NCBI GenBank assembly: GCA_022448315.1
Contig: JAKVCA010000002.1
Coordinates: forward strand, 3,149-67,148
DNA from: Pirellulaceae bacterium
GTDB taxonomy: Bacteria > Planctomycetota > Planctomycetia > Pirellulales > Pirellulaceae
Reading direction: 5' to 3'
DNA: 64,000 nucleotides
The position numbers and the translations under genes were made by a program. Shown here piece after piece: positions 1 through 64,000 of the stretch (the stretch's first letter is position 1; each line of letters starts with the position of its first letter). The notes below the pieces were generated by a model. It saw only the letters and a list, made by a program, of their open reading frames with translations, had not been told where the DNA came from and searched no databases.

Positions 1-594
1 GGACCGAGGGTCATCCAAAAAGGACTTCAACTGTTCAGGGGTGGGGAGCAGGCCGATTCCATCCAGGCTGGCACGGCGTAGGAAAGCCGCATCTGAAATG
101 GTTTCCGGAGGGGTAAGGCCTCGCTCGAGCAGGGCCGCATCGAGGATTCGATCAATCGGATGATTTCGATTCCCGTAGGCCGGAGGTAATTGGATGATCC
201 GGGGACTTAGCGGTGGTTCCCAGGTGCGTTCACCAAACGTGAATGCCGGCTCCCACGGCAAGCCATTTCGGACCCATTGCCGCAAGGTTTCGATCTGTTC
301 GGGACGCAACCTTGGTTTGCCGTCGGGGGGCATCTGTAGATCTTTGTCTGCCTCTTGCACCAAATGCAGAAATAGCGAATCACCAGGCTCACCCGGGATT
401 GCCGCTTCGTTTTCCAGAAATAGGGCCCGCGTGTTGACCGAGAATCCCCCTTTGGCTTCACGACCTCCGTGACATTCGACGCAATGCTCTTTGAGGATGG
501 GGACGACCTCATGCGCAAAATCCGTCTCAGCAAGGCTCGGGTTGGCAGAGGTGACGGCCAAGAGCATGGCGAGCAAGCTATTCAGGCGGTTCAT
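1..594 (-). CDS. PSCyt1/DUF1549 planctomycete cytochrome c protein, N-terminal 198 codons (runs off window)
   Basis: The reading frame opens at an ATG (592-594) and stays open to base 1, so the C-terminal part lies outside the window. Residues 1-22 look like a signal peptide (LLAMLLAV core, cleavage near SLA-ET). A heme-binding CxxCH (CVECH) lies at residues 38-42. It is followed by the CHGG...KGG and MPP region typical of the planctomycete cytochrome C domain (PSCyt1). From about residue 140 the pattern HPIDRILD...LRRASLDGIGLLPTPEQ matches the start of DUF1549. Full-length relatives have about 700-1050 residues and usually carry DUF1553 at the end. The product would be periplasmic. Its reaction is unknown; such proteins normally have a DUF1501 partner gene, which could lie beyond the left edge. 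It is divergent from the sulfatase at 784. Confidence 0.85.
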   Translation of the reverse strand, partial: MNRLNSLLAMLLAVTSANPSLAETDFAHEVVPILKEHCVECHGGREAKGGFSVNTRALFLENEAAIPGEPGDSLFLHLVQEADKDLQMPPDGKPRLRPEQIETLRQWVRNGLPWEPAFTFGERTWEPPLSPRIIQLPPAYGNRNHPIDRILDAALLERGLTPPETISDAAFLRRASLDGIGLLPTPEQLKSFLDDPRS

Positions 595-783
595 GGTGAG
601 ATACTCTGGAAGACACGGCGGCAGCTGGGGTTGGTTGACCCAGCACGTGGATCACCTTAATCAGTTTAAATCAGATCGCCAAGGGATGAAAACGAAGGAC
701 GGGTGACCCTGGTCAGAACTGCGATTTGCGTTGCATTCGGTAGATATCAAACAGACGCTCGACTCTTGACATGCAGGTTGGAG

Positions 784-2388
784 ATGTTGATCAAGATTTT
801 GAATTTCTTGAGTTTCGCCGTCGTCGTTGGCGCCCTGATCGCAGGTGCCTGTGATACGACTGACGCATCCGATCGACCCAATATCCTGTTCTTTTTCGTG
901 GATGACTGGGGGCGGTACGCAAGTGCCTACGCCGACCCCATGCAACCCTCGCTGAACGATGCCATCTCAACACCTCATTTTGATCGGATTGCCCGGGAAG
1001 GTGTCCGATTTGACCACGCTTTTGTTCCCGTTTCTTCTTGTGGGCCCTGCCGCGCGTCAGTCGCCACCGGCAGGTACTTTTGGAACTGCGGTTCCCGAGC
1101 CTTCCTCAATGGTCGTGCGAGCGATTGGAAAGGTGTGGCAAATCCATATGCAGCGTTTCCAAAGTTCCCTGATCAATTACGTGAAAATGGTTATCTGGTT
1201 CGTCGATCACTAAAGACATTGGGCTTTACTCCTTCGAAACCTTTGCCATTCGAGCGGGAATGGAAGGTCCCTGACTATCATCGATACGGGCTCCATGTCG
1301 GGGCAGTCAAGGACCTTGAGGAAAGGGAACTTCGAATTGAACAGACGCTTGCTCATCCCCGTCTGGAAATGCGACGGGTGTTGAAGGCGAGCCAGGAATC
1401 TCAAAAGCCCTTTTTCTTTGTTTATGGGACCTACAATGTGCACCGTCCATTCGTCATGGATTCAGGTCGCGACCTATGGGGGCTTGAGCCTGATCGTCTG
1501 GCAGCCCTCCTGCCCAAATCACTGCCTGATGTGCCCGAAATTCGGCGTGACTTCAGTGACTACCTTGGGGAAGTTTTGGCGGCTGATGCAATGCTGGGGG
1601 TGATGCTTCAGGAACTGGAGGCGGCTGGAGAGTTGGATCAAACCCTGATCATTCTGACAGGTGACAATGGCATACCCGGAGTCCCTCGTGGCAAAACGAA
1701 CTGCTACGACTTGAGTATTCATGCGCCCTTGATGTGCCGATTGCCGGGTACGATTCCTGCAGGCCGGATCGTGGAGGACTTTGTCAACCTCATGGACCTG
1801 GGGCCAACACTGCTCGAGTTGACCGATGCACCCCCGCTCAAGGGCGCTGAGGGGCGTAGCTTTATGAAACAACTCACTTCAAAGCGATCCGGTTGGCTTG
1901 ATCCATCTCGGGACCACGTGGTGGTCGGTCGGGAGTTGCACTTTCATACGGCTCGAGATGGCAATTTGCCTTATCCCATGCGGGCCATTCGGACGCCTGA
2001 ATACCTCTACATTCGGAACTTCAAACCCGAGCGTTGGCCGATGGGCGCGCCGTATAACCTTGAAACGGCGGGCGAAGATTACGATGACCTCGGGGACGGG
2101 CCGTGGCGAGATCTGGATTCCAGCCTCACCAAGTCGTGGTACCTGCACCACCGGAATACGGAGCAAGGCAAACGTGCGATGAAGGTCGCAATCGACAAGC
2201 GTCCTGCTGAGGAGCTGTATGATCTGAGGTCAGATCCACATCAGCTCAACAATGCAGCGGGCAATTTAGAATATTCGGCAGTGGTTGCGTCGTTTCGGGA
2301 GCAACTCGCCCGGGTGATGCGACGCACCGAGGATCCCCGTCTTGAGGATGATTTTGACCGCGCTCCCTGGGTCGCTGTGTCGAAGTAA
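784..2388 (+). CDS. Exported type I sulfatase, atypical active-site details (534 aa)
   Basis: Sulfatase fold: the metal-binding segment RPNILFFFVDDWG is at residues 31-43, and the formylglycine motif C-G-P-C-R is at 86-90 in SSCGPCRAS. This fits CxPxR but has Cys where Ser or Thr is usual. Later conserved pieces are NVHRP (APH-type His) and TGDNG. I could not find the usual GK-x-H; the equivalent stretch reads SLKTLG. The N-terminus is a hydrophobic export signal, possibly a lipobox ending at Cys23. The ATG at 784 was chosen because it starts this signal; an in-frame GTG at 703 would add 27 unlikely residues. The family resembles N-sulfoglucosamine sulfohydrolase-like (S1_8) enzymes, so the substrate may be a sulfated glycosaminoglycan or algal glycan (inference). 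It needs a formylglycine-generating enzyme, and none is in the window. Confidence 0.88.
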   Translation: MLIKILNFLSFAVVVGALIAGACDTTDASDRPNILFFFVDDWGRYASAYADPMQPSLNDAISTPHFDRIAREGVRFDHAFVPVSSCGPCRASVATGRYFWNCGSRAFLNGRASDWKGVANPYAAFPKFPDQLRENGYLVRRSLKTLGFTPSKPLPFEREWKVPDYHRYGLHVGAVKDLEERELRIEQTLAHPRLEMRRVLKASQESQKPFFFVYGTYNVHRPFVMDSGRDLWGLEPDRLAALLPKSLPDVPEIRRDFSDYLGEVLAADAMLGVMLQELEAAGELDQTLIILTGDNGIPGVPRGKTNCYDLSIHAPLMCRLPGTIPAGRIVEDFVNLMDLGPTLLELTDAPPLKGAEGRSFMKQLTSKRSGWLDPSRDHVVVGRELHFHTARDGNLPYPMRAIRTPEYLYIRNFKPERWPMGAPYNLETAGEDYDDLGDGPWRDLDSSLTKSWYLHHRNTEQGKRAMKVAIDKRPAEELYDLRSDPHQLNNAAGNLEYSAVVASFREQLARVMRRTEDPRLEDDFDRAPWVAVSK

Positions 2389-2421
2389 AGTTCCGAAGAG
2401 GGTTCCTAGGGTTTGCCGCGA

Positions 2422-3846
2422 TTACGTCAGAAAGCGTCGGATCGCTCCGATCTGATCGAGCTTCTTGCGCGACATCTCCAAATCGAGGTCACCATAGTGC
2501 GTGATCGGATTTCCGAATGCGTTGAGCAGCGTGGTATACCAATTGCCGATGGTCTTGTGTCCTTGTGTCGCATGGTAGGGAAGCCGGATGTAGCGACCGG
2601 CAATGTCCATCGGGCAATTGTCCCCTGCAATGACTACGAATGGGGCCTCGGTGCCATGACTGTGATGTCCCTCACCGTTCTCTGGGAAATAGAGAATCAT
2701 GGTGTTGTCGAACATCGTGCCGTTCCCCTCAGGTAATTCTTTTAACCGTTCAACGAGGGTCACCACCTGATCGATGTGGCCGACTCGGATTTTTTCCCGG
2801 ATCTGATCTGCTGGCACACCGCTGTATCCGCCATTGTGACCAAGTTCATGGATGGAGATATGGTCGCCCTCGTTTCCAGGAATCCCTTTCACTGGAGTGG
2901 ACAGCTCGTCGATCGTGTAGGTGACCACACGGGTCAAACCGGTTGCGAGAGCAGCGACAAGGATCTCGGTGAATGCCGCCTGTTTTTCAGGGGTCGTCGC
3001 GTTGGGTCCCCCGTTCGCATGCACGGGAGCCAGTTCGGGCAGGTGCTGGGCGATGGTGTCTGACAGATTTTCTACCTGCTGGTTGCGATGACGAATGGCC
3101 TTGATCGATTCAATATGGTTCTCAAGTTTGAGTTTTTCGTAGCCCCTCAGGTGCCGCGCTTTGAAGTCTTCGTCCTGCTGCAAGAATCGCAGCATCTGGT
3201 TTTCGGATGCTACTGCACCGCGATTCGTCACGGATTGGAAGAGTTCGTTATAGGCCGTTTCAGGGTCGGCGTAGCAGTAGTTTCGCTGGTGTGGGGCCGG
3301 TGCCGAGTAACCCGCAACGATCCCGGTCCTCCACGAACTGTAGTTGCCGGTAAGCGATAACTCCACATGCCCGAATGGCGACGGAAACAATCGCGCCAGT
3401 TCAAAGTCGATAGTCGCTCGTTTGATGCCACTCAGTGAGTTCCGGCCCGATTTGAACGCCCCCATCACGGAAGAATAGGACCAGTGTCCATTTTCACTCA
3501 TTTTGCATGAGAAGCCTTGGAGCAAGGATAGGTTTCTTTTGTAGGGGGCGAGGCCCTTCAGCCAGGTTGGCAATTCATGCTGTTCCAGGTCAACCTCAAA
3601 GGCCTCTTTCTGGGATTCCGAGTTCTTTTGTTGTTCGTTGAAGCTCGGTAATGCCATTTCCTGTGGGCGGATCCCGTTTGATTTCCGGATGAAAACAAAA
3701 CGGAAAGGTTTTGCTGGATCCATGGCCCGACTCGATACCGATTCCTCGGCGTTGCCGAGACCTGCACGGCCGAGCAACACGGAGCCCAGTGTCAGAGCGC
3801 CGGTTGTTTGTGCGGATTGCGTCAGGAAATTTCGTCGTGTGGACAT
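2422..3846 (-). CDS. Tat-exported DUF1552 protein, partner of the DUF1588 gene upstream
   Basis: The 474-residue product starts MSTRRNFLTQSAQ, a twin-arginine-type signal followed by a hydrophobic run. The body has DUF1552-type features: FVFIRKSNGIRP near the start, FSCKMSENGHWSYSS, a central region with ALATGLTRVVTYTIDEL, the HISIHELGHNGG segment, and a C-terminus with FPENGEGHHSHG and the NPITHYGDLDLEMS tail. An upstream in-frame ATG at 3900 would put residues before the Tat motif, so the start at 3846 is preferred. It lies 88 bases after the DUF1588 gene on the same strand, the usual arrangement of these families, and the two are probably co-transcribed. DUF1552 has no established reaction; a periplasmic or surface complex with the heme-motif partner is an inference from gene pairing. 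Confidence 0.86.
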   Translation of the reverse strand: MSTRRNFLTQSAQTTGALTLGSVLLGRAGLGNAEESVSSRAMDPAKPFRFVFIRKSNGIRPQEMALPSFNEQQKNSESQKEAFEVDLEQHELPTWLKGLAPYKRNLSLLQGFSCKMSENGHWSYSSVMGAFKSGRNSLSGIKRATIDFELARLFPSPFGHVELSLTGNYSSWRTGIVAGYSAPAPHQRNYCYADPETAYNELFQSVTNRGAVASENQMLRFLQQDEDFKARHLRGYEKLKLENHIESIKAIRHRNQQVENLSDTIAQHLPELAPVHANGGPNATTPEKQAAFTEILVAALATGLTRVVTYTIDELSTPVKGIPGNEGDHISIHELGHNGGYSGVPADQIREKIRVGHIDQVVTLVERLKELPEGNGTMFDNTMILYFPENGEGHHSHGTEAPFVVIAGDNCPMDIAGRYIRLPYHATQGHKTIGNWYTTLLNAFGNPITHYGDLDLEMSRKKLDQIGAIRRFLT

Positions 3847-3934
3847 CGTTGTACTCAGTGGTTTGGAATCCGTTTCGGCAGGACCCATGAAAATGAGCAA
3901 GCCGTTCTATGATGTTTATTCGTCACTTGCCCTG

Positions 3935-6900
3935 TCAATGCTGAGCCGATTGAACCTCAGGAACGGGTTTGCGGTAAATGAATGAGTCGGAGGTCAGCAG
4001 GGAAACAATGACCGCATCAAAACTTCCTCCACTTTTCAGGTAGGCCTGGTCTGCCTCGATCAGGGTTTTGGAGTCAGAAAGCATTTCGTTTCGACCCATG
4101 AAGTAACGGAATGCATGGCGAATAACGGATTGCCGGACGCGATCGGAGCGGCTGAGCCGATCGATCAGGTCGATCGCATTAACGACTTCGCCATCCAGTT
4201 TGGGGTCGCCGCTTCCGGAAAGAAATCCACTCGCATCGATGTCCGCCGTTTTGTAGACATTTCGCAGGTCGACATGGACGGCAGCCTTATCAGGTTTCTT
4301 CTCAATCAAGTTGTCCGGGTGTTCCAGAGATTCCTGCAGGCGAAAACGGCCAAAGTCATCAAACATTTCAAAGGCGAGCCCCAGAGGGTTCATCTGTTCA
4401 TGGCAACGCCAGCAGTAGGTCTGTCCCGTTTTTTGCTCGAGTCGTTGGCGGAGTGTTTTATGGTGGTCTTCTGGAATGACTGCATCGACCGTAATGGGGA
4501 GATCTGGAATTGTCCCTGCCAATAATTTTTCTCGAACCCACTTGCCTCGCTGTATGGGGTCCGTTGCCGTATTGTGGGCGTGGGCGATGAGCCATGCTGG
4601 ATGAGTGAGCATGCCTTTACGGTTCTGGACCGACGCCGGTTGGACCGACGGGTAGTCCCAATGATCGAGTCGAATATTGAAAAACTTGGCGACTTCGGGA
4701 GAACGGAGTTGCAAGCCTGTTCGCGTCGAGGCGTTGTAGGGCCCATGGGCGGGAAACGAGACGTACGGTGCCGCTGCGGTTTGGCCTTTGTCAAACCTGA
4801 GCGTGAAACTCTCGAGCGCGGTTTTGAATTCTCGCAAAGAATTCCGACGTCCACTGGTGGCGAGTTGATCGACGTTGATCCCTCGCATTTTGACTTCGGC
4901 TAGAAACTCCTCGTGTTTAAGCAGGTCTTTTGTTTCGAAATTCTGCCAATCTTCGTCTTTGAAGTATTCGTAAATCCTACGGATGCGTTCCGAGGAAGCG
5001 GTCATCGCTTCATTATCACCGGAGTGAAATACGTAAAATTTGTCCGTGGTGAGTAATTCGTCGATGACCCCGACGTCGTTCTTCAGGATGTGTTCGACCA
5101 GGCGATCCGCTTCCCCCACCAGGCGTCCCTTGGAGTTGTCGTAGTTCCCTCCGAAGCGTTTGTTGTCCTTGAAGATCGAGAGCATCTGAGGGTAGCCAAA
5201 AAACTCTCGAAAGAACCGCAGTTTGCGGATGGGCAGGTTGGTGATGCTCGCCGTCAGCTGGATTCGCTGAACGGCTTCATCGATCACATAATATTGATCT
5301 CGTTTGGCGAGGAGCCTCTCGATTTCCCTTCGATAGTCATCTCGGGTTTCCAGTTTTTCCGAATCCGCCGCTTCGATTAGTTCGGCGTCCGGACTGCTGT
5401 CCGTCAATGCGAGTGCAATGGCATAACTTGCATCTCGGGGTGACATCTTCTGACGACCGAATTCATCCGGACGACTCGAGCCAAATTCATTTCGGTAAAC
5501 AAATTCCGACCTAAGAATCAGTGTCTGCAGGAGTTTCTCAATGGCTTGTCGGTGGGTCATCTGGTCGAAATACGAGCGGGCGAGCTGACGAAACGGCTCA
5601 ACTTCGTCCGCGGCCGGGAGTCGTTCCAGAATGAGCTGAAAACATTGATCGTTCAGTCGCAGCAATTGATCCTCTGTCGGAGGTCCCGCTTTCTCCAGGG
5701 CTTGCTCAAACTCCGAGGTCCATTGCCGAATGCACTTTTCGATGATGGTCGTGTAGCGATCCTTGGGTTGCCGCTGGGCGAGAATGGTTGCCGCAACGAT
5801 GTTCCATTCTTCTTCCGCCGGCTTTCGGTAGTCAAACGGTTTGTGTTTTTCCGCGTAACGATGCTTTTCGATCACATCTTTCCATTCCATCATGTAATTC
5901 TGAAGGAAGGTGACGCGGGCCTGAATCTGCCGTGGATTGTCGCCAAAGTTGAACCACTCCTGTTCACACTTTTCAATCAAAGCGGCGTCCGAATCTCCCG
6001 GCAGTTGATGTTTTTGCATCGTTCGAAAAATCAGTAGCAGTTCTTCGTTACCTGGCTGGGCCGCATGGAACGGTGCCTTTTTGACTTCGCCCTCTCCGGA
6101 CGCCACCGGGGGCTGAACTTCAACTCGAGTGAATCTGGGCAGCAACTCGGCGTGCTGATCTCCGTAAAGTTCTGGCAAGACCACGTCAATAAACTTTTCC
6201 AGAAACTGACGGCGTGACGAGAGGGTCCGTTGTTGCTGCCATGTCAACGTCATGATTTCCGTCAGTGCCGGAAGGTAACGTGAATCGCGTTTTGATAAGT
6301 CGAAGATGGCCGAGGACAACTCTCTGGCATTGGTCAGCATGGTCAGCAAGTGGCCACCATTCAGGGTTTCGTTGGCGTAGTACCGAACACCCGTTGTAGG
6401 AGACAGCAGGAATGGGTTGGTAAGGTTGACACGACGATTGTTATCACCGATTACCCATTCCCTTTTGCCATCGATGGTCTGGTTCGGACGATGCTTGAGG
6501 ATGCGATTCATCTTCGCGTCGAAAATGTACTCACTGATGAGCCAACGACGATCGAAGGTAAAACCGGGGAGATGGGCATGTTGCCCTGAGAATAGCTCAT
6601 CGTGATCGACGTAGTTGCCGAACTCTGGCCGAGCAAGTTTTTCCTCAAGCTTGGACGCATTGTGTGGTTTCAGCTCACTTTGGATCCAGTTTAACAGTTG
6701 GGTTCGATCCTGAGGTTCAAGCGGAGTCCCATCCTCAGGTGGCATGAATTCGAAATAGACCTGTTCCTGAATCTGGTTCAACAGATCCAGGAATTTCTCC
6801 TGAGGTCGATGGTCCAGACTGTCCAGTCGAATCTGTTGTTCAGTAAGGGTTTGGTCGTGGCAATCGAGGCATGCCCGTTCGATCAGGCCTTGCACCTCGG

Positions 6901-7015
6901 GAGGGATTTCGCGGAGCCGCGTCAAAGATTCCTGCCCGTCGGCCGCAGTCAGAAAGCGGATTCCGCAACAATAAGTCAGGACTATTGTTAGGGGGATTGA
7001 ACGAAGAGATTTCAT
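3935..7015 (-). CDS. Large planctomycete cytochrome-type protein with DUF1588 and DUF1585 regions (1026 aa)
   Basis: The signal peptide is in residues 1-25. A first heme motif CLDCH is at 49-53, followed by QIRLDSLD, and MPPEDG follows at about residue 95. The long middle part (about 120-750) is less familiar and lacks an obvious DUF1587 or DUF1595 block. Residues around 760-890 match DUF1588: a RKGMLTHPAWL segment, WVREKLLAGTIPDLP, and a second CxxCH, CWRCHEQMNPLG, at 868-872. The last 80 residues (IRHAFRYFMGRNEM...LLTSDSFIYRK) match DUF1585. Start: the ATG at 7013-7015 begins the signal peptide; a GTG three codons upstream is the alternative. Together with the DUF1552 gene 88 bases downstream it forms the conserved pair. 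Predicted location is the periplasm. Heme attachment is inferred from the motifs, and the enzymatic role is unknown. Confidence 0.85.
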   Translation of the reverse strand: MKSLRSIPLTIVLTYCCGIRFLTAADGQESLTRLREIPPEVQGLIERACLDCHDQTLTEQQIRLDSLDHRPQEKFLDLLNQIQEQVYFEFMPPEDGTPLEPQDRTQLLNWIQSELKPHNASKLEEKLARPEFGNYVDHDELFSGQHAHLPGFTFDRRWLISEYIFDAKMNRILKHRPNQTIDGKREWVIGDNNRRVNLTNPFLLSPTTGVRYYANETLNGGHLLTMLTNARELSSAIFDLSKRDSRYLPALTEIMTLTWQQQRTLSSRRQFLEKFIDVVLPELYGDQHAELLPRFTRVEVQPPVASGEGEVKKAPFHAAQPGNEELLLIFRTMQKHQLPGDSDAALIEKCEQEWFNFGDNPRQIQARVTFLQNYMMEWKDVIEKHRYAEKHKPFDYRKPAEEEWNIVAATILAQRQPKDRYTTIIEKCIRQWTSEFEQALEKAGPPTEDQLLRLNDQCFQLILERLPAADEVEPFRQLARSYFDQMTHRQAIEKLLQTLILRSEFVYRNEFGSSRPDEFGRQKMSPRDASYAIALALTDSSPDAELIEAADSEKLETRDDYRREIERLLAKRDQYYVIDEAVQRIQLTASITNLPIRKLRFFREFFGYPQMLSIFKDNKRFGGNYDNSKGRLVGEADRLVEHILKNDVGVIDELLTTDKFYVFHSGDNEAMTASSERIRRIYEYFKDEDWQNFETKDLLKHEEFLAEVKMRGINVDQLATSGRRNSLREFKTALESFTLRFDKGQTAAAPYVSFPAHGPYNASTRTGLQLRSPEVAKFFNIRLDHWDYPSVQPASVQNRKGMLTHPAWLIAHAHNTATDPIQRGKWVREKLLAGTIPDLPITVDAVIPEDHHKTLRQRLEQKTGQTYCWRCHEQMNPLGLAFEMFDDFGRFRLQESLEHPDNLIEKKPDKAAVHVDLRNVYKTADIDASGFLSGSGDPKLDGEVVNAIDLIDRLSRSDRVRQSVIRHAFRYFMGRNEMLSDSKTLIEADQAYLKSGGSFDAVIVSLLTSDSFIYRKPVPEVQSAQH

Positions 7016-7145
7016 CGTGACCACGAAAAATTGACGGGAATATGAAAGGAGACAGTCCTAAGGCGACGGGTAAGCAAATGCCCTCCCGAAAAACTCGAGG
7101 TTTCGCAGTTTTCAGTCTATCACGGGTCCGAATGGGCGAGACCGG

Positions 7146-9098
7146 TTATTTGCCTTCAAAGTCCCACTCAAAAATCACTTCTCCCTGCTCATTTTCAATC
7201 CTCATCCGATTGATCTGGACCGTCCCTTTTCCGAGCAGAGGATCCAGCCGAACGGCCTCCACGGCATGAATTGGATGGAACGGGATGGAGTACTCTTGGA
7301 AATCAGTCGATTGCCGGACAGCAAACCGACTGCTGCGATCACGAAAGAAAGCGGGTGTAACGCCCTGCTCTTTCCAGAAAAACTGGGCGTGATCATCCCG
7401 ATCGGAGGTCAAATGGATCACGAGCGTATAGGTCGCGGGTTCCCACGGAGAGTCCAAAGGAAAGCTCATGTGAGGATCGCCACCCGTTGCTTGCACTTTG
7501 AGCTGCTTGTTTTTCAGGCTCAGGCGGCAAGCGTGATCCGCTTGCCAACCGGCAATCTTTTTGGGAGCCGACATTCGTGCTGTTCGACGGGGAGCCGGTT
7601 TGCCTTCGAGGTTGGGATCGTACTTGTCGAGGTCAAAGTTCGGGTTGGGCAATGGAACAATGGCACGGGTGGAGCGCAAATGGTCTTCAATCAATGCGTC
7701 AAGTTCCGCCACTTTATCTGGATGCTGTTTTGCCACATCTCGCCGTTCACCAAGATCTTCATCGAGGTTGAACAAGAGATAGCGGTGGGACTGATCCCGG
7801 CTTCCGTGGAAAAGTCGAATGAGTTTCCACGGGCCAAGATGGACGGAAATCCCTGGAGGGAGCCAGTCCGGTACGTTTGGGTTATGGGGAAAGAACGTAA
7901 AAATGGGCTCACGACGAATAGAAACCCCCTGCATTAAATCCACGATCGACCGACCATCAACGGAGAGGTCCTGTGGTAATTTTATGGCTGCAAGTTCAAG
8001 TAGCGTCGGATAGAAATCACAACTTTGAATGATGGCATCGTTGGTCGAATTCGGCTCGGTAATCCATGGGCAGATGATCACACAGGGCCCACGTATTCCA
8101 CCTTCGAATTGAGTGGCTTTACCTCCTCGCAGTGGCCGATTGCTGGTTGGGGGGACTCCTTCAACCCGGTTGTACATGTTTCCGCCATTGTCCGATGCGA
8201 ACACAATGATGGTTCGGTCTGATAGATCGAAACGATCCAGCGTGTCAAGCAGTGTCCCGACGGCGTCGTCCATGCTTTCGATCATGGCCGCGTAGGTGGG
8301 GCATTGTTGTTCATCACCTTTTTGAACCCGTTTTCGATAGGCTTCAATCAGGTTGGCTTTCGCATCAAAAGGCGCGTGAACACTGAACATCCAGTAGTTC
8401 AGAAAAAAGGGTTTGTCTTGATGATCTGCGATGAACTCAACGGCTTCCTTGGCCATGCGGTCTTCGATGTGTTCGTCGGGGACATCGGGGTCCGGATCGA
8501 AGTCCTTGAACTTCCAAGGACTCACATAACTTCCTGCCGGCCCCGGACCGGGCCAGTGGGGTATGTCCACGTCGAATCCATGTTGCAGTGGCGAATAGGG
8601 TTCGGGGCCCAGATGCCACTTTCCGAAATGGCCGGTCGCATATCCGGCGTCACGGAACGCCTCAGCCAAAGTATAGTGATCGGGATGAAGGCGAGTCGCG
8701 GAATCAGGAACGGTTGCATGAAGGTGAGGGGCCGCCTTTTCTCGGGTCGCGGCTTGAAGCCGCGCCTCCGGTAAATGGCATACGGGTGCGGTGATGCCGT
8801 GTCGGGCTGGGGATTGGCCCGTCAAAATACTTGCCCGAGTCGGAGAACAGAGTGGGCTTGCGGCATAGGCTCGACGAAATGTCATTCCACGTTGAGCGAG
8901 TCGTTGAATGTTCGGGGTTCGGTACAGTTTTGTTGTGCCATGGAGCGTGGTGTCGCTCCAGCCGAGGTCATCAGCCAGTATGAAAACGATATTGGGTGGG
9001 TTAGATGTTTCGTCTTTTTGATCGGATCCGAAAACTCCAGATGAAACCATGGACAGCAGGATCAAGAGACTGAAAGTAAAGAGACTGCATCTTCTCAT
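7146..9098 (-). CDS. Exported sulfatase with C-terminal accessory domain (650 aa)
   Basis: A hydrophobic signal spans residues 4-24. The sulfatase core has [14 protein letters not shown] at 34-47, formylglycine site C-S-P-T-R at 84-88 ([15 protein letters not shown]), [17 protein letters not shown] and FASDNGGN; all key segments are present. After the core, from about residue 510, a module of roughly 120 residues begins around [12 protein letters not shown] and ends IFEWDFEGK. It has alternating beta-strand-like patterns and probably is a beta-sandwich binding or accessory domain (inference from pattern only). The start at 9098 gives a clean signal peptide; an in-frame upstream start at 9185 would add 29 polar residues. 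The gene is divergent from the M1 peptidase across 322 bases. The domain layout suggests an S1_16-like sulfatase; the substrate cannot be told from sequence. Confidence 0.9.
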
Positions 9099-9420
9099 GA
9101 GCTGGCTTTCTCGTCGTTTTCGCAGAGATAGGAGTCGTTGCGGAGGCGATTGGATTCGCATTGACTTCAAGTGGTCATGTTCCACAAAATCGCCAAGGAC
9201 ATCAAGTTTAGCGCTGAGTTGGCTGCCGCACGTGGTCTGTCGCCAACACTCGATTCATTGAAACCAATGTTGGCCGAACCTAAACTGCTAAGGGCCGCTT
9301 GGAGAGGGAGTCCCATTTTCATGCAGTGACTTGAATGAATGTGGGCCCGTTCGGAACACAAGCTCCTGCGAACGACAATGATAATCATGTAATGGCACTC
9401 GACGGTAAGGCAAAGAACGG
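9099..9420. other. Divergent intergenic region, 322 bases
   Basis: This spacer separates the sulfatase on the minus strand from the M1 peptidase on the plus strand and must hold both promoters. I see no convincing coding sequence, repeat or paired -35/-10 set. A GATAAT hexamer lies near 9379, but no -35 box sits at suitable spacing. Confidence 0.5.
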
Positions 9421-11094
9421 ATGGCTCGAAACACGAAAAACCGAGGTTCCCTGCTGCAACTGAAGCTGCTTGTGGTGGTGATCTTTTTGCCTGCAATTCT
9501 GGAAGCACAGGATGATCGAGCGCCCGAAATCCTGAGAGGTTCGGTGACGGCGGAACGAGAATGGTGGGACCTGAGGCATTATCGACTGGAGGTTGCATTT
9601 GATCCTAAGACCAAAAAGATTGCGGGATCAAATGCGATTCGTTTTAAAACGCTGAAACCGGGGAAGCGAATGCAGATCGACCTGCAGGAACCGCTTTCGA
9701 TCGACAGCGTGGTCCACGAGGGAGAATCTCTGCGTTTCGAGCGAAGTGGTTCCGTCTATTGGGTCGAGTTTCCCGAGGTTCTTCCAGCGGGTGAAACTTA
9801 CACAGTTCGAGTGTTTTATGGGGGCACTCCTCAGGAGAGCAAGAATCCTCCTTGGGAGGGAGGCATCAGTTGGAGAAAGGATAAGAATGGCAAACCCTTC
9901 GTCGCGACGACTTGTCAGGGGATTGGGGCAAGTATCTGGTGGCCCAACAAAGATCATGGCTACGATGAGCCCGATGAGGGAATGGAGATTTTGGCGACGG
10001 TTCCAGAGACACTCACGGCCGTTTCAAATGGCAGGTTGATCGAAACTCGGTCAGACGCCGACAAAAAAACCAGGACGTTCGTGTGGCGTGTGACCCAGCC
10101 GATCAACAACTACTGCGTCAACATCAACATCGGGGACTACGCGAACTACTCGGACACTTACGAAGGCGAAGCGGGAACCCTGACCATGGACTATTGGGTT
10201 CTCAGCTACCAGCTTGAAGTGGCTCAAAAGCACTTCAGGGAGGCACCCCGGGTGATCCGGGCTTTCGAGCACTGGTTCGGGAAGTATCCGTTTTACGAAG
10301 ACAGCTACAAACTGGTGGAGGTTCCCTATCTCGGCATGGAACATCAAAGTTCGGTGACCTACGGCAACGGTTATCAAAATGGTTACCGAGGCAGCGACCT
10401 GAGTCGAACGGGGGTGGGGATGAAGTTTGACTTCATCATCGTGCACGAATCCGGCCACGAGTGGTTTGGGAATAATGTCTCGATGAAAGATGTTGCTGAT
10501 ATGTGGATCCACGAGAGTTTCACGAATTACTCCGAAAACCTGTTTGTCGACTACCACTTCTCAAAAGAGGAAGCGGAGGATTACGTCATCGGTTGCCGTC
10601 GGCTCGTGCGAAATGACCGCCCCATCATTGGTGAGTACGGCAAAAATCAGGCAGGCTCCGGAGACATGTACTACAAGGGGGGCAACATGCTGCACACCCT
10701 GCGACACATCATCGATGACGACGAAAAGTGGCGAAAAATGCTTCGTGGGCTCAATGAGACATTCTGGCACAGCACGGTGACGACAGAGCAGGTGGAGGGC
10801 TACCTCATTTCAAAGTCCGGCATCGATCTTCGTGGGTATTTTGACCAGTATCTCCGCACGACCGATATTCCTGTGCTTGCCTATAAAACAGAAGGAAAGC
10901 AGTTGACCTATCAATTTGAAAAAGCGGTCGAAAATCTGACGTTCCCCGTCCGTGTCAACGTGAATGGGGAGTCGCGATGGATTCATCCTTCATCTGACCC
11001 TCAAGTCATGACCATGGACGAGCCGATCAAGGCGTTCGAAGTCGATCGAAACTTCTACATTTTGAGTCGGGATATCCAGGCGGCCGATCAGTAA
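9421..11094 (+). CDS. M1 family zinc metallopeptidase, short form (557 aa)
   Basis: The N-terminus (residues 1-30) is a signal peptide ending near LEAQ. The substrate-binding exopeptidase motif GMEHQ is at 305-309. The zinc site HESGH is at 342-346, with the third ligand Glu365 exactly 18 residues after HExxH, as in gluzincin aminopeptidases. The following NYSENLFVDY fits the catalytic helix. The N-terminal beta-saddle (residues 45-250) includes HYRLEVAFDPKTKKIAGS. The protein ends soon after the catalytic domain and has no ERAP1-C-like superhelix, so it is shorter than PepN (about 870 residues). It likely hydrolyses N-terminal residues of peptides in the periplasm or outside the cell. It appears monocistronic, with a spacer of 223 bases after it. 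Confidence 0.92.
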   Translation: MARNTKNRGSLLQLKLLVVVIFLPAILEAQDDRAPEILRGSVTAEREWWDLRHYRLEVAFDPKTKKIAGSNAIRFKTLKPGKRMQIDLQEPLSIDSVVHEGESLRFERSGSVYWVEFPEVLPAGETYTVRVFYGGTPQESKNPPWEGGISWRKDKNGKPFVATTCQGIGASIWWPNKDHGYDEPDEGMEILATVPETLTAVSNGRLIETRSDADKKTRTFVWRVTQPINNYCVNINIGDYANYSDTYEGEAGTLTMDYWVLSYQLEVAQKHFREAPRVIRAFEHWFGKYPFYEDSYKLVEVPYLGMEHQSSVTYGNGYQNGYRGSDLSRTGVGMKFDFIIVHESGHEWFGNNVSMKDVADMWIHESFTNYSENLFVDYHFSKEEAEDYVIGCRRLVRNDRPIIGEYGKNQAGSGDMYYKGGNMLHTLRHIIDDDEKWRKMLRGLNETFWHSTVTTEQVEGYLISKSGIDLRGYFDQYLRTTDIPVLAYKTEGKQLTYQFEKAVENLTFPVRVNVNGESRWIHPSSDPQVMTMDEPIKAFEVDRNFYILSRDIQAADQ

Positions 11095-11317
11095 ATTGAG
11101 TTCCAGTAACTTGCCTCCCCGATAACGATCCTTCGCGTCAACGTATTCTCGCTTCAGTCTCGGTGGTGGCATCCTTCGATGGCTCGCGACATCTTTAAGT
11201 TTGAGACGCCGATGACCGAAGCCGCAAAGTGACATGAGTGATTGTTGCCTGTTACACTGATGCCCCACTTGTTTAAGCACTTTATGGAACGCCATTCCTT
11301 CAAGAGGATCTGTTTTC

Positions 11318-12295
11318 ATGCCGCAACGATTTTTTTCAACATCGAACAAGCGCCCTTGGTTGGTGAACTTGACCACAGGCTTCACTTTTGTCGCGTTGGT
11401 CATGGTTATCGGTTCTTTGAGTGACGCTGATGAACCCATTCGGCACTCGTTCCTTGGGGTAGGTAAAGCGAACCAGGTGGTGATCGTTGGCGAAGACAAT
11501 CAGATCAAGTGGAAATATGGAGTTCCAGCGAGCGATGGATGGGTGCTGCCCAACGGGCATGTGTTACTTGCTCTGTATGGGACGCCCGAGTTTCCGAATG
11601 GTGGAATTCTGCAAGTCGATCCAAAAACGGACGAAGTCATTTTTCAATACAAGGGTCAGCAGAAGGAGACAAGTACCGTATTGCCTGTGGCAGGCGATCA
11701 GTATCTGGTGACGGAATTGGGCCCTGAACCTCGAGCTGTGGTGGTGAACCGGGAGGGAGAGATTGTCAAAAAGACGATTCTCGATTGTCAAAAACAAAAC
11801 TTTCACATGCAAACTCGGATGTTGCGTGTGCTGCCCAACGGAAACTATCTCGTCCCGCACCTGCTTGATTTCGCCGTCAAAGAATACGATCCGACCACGG
11901 GGAAGGTCCTGAAAAGTTTTCCGACGGATGACCGTGGCCGTGAGAAACGTGACTGGCCGTTTACCGCGATTCGGCTTGAAAATGGAAATACGTTGATCGG
12001 TTGCACGAACGGCAACCGGGTCATCGAAGTCGACGGCGACGGCAAGATCGTCTGGAGTGTCGACAATGACGATCTGGGTGAGCCGCTCATCGACGATGCG
12101 TGCGGTATTCAACGTTTGCCCAATGGAAACACCGTGATTTCGAGTTATCACGCCTCCGGGGATCGCGTCAAACTTCTGGAAGTGACCCCGGAGAAGAAGG
12201 TGGTCTGGCGCTACACTGGGATGTCAGCAGGTTTTCATCATTTTCAGATATTGACCACCAACGGTCAGCCGGTGAAACCAAATACGTGGAAGTGA
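11318..12295 (+). CDS. Exported PQQ-like beta-propeller repeat protein (325 aa)
   Basis: The N-terminal hydrophobic segment (residues 17-35, ending SLSDADE) is a signal peptide or anchor. The rest shows repeated blades of the form LPNGHVLLA, LPNGNYLVP, LENGNTLIG, LPNGNTVIS followed by W-x-x-x-x lines (IKWKYG, IVWSVD, VVWRYTG), the pattern of a PQQ-like/quinoprotein or arylsulfotransferase-type propeller. No PQQ-enzyme catalytic residues are evident, so a binding or scaffolding function is as likely as catalysis. An AGAGGA Shine-Dalgarno element sits about 10 bases before the ATG. There is no operon partner within 200 bases on either side. The stop codon lies in the loop of a perfect 7-bp inverted repeat. 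Confidence 0.82.
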   Translation: MPQRFFSTSNKRPWLVNLTTGFTFVALVMVIGSLSDADEPIRHSFLGVGKANQVVIVGEDNQIKWKYGVPASDGWVLPNGHVLLALYGTPEFPNGGILQVDPKTDEVIFQYKGQQKETSTVLPVAGDQYLVTELGPEPRAVVVNREGEIVKKTILDCQKQNFHMQTRMLRVLPNGNYLVPHLLDFAVKEYDPTTGKVLKSFPTDDRGREKRDWPFTAIRLENGNTLIGCTNGNRVIEVDGDGKIVWSVDNDDLGEPLIDDACGIQRLPNGNTVISSYHASGDRVKLLEVTPEKKVVWRYTGMSAGFHHFQILTTNGQPVKPNTWK

Positions 12296-12302
12296 CTTCC
12301 AC
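12286..12302 (+). repeat. Perfect 7-bp inverted repeat centred on the stop codon of the propeller gene
   Basis: GTGGAAG and CTTCCAC flank TGA, the stop codon of the gene ending at 12295. No T-tract follows, so this is not a standard intrinsic terminator. It could slow 3'-end decay or be chance. Confidence 0.4.
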
Positions 12303-12588
12303 AGCCGCTGGCGTCGCGGAAGCAGGCAATTTTCTCTTGCAAAGCCTATATTAAATCTCGTTGATTGGAACGACTGGACTTTGGGAGTTCCGTTAGCCGA
12401 CAGGTTAATGCAGTACGAGTCTGGAATGTTGGTCATTTTTGAGCCGTCGTCCAAGATTTCAGTCGGGAAGGCGAAACGTTATTCTTCACGGACGATCTGG
12501 TTTTCCGTGAGTTCCTTTTCCACCGACCATTGAAGTTGAAGCTCGAGATTGGTCATCTTAGAGGTGCCTTAAGCAGGAGTGATCCCCG

Positions 12589-13374
12589 ATGAATAGCCAC
12601 GAAGTCGACTATGAAGTTTTTGGCGATGACATGCAAATCGTTGAAGTCGAACTCGATCCCGGCGAGACGGTCATCGCTGAGGCGGGAGCGATGAACTACA
12701 TGGAAGAGGGGATCACCTTCGAGGCAAAGATGGGGGATGGTTCAGAGCCGCAGCAGGGTTTCGTGCAAAAAATGATTTCTGCGGCAGGCCGCTCGTTGAC
12801 TGGCGAATCGATTTTCATGACCCACTTCACTAACGAAGGATTCGGAAAAAGACGCGTCGCGTTCGCCGCCCCTTATCCCGGAAAGATTATTCCGCTGGAT
12901 CTCGCGGAAATCGGCGGTTCGATGACCTGTCAGAAAGATGCATTCCTTTGCGCGGCGCTCGGAACCAAGGTTTCAATCGCATTTCAAAAACGGCTTGGAG
13001 CAGGTTTTTTCGGAGGCGAAGGCTTCATCCTCCAAAAACTGGTCGGGGACGGTAAGGCATTCGTTCACGCCGGTGGGACGGTGATCAAAAAGGAGCTTCG
13101 GGGTGAGACTCTGCGGGTCGATACCGGTTGTTTGGTCGCATTCACCGAGGGCATTGAATACAACATTGAGCGAGCGGGAAGTCTGAAATCGATGTTCTTC
13201 GGCGGTGAAGGGCTCTTTTTGGCGACGCTTAAAGGTCATGGGACGGTGTTGTTGCAGAGCCTGCCATTCTCTCGTCTCGCAGACCGCGTGATACAACACG
13301 CACCCGCAGCAGGAGGCTCAAACAAAGGGGAAGGTTCGGTCCTTGGTGGACTTGGGAATCTGTTTGGCGATTGA
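12589..13374 (+). CDS. AIM24/TIGR00266 family protein (261 aa)
   Basis: It has no signal peptide. The sequence follows the TIGR00266/AIM24 pattern: [28 protein letters not shown] at the N-terminus (Pro-Gly-Glu-x-x-x-Ala-Glu-x-Gly-Ala-Met), [28 protein letters not shown], a Gly-rich segment [34 protein letters not shown] and [14 protein letters not shown]. These form a duplicated beta-helix-like fold related to the mitochondrial AIM24 and tryptophan RNA-binding attenuator-like superfamily. The biochemical role is unknown; the family is usually cytosolic and widespread. The last about 20 residues are Gly/Ser-rich. A CAGGAG element about 10 bases before the ATG supports the start. It is transcribed alone, with a weak hairpin plus T-rich tract just after the stop. 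Confidence 0.92.
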
Positions 13375-13380
13375 GCACCG

Positions 13381-13407
13381 GGAGCGATTGTGCTCCGTTT
13401 CTTTCTT
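13381..13407 (+). terminator. Possible weak intrinsic terminator after the AIM24-type gene
   Basis: GGAGC (13381-13385) pairs with GCTCC (13392-13396) around a 6-base loop. A T-rich run (GTTTCTTTCTT) follows directly. It begins 6 bases after the stop codon. The stem is short, so strength is doubtful. Confidence 0.4.
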
Positions 13408-13463
13408 GGAGCCAATTCTGAAGGATTTCGGCAGGCAAGCGGGCGTTGCATGCTCGTTTTGCC

Positions 13464-15062
13464 TTATGGAGGGCTGCCCGACGGACGCAGTTGGGGCGTC
13501 GCGGTGGGGCCATGGATTTCAAGGATCTCGGGTCCCTCGTCTTGCCTGACGAATCGAACACGATCGATGGCCATTGCCCGCGGCTCGGTCGCCTTCAGAC
13601 TGTAATGACGGTGGTAAACAATAAAGAACTCTCGACCGTCAGGTGAGCGAGCGAAGTCATGGTGGGCAGCGCCGTGCGCGTAGGAAGTTGATTTCATCAC
13701 CGGATTATGTTCGTGCTTGGTCCAGGGGCCGAGGGGGGACTCGGAGGTCGCATAGCCCACAGCATAATGCGGACTTTCGAAGTGACTCCCTGAGTAGGTC
13801 AGGTAATACGTCCCACTGTGCTTGAGAATGACAGGACCTTCGACGATGTTACCTCGGTGCCGTTCCCATGGAGCATCCGCATGGATCATCCGGGTTCGAG
13901 TCTCGGGTCGGAGTGTGACCATGTCTTCGGAAAGTTCAGCGCCCCAGATCTCGTTTCCGCCATCGAAGGTGACGTAATAGAAGTACATCTTCCCATCGTC
14001 GTCCCGAAATACGTGTGCATCGATTCGGATGGATTCGGGTTCCATCGGCAGGAGTCCGATCTGCTTGAAAGGTCCTGAGGGATTGGTTGATCTTGCCACG
14101 CAAACACGGGTGTCAGCTGAATAGTAAAGGTAAAAGACGCCTGCTTTCTCGATGATGTCGGGAGCCCAGAATCTTGACTTGCCCCAACTTTCACTTTGTT
14201 TGATGACAAAGCCTCGGTCCGTCCACTGGGTCAGATCGGTGGACGTATAGAGGCGTATTCCCCTCGCCATCAGTGGATGGTCGCGCGAGTAAGTGCAATA
14301 GGCGTAATAGGTCCCCTCATGAAGAAGTAGGGCGGGGTCAGCACATCCACCTTGGACCGGGTTGGTGTAAGCACTGGAAGGGACGTCGGGGGTTGGTTGA
14401 GAGAGCACCAAATCCTTGAATTCGGCTCGCTTGCCCAATACCCGGAGACCGATGCTGCCCGAGGTGTAGCGGTTATCGATTCCGTCAAACTTGGGGAAGT
14501 CGGTTTCGACGATCGGGTGATCATTGATCCATGCCTGAAAATGGTGGTCGATGACCCTCACTCTGAAATGGAACCATCGGTCTGCGGGGACGGCGGCAGA
14601 ACGTGTGGCAATGGAAGTCCAGTTATGATCGGCAGCACCCCAGATGAACTCGTTTTTTTCTGCATGCATCCCGATGTAATAGCCCCGATAGCCATCGAGC
14701 GACTCGTCAATGTCGGAGGCTCGAAAAAACAAACCGGCTTGAGTATTCGCTTCGGCTCGAATGCTTACCTGAAGCTCAAAGTTCTTCACATTGACATCAC
14801 GCAACACGCTCTTGGCAGGCCCCTGTGCATGGGCGACGAGTTGGTTGCCACGGACGTGCCAAGTCCCTCCATAAGCGGACCAGCGGTCAGGATTTTCTTC
14901 CCTCACGATCGTCGAAAAAACGAAATCTGAGCTCGGTTTAACTCCTTGCGCATTCACTTGAGGTGGATGAAACAGGAGTGCGAAGGCCAAAGTGAGACAC
15001 CAGAAAACAATGTTGATCACGGACTCGAGCCGTTTAAACGCTCGTTTAAAATGCGGTGACAT
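13464..15062 (-). CDS. Exported glycoside hydrolase family 43 enzyme with N-terminal laminin-G-like domain (532 aa)
   Basis: The signal peptide is at residues 17-39 (ending VNAQG). Residues 45-225 form a concanavalin-like (DUF1080/LamG-type) domain: WSAYGGTWHVRGNQLVA, QAGLFFRASD, GSIGLRVLGKRAEFKDL. Residues 230-530 are a five-bladed GH43 propeller. Candidate catalytic residues are base Asp242 (CADPAL), pKa modulator Asp348 (RIDAHVFRDDDG) and acid Glu408 (NIVEGPVI); the SRFWAPDI segment is also conserved. Likely activities are arabinofuranosidase, xylosidase or galactosidase; the family is too broad to choose. The ATG at 15060-15062 gives the signal peptide. It is divergent from the sialidase with only 75 bases between starts, so the two are probably controlled together and act on the same glycan. 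Confidence 0.9.
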   Translation of the reverse strand: MSPHFKRAFKRLESVINIVFWCLTLAFALLFHPPQVNAQGVKPSSDFVFSTIVREENPDRWSAYGGTWHVRGNQLVAHAQGPAKSVLRDVNVKNFELQVSIRAEANTQAGLFFRASDIDESLDGYRGYYIGMHAEKNEFIWGAADHNWTSIATRSAAVPADRWFHFRVRVIDHHFQAWINDHPIVETDFPKFDGIDNRYTSGSIGLRVLGKRAEFKDLVLSQPTPDVPSSAYTNPVQGGCADPALLLHEGTYYAYCTYSRDHPLMARGIRLYTSTDLTQWTDRGFVIKQSESWGKSRFWAPDIIEKAGVFYLYYSADTRVCVARSTNPSGPFKQIGLLPMEPESIRIDAHVFRDDDGKMYFYYVTFDGGNEIWGAELSEDMVTLRPETRTRMIHADAPWERHRGNIVEGPVILKHSGTYYLTYSGSHFESPHYAVGYATSESPLGPWTKHEHNPVMKSTSYAHGAAHHDFARSPDGREFFIVYHRHYSLKATEPRAMAIDRVRFVRQDEGPEILEIHGPTATPQLRPSGSPP

Positions 15063-15137
15063 TTGATAATCCGTTCTCGATATTGAAAGATATTGACACG
15101 GTAATCATGGCAGCGTGTGCGTTGGAGGGTAGAACGA

Positions 15138-16373
15138 ATGCAACAGCAGGTGGCAACAAGATATGATCTCGCTCGAAAAACTCGGTATGCCCGGCTTCGA
15201 CTCATGATGAGCCTGCTCTTCGCATACGGAAGTCTGGGGCTCACACTTGGGGTGATGCCCGTAAAAGGTTTTGCCGAGGATCGGCCATTTGTTGTCATTC
15301 ATCGGCAGGGAGAGAATGACTGTCATACCTTCCGAATTCCAGCCATCACGGTGACGAACCAGGGAACGCTGTTGGCGGTCTATGATATGCGATATCGAAG
15401 CCGTCGGGATCTTCAGGGTCACATGGATATTGGACTCTCTCGATCGACCGATGGTGGAAAGACCTGGGAAGCGCCCAAGCCAATCATGGACATGGGTACC
15501 TACGGAGGACTCCCTGAGGATCAGAATGGCTGTTCAGATCCTAACATTCTTGTCGACAAAGAAACGGGTGACATCTGGGTGTGTGCCGTGTGGACTCACG
15601 GAAAGCCAGGAACCCATCAATGGCGAGGACGCGGATCTGAGCCCGGTCTCGAATTGCATCAATCCACCCAGTTCATGATGGTTCGCTCCAGTGATGATGG
15701 TCAGTCTTGGTCAAAACCGGAAAACTGGACCTCTCGACTTAAAAATCCCAAGTGGCACCTGTTTGCTCCCGCACCGGGGAACGGGATCACGATGAAAAAT
15801 GGGACGTTGGTCATTCCCACCGATGGTCGTGACGAAGAAGGATTACCCTTTTCAAACCTGCTTTGGAGTCAGGATCACGGTGAGACCTGGTCGTTGTCTT
15901 CGCCCGCTCGCTCAGACACCACCGAGTGTGCGGTGGCAGAACTCTCTGATGGAACATTGATGCTGAACATGCGGGACAATCGAAATCGAGGTGATAAAAC
16001 GGCGAGCAATGGTCGGGCGGTCAGCATCACAGCGAATCTGGGGGAAACATGGAGAGTGCATTCCTCGGACCATCGGAGCCTTCCCGAACCGGTCTGTATG
16101 GCGAGTTTGATTTCACACACACTCAGTGACGGTCGTCACATTCTGTTTTTTTCCAACCCAAATCACCGTTCCAAGCGTAAAAACATGACGGTCAGGATGA
16201 GCTTGGACGACGGGAAAACATGGACCAAGTCGGTCCTTTTGGATGAAGCCGGCGGCGCCTACAGTTCGCTCGTCATGGTCAATTCCAGTACCCTTGGAAT
16301 TCTCTATGAATCTTCACGAGCAGATATGGTTTTCCAGAAAATTGCTCTGCATGAATTTGGACTGTCATTTTGA
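15138..16373 (+). CDS. Exo-alpha-sialidase-like enzyme (GH33-type six-bladed propeller, 411 aa)
   Basis: Residues 22-48 form the signal or anchor segment. The sialidase signature F-R-I-P is at 65-68 and is followed by at least four Asp-box repeats (S-x-D-x-G-x-T-W): STDGGKTW at 103-110, SSDDGQSW, SQDHGETW and SLDDGKTW. A catalytic-type Tyr/Glu arrangement is plausible (TTECAVAEL, GGAYSSLV) but not provable by eye. Known relatives release terminal sialic acid; in environmental Planctomycetota such proteins may act on other acidic sugars. The start at 15138 is set by a strong GGAGGG box at 15124-15129; an internal ATG pair near 15204 is the alternative. It is divergent with the GH43 gene, and the PSCyt1 gene follows 112 bases downstream in the same direction. 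Confidence 0.88.
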   Translation: MQQQVATRYDLARKTRYARLRLMMSLLFAYGSLGLTLGVMPVKGFAEDRPFVVIHRQGENDCHTFRIPAITVTNQGTLLAVYDMRYRSRRDLQGHMDIGLSRSTDGGKTWEAPKPIMDMGTYGGLPEDQNGCSDPNILVDKETGDIWVCAVWTHGKPGTHQWRGRGSEPGLELHQSTQFMMVRSSDDGQSWSKPENWTSRLKNPKWHLFAPAPGNGITMKNGTLVIPTDGRDEEGLPFSNLLWSQDHGETWSLSSPARSDTTECAVAELSDGTLMLNMRDNRNRGDKTASNGRAVSITANLGETWRVHSSDHRSLPEPVCMASLISHTLSDGRHILFFSNPNHRSKRKNMTVRMSLDDGKTWTKSVLLDEAGGAYSSLVMVNSSTLGILYESSRADMVFQKIALHEFGLSF

Positions 16374-16485
16374 CTTTCCAAATGAATCCACCGCCAGATA
16401 GACTGATATGTCAGAAAAGTTCAGACAGATGCTTGCCAGGATTTTTGCCCACCTTCACCCCTGCCTTTCTCGAGTTCAATGTCCT

Positions 16486-19400
16486 ATGAGTTCGTCGAGT
16501 TTCCGTCGGTTTCCCGTCAACCTTCTTTTGCTTGCTGCGATCTTTGCAGTGACCGTCGAGTCGTTGTCCGCGGAAGAATCGAATCGAATTGAGTTTGGGC
16601 GAGACATTTTGCCCATCCTTTCCGATCGTTGCTTCCAGTGTCACGGACCCGACGAGGCGCAGCGAGAATCCAACCTCAGGTTGGACCTGAAGGAAGAGGC
16701 ATTTTCCGAAGCAGACTCCGGGGAGGTTGCGATCCAACCCGGGGATGCTTCAAAGAGTCCGCTCATCTCGCGGATCACGCACGAAGATCCAGATCTGCTG
16801 ATGCCTCCGCCCGAATCAGGTTTGACGCTTAGCGAGGAGGAGATTCAGAAGCTACGAAAATGGATCGATCAGGGCGCTAAGTGGGAGCAGCATTGGGCCT
16901 TCGTTCCCCCCAAAAATCCAAAAGTTCCGCGGCCGGTTTCAGATTGGGCGACTCGAAATCCGATTGACCATTTTATTCACGAAGGGGTTCAATCGGCGGG
17001 GCTGACGCCACAGCCAGAAGCAGATAAAGAGACACTGCTTCGTCGAGTCACGTTGGACCTGACCGGTTTGCCACCCACCATTGAGGAGATGGATGATTTT
17101 CTGGCGGACGACACGCCCGAGGCCTACGAAAAGGTGGTGGACCGACTGCTGAAATCGGACCGCTACGGTGAACATATGGCGCGGGTCTGGCTGGATGCGG
17201 CCCGTTATGCAGATACCCACGGGCTCCACTTGGACAATGAGCGGCAGATCTGGCCCTATCGGGACTGGGTGATCAAGTCCTTCAACCGGAATATGCCCTT
17301 CGACGAATTCACCATTGAGCAGCTGGCTGGAGACCTTTTGCCTGCACCCAATCTTGGACAAAAAGTGGCAACCGGGTTCAATCGGTGCAACGTGACGACC
17401 AGTGAAGGTGGGTCGATCGATGAAGAGTACTATGTTCGTTATGCCGTCGACCGAGTGGAAACGACATCGACCGTGTGGTTGGGTTTGACTGCAGGATGCG
17501 CCGCCTGTCATGACCATAAATTCGATCCGTTGACTCAAAAAGAGTTCTATCAACTCTTCTCTTATTTTTTCAGCTTGACCGAAAAAGCGATGGACGGAAA
17601 TGCGTTGCTTCCGCCCCCAGCCATCAAAGTGCCGACGGACGAACAGCGAGTTCAACAGCAAAACCTCAACGAAGAGTTGACGCGTTTACGTGCGGAGATA
17701 AGAAAAAGGCTTGACGAATACGTCTACCAGGATCCCAGGTCGGATGTCGAATTGCCGACGCTTCAAAGATCGGATCGAATCTGGTTTGACGATGAACTTC
17801 CTGCAGGTGCGGTACCCCAGGGCAATGGTGAGAACCCGTGGAAGTTTGTTAGTGGCGAGGAACATCCTGTATTCAGCGGAGAGACCGCTTCGGTTCGAAC
17901 CGGAGAGGGTTTGACTCAGCACTTCTTTACCGGTGCAACCGAGCCACTGATGATTGGGGACAATGACTCGTTGTTTGCCTACGTTTATCTTGATCCTGAT
18001 AATCCTCCGGAAACCGTCCAACTTCAATTCAACGATGGTTCATGGGAGCACCGTGCGTACTGGGGTGCAGATAAGGGACATGGCGCTGGTCGAAACAACG
18101 CATCGAATCTGAAAATGGGCGAGTTGCCTGCCACCGGTGAGTGGGTCAGGCTCGAAGTTCCTGCGGCTTCGGTGGGCCTGAATTCCGGTGCAAAGCTTAA
18201 TGGTTGGGCCTTTACCCAATTCGGCGGTACGGTGCATTGGGACTCGCCCGGGATTGTGACGATTGCCCCGTTGTCGGCAGAGCAACTCGCTTCGCAGAAC
18301 ATCTGGGAGTTGTACCTGAAAGAGGTGAAGCAGGGAGGCCTGCCGGGCGAGGTTCAGAAAGCACTGGATGTGGCGTCTGGGGATCGGAACGAGGGGCAAC
18401 TGAAGGCCATTCGTGATCACTATCTCAAGCAAGTCAATCCGGAATCGACTCAATATTTCGCCGAATCACTCAAGCAGGAGCAAGATCGCACCAACGAACT
18501 GAACACGCTCAACGGTGCAATTCCGTCTTCGTTGATCATGGAGGAACGAGCGGAACCTCGGCAGGCGCACATTCTGGAACGCGGAGAATATACGCTCAAG
18601 CGAGACCCTGTTTCTTCGGCGACTCCCGAATGGCTTGGCCCTCAACCTGAGGAGTCTCCCAACAATCGACTGGGGCTTGCCAAGTGGCTCATGAATCCAG
18701 AGCATCCTTTGACCGCAAGGGTGACCGTGAATCGGTACTGGCAGCACTACTTTGGCACCGGTCTGGTCAAAACTTCCGAGGACTTTGGTATTCAGGGCGA
18801 ACGTCCCTCGCATCCGGAGTTGCTTGACTGGCTCGCTCTGGATTTCATCGATTCAGGGTGGGATGTTCGCCGAATGCAAAAGCAGATCGTGATGTCGGCG
18901 ACTTATCGTCAGGCATCGCGGGTGACACCTGAGCAGTTAAGCATCGATCCTGAAAATCGTCTGCTATCACGCGGACCAAGGTTTCGGCTCGATGCTGAAA
19001 TCATCCGTGACCAGGCGCTCTACGTGAGTGGACTGATGCACGGCGTTCTGGGAGGCCCGAGTGTCAAGCCTTACCAACCCGCCGGTTTGTGGAAACCGGT
19101 CGGCTTTGGCGGAAGCAATACCTCGGTGTTCAAGCAGGATTCGGGCGAAAAGCTCTATCGTCGCAGTATGTATACCTTTTGGAAACGAACATCGCCGCCA
19201 CCAAGCATGACCACGTTTGACGCGCCAGATCGCGAAACGTGTCAGGTTCGGCGGGCAAGAACCAACACGCCGTTACAGGCGTTGGTGTTGATGAATGATG
19301 TTCAGTTCATCGAGGCGGCACGTAAGTTTGCCGAACGTATTCTGCGCAACGGTGGCGAGTCTGATGAGCAGCGTCTGGTATACGCATTCCGGTCCATCGT

Positions 19401-19614
19401 AGGTCGTCGACCGTCGACAGAAGAACTGGAAAAACTACTCGTGTTTCAAGCGGATTATCGACAACAGTTTGGTCAGGATGAGACGGCAGTGACGCAGTTT
19501 CTGTCCGCGGGAGAATCGCCACGCGACGAAAGCTTGGATGCGAGCGATCTTGCCGCATGGAGCATGCTGGCGCATCTATTGATGAACCTCAGTGAGACGA
19601 TCACCAAGGGCTAA
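16486..19614 (+). CDS. PSCyt1-DUF1549-DUF1553 planctomycete cytochrome c protein (1042 aa)
   Basis: The signal peptide is in residues 1-29 (LLLLAAIFAV). PSCyt1 has heme motif CFQCH at 49-53 in SDRCFQCHGPDEAQR, then a LMPPPESGLTL element. DUF1549 covers about 155-370: IDHFIHEGVQSAGL, LTGLPPTIEEM, RVWLDAARYADTHG, IWPYRDWVI, IEQLAGDLLP, and a second CxxCH, CAACH, at 338-342. Residues about 440-610 form an inserted beta-rich domain. DUF1553 follows: NNRLGLAKWLMNPEHPL, VNRYWQHYFG, SATYRQASR, RFRLDAEIIRDQAL, NTPLQALVLMND. An upstream ATG at 16408 is possible, but 16486 begins the signal peptide. The gene is followed after 49 bases by a DUF1501 gene, the standard pair. The reaction is unknown; heme binding is inferred from motifs. 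Confidence 0.9.
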   Translation: MSSSSFRRFPVNLLLLAAIFAVTVESLSAEESNRIEFGRDILPILSDRCFQCHGPDEAQRESNLRLDLKEEAFSEADSGEVAIQPGDASKSPLISRITHEDPDLLMPPPESGLTLSEEEIQKLRKWIDQGAKWEQHWAFVPPKNPKVPRPVSDWATRNPIDHFIHEGVQSAGLTPQPEADKETLLRRVTLDLTGLPPTIEEMDDFLADDTPEAYEKVVDRLLKSDRYGEHMARVWLDAARYADTHGLHLDNERQIWPYRDWVIKSFNRNMPFDEFTIEQLAGDLLPAPNLGQKVATGFNRCNVTTSEGGSIDEEYYVRYAVDRVETTSTVWLGLTAGCAACHDHKFDPLTQKEFYQLFSYFFSLTEKAMDGNALLPPPAIKVPTDEQRVQQQNLNEELTRLRAEIRKRLDEYVYQDPRSDVELPTLQRSDRIWFDDELPAGAVPQGNGENPWKFVSGEEHPVFSGETASVRTGEGLTQHFFTGATEPLMIGDNDSLFAYVYLDPDNPPETVQLQFNDGSWEHRAYWGADKGHGAGRNNASNLKMGELPATGEWVRLEVPAASVGLNSGAKLNGWAFTQFGGTVHWDSPGIVTIAPLSAEQLASQNIWELYLKEVKQGGLPGEVQKALDVASGDRNEGQLKAIRDHYLKQVNPESTQYFAESLKQEQDRTNELNTLNGAIPSSLIMEERAEPRQAHILERGEYTLKRDPVSSATPEWLGPQPEESPNNRLGLAKWLMNPEHPLTARVTVNRYWQHYFGTGLVKTSEDFGIQGERPSHPELLDWLALDFIDSGWDVRRMQKQIVMSATYRQASRVTPEQLSIDPENRLLSRGPRFRLDAEIIRDQALYVSGLMHGVLGGPSVKPYQPAGLWKPVGFGGSNTSVFKQDSGEKLYRRSMYTFWKRTSPPPSMTTFDAPDRETCQVRRARTNTPLQALVLMNDVQFIEAARKFAERILRNGGESDEQRLVYAFRSIVGRRPSTEELEKLLVFQADYRQQFGQDETAVTQFLSAGESPRDESLDASDLAAWSMLAHLLMNLSETITKG

Positions 19615-19663
19615 GTTCGGATCGTCAAAGTAGCAATTTGAACCTGGATTGGGCGATGCCATC

Positions 19664-21139
19664 ATGAATACACAACATCCACTTCGAGAAGCGGCGTTGG
19701 TTGAGACTCGACGGCACTTCTTTGGGCGGACTGCCGGCGGTATCGGAACCGCGGCGCTTGCCTCGTTGGTCAACCCTCAACTGTTCGCAGGAAATCGTGA
19801 CGGCACCATGGATCGCGTGGGTGGTCTTGAGGAGTTGCCTCATTTTGCACCCAAGGCAAAACGGGTGATCTATCTTTTCATGTCCGGCGCGCCGTCCCAG
19901 CTGGATATGTGGGATTACAAGCCCAAGATGAATGACTGGTTCGATAAGGACCTTCCCGATTCAATTAGAAATGGCCAACGAATCACGACCATGACGTCCG
20001 GCCAGAAGCGGTTTCCCATTGCCCCCTCCACATTCAAGTTTGACCAACATGGACAACATGGTGCGTGGGTGAGTGAATTACTGCCGCACACCGCCGGAAT
20101 GGTGGATGACTTGGCGGTGGTCAAAACGGTCAATACAGAAGCGATTAACCATGACCCTGCCATTACCTACATTCAAACGGGAAGTCAGTTGCCCGGTCGA
20201 CCGAGCACTGGGGCCTGGTTGTCTTACGGTCTGGGGAGCATGAATGAAAATCTGCCCGCGTTCGTCGTCTTGCACTCGACTGTCAACGGCGGTTTCGGTG
20301 GGCAGGCCCTCTACGCAAGACTTTGGGGTGCAGGGTTCCTTTCCACGCGTCACCAAGGGGTGAGCTTGCGCTCCAACGGGGACCCGGTGCTTTACCTTTC
20401 CAATCCGCAGGGCATCTCTGGGAAAATGCGGCGGCGGATGCTGGATGAGTTGGCCCAGATGAACCAGTCCCGTTATGACGAAGTGGGCGACCCGGAAATC
20501 CAGTCTCGAATTGCACAGTACGAGATGGCTTACCGAATGCAGACATCGGTTCCTGAGCTCACCGATATTTCCGATGAGTCAGAGAAGACGCTTGAGATGT
20601 ATGGGGAGGAGGTGAAGAAGCCAGGGACCTTCGCAGCCAATTGCCTCCTCGCACGTCGTCTTGCCGAACGCGGTGTCCGATTCACTCAAGTCTTCATTCG
20701 ACAGTGGGATCAACACGGCAACTTGCCGAATGACATACGTCGACAATGTGGCATCATAGACCAGCCTTGTGCGGCCCTTGTGAAAGATCTGAAGCAACGG
20801 GGGATGCTCGAGGACACGCTCGTCGTCTGGGGAGGCGAATTTGGTCGCACCATCTATTGCCAAGGCGGTTTGACGAAAACCAATTACGGTCGGGATCATC
20901 ATCCGCGTTGCTATACCAAGTGGATGGCGGGAGGTGGCATCAGGCCTGGAATCGTTTACGGCGAGACGGATGACTTCAGTTACAACGTGACGGAAAACCC
21001 TGTTCACATCCACGATCTGAATGCAACCATGCTGCATTGCCTCGGCGTGGATCACGAACGATTGACGTTCAAGCACCAAGGACGTAATTTCCGACTGACC
21101 GATGTCCACGGTAACGTGGTCAAAGACATCCTGGCTTGA
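19664..21139 (+). CDS. DUF1501 protein, partner of the upstream PSCyt1 protein (491 aa)
   Basis: The N-terminus has [19 protein letters not shown], a Tat-like signal (Arg-Arg then hydrophobic). The body has DUF1501 hallmarks: [119 protein letters not shown]. The DUF1501 fold belongs to the alkaline-phosphatase-like superfamily; whether it is an active hydrolase is not established. Start: the ATG at 19664 precedes the Tat motif; a TTG at 19649 is less likely. It lies 49 bases downstream of the PSCyt1/DUF1549/DUF1553 gene, so both are likely one transcript and act in the same extracytoplasmic complex. Confidence 0.9.
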
Positions 21140-21401
21140 ACGCGTCCAATGCGCTTTCAGGCAACTCCTTGAGTTTCGCAAGACGAAAACTTCAATGTTC
21201 ACTGTCCCAGACGCTGTTCAATTCACTGGAGCAGGAAGCAGAATGAACCGGCGAGACGATCTCACACATCGTTGAAAGAGCCTTAGCCCACGAGTTGGAT
21301 ATTGCTCACCATTCGCATTTTCAAGTTTTCACGAAACGAGCTTTGGCAGCAGTATTGGACTCAGCTGATTGGTCGTGAGGTGGAGAAAATCAGCGTGGCT
21401 G

Positions 21402-22835
21402 TCACTGGCTCGAAGGTCCATCTCGCTCGGCCGAGAAGATGTTCCCGGTGGGATGATCTGGCAGCGTCTGCTGCCAATCTTTGAGTTCCTTTTGCAGTTG
21501 CTGGACGGTCTTTGCATGACGTTTTTTAAGATCGTCGACTTCCATCGGGTCATCCGCCATGTTGTAGAGCTCGACATAGCTACCGTCGCCATTGGTCAAC
21601 AGTTTCCATTGATCCTGGACCACGGCGTAAGACACCCAATGATAAGGTTGCTTTTCCCGGATGGGCCAGCGCGATTGCATCTTCCAGAACAAAGGTTTTT
21701 CTCGCATGACTTCATGGAGCGTCGTGGCCTTCCCTAAAATCGCCTGAACCTGGCTCACGCCGTCCGGCAAATAATCATCGGGAAGGTCTGCTCCTGCGAG
21801 TTCACAGAAAGTCGGCAGCAAATCGACAGCAGAAATCAAGGAAGTTCGGTCGATGGTTGCGGAGGCAATTTTGCCCGGCCACCTCGCGATGAAAGGGACA
21901 CCAATTCCGCCTTCGAAAAGCGCGGATTTGTAACCCTTGCGGCCACCTGTCAGCCCCTTGGCCGCTCCAATGCCCCACCCTGCCCCGGTGGCCGTATCGT
22001 ACTGCAAGTCAAGTTCTGTCGGTGATGCAGCTCTCGCCGGACCATTATCTGAACTGAAAATCACCAAGGTGTTGTCGGCAATTTTCAAATCATCCAAAGC
22101 TTGGAGCACTTGTCCGATTCGATCATCCGCATGAGACAGGACCGACGCGTAAATCTGGTCGGGTCTTTCAAGATCTCGGAAACGCCACTCGTATTTGGGA
22201 ACGGTGTGAAAAGGGGTGTGAGGCTCGTGGATCCACAGGTTGATGAAAAACGGCTTTCTCGCCTGTTGGCATTGCTTGATGAACGAGATCGCATGGTGGG
22301 CATCCTCGTGGACGGGCATCTGTTCCCCGGCACAATTGAACGCCCCGTAGACATCAAATCCATACTCACTCGGTAGGGGAGAGTCGGGGATCATATTGTT
22401 GGAGAGGTGCCATTTTCCAAAGTGCCCCGTCGCGTAGCCTGCCTGTTGCAGAAGTCGTGGGAGCAACGTGGTTTTCGGATTGAGCCAATCGGGCATGTTA
22501 CGTTTCGCATTGCTTGGTACCCACGCGAAATGACCGTCGATGTTGTATCGGGCTGGAAAATGTCCCGTCATGACCGCCGTTCGGCTGGGCGAGCATACAC
22601 CGCTCGCCACGGTGAATCGGTGGAAGTCGGTGCCTTCGCGTGCCAGACGATCAATGTTGGGCGTCTGGATGTAGGGGTGCCCGTGACAGCTCAAGTCACC
22701 CCAGCCCCAGTCATCGGCAAAGATGAATAGGATATTCGGTCGTTCCGGTCGATCCGTGGCCACAAGACTGGTGGCGAGCGACAAAAAAGAGAGGGCCCCA
22801 ATAATGAAAATCGGGCAAGATTTGCGAAGGGTCAT
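21402..22835 (-). CDS. Exported type I sulfatase (477 aa)
   Basis: The signal peptide is at residues 8-27. The catalytic core has RPNILFIFADDWGWGDLSC, the formylglycine motif C-S-P-S-R at 81-85 (GVCSPSRTAVMTGHFPAR), [31 protein letters not shown] and KSALFEGGIGVPF. All active-site segments are present, and length is normal. A C-terminal region (YAVVQDQWKLL, YNMADDPMEVDDL) closes the fold. The MTGHFPARYNIDGHF and GAFNCAGEQ elements are seen in S1 subfamilies acting on algal or host glycans, but the substrate is not deducible. An AAGGA element precedes the ATG by about 8 bases. It is convergent with the DUF1501 gene (262 bases apart) and divergent from the sulfatase-esterase gene at 23045 across 209 bases. 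Confidence 0.92.
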   Translation of the reverse strand: MTLRKSCPIFIIGALSFLSLATSLVATDRPERPNILFIFADDWGWGDLSCHGHPYIQTPNIDRLAREGTDFHRFTVASGVCSPSRTAVMTGHFPARYNIDGHFAWVPSNAKRNMPDWLNPKTTLLPRLLQQAGYATGHFGKWHLSNNMIPDSPLPSEYGFDVYGAFNCAGEQMPVHEDAHHAISFIKQCQQARKPFFINLWIHEPHTPFHTVPKYEWRFRDLERPDQIYASVLSHADDRIGQVLQALDDLKIADNTLVIFSSDNGPARAASPTELDLQYDTATGAGWGIGAAKGLTGGRKGYKSALFEGGIGVPFIARWPGKIASATIDRTSLISAVDLLPTFCELAGADLPDDYLPDGVSQVQAILGKATTLHEVMREKPLFWKMQSRWPIREKQPYHWVSYAVVQDQWKLLTNGDGSYVELYNMADDPMEVDDLKKRHAKTVQQLQKELKDWQQTLPDHPTGNIFSAERDGPSSQ

Positions 22836-23044
22836 TCATTGTCCTTGAACGATCGATATGGAAAACACCATGCGGGTACACGGTCGATACTCTGCCGCTC
22901 ACCTTTCTCCGAAGGACGGGAAGTGGTCGAGCATTTGACCGGCTTTTCAGTGTAACCCAACTCGAGATCGATGGGTGGATGTTACACTGTCCCGTCACAG
23001 AGTCATGATTTGATCCGCATGAAGAGTAATGGAGTCCATTGGCC

Positions 23045-25330
23045 ATGACCCGTCTGGCAAAATGCTTGTTGTTGGTACTGACCCTGCTTTCTGGTTTCAA
23101 CGCAGTGGTTCCAGAGCAAAGTGTCGCACAGGACTTTGAGAGACCCAACCTCATTTTCATTCTGGTGGATGATCAAGGGTATTACGATCTCGGCTGCTAC
23201 GGGGCGACAGAAGTTGCCACTCCAAACGTGGATGCGATGGCGAAAGAGGGCCTGCGATTCACAGACTATTACGCGGCTGCCCCCATCTGCAGCCCATCGA
23301 GAGCCGGGATTCTTACAGGCTGTTATCCTCGACGGGTCGGGCTCGAATCATGGGTTCAGAGGGCCGATTCCAGACAGGGGATCCACCCTGATGAACTGAC
23401 TCTCGCGGAGTTGTTGAAGTCCGAGGGTTATGCGACCGCGTGTATCGGCAAATGGCATTTGGGATTTCGTGAACCCTTCCTCCCAAGGCAACAGGGATTC
23501 GACCACTACTTTGGGCTGCTACACAATCTTGATCCTGTTGAAGTGGTTTATTTTGAAGATCAGGGTGGTGTGCCACTGCTGAGAAACGGGGAGGTGGTGG
23601 AGCGGCCGGCGGATCCCGCGACGCTGACAAGACGTTATACGGACGAGGCCATCCGGTTTATCGAAGCCCATCGGGAGCAGCCCTTTTTTCTTTATCTCCC
23701 GCACACGATGCTTCATCACCCGCTGGGTGTGAGCGATGAATTTAAGGGTTCTTCGCAATGGGGTGAATACGGCGATGCCATACAGGAACTCGATCATCAC
23801 ATCGGTCGATTGTTTCAAACGTTGACCGACCTTGAGCTCAACGACAAGACCATGGTGATTTACGTATCAGACAATGGTCGTGGACCGGGGCGGCGGCCCG
23901 ATCAGAAGATACGTGGCCGAAAACTCTCGACGTACGAAGGTGGGCTTCGAGTTCCCGCCATTGCTTGGGGACCCGGTATCGGAGTTCAGGGGAATGCGGA
24001 AACAGCGGTGCCTGTCCGGGCAATGGACTGGTATCCGACTCTTGCAACCATGGCAGGGATCGAGGTCCCGGCCGGGCTTGTGATCGATGGTCGTGACATG
24101 GCCTCTTTGCTGGAAGGCAAGTCGGACCAGGTCGAACCTCCGTACGCCAGCACGTCAATCAATGCCAAAGTTCCATGGCGCCGTCGTTGGGAGCCCCCTG
24201 GTGAATGGGAGCCTCTGGTTCGACGGCAGGAGTACATAGATGCCTTTTTCTATCATGGCAGCCAAGGCGCACTTGCCGCCGTGCGCTGGCGCCGCTGGAA
24301 GTTGGTACTGAATCCTACCCCCAGTCTCTATGACCTCGAAAAAGACTCAGGTGAAGAGACCCCCGTGCGGAATCCCGAGCTGATACGAAAACTTCGAGGG
24401 ATGGCCATCATGTTTCAGGAGGAGATGAGGCGGGATGCTCGACCGGCGGGAAGGGTCCCGGCGTCACCCACTCCGGAAAGTCGGACCGAGGTCCCCAGTG
24501 AAGTGACGCAGGGATTGAACATTCAACGAGATGTGGTTTACGCCACGTATGGAGATCGAAAACTCACGATGGACCTTTTCCGTCCCAAGAACGCCTGGGG
24601 TGCCTTGCCTGCGATTGTAAGTATCCATGGAGGAGGCTGGTTCAAAGGGGATCGCAGCAGTCAGGAGAACCTGTCGAAGGCACTGGCGGCAGAGGGTTAT
24701 GTGATCGCAAATATTTCCTATCGACTCAGTGGGGAGGCACCCTTTCCTGCGGCCATTCAGGATTGCAAGGCGGCGGTGAGATTCCTACGAGCCCATGCAA
24801 AGCAGTATGGTGTCGATCGAGAAAATATCGGTGCCATCGGACTTTCGGCAGGCGGGCACCTGACGGCCCTTCTCGCCACGTCGGGCGATGTGCCCGAACT
24901 TGAAGGCCGAGGAGGGTATGCGGATTGGAGCAGTACGATTCAGGCAGCGATTCCCCTGGGCGCGCAGACCCATTTGCTTTCGCCACGCGTTGGTGAGGTC
25001 TCGGTTGATGAGGAGCGTGGGCAGAACTGGCGGCAGTTTCTCGGCGGAACGCAGGCCGAACGAACCGAAGCGTACGCGCTGGCATCACCCCTGTATCATC
25101 TGGATAAAGAGGATCCCCCCTGCTGGCTAATTTCCGGCCAGAAGGATCATCCAAGTACTCGTGGTTCAGAGTTCCGCGGGCGACTGCAAGAGCTGGATAT
25201 TGCGGAGGGTGGAACGGTGATTGCCGATGCACCGCACGCGTTTCTCGGCAAACAAATCTGGTTCGATGAGATGTTTCGAGATGCAAGTCGTTTTTTTGAC
25301 AAGCACCTCAAGAAGAAATCGCGTGACTGA
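23045..25330 (+). CDS. Bifunctional sulfatase - carbohydrate esterase fusion (761 aa)
   Basis: The signal peptide is at residues 5-29. The sulfatase domain (about 33-460) has RPNLIFILVDDQGYYDLGCYG, formylglycine motif C-S-P-S-R at 82-86, CIGKWHLGF, LPHTMLHHPL, YVSDNGRGPG and LSTYEGGLRVP. A Pro/Ser/Arg-rich linker (about 465-485) leads into an alpha/beta-hydrolase domain (about 490-757). That domain has oxyanion element H-G-G-G-W at 528-532, nucleophile elbow G-L-S-A-G with Ser601, Asp in SGQKDHPST and His in DAPHAFLG. It resembles BD-FAE/Abhydrolase_3-type acetyl or feruloyl esterases. Both catalytic sets are complete, so it may remove sulfate and an ester group from one substrate. A GGAG element lies 10 bases upstream of the ATG. 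A methyltransferase remnant follows. Confidence 0.92.
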   Translation: MTRLAKCLLLVLTLLSGFNAVVPEQSVAQDFERPNLIFILVDDQGYYDLGCYGATEVATPNVDAMAKEGLRFTDYYAAAPICSPSRAGILTGCYPRRVGLESWVQRADSRQGIHPDELTLAELLKSEGYATACIGKWHLGFREPFLPRQQGFDHYFGLLHNLDPVEVVYFEDQGGVPLLRNGEVVERPADPATLTRRYTDEAIRFIEAHREQPFFLYLPHTMLHHPLGVSDEFKGSSQWGEYGDAIQELDHHIGRLFQTLTDLELNDKTMVIYVSDNGRGPGRRPDQKIRGRKLSTYEGGLRVPAIAWGPGIGVQGNAETAVPVRAMDWYPTLATMAGIEVPAGLVIDGRDMASLLEGKSDQVEPPYASTSINAKVPWRRRWEPPGEWEPLVRRQEYIDAFFYHGSQGALAAVRWRRWKLVLNPTPSLYDLEKDSGEETPVRNPELIRKLRGMAIMFQEEMRRDARPAGRVPASPTPESRTEVPSEVTQGLNIQRDVVYATYGDRKLTMDLFRPKNAWGALPAIVSIHGGGWFKGDRSSQENLSKALAAEGYVIANISYRLSGEAPFPAAIQDCKAAVRFLRAHAKQYGVDRENIGAIGLSAGGHLTALLATSGDVPELEGRGGYADWSSTIQAAIPLGAQTHLLSPRVGEVSVDEERGQNWRQFLGGTQAERTEAYALASPLYHLDKEDPPCWLISGQKDHPSTRGSEFRGRLQELDIAEGGTVIADAPHAFLGKQIWFDEMFRDASRFFDKHLKKKSRD

Positions 25331-25347
25331 AGTGACCTTCAAAGATT

Positions 25348-25727
25348 GAATAGTCTCTGACTGGTGCGTTCTTCCCCAGTTGTTGACCGCCGATATCTAC
25401 GTGTTGTCCGACACGGCGCATGATTGGCGGCCTGAGGAATATCGCACCTTGATTGAAAACATTCGTCACTCGATGAAGCAGGATGGAGTGATCTGTATCC
25501 ATGAACCTCTGCTGTTGGACCAATGGAATTCCGACCGCGAAGGGTATCAGGCATTGTGGATGGCATGTTATGCCATGACCTTGCTCAAGCTGACTCTCGG
25601 AGCTGGGACTTGCTACTCCATCGAGGAACATCATGCGATTCTCGCTCAAAGTGGGATGCGACCCTCAGGTTCGCCGCAGGCGACCGTTGATGGCTGCACG
25701 GCCCTGTTTTACGAGGGACCGGCCTGA
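25348..25727 (+). pseudogene. Remnant of a SAM-dependent O-methyltransferase (C-terminal part only)
   Basis: The open frame from just after a stop at 25347-25349 to 25727 encodes about 125 residues. It resembles the C-terminal part of acetylserotonin/polyketide O-methyltransferases (Methyltransf_2): TADIYVLSDTAHDW, EEYRTLIENIRHSMKQDG, VICIHEPLL, then LLKLTLGAGTCYSIEEHHAIL. In intact enzymes ADxxxLxxxxHDW lies about 240 residues from the start. Here the dimerisation domain and SAM-binding Gly-rich loop are missing, and the only starts are TTG codons (such as 25380) without a ribosome site. It follows the sulfatase-esterase stop by 17-50 bases. I read it as a truncated gene; expression as a small protein cannot be excluded. 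Confidence 0.65.
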
Positions 25728-25861
25728 GACGGATCGGGTTTTTTCAAAGTTCAAAGAACTCTTGGATCTCCCTCTCGCGAAGGCAGGCAATTCGAGTCAA
25801 ACTAAAGGCCGTTTGTCTGCATCGATGTTGTCAGGCGGTAACGTAGATGGGGTTAGGTTCC

Positions 25862-26632
25862 ATGAAAGAAAAACGACAGGTGGGTTGGGTCTTCTTGATC
25901 GCGACTTTGTTGTTGGGCTCAGCGTGTGCCGGCGACGACCCCAAGGATCGACCTATCCGGGCTCTCCTGATCACGGGGGGGTGTTGCCACGATTATCCGT
26001 TCCAAGCGAGGCAGCTCATTCAGGCCGCCAAGAAGCGAGACCTTGATGTGGATTGGACGATCGTCAATGAGGGGGGCCGAGGAACGTCGGCGCAGATCGA
26101 TCTCTACAAAGATCCCAATTGGGCAACTGGATACGATGTCATTGTGCATAACGAGTGTTTTGCCAGCACGACGGATGCGGATTACATTCGAAGCATCACT
26201 GAATCGCACCATGCCGGCGCGAATGCCATTGTCATTCACTGTGCCATGCATTCGTATCGTGGTGCGAAGATTGATAACTGGCGTGAGTTTCTGGGGGTGA
26301 CCAGCCGACGGCACGAACACAAGAGCGAGTATCCGGTGAGCGTAACGGACAAAGAACACTGGATTACGAAAGTCATTCCCGAAGGCTATAAGACGCCATC
26401 GGATGAACTCTATGTGATTGAGAAGGTCTGGCCAAAAACTCAAGTTCTTGCGACCTCAAAGAGTGAGAAAACCAAGCAGTCTCACCCGGTGTTCTGGACC
26501 AATGAATATGGGAAGGCGCGGGTCTTTGGAACAACCTATGGGCACTCCAATGATACCTTCTCCGACGAGGTTTATTTGGATGTCATCTTTCGAGGTTTGC
26601 AGTGGGCAGCGGAACGAGCACCTGAGGAATAA
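25862..26632 (+). CDS. Exported ThuA-like domain protein (256 aa)
   Basis: The N-terminal segment (residues 8-24, ending LLGSACAG) is a signal peptide; Cys23 may be lipidated, though the lipobox is imperfect. The rest matches the ThuA (trehalose utilisation) glutamine-amidotransferase-like fold: IRALLITGGCCHDYPFQA, YDVIVHNECFAS, ANAIVIHCAMHSYRG, HEHKSEYPVSVTDKEHWIT, ELYVIEKVWPKTQVLA, PVFWTNEYGKARVFGTTYGHSND. In Planctomycetota such proteins are common and usually sit beside sulfatases or oxidoreductases; their activity is unproven, and sugar-derivative processing is a guess. The start is the ATG at 25862, before the signal peptide; a TTG at 25847 is less likely. It precedes the sulfatase at 26714 by 81 bases in the same direction, so co-transcription is possible. 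Confidence 0.88.
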   Translation: MKEKRQVGWVFLIATLLLGSACAGDDPKDRPIRALLITGGCCHDYPFQARQLIQAAKKRDLDVDWTIVNEGGRGTSAQIDLYKDPNWATGYDVIVHNECFASTTDADYIRSITESHHAGANAIVIHCAMHSYRGAKIDNWREFLGVTSRRHEHKSEYPVSVTDKEHWITKVIPEGYKTPSDELYVIEKVWPKTQVLATSKSEKTKQSHPVFWTNEYGKARVFGTTYGHSNDTFSDEVYLDVIFRGLQWAAERAPEE

Positions 26633-26713
26633 GCGGCGGACGCCGACTTTCTAATAGGGGCGTTGGCAGTCATCGGAGGGTCATCGAGTACTGTCCAAGG
26701 AGAGATTACCAAA

Positions 26714-28069
26714 ATGAAAATGAATTCCATCCTGTTCCTGCTTCTCGCGCTGGTGACGGCCACCCAGGGGGTGCGAGTCAGTTGGGGCAGTGAAGACCGA
26801 CCGAACATCATTGTGATGATTTCCGACGATTCGGGGTACAACGAGTTTTCGCTGAACGGTTCAAGTCTTTTTCCAACGCCCGAAATTGATTCGATTGCCG
26901 CCGATGGAGTTCAGTTTTTGCAGGGTTACACGAGCGGAACCGTGTGCAGTCCCACACGCGCCGGGCTTTTGACGGGCCGATACCAGAATCGATTTGGACA
27001 CGAATTCAACATTCCGCCGGTTTACAGTGACGAACACGGTTTGTCTCTCGAGGAAACGACGCTGCCCGAAGTCCTTCAGTCCTCGGGGTATCGAACCATT
27101 GCCCTCGGGAAATGGCATCTCGGTTACGCGCCCAAGTTTCATCCACTGTCCCGCGGATTTACGGACTACTACGGGTTCCTGCAGGGAGCACGAAGTTATT
27201 TTCCGCTTGAGAATCCCACACGCCTGAATCGTCTGCTACGGGATCGCAAACCGGTGAAAGAAGACTTCGATTACATGACAGACGAACTTGGTCGGGCCGC
27301 GGCGGAGTACATTGCCAATCGCGGTAAAAAACCGTTTTTCATGTATCTTGCGTTCAACGCCACACATGGTCCAAACCACGCGAGTGAAGAAGATCTTGAA
27401 GCGGTCCGTGGAGGCGGAGGAAATGAGACGCATCGAGCAATGACGCGATCCCTGGATCGGGCCGTGGGCGTCGTTCTTGAGTCGTTGGACAAAGAGAAGA
27501 TTTCAGACAACACGCTCGTGATCTTCGTCAACGACAATGGCGGGGTTCGTAGCCACGACAACACACCACTCAAGGGTTTCAAAGGGAGTACGTGGGAGGG
27601 TGGAATCAAGGTGCCCTATGTCATGAAATGGCCGAAGCGAATCAAGGCGGATCAGAGTTATGAGCACCCCGTGATTTCACTCGACATTTTCCCGACCGTT
27701 TTGGCTGCAGCTCAGGTGGACGTCAATCTGAAAAACCCACTCGATGGTGTAAATCTACTCCCCTACGTGACCGGAGAAAACCAAGATCGGCCGCATCAAA
27801 CCTTGTTCTGGAAAAACGGGTCAAAATGGGCCGTGCGAGATGGGGATCTCAAGCTCGTTGTGGGTAACCTGCCCATATCGACTCGAAAAAATAAAAATCG
27901 ACGCAGCCCCGCAAGTCAGGCGAGCGATCAACGCGGGTTATATCACGTCGCGGATGATCCATCTGAAAGCAACAATGTGATGACGGACTACCCTGAGCAG
28001 GTTGCTCGACTCACTCAGCTCTACGAAGCATGGAAAAAAGATTTTCCCAAGACACCCTGGAGAAAATGA
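26714..28069 (+). CDS. Exported type I sulfatase (451 aa)
   Basis: The signal peptide is at residues 4-26. The core segments are RPNIIVMISDDSGYNEFSLNG, formylglycine motif C-S-P-T-R at 78-82 (GTVCSPTRAGLLTGRY), TIALGKWHLGYAP, YLAFNATHGPNHA, FVNDNGG and KGSTWEGGIKVPYVMKWP. In the first metal-binding element, SDDSG carries Ser where Gln, Leu or Trp is common; the two metal Asp residues remain. A C-terminal segment has RDGDLKLVVGN and YHVADDPSESNNV. The length (451) is standard. A strong AAGGAG box about 11 bases upstream supports the ATG at 26714; an extended start at 26663 lacks one. It is downstream of ThuA and convergent with the SGNH esterase. The substrate is unknown; it is probably one of the steps in ordered desulfation by the island's enzymes. 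Confidence 0.92.
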   Translation: MKMNSILFLLLALVTATQGVRVSWGSEDRPNIIVMISDDSGYNEFSLNGSSLFPTPEIDSIAADGVQFLQGYTSGTVCSPTRAGLLTGRYQNRFGHEFNIPPVYSDEHGLSLEETTLPEVLQSSGYRTIALGKWHLGYAPKFHPLSRGFTDYYGFLQGARSYFPLENPTRLNRLLRDRKPVKEDFDYMTDELGRAAAEYIANRGKKPFFMYLAFNATHGPNHASEEDLEAVRGGGGNETHRAMTRSLDRAVGVVLESLDKEKISDNTLVIFVNDNGGVRSHDNTPLKGFKGSTWEGGIKVPYVMKWPKRIKADQSYEHPVISLDIFPTVLAAAQVDVNLKNPLDGVNLLPYVTGENQDRPHQTLFWKNGSKWAVRDGDLKLVVGNLPISTRKNKNRRSPASQASDQRGLYHVADDPSESNNVMTDYPEQVARLTQLYEAWKKDFPKTPWRK

Positions 28070-28098
28070 ACTTCCGGGCGGTGAACCTGGAACGGTCG

Positions 28099-29328
28099 TT
28101 AGTGGTTGGTGGCGTTCTTTTCCGACGGCATCAGTTCGAGCATGGCTTCAGCAAAACCCTTGCCGATCTGGCTCATGATTTTCACCGACCCGAGGTAGTG
28201 GTACTCCGCGTTTGACGCACCGTTCGTCAGCAACTCAAGCTGTGGTTTGGTCAATCGCTCGGACCGATTTTCTAAGATCATGGCTTGCAATTCCGCTCGA
28301 TTCTTTCCCTCCATTTCTGCCTTCTTTTTGAGCTCGGCTTGAATCTTGGAATCGTCAGTGCGGAGCCGCTTGAGTTCCATGTCCCAGTATTGATCGGTCC
28401 AGACAGCCGTCACGTTTTCCTCAAATTCAGGCATGCTCGCGGGAGCGGCCATAGCGGTCCGAAAATTATTGTGGATGCCTCGATATCTTTGTTCGTTTTC
28501 AGTGTATTTTTCGGTCGGACCGCCCACTCCCAGAACACCGATCACAATGGGTAACTCGGGTGCTGAGAGGTCTTTTCGAACGTCCCGAATAAAGTGGGCC
28601 ATGACGTCACTGTACTTTTGATATCCTCCCTCCTGGTCCCTTTTGGGGTAGGTTCCGCGGTCGACCATATCGTTCCAGCCCTGGAACCAGACGAGTCCAG
28701 CCAGCTCATGGCCCTCCGTTTGATCGTACTCGGGATAAACACGCCCGATGTCACTAAGCACATGCTGCACATGTTCCAACATCAGGCGGTAGTAAACACC
28801 GGTCGCATCATCTTTTTGTTTCTGTTGCTCAGCAACCTCTTTGTCCTGTTTGGCAAAGTTTTCTAACTGGTTTTCATTGAACGTGTACGGGCCCGCACTG
28901 GGGGTGCGAAAATCCGTATTCAAGCTTTTGCCACCCCATGCGGTTTTGATAATCAAAATGGGCTCTTGCAGCGTTTTGTGCATGTAGATTCCGAAGGAGA
29001 ACTCGGGGCCAATCTTCGGGATTTGAGATTCGGCACCGAAGCCGACGGTCAAGCGGCCCATTTTTTCGTCCTTCGACGAGCCAATTGAGGAGATCCAGAC
29101 ATCTTCGCAAACAACGGGACTTCCGTCTTTGTTTTGCAAATCGTTGAGTAGAGGAGCGGTGGCTGGATCCAGACCCATCACCTCCATGGTTTTGATCTGG
29201 GCATGACCCTGCATGTTGGATTGACCGACAAGGATGAAGACCTTCAAAGGTTTTGCCTGAAGGCTCGAAATGCCAACCGAAGTGGTTAACGCAAGGCCAA
29301 GTGAAAGGAGAAGTCGAAACGCAGTCAT
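28099..29328 (-). CDS. Sialate O-acetylesterase-like SGNH esterase with long C-terminal helical region (409 aa)
   Basis: The signal peptide is at residues 4-25. The SGNH/CE6-type start KVFILVGQSNMQGHA has the GQSN nucleophile Ser37. Further blocks are IKTAWGGKSL (oxyanion Gly), LVWFQGWNDM (the usual QGExD appears as QGWND) and a C-terminal His block NAEYHYLGSVKIM. Between about 300 and 380 lies a charged, probably helical stretch (KIQAELKKKAEMEGKNRAELQAM), an insertion before the His block. The family removes O-acetyl groups from sialic acids or from acetylated xylan-like glycans; in Planctomycetota the substrate is unproven. A second, shorter SGNH esterase lies upstream at 79 bases in the same direction, so the two form a likely operon. 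The ATG at 29328 starts the signal peptide. Confidence 0.87.
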   Translation of the reverse strand: MTAFRLLLSLGLALTTSVGISSLQAKPLKVFILVGQSNMQGHAQIKTMEVMGLDPATAPLLNDLQNKDGSPVVCEDVWISSIGSSKDEKMGRLTVGFGAESQIPKIGPEFSFGIYMHKTLQEPILIIKTAWGGKSLNTDFRTPSAGPYTFNENQLENFAKQDKEVAEQQKQKDDATGVYYRLMLEHVQHVLSDIGRVYPEYDQTEGHELAGLVWFQGWNDMVDRGTYPKRDQEGGYQKYSDVMAHFIRDVRKDLSAPELPIVIGVLGVGGPTEKYTENEQRYRGIHNNFRTAMAAPASMPEFEENVTAVWTDQYWDMELKRLRTDDSKIQAELKKKAEMEGKNRAELQAMILENRSERLTKPQLELLTNGASNAEYHYLGSVKIMSQIGKGFAEAMLELMPSEKNATNH

Positions 29329-29407
29329 AATTTTTCTCTTTTGGGGCGCGGGAAATTGAATTCTGTTCACGTGACAAATCTTGATATGCCGCCTCTGAAT
29401 TTCGCGG

Positions 29408-30310
29408 TCAGTCGTCCTTCTCCAGTTTGGCCATGGCGTCGGCGAACTGGGTGCCTAGATCGAGGTAGCCAGCGGTGTCATAGTGCCAGGGATCGGAGTA
29501 GCCATAATTGTCGGTCGTGGTCACGAGGGCTGCCGAGGGATCTGTTCCAGCATATTTGGCTTGCGCTGCACGGACAATTTCTCCGTGTTTCCACGTCGGT
29601 GGACTTTTCTGAGAATAGGAAATCTGGCCAATGACAACTGGCAGATCGTCTTGACGAAGCGATGCTCGAATCAGGTTCATGAGACGTGTCAGGTTGCTGT
29701 AGTATCTTTGGGCAATCTCTTCGGTGTAAACGGCATCACTTTCGCCTTGCATCCACAAGATCCCTGAAGGGATCAATCGATCTTGGGTGCCATCGCCATC
29801 AATATCGTTCTGAGCGAAGGCGTATCTGAGAGTTGCCAGAAAGTGGTCGTACTGATTGATCCCATCAAAATCTGGTTCCCAACAACCGAAGTTGCCCGCG
29901 GCATCTTCAGCAATCGAAGTGCCACCCCTCGAATATTTGATCAAAGCGATCTCGCGCTCGGGAAATTGTCGTTGGATCTCTTTCGCGAAACTCAATTCAA
30001 CACCAAATCGATCCGAGTACTGATTTTGCTTGCCATTGGATTTGAACCCGACTCCATGTCCAGGTTGTAAACGTGACCAGCGACCTTTTCCGTCGACCTT
30101 CACGCCATCCGGCGACGTGTTGCCATGGAAGATGTAAACGGGATTCATCAACTCCTTTTGGTCGTCCTTCAACTCGCGGACGAAGCCGTAACCATCCATG
30201 TTGGACTGCCCGCCAAGGTAATAGACATAGTAGTCCGTGGCTTGCAGTGCGGAGGTCCACGCGACGCACCAAAGGGTGGCCGAGGCCACACAGGTCGTCT
30301 TCGAAATCAT
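29408..30310 (-). CDS. Sialate O-acetylesterase-like SGNH (CE6-type) esterase (300 aa)
   Basis: The signal peptide is at residues 1-24 (ending SALQA). The catalytic blocks are complete: block I YYLGGQSNMDGYG with nucleophile Ser36, block II-like IKYSRGGTSI, block III ILWMQGESDA, and block V YSDPWHYDTAGY with an Asp-x-x-His dyad. The length of about 300 is typical of the CE6/Sasa family. It probably deacetylates glycans outside the cytoplasm, making backbones accessible to the sulfatases and GH enzymes around it. An AGGA element about 10 bases upstream supports the ATG at 30310. It is the first gene of a two-gene minus-strand unit with the longer SGNH esterase, and divergent from the sulfatase at 30743 across 432 bases. 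Confidence 0.9.
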   Translation of the reverse strand: MISKTTCVASATLWCVAWTSALQATDYYVYYLGGQSNMDGYGFVRELKDDQKELMNPVYIFHGNTSPDGVKVDGKGRWSRLQPGHGVGFKSNGKQNQYSDRFGVELSFAKEIQRQFPEREIALIKYSRGGTSIAEDAAGNFGCWEPDFDGINQYDHFLATLRYAFAQNDIDGDGTQDRLIPSGILWMQGESDAVYTEEIAQRYYSNLTRLMNLIRASLRQDDLPVVIGQISYSQKSPPTWKHGEIVRAAQAKYAGTDPSAALVTTTDNYGYSDPWHYDTAGYLDLGTQFADAMAKLEKDD

Positions 30311-30742
30311 GGTAATTTTTCCTGGGGTTGTGAGTGGGGAAGTGAATCGCCGACGGGAAAGACTTCGAGGTCAAAGGATCTTTGCCGTGATGATTCCGCC
30401 CTGATTTTAATCCTCCTCGATCCTTGAGGGCAATTCGACGTCTCGAAGGATGAAAAGAAGGCCGCACACATACTCGCCTTAGACAGCGATCTGGCGAGAG
30501 TCCCTGCTACTTTCAGGACGGACAGGACAAGGGTGACCAGAACCCCTGCGCGATCGACCCAGTCATTTTGGATAGGACGGGAGATGCCCCCTTCTGTTGT
30601 GGGCACTGCGTTGTTCGAGTCGAGTTGTTCAGTGGCTGTGGCTCATCCAAAAGGACGCTGAGGAACCGGATGGTGGGGTAAGGTCGAGTCATTCCTGATA
30701 AACTGGACAGGACCTGAAACGAAAGATACTTACCTGTGCAGC
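30311..30742. other. Divergent intergenic region, 432 bases
   Basis: The spacer lies between the minus-strand SGNH esterase and the plus-strand sulfatase. Short open frames exist on both strands but show no signal peptide, family motif or ribosome site. It must hold two promoters; I cannot place them with confidence. Confidence 0.5.
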
Positions 30743-32188
30743 ATGCTCGGTGGTCATCGAAGGACCGGAGGCGGTTGCATCCCAGAGGAGTTACCTCCAA
30801 CGGAGTTTGTTGTGATTGCAACGCCATGGTTGACGGGCGGATTGAGCCTTTTGGTTTTGGTCTGCGGTACCTTTTCAAGTCAAGCCGCAGATCGACCCAA
30901 CATCCTGTTCATGATTGCGGATGATTGTACCTTCCGCGATATCGGTTGTTACGGAGGTCAGGCTTACACTCCGAATATTGACCGTTTGGCCGGGGAGGGC
31001 ATGCAGTTTTCACGCTGCTTTCAGGCGGCACCCATGTGTTCGCCAACGCGTCACCATATCTACACGGGCCTTTATCCGGTAAAAAGCGGTGCGTATCCCA
31101 ATCACACCTACGTGGATACTGGTACCCAAAGTGTGGTTCAGTACCTGAAGCCATTGGGCTACCGGGTAGCGCAAAGCGGGAAGACCCACGTAGCTCCTTG
31201 GCAAATCTTCAATTGGAAGCGACTTGGAAAGGGGCAGAATCCCGATTTTAAACTCGTTGACAACTTCCTGGGTGACTGCCAAAAGGCCGGGAAGCCCTTC
31301 TGTCTGTTTCTTTGTTCCAACGAACCGCATTCACCCTGGAACAAGGGAGATCCTAGCCGTTACCCACCGAATGAGATCAAACTGCCTCCCTATCTCGTGG
31401 ATACTCCTGAAACCCGTGATGGGATGTCTCGTTATCTGGCGGAGATCACCTACTACGACTCGCAGGTGGGGCAGGCGATGGAACTCCTCAATAAGCATGA
31501 CTGCGTTGAAGAGACGTTGGTGATCGTGGTGAGTGAACAGGGAAGTTCAATGCCATTCGCAAAATGGACATGTTACGACAGTGGTCTCCAGTCGGCCTGT
31601 TTGATTCGGTGGCCTGACCACGTTGAAGCGGGATCCAAAAATCCGGCAATGATCGAATACGTCGACTTCCTTCCCACCATGATCGAAGTCGCAGGAGGGG
31701 AGGTCCCAGAAATTCTGGACGGAACAAGCCTGATAAAAGTGCTTGAAGGAGAGACGAAACACAAGTCTTACGTGTTTGGCGAACATACGACGCGCGGCAT
31801 CATCAACGGTTCCAACCATTATGGCATTCGATCCGTCCGCTCCGAAAAATACAAATACATCTGGAATTTTACTCCGGAAGAGAAGTTTCAAAATGTTTGT
31901 ATGAAGTCACGCGAATTTCAAAGTTGGATTGCTGCGGCCAAGCAGGGTCATTCCCATGCGGCGGAACTCGTCAGGCGATACCAGTATCGGCCCGAGATCG
32001 AGTTGTACGATGTCGAGGCGGATCCGTTCGAGATGAATAATCTCGCCGATCAGCCCGGTTACGACGCCGTCAAAAAGGAATTACGTCTGCAGTTGGATCG
32101 ATGGATGAAGCAGTGTGGAGATGAAGGGCAGGCAACGGAGCTTCGAGCACTTGAACGTACGAAAAACGGACAAAAGAAATCGAATTAA
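30743..32188 (+). CDS. Exported type I sulfatase, heparan N-sulfatase-like (481 aa)
   Basis: The core has RPNILFMIADDCTFRDIGCYG at 51-71, formylglycine motif C-S-P-T-R at 99-103 (APMCSPTRHHIYTGLYP), AQSGKTHVAP with GK-x-H, CSNEPHSPW and VVSEQGSSMPFAKW. The DCTFRD element, HHIYTG and the SEQGS-KWTCYDSG segment fit the N-sulfoglucosamine sulfohydrolase-like group (S1_8), so removal of N- or O-sulfate from glucosamine-type sugars is likely but unproven. The hydrophobic signal spans residues 30-48. The ATG at 30743 gives an unusually long polar leader; a GTG at 30812 with a CGGAG box 6 bases upstream would give a neat signal peptide and may be the true start. It is followed by a truncated sulfatase stub. 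Confidence 0.88.
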   Translation: MLGGHRRTGGGCIPEELPPTEFVVIATPWLTGGLSLLVLVCGTFSSQAADRPNILFMIADDCTFRDIGCYGGQAYTPNIDRLAGEGMQFSRCFQAAPMCSPTRHHIYTGLYPVKSGAYPNHTYVDTGTQSVVQYLKPLGYRVAQSGKTHVAPWQIFNWKRLGKGQNPDFKLVDNFLGDCQKAGKPFCLFLCSNEPHSPWNKGDPSRYPPNEIKLPPYLVDTPETRDGMSRYLAEITYYDSQVGQAMELLNKHDCVEETLVIVVSEQGSSMPFAKWTCYDSGLQSACLIRWPDHVEAGSKNPAMIEYVDFLPTMIEVAGGEVPEILDGTSLIKVLEGETKHKSYVFGEHTTRGIINGSNHYGIRSVRSEKYKYIWNFTPEEKFQNVCMKSREFQSWIAAAKQGHSHAAELVRRYQYRPEIELYDVEADPFEMNNLADQPGYDAVKKELRLQLDRWMKQCGDEGQATELRALERTKNGQKKSN

Positions 32189-32244
32189 AATCGCGGGGCG
32201 ATGGGAAATCACCGCGTGTTTTTCCACAGGGATGAGGTGGTTGG

Positions 32245-32547
32245 ATGAATGGGGTTCGACGAGCCTGTGGCTCCGTGGGTTTCGCGTGGATCGGAGTGCT
32301 TTTGCTGTGTAGTCAGATTCACGCTCAGAGGCTCACGGTCACACGGTCGAAGGATGTCGAATCCGCAGAGCATCGTCGACCTCCGAATGTCCTCTTTATC
32401 GCTGTCGATGATCTTAGCTGCGCTCTGGGATGTTACGGCGATGTTCTGGCGCAGACTCCCAATATCGATCGGCTCGCCTTTAGAGACATGGGCCATTGCG
32501 ACGAGAACCTTGTTAGAATTTTGCGTGGTTGGCCTTTTATTCACTGA
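32245..32547 (+). pseudogene. Truncated sulfatase: N-terminal stub only
   Basis: ATG at 32245, with an AGGTGG box just upstream, starts a signal peptide (residues 10-28, ending SQIHAQ). A typical sulfatase N-terminus follows: [12 protein letters not shown] at 46-57, LGCYGD and TPNIDRLA at about 71-78. This pattern resembles iduronate-2-sulfatase-like (S1_7) enzymes. Homology stops at about base 32480; the remaining 22 codons are unrelated, and no formylglycine motif follows. The lactonase gene begins 16 bases after the stop. An internal deletion that removed about 85% of the gene and fused its head to the lactonase upstream region is the simplest reading. Export without catalytic residues makes function unlikely. 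Confidence 0.75.
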
Positions 32548-32563
32548 AATAGGTATTCGCCCG

Positions 32564-33832
32564 ATGAATTTAAGATCTTCGATTGGCGCTTCGCTCCCTT
32601 GGTTTTTAGCGCATGGAGCAATGGCATGTCTGATGGCGGGTTTGTTCTCGGGTCGGTTGGCTGCCCAAGAGCCAAAACAACCCCTGATGGCCTATGTCGG
32701 TACCTTCAGTTCGCCACTTGGGGACGTCTTGCCGACTCAGGTGGATTTGCCGCCCGGGAATGGTCGGGGGATTCACTGTTTTCGGGTCAACCGAAAGACG
32801 GGAGCACTGACTTCTACGGGGACGTTTGATTTGGGGACCAGTCCAAGTTGTGTGGTCGCTAACGCAGCCGGGACTCGACTGTACTCTTCCAACGAAACCG
32901 ATCGTGTCAACGACGAGGGTGAAGGCTCTGTGAGCTCCTTTGCAATCTCACCGGTGGACGGGTCTCTCACCATGTTGAATACCGTTCCTTCCGGTGGAGC
33001 GGGACCCACTTATTTGAGTATTCATCCTTCGGGCAAGTATCTTCTGGTCGCCAATTATTTTGGCGGCTCGGTTTCCGTTTTGCCGATTCTTCCCGACGGA
33101 CAACTTGGGCTCGCGACGGATGTCCAACAGGATGAGGGCGAGATTGGACCGACGACAGCGACTCATGCGCCACCGGGAAGTTTCGCGATCAGCGGGCATG
33201 ACCGAACTCATGCGCACATGATTCAGTCGGACCCCGGTGGAAAGTTCGTGATTCATGTTGATCTGGGGTTGGACCGACTTTACGTCTGGCAATTTGATGC
33301 AGAGCATGGGCGACTGATTCCCGCAAAAACACCGTACGTCGCATTACCTCCCGGTGACGGACCACGGCATTTTCACTTTCACCCTAACGGGAAGTGGTTC
33401 TACTCGATCCAGGAGGAAGGCTCCACAGTCGTCCTATTTGACTACGATGCTGAGGAGGGGAAGTTGACTTCCCGTCAGACCCTGTCCACGCTGCCAGAGG
33501 GATTTGCCGGCAGTAATTTCTGCTCTGAGATTCTGGTTTCACACGATGGGCGTCACGTTTATGTCGGGAACCGGTTGCATGACAGTGTCGGGATCTTCAG
33601 GGTCCTGAAGGACGGAACCTTGGAGTATGTTGGCGAGGAGTGGACCCGTGGTGACTATCCGCGTAGTTTCAACTTTAATCCTGCGGGCAACTTCCTGTAT
33701 GTCTGCAATCAACGGGCGGATCATCTCGCCGTCTTCAACGTGGACAAGGAGACGGGCAAACTGTCGTTCACGGGCGACTATGTGCCGGTTGGGAATCCAT
33801 CCGCCATCACGTTTGTTGATCTAGAACAATAA
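32564..33832 (+). CDS. Exported lactonase family (6-phosphogluconolactonase-like) beta-propeller (422 aa)
   Basis: The signal peptide is at residues 9-35 (ending GRLAAQEP). The remainder matches the seven-bladed lactonase family (PF10282, Pgl/YbhE-type): MAYVGTFSS, GIHCFRVNRKTGALT, SCVVANAAGTRLYSSNE, SYLSIHPSGKYLLVANYFGGSVSVLPI, HAHMIQSDPGGKFVI, GDGPRHFHFHPNGKWFYSIQE, and DYPRSFNFNPAGNFLYVCNQ. The cytosolic Pgl of E. coli hydrolyses 6-phosphogluconolactone; the signal here argues for an extracytoplasmic lactone, so the pathway is uncertain. The ATG at 32564 was chosen because it starts the signal; the same frame is open back to 32249, but that part overlaps the sulfatase stub and has no protein-like features. 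The spacing suggests it now uses what was a downstream region of the deleted sulfatase. Confidence 0.88.
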   Translation: MNLRSSIGASLPWFLAHGAMACLMAGLFSGRLAAQEPKQPLMAYVGTFSSPLGDVLPTQVDLPPGNGRGIHCFRVNRKTGALTSTGTFDLGTSPSCVVANAAGTRLYSSNETDRVNDEGEGSVSSFAISPVDGSLTMLNTVPSGGAGPTYLSIHPSGKYLLVANYFGGSVSVLPILPDGQLGLATDVQQDEGEIGPTTATHAPPGSFAISGHDRTHAHMIQSDPGGKFVIHVDLGLDRLYVWQFDAEHGRLIPAKTPYVALPPGDGPRHFHFHPNGKWFYSIQEEGSTVVLFDYDAEEGKLTSRQTLSTLPEGFAGSNFCSEILVSHDGRHVYVGNRLHDSVGIFRVLKDGTLEYVGEEWTRGDYPRSFNFNPAGNFLYVCNQRADHLAVFNVDKETGKLSFTGDYVPVGNPSAITFVDLEQ

Positions 33833-33944
33833 AGTCGGATTGATCAGGGACGTCGGTCATGGCCTTGAGTTGACTTGATCTGAAAATCTACCGCCATCAA
33901 ATGGGAACGCGGTGCAGTGAAAGCACGAGCCACTGGTCGCGTTA

Positions 33945-35255
33945 TTAAGTTGAGGCCGTGTTGCGGGCGATCCGCTGCAGTTGGATCTGGTGAATCAGGC
34001 TGTCGCATTGTTCGAGGAAAATGGCAAACGTCTGGTCACCGCGAAGTTCTTCCTCGGTCAGTTCTTGCAGCGCCTTCAATTTGATCCGACTGACTTTGGC
34101 CAGCAACTCACTCAGGAGTTTGAGATCCTTGGTTTCGAGAATCTTTTCCTCAATTGAGAGCGTCTGGGTGAGAAATCCATCGAGCCGATCCTTTTGTTGT
34201 TGAATCAGTCGGGAAGTTTCAGCTTCTTTAAGTTTTTTCCATCGAATCCAGAGCAGATAGATACCGGCGCCGAGGGCAAATAACAACTCCTTGGTCGCGG
34301 CAAGCGACTCCATCACGTTCGCCAATTCTCCAACTTCATCGGTGGGGTAGAAATATTGATGGGCGGTCGGATGCATGCCAATCTTGGTCCAGTCCGGCGC
34401 GTCTCTTCTTGAGATAAGCGTCGGCACACTCAACCGGAGACTCTCCTCATGGACCGCTTTGAGCAACGCAGAAACCAGTTTGGGCGATGTTTCGGGTTCG
34501 GCGACAAGATACGCGGTCGTGGCAAGGGTCGGGATTGGTTCACCAGGAACGCTCGGGTGTTTCGAAAAAATCCCGCGAGGTATTTCCGCAGCTCGGAGAA
34601 ACGGGTGGGTCAGGTCAATCGCAGTCGAATTTGTGACTGGCAGCAATTGAAACTGCTGGCTCGCCATCAGCTTTTTGAGATCGGGGTTTTCGAGACCCGC
34701 TGTCACGATCGCAGCGTCCAGGGAAGCGTCGGTTAGAAGATCGATAAAGTAATGATCGGTATCATCAAGATCACTCGGATCCAACATGTAATATTGAAGC
34801 AACTGAATGGCACTGGCCCGGTTGCCAGAACCGACGGTTCCCAGTGAGACGGTATGCCCTTTGAGATCCGCGACAGACTCGATGCCCGAACCTTTTCTCA
34901 CAATAATGAACAGGTACTCAGGGAAAAGGGGGGTGATAATGGACAGGTTTTCAAATGACGTGGCTCCACCCTGAATGATGGCCAGTTCAGCCTTGTGACT
35001 TATCAACAGTTCACGGTTTTCCTCGGAACCTCGAGTCGACTCCACCTCAATTGTGCGATGAATCCCGGACTTCAAGGTGGGGGCGATGATGTCTCCCAAT
35101 CGGTGGTACAGTCCACCGGGCTCTCCCGTCGCAATTCTCACCACCCGAGGAATAGGATTGCGCTGAATAAGCCAGACGAGGACTGAGCTCACCAAGACGA
35201 CCAGCATGGCGATTGAAAACCAGCCGCGAATACTCTGCGTCGATACTGCTTGCAT
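33945..35255 (-). CDS. TAXI-type TRAP transporter substrate-binding protein, membrane anchored, with cytoplasmic coiled coil (436 aa)
   Basis: The N-terminal membrane segment (residues 11-31) is followed by a TAXI solute-binding domain: VVRIATGEPGGLYHRLGDIIAPTL, VESTRGSEENRELL, AELAIIQGG, LFPEYLFIIVRKGSGIESVADLKG, TVSLGTVGSGNRASA. This is the pattern of periplasmic proteins that bind glutamate- or succinate-like acids. Unlike normal TAXI proteins (about 320 residues), it continues with a second membrane segment (LLFALGAGIYLLWI, about 340-355) and about 80 charged helical residues (KEAETSRLIQQQKDRLDGFL...) that should lie in the cytoplasm. No TRAP membrane subunits are nearby. It may sense a ligand and signal inward rather than feed a transporter (inference). 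Confidence 0.85.
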   Translation of the reverse strand: MQAVSTQSIRGWFSIAMLVVLVSSVLVWLIQRNPIPRVVRIATGEPGGLYHRLGDIIAPTLKSGIHRTIEVESTRGSEENRELLISHKAELAIIQGGATSFENLSIITPLFPEYLFIIVRKGSGIESVADLKGHTVSLGTVGSGNRASAIQLLQYYMLDPSDLDDTDHYFIDLLTDASLDAAIVTAGLENPDLKKLMASQQFQLLPVTNSTAIDLTHPFLRAAEIPRGIFSKHPSVPGEPIPTLATTAYLVAEPETSPKLVSALLKAVHEESLRLSVPTLISRRDAPDWTKIGMHPTAHQYFYPTDEVGELANVMESLAATKELLFALGAGIYLLWIRWKKLKEAETSRLIQQQKDRLDGFLTQTLSIEEKILETKDLKLLSELLAKVSRIKLKALQELTEEELRGDQTFAIFLEQCDSLIHQIQLQRIARNTAST

Positions 35256-35428
35256 CTAACGTTCTCGGATCGACAGGAAATGGAAGTCAGCGTGAGATAT
35301 GTGCCCTAGTTTAATGAATTCATCGTCCTAATGTAAAAACACGGAGGTCCATCAGGACTAGAATTCACCGGACTTTCTCCGAGATTAACCTCGGGTGATT
35401 TCCAAGTTTCCAAGATGACGAGGTTGTC

Positions 35429-36193
35429 ATGCCTTTGGATTTTAACCCAACATACCTTGCCCAGTTCCATAGGGATGGATTCGTCCATGTACCGCAGTTT
35501 CTCGGAACTGACGAGGTTGAAGAATTCAATCGTCGTATGGATCGCATCATTTTTGAAGTGGCGCCGTGTCTGGCTCCCGAGGAGGTTTTTTACGAGGATC
35601 TTGGGAAAGCATGGACGCTTAAGCAGATTCAGCAGGTATGGAAACATGATGACTGGATTGCTCACCATTTCCTTGAAGGTGGCTTCAGAATATGGGCTGA
35701 GTCCTTACTGCAGGGGCCGACGATTCCAAAAAATCTCCAGTACTTCAACAAGCCGGGTGGAGTGGGAAAAGCCACGCCTGCGCACCAAGATGGATATTAC
35801 TTCATGCTCAAGCCCTGCGAAGCAGTCACGCTCTGGGTAGCTCTGGAGGATGTTGACGAGGATAATGGATGTGTTCGCTACGTCCCTGGGTCCCATCACT
35901 TTGGGCTTCGTGAGCACCGACGTACGGAAGTCCTTGGGTTCAGTCAGGGGATCGTTAGTTATCCGACTCCTGAGGACCTGAAGCTTGAACTGCCAGTCCC
36001 TGCCAAAGCGGGTGACCTTCTGATTCATCACGCGTTGACCATCCATCGGGCGGATGCAAACCAAAGCCCCAATCGCTCACGCCGAGCCCTCGGGGGTGTT
36101 TATTACAGCGCTGAGGCTATGGAGGACGAGGAGGCTCGAGCGGCTTATCAGCAGCGACTCGCATCAGAAATGAAGCGGGAAGGAATGATCTAA
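35429..36193 (+). CDS. Phytanoyl-CoA dioxygenase (PhyH) family protein (254 aa)
   Basis: It is a cytosolic double-stranded beta-helix Fe(II)/2-oxoglutarate enzyme. Iron ligands are visible as H119-x-D121 (PAHQDGYYFMLKP) and distal His206 (HHALTIHRADAN), followed by NRSRRALGGVYYS with the 2-oxoglutarate-binding Arg. Further marks are GFVHVPQFLGTDEVEEF at the N-terminus, LWVALEDVDEDNGCVRYVPGSHH and KAGDLLIHH. The length of 254 matches the family. It would hydroxylate a small molecule; PhyH-type proteins include enzymes for ectoine, mitomycin and other metabolites, so the substrate is open. A GAGG element 8 bases upstream supports the ATG. It stands alone between the TAXI gene (divergent) and the KDPG aldolase gene, 254 bases downstream. 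Confidence 0.9.
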   Translation: MPLDFNPTYLAQFHRDGFVHVPQFLGTDEVEEFNRRMDRIIFEVAPCLAPEEVFYEDLGKAWTLKQIQQVWKHDDWIAHHFLEGGFRIWAESLLQGPTIPKNLQYFNKPGGVGKATPAHQDGYYFMLKPCEAVTLWVALEDVDEDNGCVRYVPGSHHFGLREHRRTEVLGFSQGIVSYPTPEDLKLELPVPAKAGDLLIHHALTIHRADANQSPNRSRRALGGVYYSAEAMEDEEARAAYQQRLASEMKREGMI

Positions 36194-36447
36194 GCGACGC
36201 TGTCATATGAGAATGCTGTAGCGTCTTCGGATCCCCGTCTTCATCTCAATGCCAGAGACTGGCTGGTGGGATCCACTCGTGAGTCAACTGCGTTATTCTA
36301 TGGGTTTCTCGAAAATTGGTACCGACTCTGAGTAAGGTCGTCGTTGCGGACTTCTTTGGATACAAAGTGAGTCCCTGTCGACAAGAGGCGAACGTGAGAG
36401 CACGGTTGCGATTCGAATACTGCCATTTTCTAGACTGGATAAAAACG

Positions 36448-37113
36448 ATGAACTCTGAAGCAGTTACCGAGTTGCACGATCACCTTCACCAGAGTGGCGT
36501 CATTGCCGTTTTGATGGTGGGAGATGCCGATGACGCGGTTCCTTTGGCTCAGGCGTTGTTAGCGGGTGGAGTCAACTGCATCGAACTCACTCTGCGGACG
36601 GAAGCGGCCATGCAGTCGCTCGTGAGGATTCGTCATGAGGTTCCCGAGATGCATGTGGGCGTTGGGACCATCCTGACGCCGCAGCAAGTGCATGATGTCA
36701 AAGAAGCCGGCGCGATGTTCGGTGTGGCTCCAGGTATGAACCCTCGAGTCGTTCGAGAGGCTCAAGCGATCGGGCTTCCATTCGCTCCCGGCGTCTGTAC
36801 ACCGACGGACATCGAGATGGCGCTCGAACAGGATTGCCGCATCCTGAAGTTCTTTCCGTCCGAGCCCAGCGGTGGCCTGGCTTACCTCCGAACCATTGCG
36901 GCGCCATTTGCTCACCTTGGGGTCAAATACATTCCGCTCGGTGGAGTGGGTGCAGGAAATGCGGAGGCCTATTTGAAAGATCCGAATGTCCTTGCACTCG
37001 GGGGTTCGTGGTTGGGGCCCAAGGATCTCGTTCTTCAAAAAGACTGGGTGGCGATTACCCAACTCGCCCAACAGGCTTCGAGAATCGTCAACAGTGTCCG
37101 AGGAGAACAGTAA
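36448..37113 (+). CDS. eda: KDPG/KHG aldolase (2-dehydro-3-deoxy-phosphogluconate aldolase), 221 aa
   Basis: This is a class I aldolase of the Eda family. The Schiff-base lysine is Lys134 in RILKFFPSEPSGG, and the catalytic Glu46 is in GVNCIELTLRT. GVGTILTP (71-78), FAPGVCTPTDIE and KYIPLGGVG (phosphate loop) are all in place. It splits 2-keto-3-deoxy-6-phosphogluconate into pyruvate and glyceraldehyde-3-phosphate, and can also act on 4-hydroxy-2-oxoglutarate. The ATG at 36448 gives the standard length; the frame runs open upstream to 36316 without family similarity. The stop TAA (37111-37113) overlaps the ATG of the kinase gene by one base (TAATG), so the two are translationally coupled and form one pathway step pair. 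Confidence 0.94.
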   Translation: MNSEAVTELHDHLHQSGVIAVLMVGDADDAVPLAQALLAGGVNCIELTLRTEAAMQSLVRIRHEVPEMHVGVGTILTPQQVHDVKEAGAMFGVAPGMNPRVVREAQAIGLPFAPGVCTPTDIEMALEQDCRILKFFPSEPSGGLAYLRTIAAPFAHLGVKYIPLGGVGAGNAEAYLKDPNVLALGGSWLGPKDLVLQKDWVAITQLAQQASRIVNSVRGEQ

Positions 37114-38183
37114 TGGGGTGTGTCGTGACGCTGGGCGAGATCATGTTGCGTCTGGCCACACCGAGGCGCGCTCGTTTTCAGCAAGCGATGCCGGGGGGCA
37201 TGGACGTTACCTTTGCGGGGGCCGAAGCGTCCATCGCGGCCTCTTTTTCTTACCTGGGCGGAACATCAAGATTTGTATCGGCCCTTCCGACCCATGCTGT
37301 GGCAGATGCCTGCCTCGCGGACCTTCGCGGACTTGGAGTCGATGTCTCGCATATGGTCCGCTCGGATGTAGGACGCTTGGGTGTTTATTACCTGGAGTCT
37401 GGAGCGAATCAGCGTCCCGGTCAGGTAATCTATGATCGCGAGAACTCAACAATTTCACTGTTGCCTCCCGAGGCCTACCCGTGGGAATCCGCGTTCCAAG
37501 ACGCCGACTGGTTGGTTCTCTCCGGCATCACGCCTGCCATCTCCCGACAGGCTGCCGAGGTGGGACGGAGAGCCATTGCAGAAGCTCGATCGCGAGGTGT
37601 GCGAGTTGCCTTGGATATGAATTACAGGGCCAAGCTCTGGAAGTGGGAAGCGTCGATGTCGGCGCGACAGCTTGCGATTCAAGTGATGCGGCAGTGGCTT
37701 CCAGAGGTTCAGCTGTTTATCTGTGGTATTGAGGATCTGGTTGAGATCCTGGATGAAGACTCGCCCAAAGAAACGGTAGACCTGAATTTCGCCCTCATTG
37801 AAAACATCCGGAAGTCGTTTCCTGGCCTCGAGTCTCTGGCGCTGTCGCGACGAGGAGCGGGTTCTGCTTCCCAGCAGACTTACGGCGGGACATTCTGTGA
37901 CCTTCGATTGGCCAAAATCTGGCATGCCCCTGTCGAAGAGGGCAGGCCAGGCTTTTATTCCATTACAGAGATGGTCGATCGATTGGGTGCAGGAGATGCC
38001 TTCACGGCTGGACTTCTTTTTGCGTTGAGTCACCCCGAGCTTTCCGAGGGTCAAACAGCATTATCGTTTGCCACGGCAGCCGGATGCCTTGCTCATTCGA
38101 TTGAAGGGGATTTCAATTATTCAACCCGCGAAGAGATTGAAAGGCTGATGAATGAGGGGTCATCGGGTCGCGTTCAGCGATGA
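37113..38183 (+). CDS. kdgK: 2-keto-3-deoxygluconate kinase, PfkB family (356 aa)
   Basis: This is a ribokinase/PfkB fold. It has an N-terminal Gly-rich substrate region (GGMDVTFAGAEASIAASFSYLGG), LDMNYRAKLW, and the C-terminal PfkB signature DRLGAGDAFTAGLLFA with anion-hole G292-A-G and catalytic base Asp295. It phosphorylates 2-keto-3-deoxygluconate to KDPG, the substrate of the aldolase encoded just upstream. The ATG at 37113 overlaps the aldolase stop (TAATG), and AGGAGA lies at about 37100, so the start is firm. The pair handles keto-deoxy sugar acids from uronates or from dehydrogenated hexoses released by the polysaccharide-degrading enzymes in the window. Other 2-keto-3-deoxy sugars cannot be excluded as substrate. 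Confidence 0.9.
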   Translation: MGCVVTLGEIMLRLATPRRARFQQAMPGGMDVTFAGAEASIAASFSYLGGTSRFVSALPTHAVADACLADLRGLGVDVSHMVRSDVGRLGVYYLESGANQRPGQVIYDRENSTISLLPPEAYPWESAFQDADWLVLSGITPAISRQAAEVGRRAIAEARSRGVRVALDMNYRAKLWKWEASMSARQLAIQVMRQWLPEVQLFICGIEDLVEILDEDSPKETVDLNFALIENIRKSFPGLESLALSRRGAGSASQQTYGGTFCDLRLAKIWHAPVEEGRPGFYSITEMVDRLGAGDAFTAGLLFALSHPELSEGQTALSFATAAGCLAHSIEGDFNYSTREEIERLMNEGSSGRVQR

Positions 38184-38219
38184 GGCGAACCGGGATCTGA
38201 ACTCGGTGACCTCAAAAGG

Positions 38220-39590
38220 CTAATCTTGATGGACCTGATCGAGGATCAATGATTTGAACTCGGTCATCGGCATGGTCTCACTGGAATCGTGATTCCAGTC
38301 CGTGATCAGGATGGGAGAATCATCTGGACTTTCGGGCAGGCGTCCGTGTGAACCCCGGATCAGACTGGCATCCGTGCTGATCACGTCCATGGTGGTTCTC
38401 AGGCCCAGTTTGGTTTGAAGTAGACGTTTCATGACTTTTGCTTTGCCCCCTTCGCCGAGAAACATCTCAACAGGATCGTGTCCGGGTTTGTCGTGGATGG
38501 CGACACAACGGGCGAAATCAGGCGCTTGCGACTCGTCTAACCAATAGGGATAGGCAAACCACGAGTCGGAGTTCGCCAAGACGAAAAGTTGTCCGGTACG
38601 CGGGTGGTCAAGACCAATACTGGCCAGGTCCTCCGGACCGAACACTCGATCCACCCCTTCGATCGACCGGAGAAGCTCTTTGACCGGTCGAACATTTTCT
38701 GGCGCGTCAACATAAACATGGGCCGTCTGGTGGCTGCACGCGGCAAAGGCCCGTGACGCGCCAGGTTCCAGCAGTTCTCCGTTCTTCGCAGTCTGCACCG
38801 ACAGGTAACCCGATTCACGAAGAATCCGATTGAGATAGACGGGGTGGGAGACTTCAGTCATGCCATACTCGGAAAGCAATGCAATTTGGTATCCCAATTC
38901 CCGAGCGTGGAGTATCAGGTCCGAAGCGACCTCATCCACCTCGGCAATTGCCTTGACCGCTTCGCTGCTATGGGGGCCATATTTTTGAAGGTCATAGTCC
39001 AAATGGGGCAGGTAGGTCAGAGCGATGTGGGGCGACTGGCACCGAAGGGTGTGGAGCGTCGCCTTTGCGATCCATTCGGTCGACGAGATGTTGGTGGCAG
39101 GGCCCCAAAATCTGAACAAAGGAAATTCACCCAGTTGTTCGACCAGTTCATCTCTGAAATGCTCCGGGGCCGTGTAGATGTCTGGTCCTTTTCGACCGTT
39201 GGCCCAGTACGTGGGGCGTTCCGTCACCGTGACGTCGCAAGCGGCGTGCGTACAGTATCGCCAGAAAAGGTTGGCAACTCGAAGGTTCGGGTCGATCTTC
39301 TTGGCTGTTTCCCAGAGCTTTTCGCCTTGGACAAGATGGTCGGAGCGAAGCCAGAATCGAATTTCAGCAGAATCGCGAAAGTACCAACCGTTGGAGACAA
39401 CGCCATGGTTTCGCGGTTGCGTTCCGGTGGAGAGTGTTGCTTGAGAGGTGCACGTGACCGCAGGGAGTGGGGGCTGCAAGACCACCTGCCGGGTCGTCGC
39501 ACCTGCCAATGCCTGCGAGACCTTGGGCATCTTGGAGTAGACGTCAGCGGTCAGGCCAACGAGATTGATCACGAGAATTTTATTGGGCAT
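38220..39590 (-). CDS. Alkaline-phosphatase-superfamily phosphodiesterase-like protein (456 aa)
   Basis: There is no signal peptide. It has a nucleotide pyrophosphatase/phosphodiesterase-type fold. The nucleophile Thr46 is in LPAVTCTSQATLSTG, with NHGVVSNGWY just after; the core strand is KILVINLVGLTADVY. Several canonical metal positions look changed: the DxxGH of NPP enzymes reads LPHLDYDLQKYGP, and the DHGM block reads SEYGMTEV. IHDKPGHDPVEMF supplies a later His and Asp. A similar family occurs in bacterial sugar or natural-product clusters with unknown substrates. It is convergent with the KDG kinase (36 bases apart) and followed upstream by the AhpD-like gene on the same strand at 235 bases. 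Activity and substrate are unproven. Confidence 0.82.
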   Translation of the reverse strand: MPNKILVINLVGLTADVYSKMPKVSQALAGATTRQVVLQPPLPAVTCTSQATLSTGTQPRNHGVVSNGWYFRDSAEIRFWLRSDHLVQGEKLWETAKKIDPNLRVANLFWRYCTHAACDVTVTERPTYWANGRKGPDIYTAPEHFRDELVEQLGEFPLFRFWGPATNISSTEWIAKATLHTLRCQSPHIALTYLPHLDYDLQKYGPHSSEAVKAIAEVDEVASDLILHARELGYQIALLSEYGMTEVSHPVYLNRILRESGYLSVQTAKNGELLEPGASRAFAACSHQTAHVYVDAPENVRPVKELLRSIEGVDRVFGPEDLASIGLDHPRTGQLFVLANSDSWFAYPYWLDESQAPDFARCVAIHDKPGHDPVEMFLGEGGKAKVMKRLLQTKLGLRTTMDVISTDASLIRGSHGRLPESPDDSPILITDWNHDSSETMPMTEFKSLILDQVHQD

Positions 39591-39825
39591 GTTGCCAAGG
39601 ATAATGCGTGAAGTCAGGTCAGCCTAGGCACCATGCTCAACTTCCAGTCAAAGTGCCTCAGGAACAGGATTGGATGATGCCGTCAGTGATCCATCCATCG
39701 GAGGCTCGACGGACCCTCCATCGGTTGCCGTCTCAAGGCTGGACGAAGAGGTTTTACATCCATGGAGTCTGTCTTTGCTCGTTTGACGGTCATCATTAAA
39801 CGGCGGGTTCGTGTTCAACGTTCGA

Positions 39826-40227
39826 TCAACGACCGGCTTCAAAGCAGTCATCCACGGGAACTTGCAAGCTGTTTGCGAGACCGTTGGTCTCCTGAGCCAT
39901 GGCGATGACGGCCAACAATTCGGAGTGCATTTCATCCGTCATGCCACGATTCTTGGCTGCCGCCGTATGACTATGGACACAGTAACTGCAGCCGTTGCTC
40001 GCTGAGACTGCGACATAGATCATTTCTTTGACCAAGGGGTCCAGCTTGCCTGGGGCCATCACGCGTTGAAGCTTCTGCCACAGTTCCGCGGCGCGTTCAG
40101 GATCATGGGCCATCACTCGCCAGAAGTGGTTGACATACTCGGTGTTACGTTTTGCCCGAATGTCGTCAAATAATGCCCGAGCTTCAGGGCTGGCAGATTC
40201 GTCATCTAATATGGGGCGGGTCGACAT
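39826..40227 (-). CDS. AhpD-like carboxymuconolactone decarboxylase family protein (133 aa)
   Basis: This is a small all-helical protein with the redox motif C80-S-Y-C83 and His85/His87 in NGCSYCVHSHTAAA, preceded by LVKEMIYVAVSAS, the AhpD/CMD pattern. The region after it (GMTDEMHSELLAVIAMAQETNGLANSLQ) fits the family's second helix pair. Such proteins act as peroxidase-coupled thiol reductases or as decarboxylases; the presence of CxxC and the nearby His favours the peroxidase-type role. The start at 40227 is supported by a CAGGTG box, and GTG at 40236 is less likely. It lies 83 bases downstream of the DUF1552 gene end on the same strand. Confidence 0.92.
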   Translation of the reverse strand: MSTRPILDDESASPEARALFDDIRAKRNTEYVNHFWRVMAHDPERAAELWQKLQRVMAPGKLDPLVKEMIYVAVSASNGCSYCVHSHTAAAKNRGMTDEMHSELLAVIAMAQETNGLANSLQVPVDDCFEAGR

Positions 40228-40310
40228 TAGGGGCACCTGCTTACTTCGGAGGTGAGGGTCATGACCCGTTCAATGCGACGGATCACGCAAACTCGGGAGA
40301 TGGTCCCGTT

Positions 40311-41687
40311 CTAAGTCAAAATGTCTGAAAGTTCTCCCCGGCTGTCCGCGTAGTCTTCGCGGTCGATTCCGAGGCTGTGCAAATGAGTCAACCAGAGATT
40401 GGCGAGAGGCGTTTCCGGTTTGCAATGAATGTGCTTCCCGAGCCGATAACGCTGCCCTCCTCCGGCGACCACGATGGGAAGGTCGTTGTACTGATGGGTG
40501 GTGCCATCCCCGAGTCCCGCGCCCAACGTGAAGATCGTATTGTCCAGCAAGGTCGTCCCCTGCGCTTCTTCAATCGTACTCATGCGTTCCACCAAGTTGG
40601 CAAATACCGAAACATGGAAGTAATCCAGCTTCAACAGGTCTTCGAGATTGTTCTGCGGATCGTGTGTCATACCGTGATGGCTTTTTGGCCGGTCGAGGAT
40701 TCCCTCCCAATTGGTCGGTGTGGTCCACCGTTCCGGTCCAACCATCATGGTGGCCACATGAGTCAGACCCGTCTGCAACGCGGTGACGAGAAGGTCACCC
40801 ATCAGCTGGATGTATTCGTTACGAGGTAGATGCTCTTCCGGTCGGTCAATGTCGTTTGCCAGAAGTTCGGATTTCATCGACTCGATGCGATCCATTCGCT
40901 TTTCAATGGCACGGATGGCCTCGAGGTATTCCGAGAATTTCCGCTGGTCGCCCATGCTCAAACGTGCTTGTAGTCGACGCGCGTTGGAGAGTGCCAGGTC
41001 CGTGATATTTCGGTTTTTGGATTGAGAAGCAGTTCCAAAGAGCCGGTCGTAGATTTTTCGAGGATTTCGCATCGAGGGTGCAACATGCCCCGTCCCATAC
41101 CAGGACATGTTATCGAAGTAGATGGACTCAATGTTGTTTTTGTGATCATTGCAACTGAGTTCGAGCGTTGGGTACGGCGTCGACTGTCCAATATGATCGG
41201 CCACAACATGATCAAGGGTGCGCGCCAGCGGATAGGCTGAATTTTCGACTTCAAAGGGAGCAACGCTGGACAGGAAGCATGAGGCCGCCTGCGCATGGGA
41301 ATCGGTTCCGTGTTGGAATTGCCGATCCAGACCGGTGACCAAGGTGACCTTGTCGTGAACGTTCTTCAACGCAGCAAGAGTGGGCGTGAACGTGATGGGA
41401 TGGACGCCCGGTGGAGGCACCTCTCCCTCGAATCGCCAGACGTTGTTTTGACCGGCGAATTGTGGGATGGCTCGGTCGTTTTCACCAGGAAAAAAACCTC
41501 TTCGAACGATTCCATTGGGGAGGTAGAAAAATGCGAGTCGCTGTGCGGGTTTGGCGTGATTCGCCGCTTCTGATGCGTTGAGCGAGGAAAAGCTCTCGAG
41601 CCAGGGCAATGCCAGAGCAGCGCCGCCTGCGCCGGCAACGAACTGACGTCGGCTGAACGACCTTTGGCGACGGTTGGGATTGAACAT
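40311..41687 (-). CDS. Tat-exported DUF1552 protein, partner of the DUF1592 gene (458 aa)
   Basis: It begins MFNPNRRQRSFSRRQFVAGAGG, a twin-arginine signal (SRRQF plus Ala/Gly-rich hydrophobic run). DUF1552 hallmarks: RLAFFYLPNGIVRRGFFPGE, DKVTLVTGLDRQFQHGTDSHAQAASCFL, TLELSCNDHKNN, LATALQTGLTHVATMM-type region, HHGMTHDP, and a NTIFTLGAGLGDGTTHQYNDLPIVVAGGG end block with LGIDREDYADSRGELSDIL. The frame is open far upstream to 42011, but only the ATG at 41687 begins the Tat signal. The preceding gene's stop (41690-41692) lies 2 bases upstream, so the two are tightly coupled. It probably forms an extracytoplasmic complex with that heme-motif protein; the function is unknown. Confidence 0.9.
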   Translation of the reverse strand: MFNPNRRQRSFSRRQFVAGAGGAALALPWLESFSSLNASEAANHAKPAQRLAFFYLPNGIVRRGFFPGENDRAIPQFAGQNNVWRFEGEVPPPGVHPITFTPTLAALKNVHDKVTLVTGLDRQFQHGTDSHAQAASCFLSSVAPFEVENSAYPLARTLDHVVADHIGQSTPYPTLELSCNDHKNNIESIYFDNMSWYGTGHVAPSMRNPRKIYDRLFGTASQSKNRNITDLALSNARRLQARLSMGDQRKFSEYLEAIRAIEKRMDRIESMKSELLANDIDRPEEHLPRNEYIQLMGDLLVTALQTGLTHVATMMVGPERWTTPTNWEGILDRPKSHHGMTHDPQNNLEDLLKLDYFHVSVFANLVERMSTIEEAQGTTLLDNTIFTLGAGLGDGTTHQYNDLPIVVAGGGQRYRLGKHIHCKPETPLANLWLTHLHSLGIDREDYADSRGELSDILT

Positions 41688-41689
41688 GA

Positions 41690-44203
41690 TTACGGTTCCG
41701 TTCGTGAGGTTAACGCGAGTGTATTTTTGCGAAGGAAAGGTTCGCTCATGGCGATATTTTTCATCATCGTGCGAAGAGAGTCTTCTCCAGACATTGCCTT
41801 TTGAGTCACCTGGTTCAGCGCGCGAGCATCCGCGGGTCCAAGTGACCGTCCCAGGCCGTAATTGAGGAGGTGAGCGGCAAAAGCGCGGTAGAACCGCTGC
41901 CGTTGATCCACAATCAGGGCTTTGAATTCGTTCACATTCTGGAAAGGAAATTCGCGAAACAGGACGCCGGTCGCGTCGACTTTTCGACCGTTGTCGTATT
42001 CGTCTCGCCACACGCCCGTTGGGCCGTAGTTTTCCAGAGCGAAACCCAAAGGGTCGATCTGGTCATGGCAACTGGCACAGTCGGCCCTTTCGCGGTGGGC
42101 GGCAAGTCGTTCTCGGATGGTCATTTTGGCCCGTGTTTCTGCATCGGGTTCGGGTAATGGGGGAACGTCTGCCGGCGGGGGGTCCGGCGGATCGTTGAAG
42201 ATCACTTCATTCATCCACGCGCCGCGTGTGATCGGTTGCGTGCGTGTTGGAGATGAGGTCATCGTCAAAACGGCCGCGTTGGTGATAACGCCTCCCCGCC
42301 GAGGGTCATCGAGGGCCACTCGGCGAAATAATTGGACCTGATGCTCGCGTCCGCCACGATTATGACCCTGATAGTTGGCCTCCAGCATGCTGCTCTGCCA
42401 GGTAAAGTCGGGCTGGATGAAGTCGAGTACGGATCGGTCTTCAACAAAAACGGTTTCGAACAACAGCAGGGGTTCCGAGATCATGTGCATGCTGGTTCGG
42501 TAGCCATCAAAATAGAAGTAGCCAAATTTCTCCGGATCCGGAATTGAGGTGATCAGGCGATCAAGTTGAAGCCACTGAGCCGGGAAATTATCGCAAAAAC
42601 GACCTGCCCGTCGGTCATCAAGCATACGGTCAATTTGCTTACCGAGGATGTCGGGCTGACTGAGTTCTCCCCGTTCTGCGAGATCCAAAAGGGGATCATC
42701 AGGAATGCTGCTCCAAAAAAACTGTGCGAGTCGGGTTGCCAGCTCGAAGTCGGTAATGCGTTCGCGACCGATTTGCTCCACGGAATCGGAGTCAGGGGTC
42801 TGGTCTTCATACAGGTACAGGAACTGTGGCATGGCAAGAACGGCCGTGATGACATGCCGCATGGTGTCCTCGACGGTCGCGCCGTTTCGCATTTCAGCAA
42901 GCGAGAAGTGCACCAATTCGTCGACGGTGTCGGAGTCTGCCGGACGTCGGAACGCTCGCCGCACAAGATGCTGGATCCTGGAACGAATCTCGTTGTCATC
43001 TCGGGATTGGGTTGGTGTCGTCGATGGGACCTCGCGAGGAATCAAGTCCAGATAGTCCAGTCCGAAGAAATAGCCTCGCGACACCGTATTTTTGCCGGTG
43101 CTCCTGAATGAGATTTGATGACGACCCTTCTCCAGAGTCAAACCTTCATAACTTACGTCGGTAAGTGTGATCGTCGGATCGTACAAATCGAACGGCTTTC
43201 CCACGGGTTGATCATCGATGAGCAACTGGAATTGTCCGTAATCCGGCGCCTGGGTCAGTCGAAAATGAAGGCCTTCGATGTCACTCGGGATTTCCACAGA
43301 GAACCTCAATGACCGATTCTCGGCGGGGCATTGCCAGAACAGATGGGCATCCTTGCTCCATCGCCCTGAACCTTTCCCGAGGATCTGTTTCCCGAGAGGG
43401 CCCTCAGCCGCGTCTTCAAGTTGGACGTGGCCTGGCGACTCTCCCTCCAGTCGATCGCTGCGGCCTGGTTCAGAAAAGTATCGAGCCCAGCTTCGACATT
43501 CCCCCGGGTTGAGATCAGGACTGGCCGCGACTGATTCACTCAGTTTTAAAAACGACTCCATCAACAGTGGTGAAAGCGTCAGGTGGTCAGCCTGATTATC
43601 AAAGCCATGCTCGGCTCGTTGGTCTTGAGGAAAGGCTGCAACGCCACGAAAACCTTCGGGACGCTGGTTGTCGATGTCTTTGCTAAGTGGGCGACTGGAG
43701 ACACGCACTTCGTTGGGCATGGAGCGTGAGGCGGGATCGAAATAATCACTCCGCCTTCGAAGAAGACGCTCGTTCAGTTGAAAGATATCTCGGTCCAGCT
43801 CAAGCAGGTCCACCACGGCGTTGTTGTATTGAAAACGATTCATGCGTCGCATTGGAATCGCGTTGAAGGGCAATTGTTGGGCCGATTCAGCAAACCAGGC
43901 TTTTAACGTCAGAAGAGTTTCTAGCCGGTCACTCTCGGGGATCTGAGGTTGATCTGCAGGAGGCATTTCGCGATCCTCGAGCACCTCAATCACACGTTGC
44001 AGGACCGCGGGGGCGGCCAAAAAATCTTCTCGCGTCTTGAATGCCAGAAGGTTCAGTTCTCCCTCAAGATTATCACCGGCGCCGTGGCACTTCGCGCAGT
44101 GAGTCTTGAGCGATGAGGGGAGTGAGTCCGAGGTTTGTCCCCAGCTGTTTTGAGCAAAAATCAGCAGGGACATAGCAGCGACGTTGAAAGCGAATCGTAG
44201 CAT
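41690..44203 (-). CDS. DUF1587-DUF1592-DUF1595-DUF1588-DUF1585 planctomycete cytochrome protein (837 aa)
   Basis: The signal peptide is at residues 4-22. The heme motif CAKCH is at 36-40 (SLKTHCAKCHGAG), then MPPADQPQ. Domains in order: DUF1587 (MRRMNRFQYNNAVVDLL, about 117-135), a carbohydrate-binding-like segment (about 290-395), DUF1595 (HLVRRAFRRPADSDTVDEL), DUF1592 (LATRLAQFFWSSIPDDPLLDLA...QWLQLDRL), DUF1588 (DPRRGGVITNAAVLTMTSSPTRTQPITRG, then CASCH at 709-713 in CASCHDQIDPLG) and DUF1585 (FAAHLLNYGLGRSL... end). This is the complete architecture, unlike the DUF1588 protein at 3935-7015. It ends 2 bases before the DUF1552 start. The role is unknown; heme attachment is inferred. Confidence 0.9.
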   Translation of the reverse strand: MLRFAFNVAAMSLLIFAQNSWGQTSDSLPSSLKTHCAKCHGAGDNLEGELNLLAFKTREDFLAAPAVLQRVIEVLEDREMPPADQPQIPESDRLETLLTLKAWFAESAQQLPFNAIPMRRMNRFQYNNAVVDLLELDRDIFQLNERLLRRRSDYFDPASRSMPNEVRVSSRPLSKDIDNQRPEGFRGVAAFPQDQRAEHGFDNQADHLTLSPLLMESFLKLSESVAASPDLNPGECRSWARYFSEPGRSDRLEGESPGHVQLEDAAEGPLGKQILGKGSGRWSKDAHLFWQCPAENRSLRFSVEIPSDIEGLHFRLTQAPDYGQFQLLIDDQPVGKPFDLYDPTITLTDVSYEGLTLEKGRHQISFRSTGKNTVSRGYFFGLDYLDLIPREVPSTTPTQSRDDNEIRSRIQHLVRRAFRRPADSDTVDELVHFSLAEMRNGATVEDTMRHVITAVLAMPQFLYLYEDQTPDSDSVEQIGRERITDFELATRLAQFFWSSIPDDPLLDLAERGELSQPDILGKQIDRMLDDRRAGRFCDNFPAQWLQLDRLITSIPDPEKFGYFYFDGYRTSMHMISEPLLLFETVFVEDRSVLDFIQPDFTWQSSMLEANYQGHNRGGREHQVQLFRRVALDDPRRGGVITNAAVLTMTSSPTRTQPITRGAWMNEVIFNDPPDPPPADVPPLPEPDAETRAKMTIRERLAAHRERADCASCHDQIDPLGFALENYGPTGVWRDEYDNGRKVDATGVLFREFPFQNVNEFKALIVDQRQRFYRAFAAHLLNYGLGRSLGPADARALNQVTQKAMSGEDSLRTMMKNIAMSEPFLRKNTLALTSRTEP

Positions 44204-44533
44204 CGATAGGCCATGATGGAGGAGGGTGCGGTTGCGGGTCCGGCGTCTCCCGTGTTGGGAACCGTTAAGGTTACCGTCTTCTCAGGTCACCGCCAACTTT
44301 TCTCGATCGGCACGGATCACTCCGATGCCAAAGCCGCGTTGCGAGTCGAAATTCAGAGGCAGGCTTCGGAGCACAAGGGGCAGCCTCAGGTGTAAATACG
44401 CTTTCAAAAAATGCTTGAAAAGTTGGAGCGAGACAGCGCAAGGCAGGAGCGAGTGTTTTGAGGGGACGAATAAAAAAGCGGAGTTCATGCCTTCCATGAA
44501 CTCCGCTTATCGCGGGCCAACAAAGCTCTTCCA
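44204..44533. other. Intergenic region of 330 bases containing one terminator
   Basis: The region lies between the DUF1592 gene start and the oxidoreductase gene end. Apart from the terminator at 44472-44508 there is a short inverted repeat (TTTCAA 44402-44407, TTGAAA 44415-44420). I see no gene. Confidence 0.6.
44472..44508 (-). terminator. Strong intrinsic terminator for the Gfo/Idh/MocA gene
   Basis: Perfect 14-bp inverted repeat (44476-44489 and 44495-44508, arm AAGCGGAGTTCATG) with a 5-base loop. On the minus strand the hairpin is followed by six T residues (44472-44477 read in complement, partly overlapping the stem foot). It starts 25 bases after the stop of the gene ending at 44534. 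Confidence 0.9.
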
Positions 44534-45904
44534 TTACATGTCGATTTCGTAACCCTTGCGACTTTCGCGTCCCAGGAACGCGTTGGCCTCGGGATCTCCG
44601 ACGATTTCTCGGCTTTTGGGGTCCCACTTCAATCCCCGGTTCAATCGAATGGCGATATTCGCCAAGTGGCAAATCTCGATACTGCGATTGTGTGACCAGA
44701 CATCTGAAATGGGTTGCTCGCGAGACGCCATTGCTTCGATGAAATTGGCCGAGTGATTCTCACTCACCTTACCCCCGTAGACCTTTTCGACGGCCCCTTC
44801 CGGCAAGGGGCGATTGGCCAGATCCTCCACCGGTTTGCCAACGATTTTACCCCGGTTGACAAAGAATCGACCTCGGGTTCCTTCGAACAGGATTCCATTG
44901 TCTCCTTCACTGGTGATCACCAGCGGGATGTTCCCCGGCATGTTGGCCTGGATTTCAAATTTGGTGGGTGAGTTATACTGATCACCGACCATGGGGTAGC
45001 CCTTCGAGTACTCGACTGGCAACGAGAAGCTCACGGGCGTGATCTTGTTGGGTCCCGTATCTGCCGCACCCATCGCCCAGGACGCAATGTCGACATGATG
45101 CGCGCCCCAGTCGTTCATCTGCCCTCCAGAGTATTCGTACCAGTTTCTCCACGCATAGTGGCAGTTGGTGTAGAGAGGGACGCCGCCGCCGTAGCCCTTT
45201 CTCATTTCGGGCAGGGCTCGATAAGGGACTTTGGGAGCAGGGCCGAGCCAACGATCCCAGTCCAGTCCTTTCGGAGTATCGACCACGGGCAGGACCGGAG
45301 AGGCGGTTGCACCTCCAATGCCGCAGGTCACCTTGCGAATATCACCGATGCGACCCTCACGAATCAGGGCGATGGCTTGCAGGAATCGTTGTCCACTTTC
45401 GGTACGTTGCATTGTGCCGACCTGAAAAACGCGACCGGTCTTCTTCACGACTTTTTCGATCAGCTTGCCTTCGTCAATCGTCAGCGTCAGGGGCTTCTCG
45501 CAGTAGACATCCTTCCCGGAGAGCATTGCCTCGACGGCTACCTTGGTGTGCCAATGATCGGGCGTTGCAATCATCACCGCGTCGATGTCGTCCCTCTCCA
45601 GAATTTTTCGGTAGTCGTTGTAGCCTGACGCCTCTTTGCCGGTTCGCTCTTTAATCTTCTGCAGGTTGGTTCCAAGAACATTGGCATCGACGTCTGCGAA
45701 AGCAGCGAAGTCGGCAAACTTAGTCGTTTTGCTTGTGATCGCCCAGCCTTGATTTCGCAGGCCAATGGTGGCGAAGACGGGCCGGTCGTTTGGGGATTGG
45801 TAGCCCGTTACGCGAGAGGAAGAAGTCAGGTAGAGCCCCGTGGCTCCGGTTGCTGCCATTCCCTGAAGGAAGCGACGACGTGTCGAAAGATTTTTCGAGG
45901 ACAT
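44534..45904 (-). CDS. Tat-exported Gfo/Idh/MocA family oxidoreductase (456 aa)
   Basis: The N-terminus STRRRFLQGMAATGATG is a Tat signal. The Rossmann domain has FADVDANVLGT, DDIDAVMIATPDHWHTKVAVEAMLSGKDVYCEKPLTL (the EKP motif of the family) and VGTMQRTESGQRF. The C-terminal domain has YGGGVPLYTNCHYAWRNWYEYSGGQMNDWGAHHVDIASWAMG, with conserved GAH-D. The family oxidises or epimerises sugars with tightly bound NAD(P), and Tat export fits folding with the cofactor before transport. In Planctomycetota these proteins are abundant and mostly uncharacterised. The ATG at 45904 begins the Tat signal; a start at 45943 is less likely. It is monocistronic with a clear terminator. Confidence 0.92.
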   Translation of the reverse strand: MSSKNLSTRRRFLQGMAATGATGLYLTSSSRVTGYQSPNDRPVFATIGLRNQGWAITSKTTKFADFAAFADVDANVLGTNLQKIKERTGKEASGYNDYRKILERDDIDAVMIATPDHWHTKVAVEAMLSGKDVYCEKPLTLTIDEGKLIEKVVKKTGRVFQVGTMQRTESGQRFLQAIALIREGRIGDIRKVTCGIGGATASPVLPVVDTPKGLDWDRWLGPAPKVPYRALPEMRKGYGGGVPLYTNCHYAWRNWYEYSGGQMNDWGAHHVDIASWAMGAADTGPNKITPVSFSLPVEYSKGYPMVGDQYNSPTKFEIQANMPGNIPLVITSEGDNGILFEGTRGRFFVNRGKIVGKPVEDLANRPLPEGAVEKVYGGKVSENHSANFIEAMASREQPISDVWSHNRSIEICHLANIAIRLNRGLKWDPKSREIVGDPEANAFLGRESRKGYEIDM

Positions 45905-46229
45905 GTGAGGGCCTTTGAAATTTAAAAGTGGGAAAGCATCCAACGGGCTGCCGAAAGTGGAATTGGGGTATTGGGTGCGGCGTCAAGCTGGAATGCTGCT
46001 GAAGGGGATGGGGGTAATCGATCCCCAAAATCCGAACAATAACGGGGCGGATCTCGTGATTAATTCGCGACGATCACCCAAGGGAGAGTCTAGGCACAAC
46101 CCCTGCCTCGATCAAGTCGATTCGCCATTCCATGTGGATTGAAAGCGTGCAGAGGATAGGCAAAAAATCCACCTTGCAGGGGTGCGTTTCTGGATCTTTG
46201 CCGTGTCCCCTTCCCTTCAATCTTTGAGA
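45905..46229. other. Intergenic region, 325 bases
   Basis: The region lies upstream of the oxidoreductase and downstream of the CaCA gene, both on the minus strand. No supported gene, repeat or hairpin was seen. The oxidoreductase promoter must lie here. Confidence 0.5.
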
Positions 46230-47048
46230 TCAGGACCCGAGTAAACGCGAGCCAATGAGATAGGCAAGGAGGCCGAGCGGATAAACTACGCCAACATTCG
46301 ACATGTTGGATCCTGCGAGGTTGTCGAGGCATTCCTGTGTGTCCGACTTGCCATCGATTGTCGATTCCTTTTTGGCCGTGGAATAGACCGCGAAAAAGGT
46401 CACCATTTCTGGAATGCTTGTCACAAATCCAAGAATCCAGCCTGCGACTGCCGGTGGAATCTCCATCTGCTTGACGACGACCGCTGTCGACGTCCCCAAA
46501 AAGTAACCCGCGATGCTGATGGCAATCGAAGCGCCTACCGCGAGGAGAAGCCCCAAGGGAAGATTGCCCACGATTTCAGATGTGGCGTCCTGTTCCGTCG
46601 AGGGGGTATTCACCCGACGGTCGACCACTTGATAAACGACAAAAAATAACAGGAGTAGAGGGACAAGATACCAAGCGGTATCGATTTCCCACTGCATCAT
46701 CACGACAGGGACCGCGATGGCGAGACCGGCGAATAACAGCTCATCCAAAAAACGCAAGCTTAACAGGTCTTTAAATTGACGGTAGAAAATGACGGCCATC
46801 AACATCAGGGAGGTATTGATGATATTGGAACTGGCGATGTTCCAAAGACCAGCATTCCAGACCCCAGCCAAGCCTGCGGCAAGCAAACATACCAGTTCCG
46901 GGACCGATGTCGCGTAGCCGGTCACCTGACCCCTGACTTTGGGAGACCATTTCAGGGCGTTTGCGATATGGTCAATGCCTCGTAAAAGGCCCGCTTTAAC
47001 AAAAAAGATAATGGCCGCCGCGGATAGGACCATGTAGATCGCTGACAT
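46230..47048 (-). CDS. CaCA-type (sodium/calcium exchanger-like) membrane protein (272 aa)
   Basis: It is hydrophobic throughout, with about 8-9 membrane segments. Two alpha-repeat-like motifs are visible: GYATSVPELVCLLAAGLAG...NIASSNIINTS (about 44-80) and GFVTSIPEMVTFFAVYSTAKK...NLAGSNMSNVG (about 205-252). The G-x-x-x-S-x-P-E and S-N-x-x-N patterns are those of the CaCA family (YrbG/NCX_Mj), in which the Glu and Asn residues coordinate Na+ or Ca2+. At 272 residues it is somewhat short compared with YrbG (about 325). The transported ion is not certain. The ATG at 47048 gives a first membrane segment (SAIYMVLSAAAIIFFV). It stands alone with a 183-base gap to the small unknown gene upstream. 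Confidence 0.84.
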   Translation of the reverse strand: MSAIYMVLSAAAIIFFVKAGLLRGIDHIANALKWSPKVRGQVTGYATSVPELVCLLAAGLAGVWNAGLWNIASSNIINTSLMLMAVIFYRQFKDLLSLRFLDELLFAGLAIAVPVVMMQWEIDTAWYLVPLLLLFFVVYQVVDRRVNTPSTEQDATSEIVGNLPLGLLLAVGASIAISIAGYFLGTSTAVVVKQMEIPPAVAGWILGFVTSIPEMVTFFAVYSTAKKESTIDGKSDTQECLDNLAGSNMSNVGVVYPLGLLAYLIGSRLLGS

Positions 47049-47231
47049 TCAGGAAGGCTTCCCATTTGAAAGTAACGTGAGGTTTGGCCCCATTTTGGAG
47101 TGGACGAGTGTGCGGTGCAAACCTGTGTGAATTCCATTTCGGTCGCACGTTGAGAACGGTTTGCAGCGGCACGCCAGTCGGGCATCTGAGTGCGTGTGTT
47201 GGTGCGTGTCCGTTGCATGAGTACCACCCCA

Positions 47232-47591
47232 TCAGTTTTGCTCATCATAGGCCAATTCATCCCCGATCCAAACTTGAAACCGTCGAATTGCCATTCCACG
47301 CGAAAAGCCGATATCGATCCGACATGGACGCCGTTGTGGATCGACAGACTCGGGGAGCTCGAATGCAATTTTTCGATGAATCCGGAGCCAGCTTACTCGG
47401 AACCAGAGGTTTTGGTCGTTGATGTCGATTCGTTGACGCCACCACCAACAGCTATACCGGAGTCTTGCGGGAAACGGGAGTTCAAACTCGATGACTCGAA
47501 ACAGAAACGCGGCCTGGATGACTCTCGCATGAGGGCCGAGCGATCGCTCGTGAAGCGAGCCAGAGCTGGGAGATTGGTAGGGATTGACCAT
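47232..47591 (-). CDS. Small conserved-type hypothetical protein with N-terminal NPYQSP (119 aa)
   Basis: The product begins MVNPYQSPSSG. Many planctomycete membrane or unknown proteins begin with a similar NP(Y/F)QSP stretch, so the start at 47591 is likely. The middle (about 25-60) has basic and Trp/Arg-rich sequence. The C-terminal half (WLRIHRKIAFELPES, IDIGFSRGMAIRRFQVWIGDEL) shows beta-strand alternation and natural composition rather than shadow-frame character. No clear membrane segment, no known domain and no strong ribosome site. A longer plus-strand frame overlaps it but looks non-coding. I do not know its function. Confidence 0.5.
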   Translation of the reverse strand: MVNPYQSPSSGSLHERSLGPHARVIQAAFLFRVIEFELPFPARLRYSCWWWRQRIDINDQNLWFRVSWLRIHRKIAFELPESVDPQRRPCRIDIGFSRGMAIRRFQVWIGDELAYDEQN

Positions 47592-47913
47592 GGATTCCAC
47601 TACGGAGTCGCTTTGCCATCATGCACCCACGCTGGGTCTCCGTCGATCCGTCAAGCGGATTGTCGCTTCCGAGTCTGGGATTCCATCGTTCCACCAATGG
47701 GCCGGATAGGCTCAAACAGGAGCGGCATGGGTCGGGTGTGTTTCGGCAGCGATGGCGGGTCGTCCCGCGTATGTCCGTCTTCCGGGGCCGTTGTGTGGCC
47801 ATTCGAAGTTTCGAACCCCGCCTGTCCTTTCATAATTGCCGTGACGACGGACCAGGCAAGGGGCGTCTTTGTTCAAAGCTTCGAACTCTGGAGTATCAGG
47901 CCAACGCTTCCTC
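47592..47913. other. Intergenic region, 322 bases
   Basis: The region lies between the MamK-like gene and the small NPYQSP gene. Open frames here have low-likelihood composition and no motif. Nothing else seen. Confidence 0.5.
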
Positions 47914-49002
47914 TTAGGCGGCCTTTGCGTTTTGGCTTCGAAGTTGCTCCCAGTTTTCTGCAGGCATGGCCATGCAGAGTTTTAATGCTCCGGCTGCACC
48001 TGCATACAGGCAGTCATTGACGCGAGTGACCTTGCCGCCACCCAGCTTCTCAACGCCGGTTTCGAGAAGTCGATCCAATCCTCGAAGTTGGCTTCCACCG
48101 CCTCCGAGGAGGATGTTGCCTCGCAACTGGGCCTGAAATTCCGGATCCGACATGGCGACCGTTTTGTGGATGCCCTCGATAATCGGCTCGACAAGGACTC
48201 GGCAGGCGTCTCGAATGATGTCCGTAATGTCAAATTCGGTTGGGACTCCCTCGACGGGCATGACGACCACCGCCCGCTCCTGATCGTCTGAGACCGTTCC
48301 AAATTTTTCCTTGAATTGGCGAGCCATGTTGAGCGTGACTTGAGCGTCGGGATGAGCCTGTTGGATCAACGACAAAAGCTCCCGATCGACGGCGTCTCCC
48401 CCGACCGATGCTGAGTATTGTTGGTCAGGTTTCGGGTAGGTTCCGAACATCGGGCAGACGTCGATCGTTCCCGCACCGATATCAACCACGAGGGTTCCAA
48501 CCAGATGACCGAATCCGTACGCAATGCAAAAAGGCTCAGCGACAATCATGACGGCATCGAAGTGAGGAGACGCGGCCTGCAGGATGACATTTTTGGCCTC
48601 GTCGGAAGCCTGAGAGGGTGCACCGATGACGGCGTACCGAGGTCCTGTTCCAAGTTCAACGCGTCGAACCACTTCACCCATGATTGACTTTGCCGCCTTG
48701 CAACGACGATTGACTTCGTCCGCCGAGAGACCTGCGGCGGAGGAGTCGGTGTACTTCAGGGCCCCACAGTCAAAAGGGCGGACGAGATTGACGGCTGTCC
48801 GGACTTGACCAATACGATCACCAAAGACCTCGTCGCATCCCAGCATCCCGCGGGCAATATGATCCTTGGGTAACCCGACTGCCGTCATGATGGAATCACG
48901 ATTTCCATTTGAGGCAACAATGGAAGTTTTGAAGGTGCCAAAGTCGATGCCAACACATTGCGGTTTGTTACTCATGAGAACGTCCTTGTTTTGGGCCGGC
49001 AT
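47914..49002 (-). CDS. MamK/MreB-like bacterial actin (362 aa)
   Basis: It has an actin-fold ATPase pattern: phosphate-1 CVGIDFGTFKTSIVASNG (16-33), PKDHIARGMLGCDEVFGDRI, LVRPFDCGALKYTD, YAVIGAPSQASDEAKN, phosphate-2 LVVDIGAGTIDVCPM, and adenosine motif NILLGGGGSQLRGLD. The PKDHIA-GCDEVFGD segment and overall length match MamK, the magnetosome filament actin, more closely than MreB. No magnetosome genes are visible, so a role in positioning another envelope or membrane structure is more likely. The start codon overlaps the upstream stop (TAATG at 49004-49000), indicating translational coupling with the coiled-coil membrane protein; an internal ATG at 48975 with an AAGGA box is the alternative start. 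Confidence 0.88.
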   Translation of the reverse strand: MPAQNKDVLMSNKPQCVGIDFGTFKTSIVASNGNRDSIMTAVGLPKDHIARGMLGCDEVFGDRIGQVRTAVNLVRPFDCGALKYTDSSAAGLSADEVNRRCKAAKSIMGEVVRRVELGTGPRYAVIGAPSQASDEAKNVILQAASPHFDAVMIVAEPFCIAYGFGHLVGTLVVDIGAGTIDVCPMFGTYPKPDQQYSASVGGDAVDRELLSLIQQAHPDAQVTLNMARQFKEKFGTVSDDQERAVVVMPVEGVPTEFDITDIIRDACRVLVEPIIEGIHKTVAMSDPEFQAQLRGNILLGGGGSQLRGLDRLLETGVEKLGGGKVTRVNDCLYAGAAGALKLCMAMPAENWEQLRSQNAKAA

Positions 49003-50012
49003 TAGCTGGCCTTATTTGAAAGGTTCAGGTTGTCTTGGAGAATCTGAGCCATGAGCGCAGAATTCACTTCCTGTTTCTGTTTTTTCTCGTCACGATGCTG
49101 ATCCGAGAAGGTCTCAAATGACAGAATCGTTGCAGAGTCGTCCGTACTGAGGTCAATATTTGGGGCGAGTGGTTCGGGGATTTCCTCCTGTTGGCTGACA
49201 GGAAGTGGTAAAACCGTCGCCCCTGCTTTGGCGTCTTCGTGCGGCCATGCGAGGCCACGGGTTCGACGAGGACGCAGTTCGGAAGATTCCGGCATGTATT
49301 GTTCGGGAACGGTAGTCGGGACATGCTGCGGTGGAGCTGTGGGACGATCGAGGTGGCTCGCGCGACTAAGACCCAGTCGGTATGCGCTCAAGGTCAAAGC
49401 GAATAACGAAACCAGAAAAGCGCTGAGGGTCAGTGTCAACCAAGGAACCGCGCTGGACTGCAACGGGGAGCTCGTAGGAGTGATCTGGGCTTCCGGACGA
49501 GGAATACCCGGAGCGAGATGAGATATCGACGACGCGACGGTGCCTGAAGAGACACTCTGCGAAGGGGTTTGCGATACCGATTCGATGCGTTGTGAAAGTT
49601 GGCGGATGTCTTGAAGGTTCGAATCCAGTTTCTGCTCGATTGAATTCCATTTTGCTTGCGCTTCGGAAACTCGGGAGGCATCAATGGAGCTCTGGATCAA
49701 CGCCTGCAGTTCCTCCATCCCCAAGAATTCGATTGACTCTCCCGATGGCGTGAGCGTGCCCGAATTGGGATGAAGGTCATAAGCCGGTTGACGGGCGGTT
49801 GACCGAGGTGGGTTCAAGGGTTCCAGGGCGGGGGCCGGGGCGGTTCTTGCGACCCCGGTTAAACCATCGATTCGGTCTCGCCGTTGTTTTCCGCGGATTT
49901 CGATCAATTGCAAATGATCCGTGCCCAACATTTGCTGCTGGCCTACAACCGTTTCTGGAACGGAGACGATGGCAGAAAGAAAAAGGCAGATAACCGTAGC
50001 CTTTGTCCACAT
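49002..50012 (-). CDS. Membrane protein with coiled coil, coupled to the MamK-like actin gene (336 aa)
   Basis: I recognise no family. Residues 1-27 form a signal peptide or anchor (WTKATVICLFLSAIVSV). The next 80 residues are Pro/Arg-rich and polar. From about 108 to 160 an acidic/Gln-rich helical stretch (EELQALIQSSIDASRVSEAQAKWNSIEQKL...) looks like a coiled coil. A transmembrane segment follows at about 193-213 (WLTLTLSAFLVSLFALTLSAY), then a 120-residue charged, Pro-rich cytoplasmic tail ending MAQILQDNLNLSNKAS. The stop overlaps the actin start by one base. A GTG at 50063 with a GAGGG box is an alternative start. The layout suggests a membrane anchor for actin filaments; this is inference. 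Confidence 0.6.
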   Translation of the reverse strand: MWTKATVICLFLSAIVSVPETVVGQQQMLGTDHLQLIEIRGKQRRDRIDGLTGVARTAPAPALEPLNPPRSTARQPAYDLHPNSGTLTPSGESIEFLGMEELQALIQSSIDASRVSEAQAKWNSIEQKLDSNLQDIRQLSQRIESVSQTPSQSVSSGTVASSISHLAPGIPRPEAQITPTSSPLQSSAVPWLTLTLSAFLVSLFALTLSAYRLGLSRASHLDRPTAPPQHVPTTVPEQYMPESSELRPRRTRGLAWPHEDAKAGATVLPLPVSQQEEIPEPLAPNIDLSTDDSATILSFETFSDQHRDEKKQKQEVNSALMAQILQDNLNLSNKAS

Positions 50013-50510
50013 GATGGTGATCCACACGATGTTCAGGCGGCGTGACAAGGACGAACGGGGCACAACGCCCTCGAAGGCACAACAATACTTAAGTCACCAT
50101 CGTCGACGGGCAGAGCCAACTTCACTCGGGCCGGATAGATCCACGAAGATGCAAGCCGTTTGCCCCAACTGCTAGCTAGTTGCGAAGAAACTCACGTCGG
50201 ATTGGCCAAAGGCTGTAAATCATGGCTGCCCCTTGTCGTGATTGTGCCTGAAGTCCTCTATTCTTAAGGTCGAGCCATGAGGACCATGAAACCCAATTGG
50301 GAAACGAAGCCCCGGATTGGAATGAGCTCTAGAGCGCTACGCGAGCAAGCATTGAGGCGAGGAGAATTCCACTCGCCAAGGGGAACCCAAAAGAATCGGA
50401 AAACAGACTCCAGTTCGAAGGAACATCAGGCCCTTGTCTTACCCGCATCGACCCGGCCGAAGCGTGTTTGAAAAACCGGCTCTCCCGCGTAATCGACTTG
50501 AGATCAGTTC
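50013..50510. other. Divergent intergenic region, 498 bases
   Basis: The region lies between the coiled-coil membrane protein (minus) and the glycosyltransferase (plus). A 64-codon plus-strand frame at 50277-50471 is Arg/Lys/Ser-rich without motif or ribosome site. It must hold both promoters. No hairpin with a T-tract was found. Confidence 0.5.
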
Positions 50511-51284
50511 ATGATGCCTGAAACGACGATCGTGGTGCCCTGCTTCAATGAGGCAGCCAGACTGCAGCCCGACGCTTTTCGTGAGTTCGTCAAGAAGTCG
50601 CCGTCTTGCGAGTTTCTTTTCGTGGACGATGGCAGCCAAGATGAGACTCGGTTGATTCTGGAGTGCCTCGAACAATCCAATGGAAATCGATTTCAGGTAC
50701 TTCGATTGGAGCAGAACCAGGGAAAAGCGGAAGCGGTTCGGCAAGGCTTGATCCGAGCGATTCAAGGTCCCGCGGCTTATGTGGGTTTTTGGGACGCTGA
50801 TCTCGCCACGCCACTCGACGCCATTCCCGAGTTTCTTGACGTGTTCGAGGAGCGGCCAGATTTACAGGCGGTGGTCGGTTCACGGGTGAAATTGCTGGGC
50901 CGAAAAATTGATCGTACGGCTTTCCGGCACTATGCGGGACGCGTTTTTGCCACCTTCGCTTCGCTCGTCCTTGGGATTCCTATCTACGATACTCAATGCG
51001 GAGCAAAGCTTTTTCGAGCGGATGCCGCGCTTCAAGAGGTGGTGTCCAAGCGATTTCTGACCACCTGGATTTTTGATGTCGAATTGATCGCGCGTTATGG
51101 ACGCGCGGTCAAGGAGGTTTCGCTGGAGGACATGATCTACGAGTTGCCGCTGCGGCGATGGACAGACGTTGCGGGCTCGAAGCTGAAGCCCAAGGATTTC
51201 TGCAAAGCCGTCCTGGAGCTCAATCGGGTCCGGAGAATCTATCCGAGTCCAACGCGTGGTCGAGCCAAGAGAAGCAAACACTGA
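50511..51284 (+). CDS. Glycosyltransferase family 2, dolichyl/polyprenyl-phosphate sugar transferase-like (257 aa)
   Basis: GT2 fold, type A: TIVVPCFNEAARL (6-18), FLFVDDGSQDET (36-46), NQGKAEAVRQGL (69-80), metal-binding D-x-D as WDADLATP (94-101), VGSRVKLLGRKIDRTAFRHYAGRVFAT, and YDTQCGAKLFRADA followed by FDVELIARY. This pattern matches dolichyl-phosphate beta-glucosyltransferase and polyprenyl-phosphate glycosyltransferases, which make lipid-linked sugars at the cytoplasmic face. No C-terminal membrane segments are present, so it is a peripheral enzyme. It lies divergent from the envelope genes and convergent with the TPR gene (22 bases apart). It may supply sugar for a surface polymer; the substrate is unknown. 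Confidence 0.92.
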   Translation: MMPETTIVVPCFNEAARLQPDAFREFVKKSPSCEFLFVDDGSQDETRLILECLEQSNGNRFQVLRLEQNQGKAEAVRQGLIRAIQGPAAYVGFWDADLATPLDAIPEFLDVFEERPDLQAVVGSRVKLLGRKIDRTAFRHYAGRVFATFASLVLGIPIYDTQCGAKLFRADAALQEVVSKRFLTTWIFDVELIARYGRAVKEVSLEDMIYELPLRRWTDVAGSKLKPKDFCKAVLELNRVRRIYPSPTRGRAKRSKH

Positions 51285-51306
51285 AGCCAAAGCCGGAATG
51301 GGCTCT

Positions 51307-52032
51307 CTAAAATGAAGGCGGAGTCGGGTCCTGCGAGGCCATTCGTGTGGCTGACTCCTGAGCCATCAGGCAAAGTCTTTGTGTGCTGCTGATTTTCTCA
51401 GTCGCTTGCCCGTCCACGTTCGCTTCAGAGGCCATCTGCAACTGACGAGAGGCCTGCTCAATTTCGCCATTTTCGAGGTAAGCGACCGCAAGATTGCAAT
51501 GGGCCTCAGATTCCGAAATGCCCGAATGGAAAAACTGAACGATTGCTTCGTGTTCACGTCCTGTTCGAGCTAAAAGCAGACCGTAGTTGACTCGAGTACG
51601 AGGGTCTTCTGCTGCGAGTTGAATGGCTTTCTGAAATGCAGCTTCCGCTGGCTCCCATTGCTCCTGAAGATAGAGACTATATCCCAGGTCATTCCAGACC
51701 GTAGGTTGGTCGGAGTCGAGTTCGAGGCTTTTCCGATAGTTGTTCGAGGCCTCTGCGGCACGACCCAGTTGGTCCTGCATGAGGCCGAGGCGGTGCCACG
51801 CTTGAGCATGCTTAGGATCGAGCTCGGTGACCTTCTGGTAGGCGAGAATCGCGTCCGAGAATTCTGCATTCCGTTCCGCTGATTGTGCCAGCGCAAACTG
51901 AATTTCAGATTTTTGCTGTAGTGAGCGGTTCGCTGCGGTCTTGCTTCCGGATGGAAGCATGGCGCAACCGAATTGCGTGCACGCCACGCCGAGCAGAAGG
52001 GTAACAACCGTTTTGATGGGTAGCGGGCACAC
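51307..52032 (-). CDS. TPR-repeat envelope protein, possibly a lipoprotein (241 aa)
   Basis: A GTG start with an AGGAAG box 8 bases upstream begins a hydrophobic segment (residues 8-24, ending CTQFGCAM). Cys23 could be a lipidation site. Then come at least four tetratricopeptide repeats of 34 residues: FSDAILAYQKVTELDPKHAQAWHRLGLMQDQLG, AEASNNYRKSLELDSDQPTVWNDLGYSLYLQ, WEPAEAAFQKAIQLAAEDPRTRVNYGLLLA, HEAIVQFFHSGISESEAHCNLAVAYLE. It is a scaffold likely in the periplasm, similar in layout to TadD or PilW/PilF-type lipoproteins that help secretins or pili assemble. It follows the exported 221-residue protein by 69 bases and the secretin further upstream, all in the same direction. Confidence 0.82.
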   Translation of the reverse strand: MCPLPIKTVVTLLLGVACTQFGCAMLPSGSKTAANRSLQQKSEIQFALAQSAERNAEFSDAILAYQKVTELDPKHAQAWHRLGLMQDQLGRAAEASNNYRKSLELDSDQPTVWNDLGYSLYLQEQWEPAEAAFQKAIQLAAEDPRTRVNYGLLLARTGREHEAIVQFFHSGISESEAHCNLAVAYLENGEIEQASRQLQMASEANVDGQATEKISSTQRLCLMAQESATRMASQDPTPPSF

Positions 52033-52101
52033 AGCAAACTTCCTGAGGGGAACATTGACCCGGGAACGTTACATGAGGTCCCAATCAGCGTCAACGGCGT
52101 T

Positions 52102-52767
52102 TCACGGACCGATTCCGTCCCAAATGCTGGAAGGGCCCTTGCTTCGGGAAGGTTCGCGATCGCTCCTGTGGGGCACGTTGGGCCGAACTTGCTTCATCCA
52201 GATCGACTGAGCTTCAACCCCGTCCAGGCCAGGGGTTTGCGGGTGACCGATGTCGACCATGAACGCCTCTGCTTCGAATCCAAGTTCTTTCAGTCGTGAG
52301 CTGACCTCAGCTTGTCGCTGTCGGTCCAGCGTATTCGAAACTCCGGAGGGCTGAATCGTGATGGGAAGGCCTGCAGGAATGGCGGTTGATGCGATCTTCT
52401 GAAGTTGATATCGCCCACGAAAATTCAGTTTTGCAGATCGAACATCCTCGAAATCGTACCGGTAAAGGACCAGCCGATCCGCTACACCATTCCACTGTTG
52501 TGTATGCAGCAAATACTGGGTGTAACTACCAAAGGGTCGCTGATAAGAGTGGTTCCCGTAACTCCAGTGCCGGTTATGCAGGATTGGGTTAGCTTTGACG
52601 CCCAACCAGGATTCAACACGCCCAAACACGCCCGCCCGGTGCATCATTTTCCCGTTGACGTTTTCGTCGCAGTTGGGAGCGATGGGGCGGATCTCTTGAG
52701 CGTGCAGCATGGTGACGCCGCCAAAGAGAACTGCCAGTAATGCTTGAGTGAAAGATTTCGTGACCAC
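52102..52767 (-). CDS. Exported protein of unknown family, downstream of secretin (221 aa)
   Basis: The GTG at 52767 has an AAGGAA box 9 bases upstream and begins a signal peptide (residues 5-24, ending TMLHAQ). I recognise no family. The N-terminal region is polar with His/Tyr/Trp-rich sequence (NPILHNRHWSYGNHSYQRPFGSYTQYLLH). The middle has LYRYDFEDVRSAKLNFRGRYQLQKI. The C-terminal part has an SPOR- or BON-like look (RQAEVSSRLKELGFEAEAFMVDIGHP) but no certain match. It lies 70 bases after the secretin gene and 69 before the TPR gene, and may be an accessory protein of the same envelope system. Confidence 0.65.
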   Translation of the reverse strand: MVTKSFTQALLAVLFGGVTMLHAQEIRPIAPNCDENVNGKMMHRAGVFGRVESWLGVKANPILHNRHWSYGNHSYQRPFGSYTQYLLHTQQWNGVADRLVLYRYDFEDVRSAKLNFRGRYQLQKIASTAIPAGLPITIQPSGVSNTLDRQRQAEVSSRLKELGFEAEAFMVDIGHPQTPGLDGVEAQSIWMKQVRPNVPHRSDREPSRSKGPSSIWDGIGP

Positions 52768-52837
52768 GACATGGGTTCCTTGGGCCGGACAGTACAACAG
52801 GCGATTAAACGGGTGGTCTAACGGTTTGGCCAAAAGG

Positions 52838-54619
52838 CTACCTGTAGCCTTGAGTGATGGCTTCTATTTGAGGTATGCCGGGAGGCGATGGCATGTTTGA
52901 CGGGCGCGATAAATCAGATTGCATCGTGGAATTGCTGAAACCTGATGGGCCCGAGACGTGTGCCCTTTCCAACGCGTGATGAGATCTAAGGTTGAGCGGA
53001 TCATCCCAATTGGCCGTAGGTCGAACCGAACGTCCAAGCCGACTCTCAATTCGATTCAGCAGATAAAACTCGAAGTCTGATGGCGGAATGACTTCGGAAC
53101 CCGGCAGTGGCCCCAGTTGATCGGAAGACATGCCGTTCACCACGTAGGGCGTCACCAGAACCACCAGTTCCTGCTCGCGTTGCTCGCTGCTGGCGTTGGA
53201 AAACAAAGGGCTCAGATACGGCGCGTCTCCCAAGATCGGGATCCGTTTGGTCGAATTGGAAGAGAACTTGTCGAGTAACCCTGCAAGAGCGAGGGTCTGA
53301 CCCTCACGAAGTTCAACGGTCGTCGACGCCGATCGGGAACGGAAGCCGGGAACGGTTCCGTCTCCCAGTTCGCGGTCCACCGAACTGACTGTCGGTGCGA
53401 CTTGCAAGCGGATGATGCCGTCGTCAAGGATGTTCGGTGTGAACTCGAGCTGGACGCCAAACGGTCTGAATTCCGAACTCGGCGCCCCTTGGGTGCCGAG
53501 CAACTGATAGCCAACTTCACCGCCAACCAGGAAGCTGGCCATATGGCCATTCATGGCCACCAGATTGGGTTCCGACAAGACCGTGGTCACACCGTTGGTT
53601 CGAAGTGCCTTGAAGCTCGCCTGAAAATCCCCATTTTCAAAGATCGCGATGTTGCCCCCGGATTGCCCAAGCATGTACGTCAGGAAACTCCCTGAACCCG
53701 TCGTGATCTGGAGGTCCGCGCCGATCTCACGCAGTGCGGTTCGGTTCAGCTCCGCAATCACCACCTTCAGCATGATCTGCTGGGAGCCCGGAACTTTGAG
53801 AAGATTGATGATCTCCGGTTGGACTTGGTGACGACCACTCTTAACCCAACCGAGTTGATCTTTTCCAAACGCAAGGCCCTGCTGCAGGGCTGAGGCTGCT
53901 ACGGCATCTGGTGCGTCCGAATTTGGTTCCCCGACGCCCGGAACTTCGCCACCTTCCAACAGCGTTTTCCGCTGTTGTTGTAGCGCCATGGAGACGGCAT
54001 AAGCGCGTAAAGTTTCGATGATTCGATTCACCTGAAAACTGCTTCGAGCTTGGCCTTCGACCACAATGTGCTCGCGCAATTGGCCCAATCTGATCAACGC
54101 ATCGGGGTAAAGCTGTTTCAGTTGAGCTTCGACAAGTTGAAGGTCGTACCCGACGTTGATCTGGTAGGCGAAGGTCTCGCCATCCGCGGTCACGAATGAG
54201 AGATCGGTCACTCCAATCCGTTTTCCAACGATGCGAATCAGTTGAGGGCCGAGGACATCAAAATCGATTACGGTTGGGTCAGCAACACCGATGACGGCCA
54301 CACCTTCTGCCGAAGCAATCGGCTTTTTGGTGGTGATCAACCGCGACTGACCGTAAACCACTTGGATCGAGGCGTCACTGCCTTTGATGGAGTCAATGAA
54401 ACTGGACGTCGGCGCCTGATCGAAACTCGATCGCTCTCGCCGCATCGGAACTTCCGCAGATTCCATCTGTCTCGGAGGAAGTGTTTGGATCGTGTTGGAC
54501 GTCGACCGCACTTGGGGCTGGACCCGTTGCGGCACGATCTGCCCAACCACTTGTTCAACAAGCAGGCAGAACGTCACCACCATTAGGAGCGGAACGGTCG
54601 TCTTCCAACGTAGGCTCAT
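52838..54619 (-). CDS. Type II/III-type secretin, CpaC/RcpA-like (593 aa)
   Basis: The signal peptide is at residues 9-27. A CpaC/RcpA-type N-terminal domain follows (VVYGQSRLITTKKPIASAEGVAVI, then VIDFDVLGPQLIRIVGKRIGVTDL). A BON-like region follows at about 160-190 (VEAQLKQLYPDALIRLGQLREHIVVEGQA). The secretin core has QIMLKVVIAELNRTALREIGADL, VLSEPNLVAMNGHMASFLVGGEV, EFTPNILDDGIIRLQVAP, VELREGQTLALAGLL and RIPILGDAPYLSPLF. Its C-terminal tail (about 100 residues) is Pro/Ser-rich. It would form the outer-membrane pore of a Tad/Flp-type pilus or type II-like system. An AGGGA box 8 bases upstream supports the ATG at 54619. It is followed by the exported unknown and the TPR gene; no ATPase or TadB/C gene is in the window. 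Confidence 0.9.
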   Translation of the reverse strand: MSLRWKTTVPLLMVVTFCLLVEQVVGQIVPQRVQPQVRSTSNTIQTLPPRQMESAEVPMRRERSSFDQAPTSSFIDSIKGSDASIQVVYGQSRLITTKKPIASAEGVAVIGVADPTVIDFDVLGPQLIRIVGKRIGVTDLSFVTADGETFAYQINVGYDLQLVEAQLKQLYPDALIRLGQLREHIVVEGQARSSFQVNRIIETLRAYAVSMALQQQRKTLLEGGEVPGVGEPNSDAPDAVAASALQQGLAFGKDQLGWVKSGRHQVQPEIINLLKVPGSQQIMLKVVIAELNRTALREIGADLQITTGSGSFLTYMLGQSGGNIAIFENGDFQASFKALRTNGVTTVLSEPNLVAMNGHMASFLVGGEVGYQLLGTQGAPSSEFRPFGVQLEFTPNILDDGIIRLQVAPTVSSVDRELGDGTVPGFRSRSASTTVELREGQTLALAGLLDKFSSNSTKRIPILGDAPYLSPLFSNASSEQREQELVVLVTPYVVNGMSSDQLGPLPGSEVIPPSDFEFYLLNRIESRLGRSVRPTANWDDPLNLRSHHALERAHVSGPSGFSNSTMQSDLSRPSNMPSPPGIPQIEAITQGYR

Positions 54620-54922
54620 CAAAGTCCCTGAAGGTCGCTGGTTTTGATTTTGGCGATCGATACTCAATATTCACGTACGATGTGGGGGGTAAATTCCCGC
54701 ATCATCGTTGCTATCGTCAAAACGAGAACGAGGGCTGAACCGATCTTTCTAATTAATTGGCCGAACCACCGATATAATCCGAAAATGCTCGACTTTTGGC
54801 CCAGAAAATTAACATGCCAAGGTGATGCTAGCATTGCCAAATCCGGCTTGAATTGGACTCAAGCTGCGATTGATGGGAGCGTGGGGAGTGGCCTGATCAA
54901 AGTGGTCTGATTGGGGGGGTGG
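54620..54922. other. Intergenic region, 303 bases
   Basis: The region lies upstream of the secretin gene and downstream of the esterase gene on the same strand. A perfect TATAAT occurs on the plus strand (54773-54778) without a -35 box or downstream plus gene. No supported gene or terminator. Confidence 0.5.
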
Positions 54923-56176
54923 TCAGCGGGCGTGCTGATAATCCGAGCTGCCGTAGAGTTTTCCAGATTTCAGATTGATGAAGAAGGCTCGTGTTTCTTC
55001 TGGCAGTTCTCCCCGAATGGAGATCCGATCCCCGTCTTGATTCCAAGAGAGTGATTTTACGGTCCAACGGCGGTTGGGACTTTCGCCTGCGGATCGAGTG
55101 CTGTAGAGCAGGACGTCGTCGACCGATCTGGTTATAGAAAACACGGCATTCAAGGTTTGCTGTTCCAGCCGAAGACTCTCCTGTTTCAACCAGATTTCAC
55201 CCGCCTGGGTAACGCTGTCGGCGAACGCATAGCTTTCGGGACGGATCCAGCCCGCCGCGTGTCCATGGCCCATTTCGGGTACCAAAGTGAGAAGGTGCGG
55301 ACCGTTGGCTGCCTCGCAGGAACGCGCGAGGCAGTCCATGGGAAAGTGCGTATCACCTGTCCAGGACAGCCATAGAATAGGCATTTGCGCCCGTGGAAGT
55401 CGGAGCAAGGGGTCCCAGACACTGTGGTACATGCGATTGGTTCCGAGGGCGCGACCCCATTGATTGTCTGCGTTTTCAAGTCCGCCGCATCCGTAGGTTG
55501 GGATAATGAAGTTGAAGCGTTGGTCGATTCCCGCCACCGTCGAAGCAATCACGCCGCCCCATGAAATTCCCATCAGCCCAATACGTTCTGGATCGACCTG
55601 CGGCAAATTCGCCAGTAGTGAATACGCTAGGATCGTATCGGCGACGGCGTGGTACATCCACTGATCCTTCAGCGGTGCCTCAGTGTCCTGATAGATGCCT
55701 ATCCGATGCGGGCCCTTCCATTCGTGACTCATCCAGCCACGCATTCCGTTGCCGCGACGTTGATCCGTCTGTCCCTCGACAGCGATGCTGATGGCGACGT
55801 AACCTCGGTCATTCCAAAGTTTCACCCATTCCTTGAACGCCGTGCCTCCGCCGCCATGGACGAGAACAATTGCGGGAAACCGTTTCGGGGCATCCTGAGA
55901 CTCAGGCGTTGCGTTGGTTTCGGAGGGAAAACCGAGCCACGCGAAAACCCGGGTTGCCCGCCCCTGCCACGAAAGACCCTCGTAAAAAATCGCGGAGAGC
56001 CGAGCGTCTGACTCAAAGCCTTCGGCCACGTAGGTTTTTGGAGGCTCAGTAAGTTCGCCAAGTTCTTCAACCTGCCGACGAAACTCTTCAAAGTTTTGGG
56101 CGCTAAGCGAGGCAAGGAACTCTGGCGTTGAAAAACATAACAACCCGAGGGATACCATGATTTTGAAGAGCGACAT
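54923..56176 (-). CDS. Exported alpha/beta-hydrolase, acetyl-xylan-esterase/dienelactone-hydrolase-like (417 aa)
   Basis: The signal peptide is at residues 1-26. The hydrolase fold shows an HGGGG oxyanion element at 107-111, nucleophile elbow GISWGG with Ser205, Asp candidate in WTGDTHFPMD and His in EMGHGHAAGW. About 100 residues after the fold (about 320-415) form a further beta-rich region (VLLYSTRSAGESPNRRWTVKSLSWNQ). It resembles the large family of planctomycete secreted esterases often near sulfatases (Abhydrolase/AXE1-type); deacetylation of glycans is the likely role. A TTGGAG box about 10 bases upstream supports the ATG at 56176. It stands alone, divergent from the PSCyt1 gene at 56540 across 363 bases. 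Confidence 0.87.
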   Translation of the reverse strand: MSLFKIMVSLGLLCFSTPEFLASLSAQNFEEFRRQVEELGELTEPPKTYVAEGFESDARLSAIFYEGLSWQGRATRVFAWLGFPSETNATPESQDAPKRFPAIVLVHGGGGTAFKEWVKLWNDRGYVAISIAVEGQTDQRRGNGMRGWMSHEWKGPHRIGIYQDTEAPLKDQWMYHAVADTILAYSLLANLPQVDPERIGLMGISWGGVIASTVAGIDQRFNFIIPTYGCGGLENADNQWGRALGTNRMYHSVWDPLLRLPRAQMPILWLSWTGDTHFPMDCLARSCEAANGPHLLTLVPEMGHGHAAGWIRPESYAFADSVTQAGEIWLKQESLRLEQQTLNAVFSITRSVDDVLLYSTRSAGESPNRRWTVKSLSWNQDGDRISIRGELPEETRAFFINLKSGKLYGSSDYQHAR

Positions 56177-56539
56177 GCGCGGCTACTCCAACCTTCGAGA
56201 ATTTTAACGTCGTTGAAAATCGGTCGCTGAGAAGGACGGGACGAAGCGATGACCCTCGATTCTAAACCGGATTTTCAAGTTCCAGGTACCATTGGCAATC
56301 AATCGGGACGATCGGCACCTTTCTAGGTCAGGTCGCGGATAACGACTTGACCGAAGTGCGTCAAAACGGTGAATGACCAACTGGCAGTTAAGATGAGATG
56401 GTGATCACGGACCATTCGGCTTAAGATCAGGGTAGCGAAGCGTTGACCTGACAAACTGGTCGCGGCATAAGATCGCGGAGTCGTCGAGGGTGGCGGAACC
56501 TTTGAGACCGCTTGTACCAAGATGGAAAATTGAGGATCG
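56177..56539. other. Divergent intergenic region, 363 bases
   Basis: The region lies between the esterase and the second PSCyt1 gene. A pair of 8-base inverted copies (GTCAGGTC at 56327-56334, GACCTGAC at 56445-56452) is 110 bases apart and might be operator-like, but the spacing makes this weak. No gene seen. Confidence 0.45.
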
Positions 56540-59500
56540 ATGAAGGCGAAATGGAAAGATACCGAGACGGCCATCCGATTTGGGCTGGCATGGATGGTCG
56601 CCGCCGTCGGTTTGAATATTGTCGAAGCACATGGCCAACAACTCGCCGTGGATTTTAACCGCGATATCCGCCCAGTGTTGGCGGAAAGTTGTTTTGCGTG
56701 TCATGGCCCCGACGAGCAGCAGCGACAGGCAGACCTGCGTCTCGACCTCCGATCGTCGGCGATCGAGTCGGGAGCCCTTACGCCGGGTTCGCCGGACGAC
56801 AGCGAGATGTTGCGACGAATTGAATCGCAGGATGAATCGGAGCAGATGCCTCCTCCCGAACATGATCCCCGGCTCACTGTCGAGCAAAAACAGAATTTCC
56901 GGCGGTGGATCAAAGAGGGTGCGCCCTATGCAGAACATTGGGCCTTCGTGCCGCCAAAGCGTTCCGTTTTGCCGGAGGTCAGCCAACCGCAGTGGGCGCG
57001 GAATGCGATCGACTTGTATGTGATGAGTCAACTCGATGCTCAGGGGCTTCAACCCTCTCCCGAGGCGGACACCTATACGCTGGTTCGTCGAGTTTATCTG
57101 GATTTGCTGGGTCGTCCGCCAACGCCTGAGGAAGCAGAGCGGTTGGTCAGCAATCCGAGCCCTGACGCGTACGATACCTTGGTCGACCACCTGCTTGGCT
57201 CAAAAGAATACGGTGAACGCTGGGCCCGCGTCTGGCTGGACCTTGCCAGGTACGCTGACACCAACGGTTATGAGAAAGATCGTGTTCGCTCCATCTGGCC
57301 TTATCGAGATTGGGTGATTCGGGCTCTGAACGAGGATGTGCCGTTCGACGAATTTTCAATCCAACAGCTCGCCGGCGACATGCTCGAGGAATCGACTGCC
57401 GAAAGCCAGATCGCGACCGGTTTTCATCGAAACACCATGCTTAATGAAGAGGGTGGGATCGATCCGCTGGAGTATCGCTTTTACGCCATGGTCGATCGAG
57501 TGGCCACGACGGGAACCGTATGGATGGGACTCTCGATCGGATGCGCCCAGTGTCACACCCATAAATACGACCCCATTTCGCATCAGGAGTATTATCAATT
57601 TATGGCACTCCTGAACAACGCCGACGAGCCTGACCTGATGGTGAAAACCGAGGAGGTGGGTTCGCAGCAGAAGCGGATTGAGGGTGCCATTCTGGAACTT
57701 GAAAAAGAGTTGCCGAAGCAGTTTCCACCTACCGAGGAAGGCGACGCGACCGAAGCAATCCGTCGCAAGGAAAACTTTGAAAAGCACTTTCAAGCGTGGC
57801 TCATCGAAGCCCGCAAGCGATCCCAACCTTGGCGGATCATGGTGCCAGCGGAATGGGAGACCAACCTCCCTCGTCTCGAACTACTTGAAGATGGCTCTCT
57901 GTTTTCGACCGGTGACATCACGAAACGAGATGAATTCGTTTTGCGGTTTCAAGTCGAGGAGGAAATGTTACCTCTAACAGCGCTGCGGCTGGAGGTCTTG
58001 CCGGACGAAAGGTTGCCGGCAGGAGGTCCGGGCAGGGCATTCTACGAGGGTCGCAAAGGCGATTTTTTCCTGAGCGAAATTGATGCAACACTTGACGAAC
58101 AAACATTGACATTCGCTTCAGGAACAGAAAGTTACGGCAAGATTTCCATTGGAAGTGGACAAGCTAAAGCCGCAAATGTTTTTGATGATGAGGGTTCGAC
58201 TGGATGGTCCACCGCTCGACGCGAAGGCGAGGCTCATCACCTTGTCCTCAATTTTTCAGAACGGCTTGATCAAAGTGGGGTTTTGGAAATCGCCATGCTG
58301 TTCGAGAGGCATTTTGCGGCCAGCCTTGGACGCTTTCGGATATCAGCAGTGGGATGCGACGGGGATGCAGTGGCCACATCGTTTTCGACTCGTGTGGAGT
58401 CCCTGTTGCAACAACCTGAGGAGCAGTGGAGTGCAGAGGATCTTGCAGACCTGCGACTGGCGTTCTGCAGAGAAGCGCCCGAGTTGGCAGATGCAAGGAA
58501 GGTCATTGAAAAACTCCGGTCCACACGCCCCTCTTTTCCAACCACCATGGTTTTTCGGGAAAGACCCGAAGACAATCCACGAGCGACCTTCCTGCATCAC
58601 CGTGGCGAGTACCTGAGTCCCCGGGATGCTGTCGCGCCTGGGCTGCCGAAGTTTTTGAGGTCGGACGACGGAGAGACGCCCCGCGATCGGCTTGCTCTGT
58701 CTCGCTGGCTTGTCAGTACCGAGAATCCTCTTGTGAATCGAGTGGTGGTCAACCGAGCCTGGCAGTCGTTTTTCGGTGTTGGACTCCACCGAGCCAGCGA
58801 TGATTTCGGGACCCAAACGGAGCCTCCACGACATCTTGATTTATTGGACTGGCTTGCCTGTGAAATGGTTGAAAAAGACTGGTCGATGAAATCACTCCAC
58901 CGATTCATTGTCACAAGCGCAACCTACCGCCAATCGTCAAACATTCCCCCTGAACTCCAGGAAGACGGGGCCAATGAGGCTCTGGCGAGAGGCTCCCGAT
59001 TCCGTGTCGAGGGGGAGATTGTCCGAGATATCATGTTGAGTGCGAGTGGCCTCCTCTCTCAGAAAATGTATGGTCCGGGCGTGCGTCCTCCTCAGCCCTC
59101 CACCGTCACCGCTGTGGCTTACGGAAGTCCTGCTTGGAAAGCTGCTGAGGGCGAGGATCGTTTCCGTCGCTCCCTCTACACCCATGCCAAGCGGACGGCG
59201 CCGTTTGCCGCTTTCACTGTCTTTGATGCGCCCACGGGCGAAAACTGTGTGGCGCGCCGGGATCGTAGCAATACGCCGCTTCAGGCGCTCACGCTGATGA
59301 ATGATGAGATGTACCTTGAGTACGCCAGGGCGTTGGCCAGGCTGGCGTGGGAACAGTCCAGCGTTTCCGATCAACGAATTGAAGTCATGTTTCGAAGACT
59401 GGTGACTCGTCCCCCCTCCGCTCAGGAGATCGGCATCATCAAGGACTACCTTGCGACACAGACGCATCGTCTGGAGCAGGGTGAGTTGGATGCCGCACAA

Positions 59501-59596
59501 ATTGCGAAACAGCCCAACGCCACAGGGGAATTTGCGGCTTGGGTGATGGTGGCGAGAGCCATGATGAATTTGGACGAAGTGATTACCCGGCCCTGA
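56540..59596 (+). CDS. PSCyt1-DUF1549-DUF1553 planctomycete cytochrome c protein (1018 aa)
   Basis: Residues 12-33 form the signal segment (ending HGQQLAVD). PSCyt1 has CFACH at 51-55 (ESCFACHGPDEQQRQ) and MPPPEHDPRLTV. DUF1549 covers about 155-370: AIDLYVMSQLDAQGL, LLGRPPTPEEAE, RVWLDLARYADTNGYEKD, IWPYRDWVIRAL, IQQLAGDML, and second heme motif CAQCH at 335-339. A central domain (about 430-680) is beta-rich. DUF1553: RDRLALSRWLVSTENPLVNRVVVNRAWQSFFG, SATYRQSSN, RFRVEGEIVRDIML, NTPLQALTLMNDEMYLEYA. A GAGGA box lies 5 bases before the ATG. The DUF1501 gene starts 13 bases after its stop, a tight operon. The architecture matches the 16486 gene, but the two are clearly diverged paralogues. Confidence 0.92.
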   Translation: MKAKWKDTETAIRFGLAWMVAAVGLNIVEAHGQQLAVDFNRDIRPVLAESCFACHGPDEQQRQADLRLDLRSSAIESGALTPGSPDDSEMLRRIESQDESEQMPPPEHDPRLTVEQKQNFRRWIKEGAPYAEHWAFVPPKRSVLPEVSQPQWARNAIDLYVMSQLDAQGLQPSPEADTYTLVRRVYLDLLGRPPTPEEAERLVSNPSPDAYDTLVDHLLGSKEYGERWARVWLDLARYADTNGYEKDRVRSIWPYRDWVIRALNEDVPFDEFSIQQLAGDMLEESTAESQIATGFHRNTMLNEEGGIDPLEYRFYAMVDRVATTGTVWMGLSIGCAQCHTHKYDPISHQEYYQFMALLNNADEPDLMVKTEEVGSQQKRIEGAILELEKELPKQFPPTEEGDATEAIRRKENFEKHFQAWLIEARKRSQPWRIMVPAEWETNLPRLELLEDGSLFSTGDITKRDEFVLRFQVEEEMLPLTALRLEVLPDERLPAGGPGRAFYEGRKGDFFLSEIDATLDEQTLTFASGTESYGKISIGSGQAKAANVFDDEGSTGWSTARREGEAHHLVLNFSERLDQSGVLEIAMLFERHFAASLGRFRISAVGCDGDAVATSFSTRVESLLQQPEEQWSAEDLADLRLAFCREAPELADARKVIEKLRSTRPSFPTTMVFRERPEDNPRATFLHHRGEYLSPRDAVAPGLPKFLRSDDGETPRDRLALSRWLVSTENPLVNRVVVNRAWQSFFGVGLHRASDDFGTQTEPPRHLDLLDWLACEMVEKDWSMKSLHRFIVTSATYRQSSNIPPELQEDGANEALARGSRFRVEGEIVRDIMLSASGLLSQKMYGPGVRPPQPSTVTAVAYGSPAWKAAEGEDRFRRSLYTHAKRTAPFAAFTVFDAPTGENCVARRDRSNTPLQALTLMNDEMYLEYARALARLAWEQSSVSDQRIEVMFRRLVTRPPSAQEIGIIKDYLATQTHRLEQGELDAAQIAKQPNATGEFAAWVMVARAMMNLDEVITRP

Positions 59597-59609
59597 GTTT
59601 AAGAAGAAA

Positions 59610-61070
59610 ATGATGATGCATAAGCCCACGCAACACCAACTCCGGCATGAAACCCGGCGTCACTTTTTTCGGAACTGCGGTGTCGGAGTCGGCAAGATCG
59701 CGTTAGCGACTCTGCTGGGGAATGCCGGTGGGAAATCCGCTCGCGGCCAGGAAGAAGATCAAACGCCTTTTGAGGTGCGTCCTACCCATTTTCCTGCTCG
59801 GGCCAAGCGGGTGATTTATTTATTCATGGCGGGTGCTCCCAGTCAGCTGGAGACGTTTGATTACAAACCCAAACTTACGGAACTGGAGGGGAAGCCGATT
59901 CCACCTTCGGTGATCAAAGGGCAGCGGTATGCGTTCATCCAGCCGGATGCCGCGGTTTTGGGACCTCGGTTCAAATTCAAAAAACACGGGCAGGCAGGAG
60001 CTGAAATCTCGGAAGTCCTGCCCCACCTTGCGAAAGTGGTCGATGATATTTCGATCGTCAAATCGGTTCACACCGACTTGTTCAACCATTCGCCCGCCCA
60101 GTTGTTCGTCAACACGGGCAGTGGGGTGCCCGGTCGTCCCAGCATGGGGGCGTGGTTGAGCTACGGACTGGGAAGCGAGGCTGATGATCTACCTTCGTTT
60201 GTGGTGTTGAAAAGTGGAGGCAGTTTAAGTGGTGGAGCGGCGATGTGGAGCGCCGGTTTTCTTCCTTCGGTCCACCAAGGGGTGCCTTTCCGAAGTCAGG
60301 GCAGTCCCATTCTTCATATAGAAAATCCCTCAGGGTTCGATACTCAAGCCCAGCGTGAATCCTTGGATGTGATCCGAAAGCTGAATCAGACGCAGCTTGA
60401 TCTGGTTGGAGATCCAGAAATTGCAACACGGATGAGTGCCTATGAAATGGCTTTTCGGATGCAATCACGCGCTCCAGAGTTGATGGACTTTACCCAGGAA
60501 AGCCGAGAAACGCTCGACCTCTACGGGGCGGACGCGAGCAACGGTCAGAAAGCATTTGCGAACAACTGTCTTTTGGCGCGGCGTCTCGCCGAACGCGGGG
60601 TGCGGTTCATTCAGGTATACCATTCCGGATGGGATCATCACAGCAATGTCGAAGGGGGGGTCAAGGGGCAATGTCGACAAACGGACCAGGCTTGCGCTGC
60701 CTTGATTCAGGATCTCAAACGGAGCGGCTTGCTCGAGGATACGCTGGTTGTCTGGGGAGGTGAATTTGGCCGGACCCCGATGGTCGAAGCGAGCGCCGCT
60801 TTGGGGCGAAACAACGGGCGGGACCATCATCCCCAAGCGTTCACCATGTGGTTTGCGGGAGGAGGGATTCGCCCGGGAGTCACGATCGGCGCAACGGACG
60901 AACTTGGCTTCAATGTTGTCGAATCACCCGTTCATGTGCATGACGTTCAGGCCACCCTTTTGCATTGTCTAGGGATCGATCATGAGCGTCTGTCCTTCCG
61001 TTCAAGGGGCCTGAATATCCGGTTGACCGGTGTTGAGGATCACCACCCGATCAAGGAAATATTGCTCTAG
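59610..61070 (+). CDS. DUF1501 protein, partner of the preceding PSCyt1 protein (486 aa)
   Basis: It begins with three Met codons (59610-59618). It has TRRHFFRNCGVGVGKIALATLL, a Tat-like signal. DUF1501 hallmarks: [127 protein letters not shown]. It belongs to the alkaline-phosphatase-like superfamily, with no proven reaction. The AAGAAGAA sequence before the first Met may act as ribosome site. It lies 13 bases after the PSCyt1 gene; both were probably exported and act together. Confidence 0.92.
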   Translation: MMMHKPTQHQLRHETRRHFFRNCGVGVGKIALATLLGNAGGKSARGQEEDQTPFEVRPTHFPARAKRVIYLFMAGAPSQLETFDYKPKLTELEGKPIPPSVIKGQRYAFIQPDAAVLGPRFKFKKHGQAGAEISEVLPHLAKVVDDISIVKSVHTDLFNHSPAQLFVNTGSGVPGRPSMGAWLSYGLGSEADDLPSFVVLKSGGSLSGGAAMWSAGFLPSVHQGVPFRSQGSPILHIENPSGFDTQAQRESLDVIRKLNQTQLDLVGDPEIATRMSAYEMAFRMQSRAPELMDFTQESRETLDLYGADASNGQKAFANNCLLARRLAERGVRFIQVYHSGWDHHSNVEGGVKGQCRQTDQACAALIQDLKRSGLLEDTLVVWGGEFGRTPMVEASAALGRNNGRDHHPQAFTMWFAGGGIRPGVTIGATDELGFNVVESPVHVHDVQATLLHCLGIDHERLSFRSRGLNIRLTGVEDHHPIKEILL

Positions 61071-61309
61071 TCAAAGGACCATTTTTTTCAGATGCGATTC
61101 CCAGAGTGGAAAATCATCAACATCGGAGCTGAGAGAAGGTTAGAATCTCTCCAACTCATGCGGCATGTTGCGGCAAACCGTGACGATATGCAAGTCGGAA
61201 CATCGACTCCAGATTGGCGAGGAAGATGGCGCGGTACCGCTCAGAGACGGTTGAGAGCCCTCCCTCGCAATGTGCTTCAAGATTTCGTAAACACCAGGGC
61301 ATTCCATCC

Positions 61310-62905
61310 ATGATTTTGAAAAGTCGTACCTGCTTGGCAATGATTTCGGGTCTTCTGTTGATGTTGTCGGGGTCAGTCAAAGGCCTTGAGCGTCCCAATG
61401 TCATTGTGATTCTTGTCGACGACATGGGCTTTTCGGACATCGGGTCGTACGGAAGTGAGATTCCGACGCCGCATCTCGATGCAATGGCAAAGCGGGGGAT
61501 CAAGTTTTCGCAATTTTACAACACGGGTCGTTGCTGTCCGACGCGGGCAACTTTGCTGACCGGTCTCTATTCGCACCAGACCGGAGTGGGTTGGATGACG
61601 GATGACCAGGGAGCACCCGGGTATCGTGGGCATCTTAATCAGGAGTGCGTCACCCTTGCGGAGGTACTGTCGGGCGCAGGGTACTTCACTTTCATGACCG
61701 GCAAGTGGCATGTTGGCTTCAATCACGGCGTGACCCCATGGGGCCGCGGGTTTCATCGCAGTTTGAATTTGCCTGCCGGAGGTCTGCATTTCTCGAACCA
61801 GACCGGACCCAAAGGGGGCACTAAAATGTTCCTCAACGGCGAGGAGGTTGCCCGCGATGATCCTCAATTCAATCCGCCCTGGTATGGGAGTGACTTGTGG
61901 ACTGAGCAGGGAATCAAGTTCATGGATGAAGCTATCGCAGCGGAGCAACCGTTCTTCTGGTATCTCGCCCATGTCGCTCCGCATTTTCCGTGTATGGCTC
62001 CGGAAGAAACCATCTCCAAGTACAGAGGTAAGTACATGAAAGGGTGGGACGCTCTTCGCGAAGAGAGGTTCGCCCGGCAAAAAGCCATGGGGTTGATTGA
62101 CGAACAATGGGCTCTGGAGACTCGACCTGATCAAGTTCCGGCGTGGGATTCCCTCTCTACCGAGGAACAGCAACGATACGATGACATGATGGCCATTTAT
62201 GCTGCCATGATTGAGGAAGTGGACAAAAATCTGGGCAAGCTTGTCTCTGCCCTGCAAGAACGCGGAGAACTCGAGAATACACTCATTTTATTTCTTTCTG
62301 ACAACGGCGGAAACGCAGAAGCCGGCGTTCAGGGAAAGTACAAGGGTGAGCAACCCGGTGGTCCTCATTCGGACGTTTTCATCGGGCGATGTTGGGCCCA
62401 TTTGAACAACACTCCTTTTCGGAAATACAAGCATTACAACCACGAGGGGGGAACTGCCTCCCCGTTGATCGCGCATTGGCCTGCGGGAATCCCTTCACAA
62501 TCGTCCCGCGAGCAGTGGATTCGCAAGCCCACGCACTTGATCGACATCATGGCGACCTGCGTCGATCTCGGGGAAGCGGAATATCCCAAGGTCTTCCGGG
62601 GACATGAGATCATTCCCATGCAGGGTCAAAGTTTGAAGCCGCTCCTGACGGGAGAAGGCGAATTCGAGGACCGCCCCCTTTTCTGGGAACATGAGGGGAA
62701 TGCAGCCATTCGTGTGGGCGATCGAAAACTGGTCCGCCAGGGAATGCGGGGGCAATGGGAGTTGTTTGACCTTGCGGCTGACCGAACCGAGCAACGAGAT
62801 CTTTCTGGAGAATTTCCACAGGAAGTAGAAGCTCTCCAAAGCCAATGGCGTCGATGGGCTCGGCAGGCCAATGTGCTCCCTAAGCCGGCCAAAAAGAAGC
62901 CTTAA
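61310..62905 (+). CDS. Exported arylsulfatase-type sulfatase (531 aa)
   Basis: The signal peptide is at residues 7-26. The core has RPNVIVILVDDMGFSDIGSYG, formylglycine motif C75-C-P-T-R (NTGRCCPTRATLLTGLYSHQTGVG), FMTGKWHVGF, LAHVAPHFP, FLSDNGGNAE, and HEGGTASPLIAHWP. The CCPTR form, TGVGWMTDD segment and AIPEWALETRPDQVPAWDSL-like region (DEQWALETRPDQVPAW) match S1_4 arylsulfatases such as AtsA, which act on many aryl or alkyl sulfates. The length of 531 is normal. The ATG at 61310 begins the signal peptide; a TTG/ATG frame runs back to 61214. It is followed after 151 bases by the esterase gene in the same direction. Confidence 0.93.
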   Translation: MILKSRTCLAMISGLLLMLSGSVKGLERPNVIVILVDDMGFSDIGSYGSEIPTPHLDAMAKRGIKFSQFYNTGRCCPTRATLLTGLYSHQTGVGWMTDDQGAPGYRGHLNQECVTLAEVLSGAGYFTFMTGKWHVGFNHGVTPWGRGFHRSLNLPAGGLHFSNQTGPKGGTKMFLNGEEVARDDPQFNPPWYGSDLWTEQGIKFMDEAIAAEQPFFWYLAHVAPHFPCMAPEETISKYRGKYMKGWDALREERFARQKAMGLIDEQWALETRPDQVPAWDSLSTEEQQRYDDMMAIYAAMIEEVDKNLGKLVSALQERGELENTLILFLSDNGGNAEAGVQGKYKGEQPGGPHSDVFIGRCWAHLNNTPFRKYKHYNHEGGTASPLIAHWPAGIPSQSSREQWIRKPTHLIDIMATCVDLGEAEYPKVFRGHEIIPMQGQSLKPLLTGEGEFEDRPLFWEHEGNAAIRVGDRKLVRQGMRGQWELFDLAADRTEQRDLSGEFPQEVEALQSQWRRWARQANVLPKPAKKKP

Positions 62906-63056
62906 GCCCAGTTTCAAGTTCGAGCAACTGAGGGAGTTTGGCGGCCGACTTTGACGATGCAGATAAAATTTGGCCGGAAGAATCACCTTTTGCACGTCAA
63001 CACGTGTCGGCAATCAATGATTGCGACGCGGGTTTATTTTCCGAAGGGAACGTCAA

Positions 63057-63896
63057 ATGAAACGAAGCGGTCTCGGTTTTGGTCTCGCACTTCTGAGCCT
63101 GTCCCTCGTGTTCACTGAAACGCTTGCCGGGCAAGAATCCACCACTGAAGAACATTACGTCTTCGAAAGCAGTATCCCTTACCGGACCGAGAAAGATACA
63201 ACGGAATACATGAAAGAGCGTTGCCGTCTTGATCTGTATTATCCTACACACCTCAACGACTTCACGACGGTCGTCTGGTTTCATGGCGGTGGTTTGACCG
63301 GAGGTGAGAAGTTCGTGCCCGAAGAGTTGGATAGTAAAGGGATTGCGGTCGTCGCGGTCAGTTATCGACTCAGTCCCAAGGTGCAGGCGCCGGCTTATAT
63401 TGAAGACGCAGCTGCCGCAGTCGCATGGACTTTCCGGAATATCGAAAGGTATGGTGGATCAAAACGGAAGATTATTGTCAGTGGTCATTCCGCAGGGGGT
63501 TACCTGACAAGCATGATTGGTCTGGATCCGAAATGGTTGAAAAGGCACGACATCGATGCCAATAAGATTGCTGGCCTCGTTCCTTTCAGCGGGCACACCA
63601 TTACCCACTTTACGGTTCGGGGCGAGCGTGGGATCGATGGCAAACAGCCGATCATCGATGAAATGGCACCCTTGTATCATGTTCGAAAAGACGCCCCTCC
63701 TCTGTTATTGATCACGGGTGACCGCGACATGGAGATGTTGGGAAGGTATGAGGAGAATGCCTACTTGTGGAGAATGATGCAGGAAGTCGGACATCCTCAC
63801 ACGGAGTTGCTGGAATTGGAGGGGTACGACCACGGTGGTATGGCGAAACCAGCCCACCCTCTTCTGTTAAAGTTCATACGCAAGATTTCTCCGTAG
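63057..63896 (+). CDS. Exported alpha/beta-hydrolase esterase, BD-FAE-like (279 aa)
   Basis: The signal peptide is at residues 5-25 (ending TLAGQE). Hydrolase motifs: HGGGLTGG at 76-83, VVAVSYRLSP, nucleophile elbow SGHSAGG with Ser145, Asp in ITGDRDMEM and His in LEGYDHGGMAKPAHP. This is the Abhydrolase_3/BD-FAE pattern of acetyl or feruloyl esterases, without the sulfatase domain seen in the fusion at 23045. Likely it cleaves ester-linked groups from glycans outside the cell. An AAGGGA box 9 bases upstream supports the ATG at 63057. It lies 151 bases after the arylsulfatase gene; together they resemble a split version of the fused gene earlier in the window. Confidence 0.92.
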   Translation: MKRSGLGFGLALLSLSLVFTETLAGQESTTEEHYVFESSIPYRTEKDTTEYMKERCRLDLYYPTHLNDFTTVVWFHGGGLTGGEKFVPEELDSKGIAVVAVSYRLSPKVQAPAYIEDAAAAVAWTFRNIERYGGSKRKIIVSGHSAGGYLTSMIGLDPKWLKRHDIDANKIAGLVPFSGHTITHFTVRGERGIDGKQPIIDEMAPLYHVRKDAPPLLLITGDRDMEMLGRYEENAYLWRMMQEVGHPHTELLELEGYDHGGMAKPAHPLLLKFIRKISP

Positions 63897-63937
63897 CTGA
63901 AGACGAGTGCTTCAGCAGTCGCCGTGTAAGGACCGGA

Positions 63938-63990
63938 TTTTGACTCCTGGAAGCGAAGCACAATGATGAGCACGCTTGCGGGAGTCAAAA
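63938..63990. repeat. Long inverted repeat near the right edge
   Basis: A perfect 10-bp inverted repeat (TTTTGACTCC at 63938-63947, GGAGTCAAAA at 63981-63990) contains a nested 5-bp pair (AAGCG 63951-63955, CGCTT 63973-63977). It starts 42 bases after the esterase stop. No T-tract follows the 3' arm, so it is not a standard intrinsic terminator. It may be a dispersed repeat or mobile-element end. Confidence 0.5.
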
Positions 63991-64000
63991 GCGGCTCGTT

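Follow-up and report, generated by a model that had tools for sequence, protein, structure and literature searches.

A MamK-like actin and its tail-bearing membrane partner beside secretin genes in a planctomycete

What might a MamK-like actin hold, and by what means, in a planctomycete where no magnetosome cluster surrounds it? This question is raised by the window analyzed here, a 64,000-nucleotide stretch of contig JAKVCA010000002.1 from a Pirellulaceae bacterium (all coordinates below are window positions). Actins of the MamK kind form filaments that align the magnets of magnetotactic bacteria. How MamK is linked to its cargo outside magnetospirilla is itself an open question. MamJ is seemingly missing there, and a 2023 study has proposed that MamJ-like interactors have been overlooked (PMC10653835). 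Homologues of MamK are already known from bacteria that are not magnetotactic (PMC7449369; PMC11929497). Planctomycetes also have an unusual cell biology, and MreB is dispensable in Planctopirus limnophila (PMC6952346).

The gene pair and the placement of the actin

Two neighboring minus-strand open reading frames, 47914-49002 and 49002-50063, have one base in common. The TAATG overlap that a sequence-only reading had pointed out is indeed present at 49000-49004, but the translational coupling proposed along with it has been dropped as a likely arrangement. The overlapping ATG at 49002 is probably not the start of the actin, and Met10 (48975) is preferred, because homologues of about 40-53% identity begin in the alignment at the equivalent of Met10 (MSNKPQC, MSDQVVY, MSGKEVF, MSNSITF) and because a putative Shine-Dalgarno site precedes this codon (Table 1). 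With the Met10 start, the intergenic gap is therefore 26 nt, and the two genes are probably co-operonic without stop-start coupling. For the membrane protein, the ATG at 50012 is the most likely start, with an in-frame GTG at 50063 as the other candidate. The extent first given for the partner locus, to 50012, matches this ATG. The conserved tail helix and the genes at 51307-54667, which form part of the neighborhood, had been overlooked.

Table 1. Features of the actin locus, in window coordinates
Feature	Position	Strand	Basis and remarks
MamK-like actin	47914..48975	minus	353 aa from preferred start Met10; overlapping in-frame ATG at 49002 is the alternative
Putative Shine-Dalgarno site AAGGA (probable)	48983..48987	minus	7 nt 5' of Met10; read directly from the sequence
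Membrane partner, proposed adaptor	49002..50012	minus	336 aa; signal or anchor, variable Pro/Ser-rich region, coiled coil, one TM segment, probable cytoplasmic tail
Conserved tail motif LMAQILQDNLNLSN	49014..49055	minus	Consensus [IML]LxxIFxxNLxLR; profile test; proposed actin-binding helix
TM segment, residues 192-210	49383..49439	minus	Hydropathy; AF2 helix 191-218, pLDDT 85-89
Predicted coiled-coil helix, residues 112-147	49572..49679	minus	AF2, pLDDT about 77-80 in core
TPR protein, PilW/TadD-like repeats	51307..52032	minus	Pfam/NCBIfam; near actin in window, L032-L035, L041, L137, L139
Probable exported protein	52102..52833	minus	No Pfam/NCBIfam match; near actin in window, L032-L035, L041, L042, L137, L140
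Secretin with pilus-type N domain	52838..54667	minus	PF00263 2.7e-40; PF13629 1.5e-9

The actin belongs to the MamK branch. Its best family in NCBIfam is MamK (332.5 bits), compared with 172.8 bits for BeeR and 66.7 and 56 bits for MreB, and it lies below the curated cut-offs of all three (400 bits for MamK NF040964, 530 for BeeR NF053558, and 293 and 365.75 for MreB NF010539 and TIGR00904). The Pfam MreB_Mbl match passes (67.3 versus a gathering score of 27) and is a generic one. In a phmmer search of the PDB, the actin matches MamK at 4.7e-58, BeeR at 4e-33, and MreB at 1e-12, and its AF2 model (pLDDT 91.7) fits the MamK filament structure 5ljv with a Z score of 42.7, an rmsd of 1.5 Å, and 34% identity, versus Z scores of 40.0 for BeeR and 34.6 for MreB. 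Residues of the ATPase site are conserved among the homologues (G9, D11, G13, E147, D165, G167, G169, G292, and G293 are invariant), and the alignable core starts by residue 8 of 353, without the N-terminal extension of 30-50 aa that is typical of BeeR. Neither Pfam nor NCBIfam gives a ParM family match, and PilM (PF11104) has no match to the actin in Pfam at E<=0.1. That the protein is an MreB, a BeeR, or a PilM is ruled out by the Pfam and NCBIfam scores.

Phylogeny places the actin similarly. In a tree of 70 rows, it falls in a Planctomycetia clade (100/100) that is nested within the MamK-like actins of Planctomycetota, and the magnetosome-cluster MamK proteins of Nitrospirota and Desulfobacterota form a separate clade (100/99). 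In another tree, for which MreB of E. coli and ParM served as outgroups, ParM R100 is a very long branch outside the MamK-like set, and branches of such length make that tree unusable. The resemblance to MamK over MreB that had been read from short segments is thus upheld by far higher profile and structure scores, and the actin nests with MamK-like actins, which sets it apart from ordinary MreB and probably also from the StbA/ParM groups. The earlier remark that no magnetosome genes are seen also holds: MamP, the one magnetosome marker searched, falls below its cut-off in this genome, and the window neighbors tested around the actin are unrelated to a magnetosome cluster.

When this genome is searched with an MreB profile, the actin is the top match, and the three other matches sit in much longer open reading frames. 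Within the window's family, MamK-like actins have a scattered distribution (21 of 199 genomes, or 11 of the 144 good ones), and they are common in the phylum, where 90 of 392 genomes have one above the MamK cut-off.

The partner protein and its C-terminal tail

Hydropathy and AlphaFold bear out the architecture first proposed for the protein encoded upstream of the actin, namely a hydrophobic N-terminus serving as signal or anchor, a coiled-coil segment, one TM helix, and a charged tail. AlphaFold predicts helices at residues 112-147, 191-218, and 300-335. Outside these helices the AF2 model is of low confidence and mostly disordered, and the last of them is the most confident part (pLDDT 84-97). 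The C-terminus is probably cytoplasmic, because an Arg/His-rich stretch follows the TM segment.

Conservation of the partner was examined at 21 close-clade loci (the window, L032-L044, L136-L140, L155, and L188). All 21 encode a protein with one TM segment and a tail directly upstream of the actin, and in most of these proteins a signal or anchor can also be recognized, along with a Pro/Ser/Gln-rich region that varies. The earlier reading was to be refuted by a tree placing the actin in ordinary MreB or StbA groups or by a missing membrane-protein gene beside it in relatives; both points were checked, and neither overturned it. For most of their length these partners resist alignment, and the C-terminal helix is the exception that they share. 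In an alignment of eight rows, the only invariant residues are Asn328, Met1, and Pro19, the last of these lying in the poorly alignable N-terminal region. The window partner has no tblastn match at E<1e-2 among 20 loci and nothing above cut-off in Pfam or NCBIfam, so whole-protein homology is ruled out as the cause of the tail conservation. Most partners across the phylum have no TM segment and have only the C-terminal helix in common; the description of the partner as a membrane protein therefore stands for the close clade but not for most of the phylum.

The tail motif is readable at all 21 close-clade loci, with LMAQILQDNLNLSN in the window, ILQQLFEDNIELRR in L032, MLSQIYQHNLRLRD in L036, and MMKHIFQQNIELRD in L155 as examples. 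A 14-mer profile trained on 12 close-clade partners was used to scan the last 60 residues of 3,923 open reading frames on both strands of 40 other MamK-like actin loci, and nearly every top match was the same-strand gene next upstream of the actin. A scan of 80 named loci had the same outcome. Pooling the sets gives 56 upstream genes with at least 15 bits, versus 12 of 5,725 control open reading frames (Fisher p 4e-93, a value that is indicative only, since the loci are related by descent and may still include a few near-duplicates, so that independence is overstated). Some of the 12 control matches are themselves genes with the tail that lie at other positions of these loci, and the upstream tails of L100, L102, L118, and L124, which fall below the threshold, have the pattern by eye. 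Chance as the source of the motif is ruled out by the train-and-test scan and the pooled control comparison.

The tail reaches well beyond the close clade. It lies upstream of mamK at loci with MamB/MamM-type or MamP genes (L173, L184) and in a Nitrospirota MAG (L187), and it is present in the magnetotactic planctomycete L171 (MAG_11118_pl_115; PMC7449369) and at actin loci of Omnitrophota and Beggiatoa-type bacteria. In Methanoperedens, it is found just downstream of the actin on an Arch_fla_DE protein. Its carriers differ widely and include signal-and-TM proteins, GGDEF (2.6e-17), Arch_fla_DE (4.6e-17), and PAS proteins, and coiled coils. Several individual arrangements can be recorded here. 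Two or three tandem tail copies occur in one protein in the partners of L113, L098, and L102 (GGGLLAGLVRENQALR...), an arrangement that suggests multivalent filament binding. In L171, two successive tail-motif proteins precede the actin, and the one adjacent to it has a PAS domain. In Methanoperedens L181 and L183, the MamK-like actin is followed by a coiled-coil protein, which in L181 combines Arch_fla_DE with a terminal tail motif.

Given the varied carriers and the tandem copies, the tail behaves as a short linear motif with a common ligand, for which the actin is the shared candidate. The tail helix is probably the grip between MamK-like filaments and their cargo, to judge from its pattern of occurrence. 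A broader proposal, for which we consider the chances about even, is that MamK-family actins generally hold their cargo through the [IML]LxxIFxxNLxLR helix, in Planctomycetota, Omnitrophota, Beggiatoa-type Gammaproteobacteria, Methanoperedens archaea, and magnetotactic Nitrospirota, Desulfobacterota, and Planctomycetota. This helix would then be the overlooked equivalent of MamJ outside magnetospirilla. Different lineages would have set it on anchors in the membrane beside secretins, on GGDEF, PAS, and archaellum-type domains, or in tandem repeats, so that differing cargo hangs on one kind of filament. No description of the shared tail was found in the open-licence full texts searched, and an earlier description elsewhere is possible.

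Other kinds of partner were encountered at MamK-like actin loci. In a paralogous Planctomycetia clade of 35-40% identity (L045-L051, L119-L122), the partner gene lies downstream of the actin and its tail is degraded (N to T/S), and the neighbors include, by eye, beta-barrel-like, C39-peptidase-like, and small secreted proteins. A second conserved tail, approximately GxKKI...PPPLxRK, is carried by the gene upstream of other MamK-like actins (L142, L144, L157, L163, L170, L177); it is clearest in L142, L144, L157, and L170, and the three carriers tested have no Pfam match. At L205, L210, L215, and similar loci, an Amidase_3 (N-acetylmuramoyl-L-alanine amidase) gene directly upstream replaces the tail partner. 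Such amidase-linked actins come from Acidobacteriota, Nitrospirota, Desulfobulbaceae, and others, with three of the amidases confirmed by Pfam and the rest recognized by similar C-termini. Within the close clade, a large caspase-like membrane protein is encoded downstream of the actin in L040 and L044, and L040 has a TssM-like gene upstream as well (both by eye).

Secretin genes nearby and a possible tethering role

A secretin gene is found near the actin pair in 10 close-clade loci (the window, L032-L035, L041, L042, L137, L139, and L140), mostly together with the TPR gene, the gene of no known family, or both, and in co-directional, divergent, and downstream arrangements. Of these loci, L139 comes from a cultured relative, Limnoglobus roseus PX52. 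In the other 11 of the 21 loci, no secretin was found within the available sequence, some of the contigs being short. The window's genome as a whole has nine secretin matches and a single copy of the protein encoded at 52102..52833. No Tad motor or pilin genes are among the window neighbors tested, and ATPases of the motor type are located elsewhere in the genome. Beyond the actin and its partner, no further neighbor is conserved across the phylum, where most partners have no secretin beside them. The secretin link is real and common, though not obligate.

The reading we favor, to which we assign a probability of roughly 0.55 as a whole, is that a membrane-tethered filament of the MamK type, held by the C-terminal helix of an adaptor, docks or positions a secretin-based envelope complex. 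The family placement, the conservation of the partner, the linkage of the tail motif to MamK-like actins, and the secretin neighborhood are observed, and from them we infer that the actin polymerizes and that the tail binds it, as well as the topology and the docking role. Points against this reading are the 11 close-clade loci without a nearby secretin, the many partners in the phylum that have neither a TM segment nor a secretin neighbor, the downstream partner with a degraded tail in the paralogous clade, and the actin score below the MamK cut-off. The actin would polymerize into a filament of the MamK type that lies against the inner membrane on its cytoplasmic side. Its cognate adaptor, the product of the upstream gene, would be exported via its signal sequence and would have one TM helix in the inner membrane. 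Its flexible, coiled-coil part would lie outside, and its disordered tail would lie inside and finish in an amphipathic helix. This helix would bind the actin and thereby tether the filament to the membrane, which is probable because of the analogy with MamJ/Mg-1g50, arcadin-2, and ParR. The genes for MamJ and Mg-1g50 lie immediately upstream of mamK and act together with it (PMC10653835), the C-terminal helix of arcadin-2 binds the groove of crenactin, and ParR binds that of ParM (PMC5173319). The external portion of the adaptor, or proteins in contact with it, may join the filament to an outer-membrane complex of the secretin, the 52102..52833 protein, and the TPR protein, so that the filament would dock or position the secretin-based complex in this lineage.

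The same genes could instead belong to a divergent machine for type IV pili or type II secretion and encode its alignment subcomplex, in which the actin stands in for PilM, no long filament is formed, and the other parts are a PilN/O-like bitopic protein, a PilW-like TPR protein, and a PilQ-like secretin. PilM, too, binds a bitopic protein by its cytoplasmic tail, which is the same logic as that of the proposed actin-tail pair. The gene set, with its pilus-N-domain secretin and a TPR protein that has a PilW-like score of 72.9 bits, mirrors PilM-N-O-P-Q/PilW and is linked in 10 loci. We nevertheless regard this arrangement as unlikely, given that the actin lacks a PF11104 match and has the filament formers MamK and BeeR as its nearest relatives, that the actin-tail pair is found with no secretin conserved beside it through most of the phylum and also in magnetosome clusters, and that pilin and motor genes are absent among the window neighbors tested.

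Other alternatives concern the tail itself. It might act as a regulator that, like arcadin-2, occupies the hydrophobic groove of the actin and sequesters or depolymerizes subunits, with the membrane part sensing the envelope. The layout of its C-terminal helix does resemble that of arcadin-2, whose last 17 residues depolymerize crenactin (PMC5173319), and the GGDEF- and PAS-domain partners hint at sensory inputs. However, the MamJ-type partners encoded beside mamK are tethers (PMC10653835) and the tandem tail copies fit multivalent filament binding, which makes regulation a distinctly unlikely role. Conservation by itself does not reveal a ligand, and in most loci the tail coding sequence lies just before the actin start, so the tail could conceivably be kept as a degradation signal, for dimerization, or by a DNA-level constraint near the actin ribosome site, with no binding between the proteins. 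The presence of the tail in genes located downstream or at a distance (L181, L045, L051) and as internal tandem repeats, where a DNA-level constraint fails, and its tracking of MamK-like actins across phyla make any such cause very unlikely.

For the tethered filament, then, the original idea of a filament-anchor pair serving an envelope structure remains a good reading and is strengthened by the nearby secretin genes, but the claim to novelty of a MamK-like actin outside magnetosome clusters does not survive (PMC7449369; PMC11929497; the genome counts above). The actin is a member of a broad MamK-like group that is already known; what is new is the variant with a membrane-anchored adaptor and a secretin link. 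A short conserved tail that is found in magnetosome clusters as well makes the MamK-cargo question testable with a peptide, and it offers a plausible common mode of action for many MamK-like actins in nonmagnetic bacteria. The locus also suggests that planctomycetes have a secretin complex tethered by an actin.

Comparison with known systems

The locus resembles the secretin module of Tad and type IV pilus systems in having a secretin with a pilus-type N domain and a TPR protein nearby, and it differs in that motor and pilin genes are missing among the tested window neighbors and in that the actin is not a PilM. As in the MreB-RodZ system, a bitopic membrane protein is paired with an actin as its (here proposed) tether. 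RodZ binds MreB through an N-terminal cytoplasmic HTH domain, whereas the window partner would use a C-terminal helix, and its actin is not an MreB. We know of no TM anchor in MamJ or Mg-1g50, unlike the window partner. Those proteins can be likened to it by position and description, each being encoded directly upstream of mamK, poorly conserved in sequence, and a tether or proposed tether (PMC10653835). The crenactin-arcadin-2 pair likewise has a partner from the same cluster with a conserved C-terminal helix, but it involves another actin family and arcadin-2 depolymerizes its actin (PMC5173319).

Among the actins, BeeR of Verrucomicrobiota (PDB 8r2n; PMC11929497) is also a MamK-related protein outside magnetotaxis with a similar fold (Z 40.0), but the window actin scores 173 bits versus the BeeR cut-off of 530, has no N-terminal extension of 30-50 aa, and is distant in the tree. 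From MamK (5ljv/5jyg; NF040964), the window actin is set apart by its score of 332 versus the 400-bit cut-off, by a window without a magnetosome cluster, and by a partner that is a signal-and-TM protein rather than MamJ. It shares with MamK the fold, the ATPase residues, 33-34% identity, and an adaptor gene immediately upstream, and the magnetosome-cluster mamK loci in this survey bear the same tail motif.
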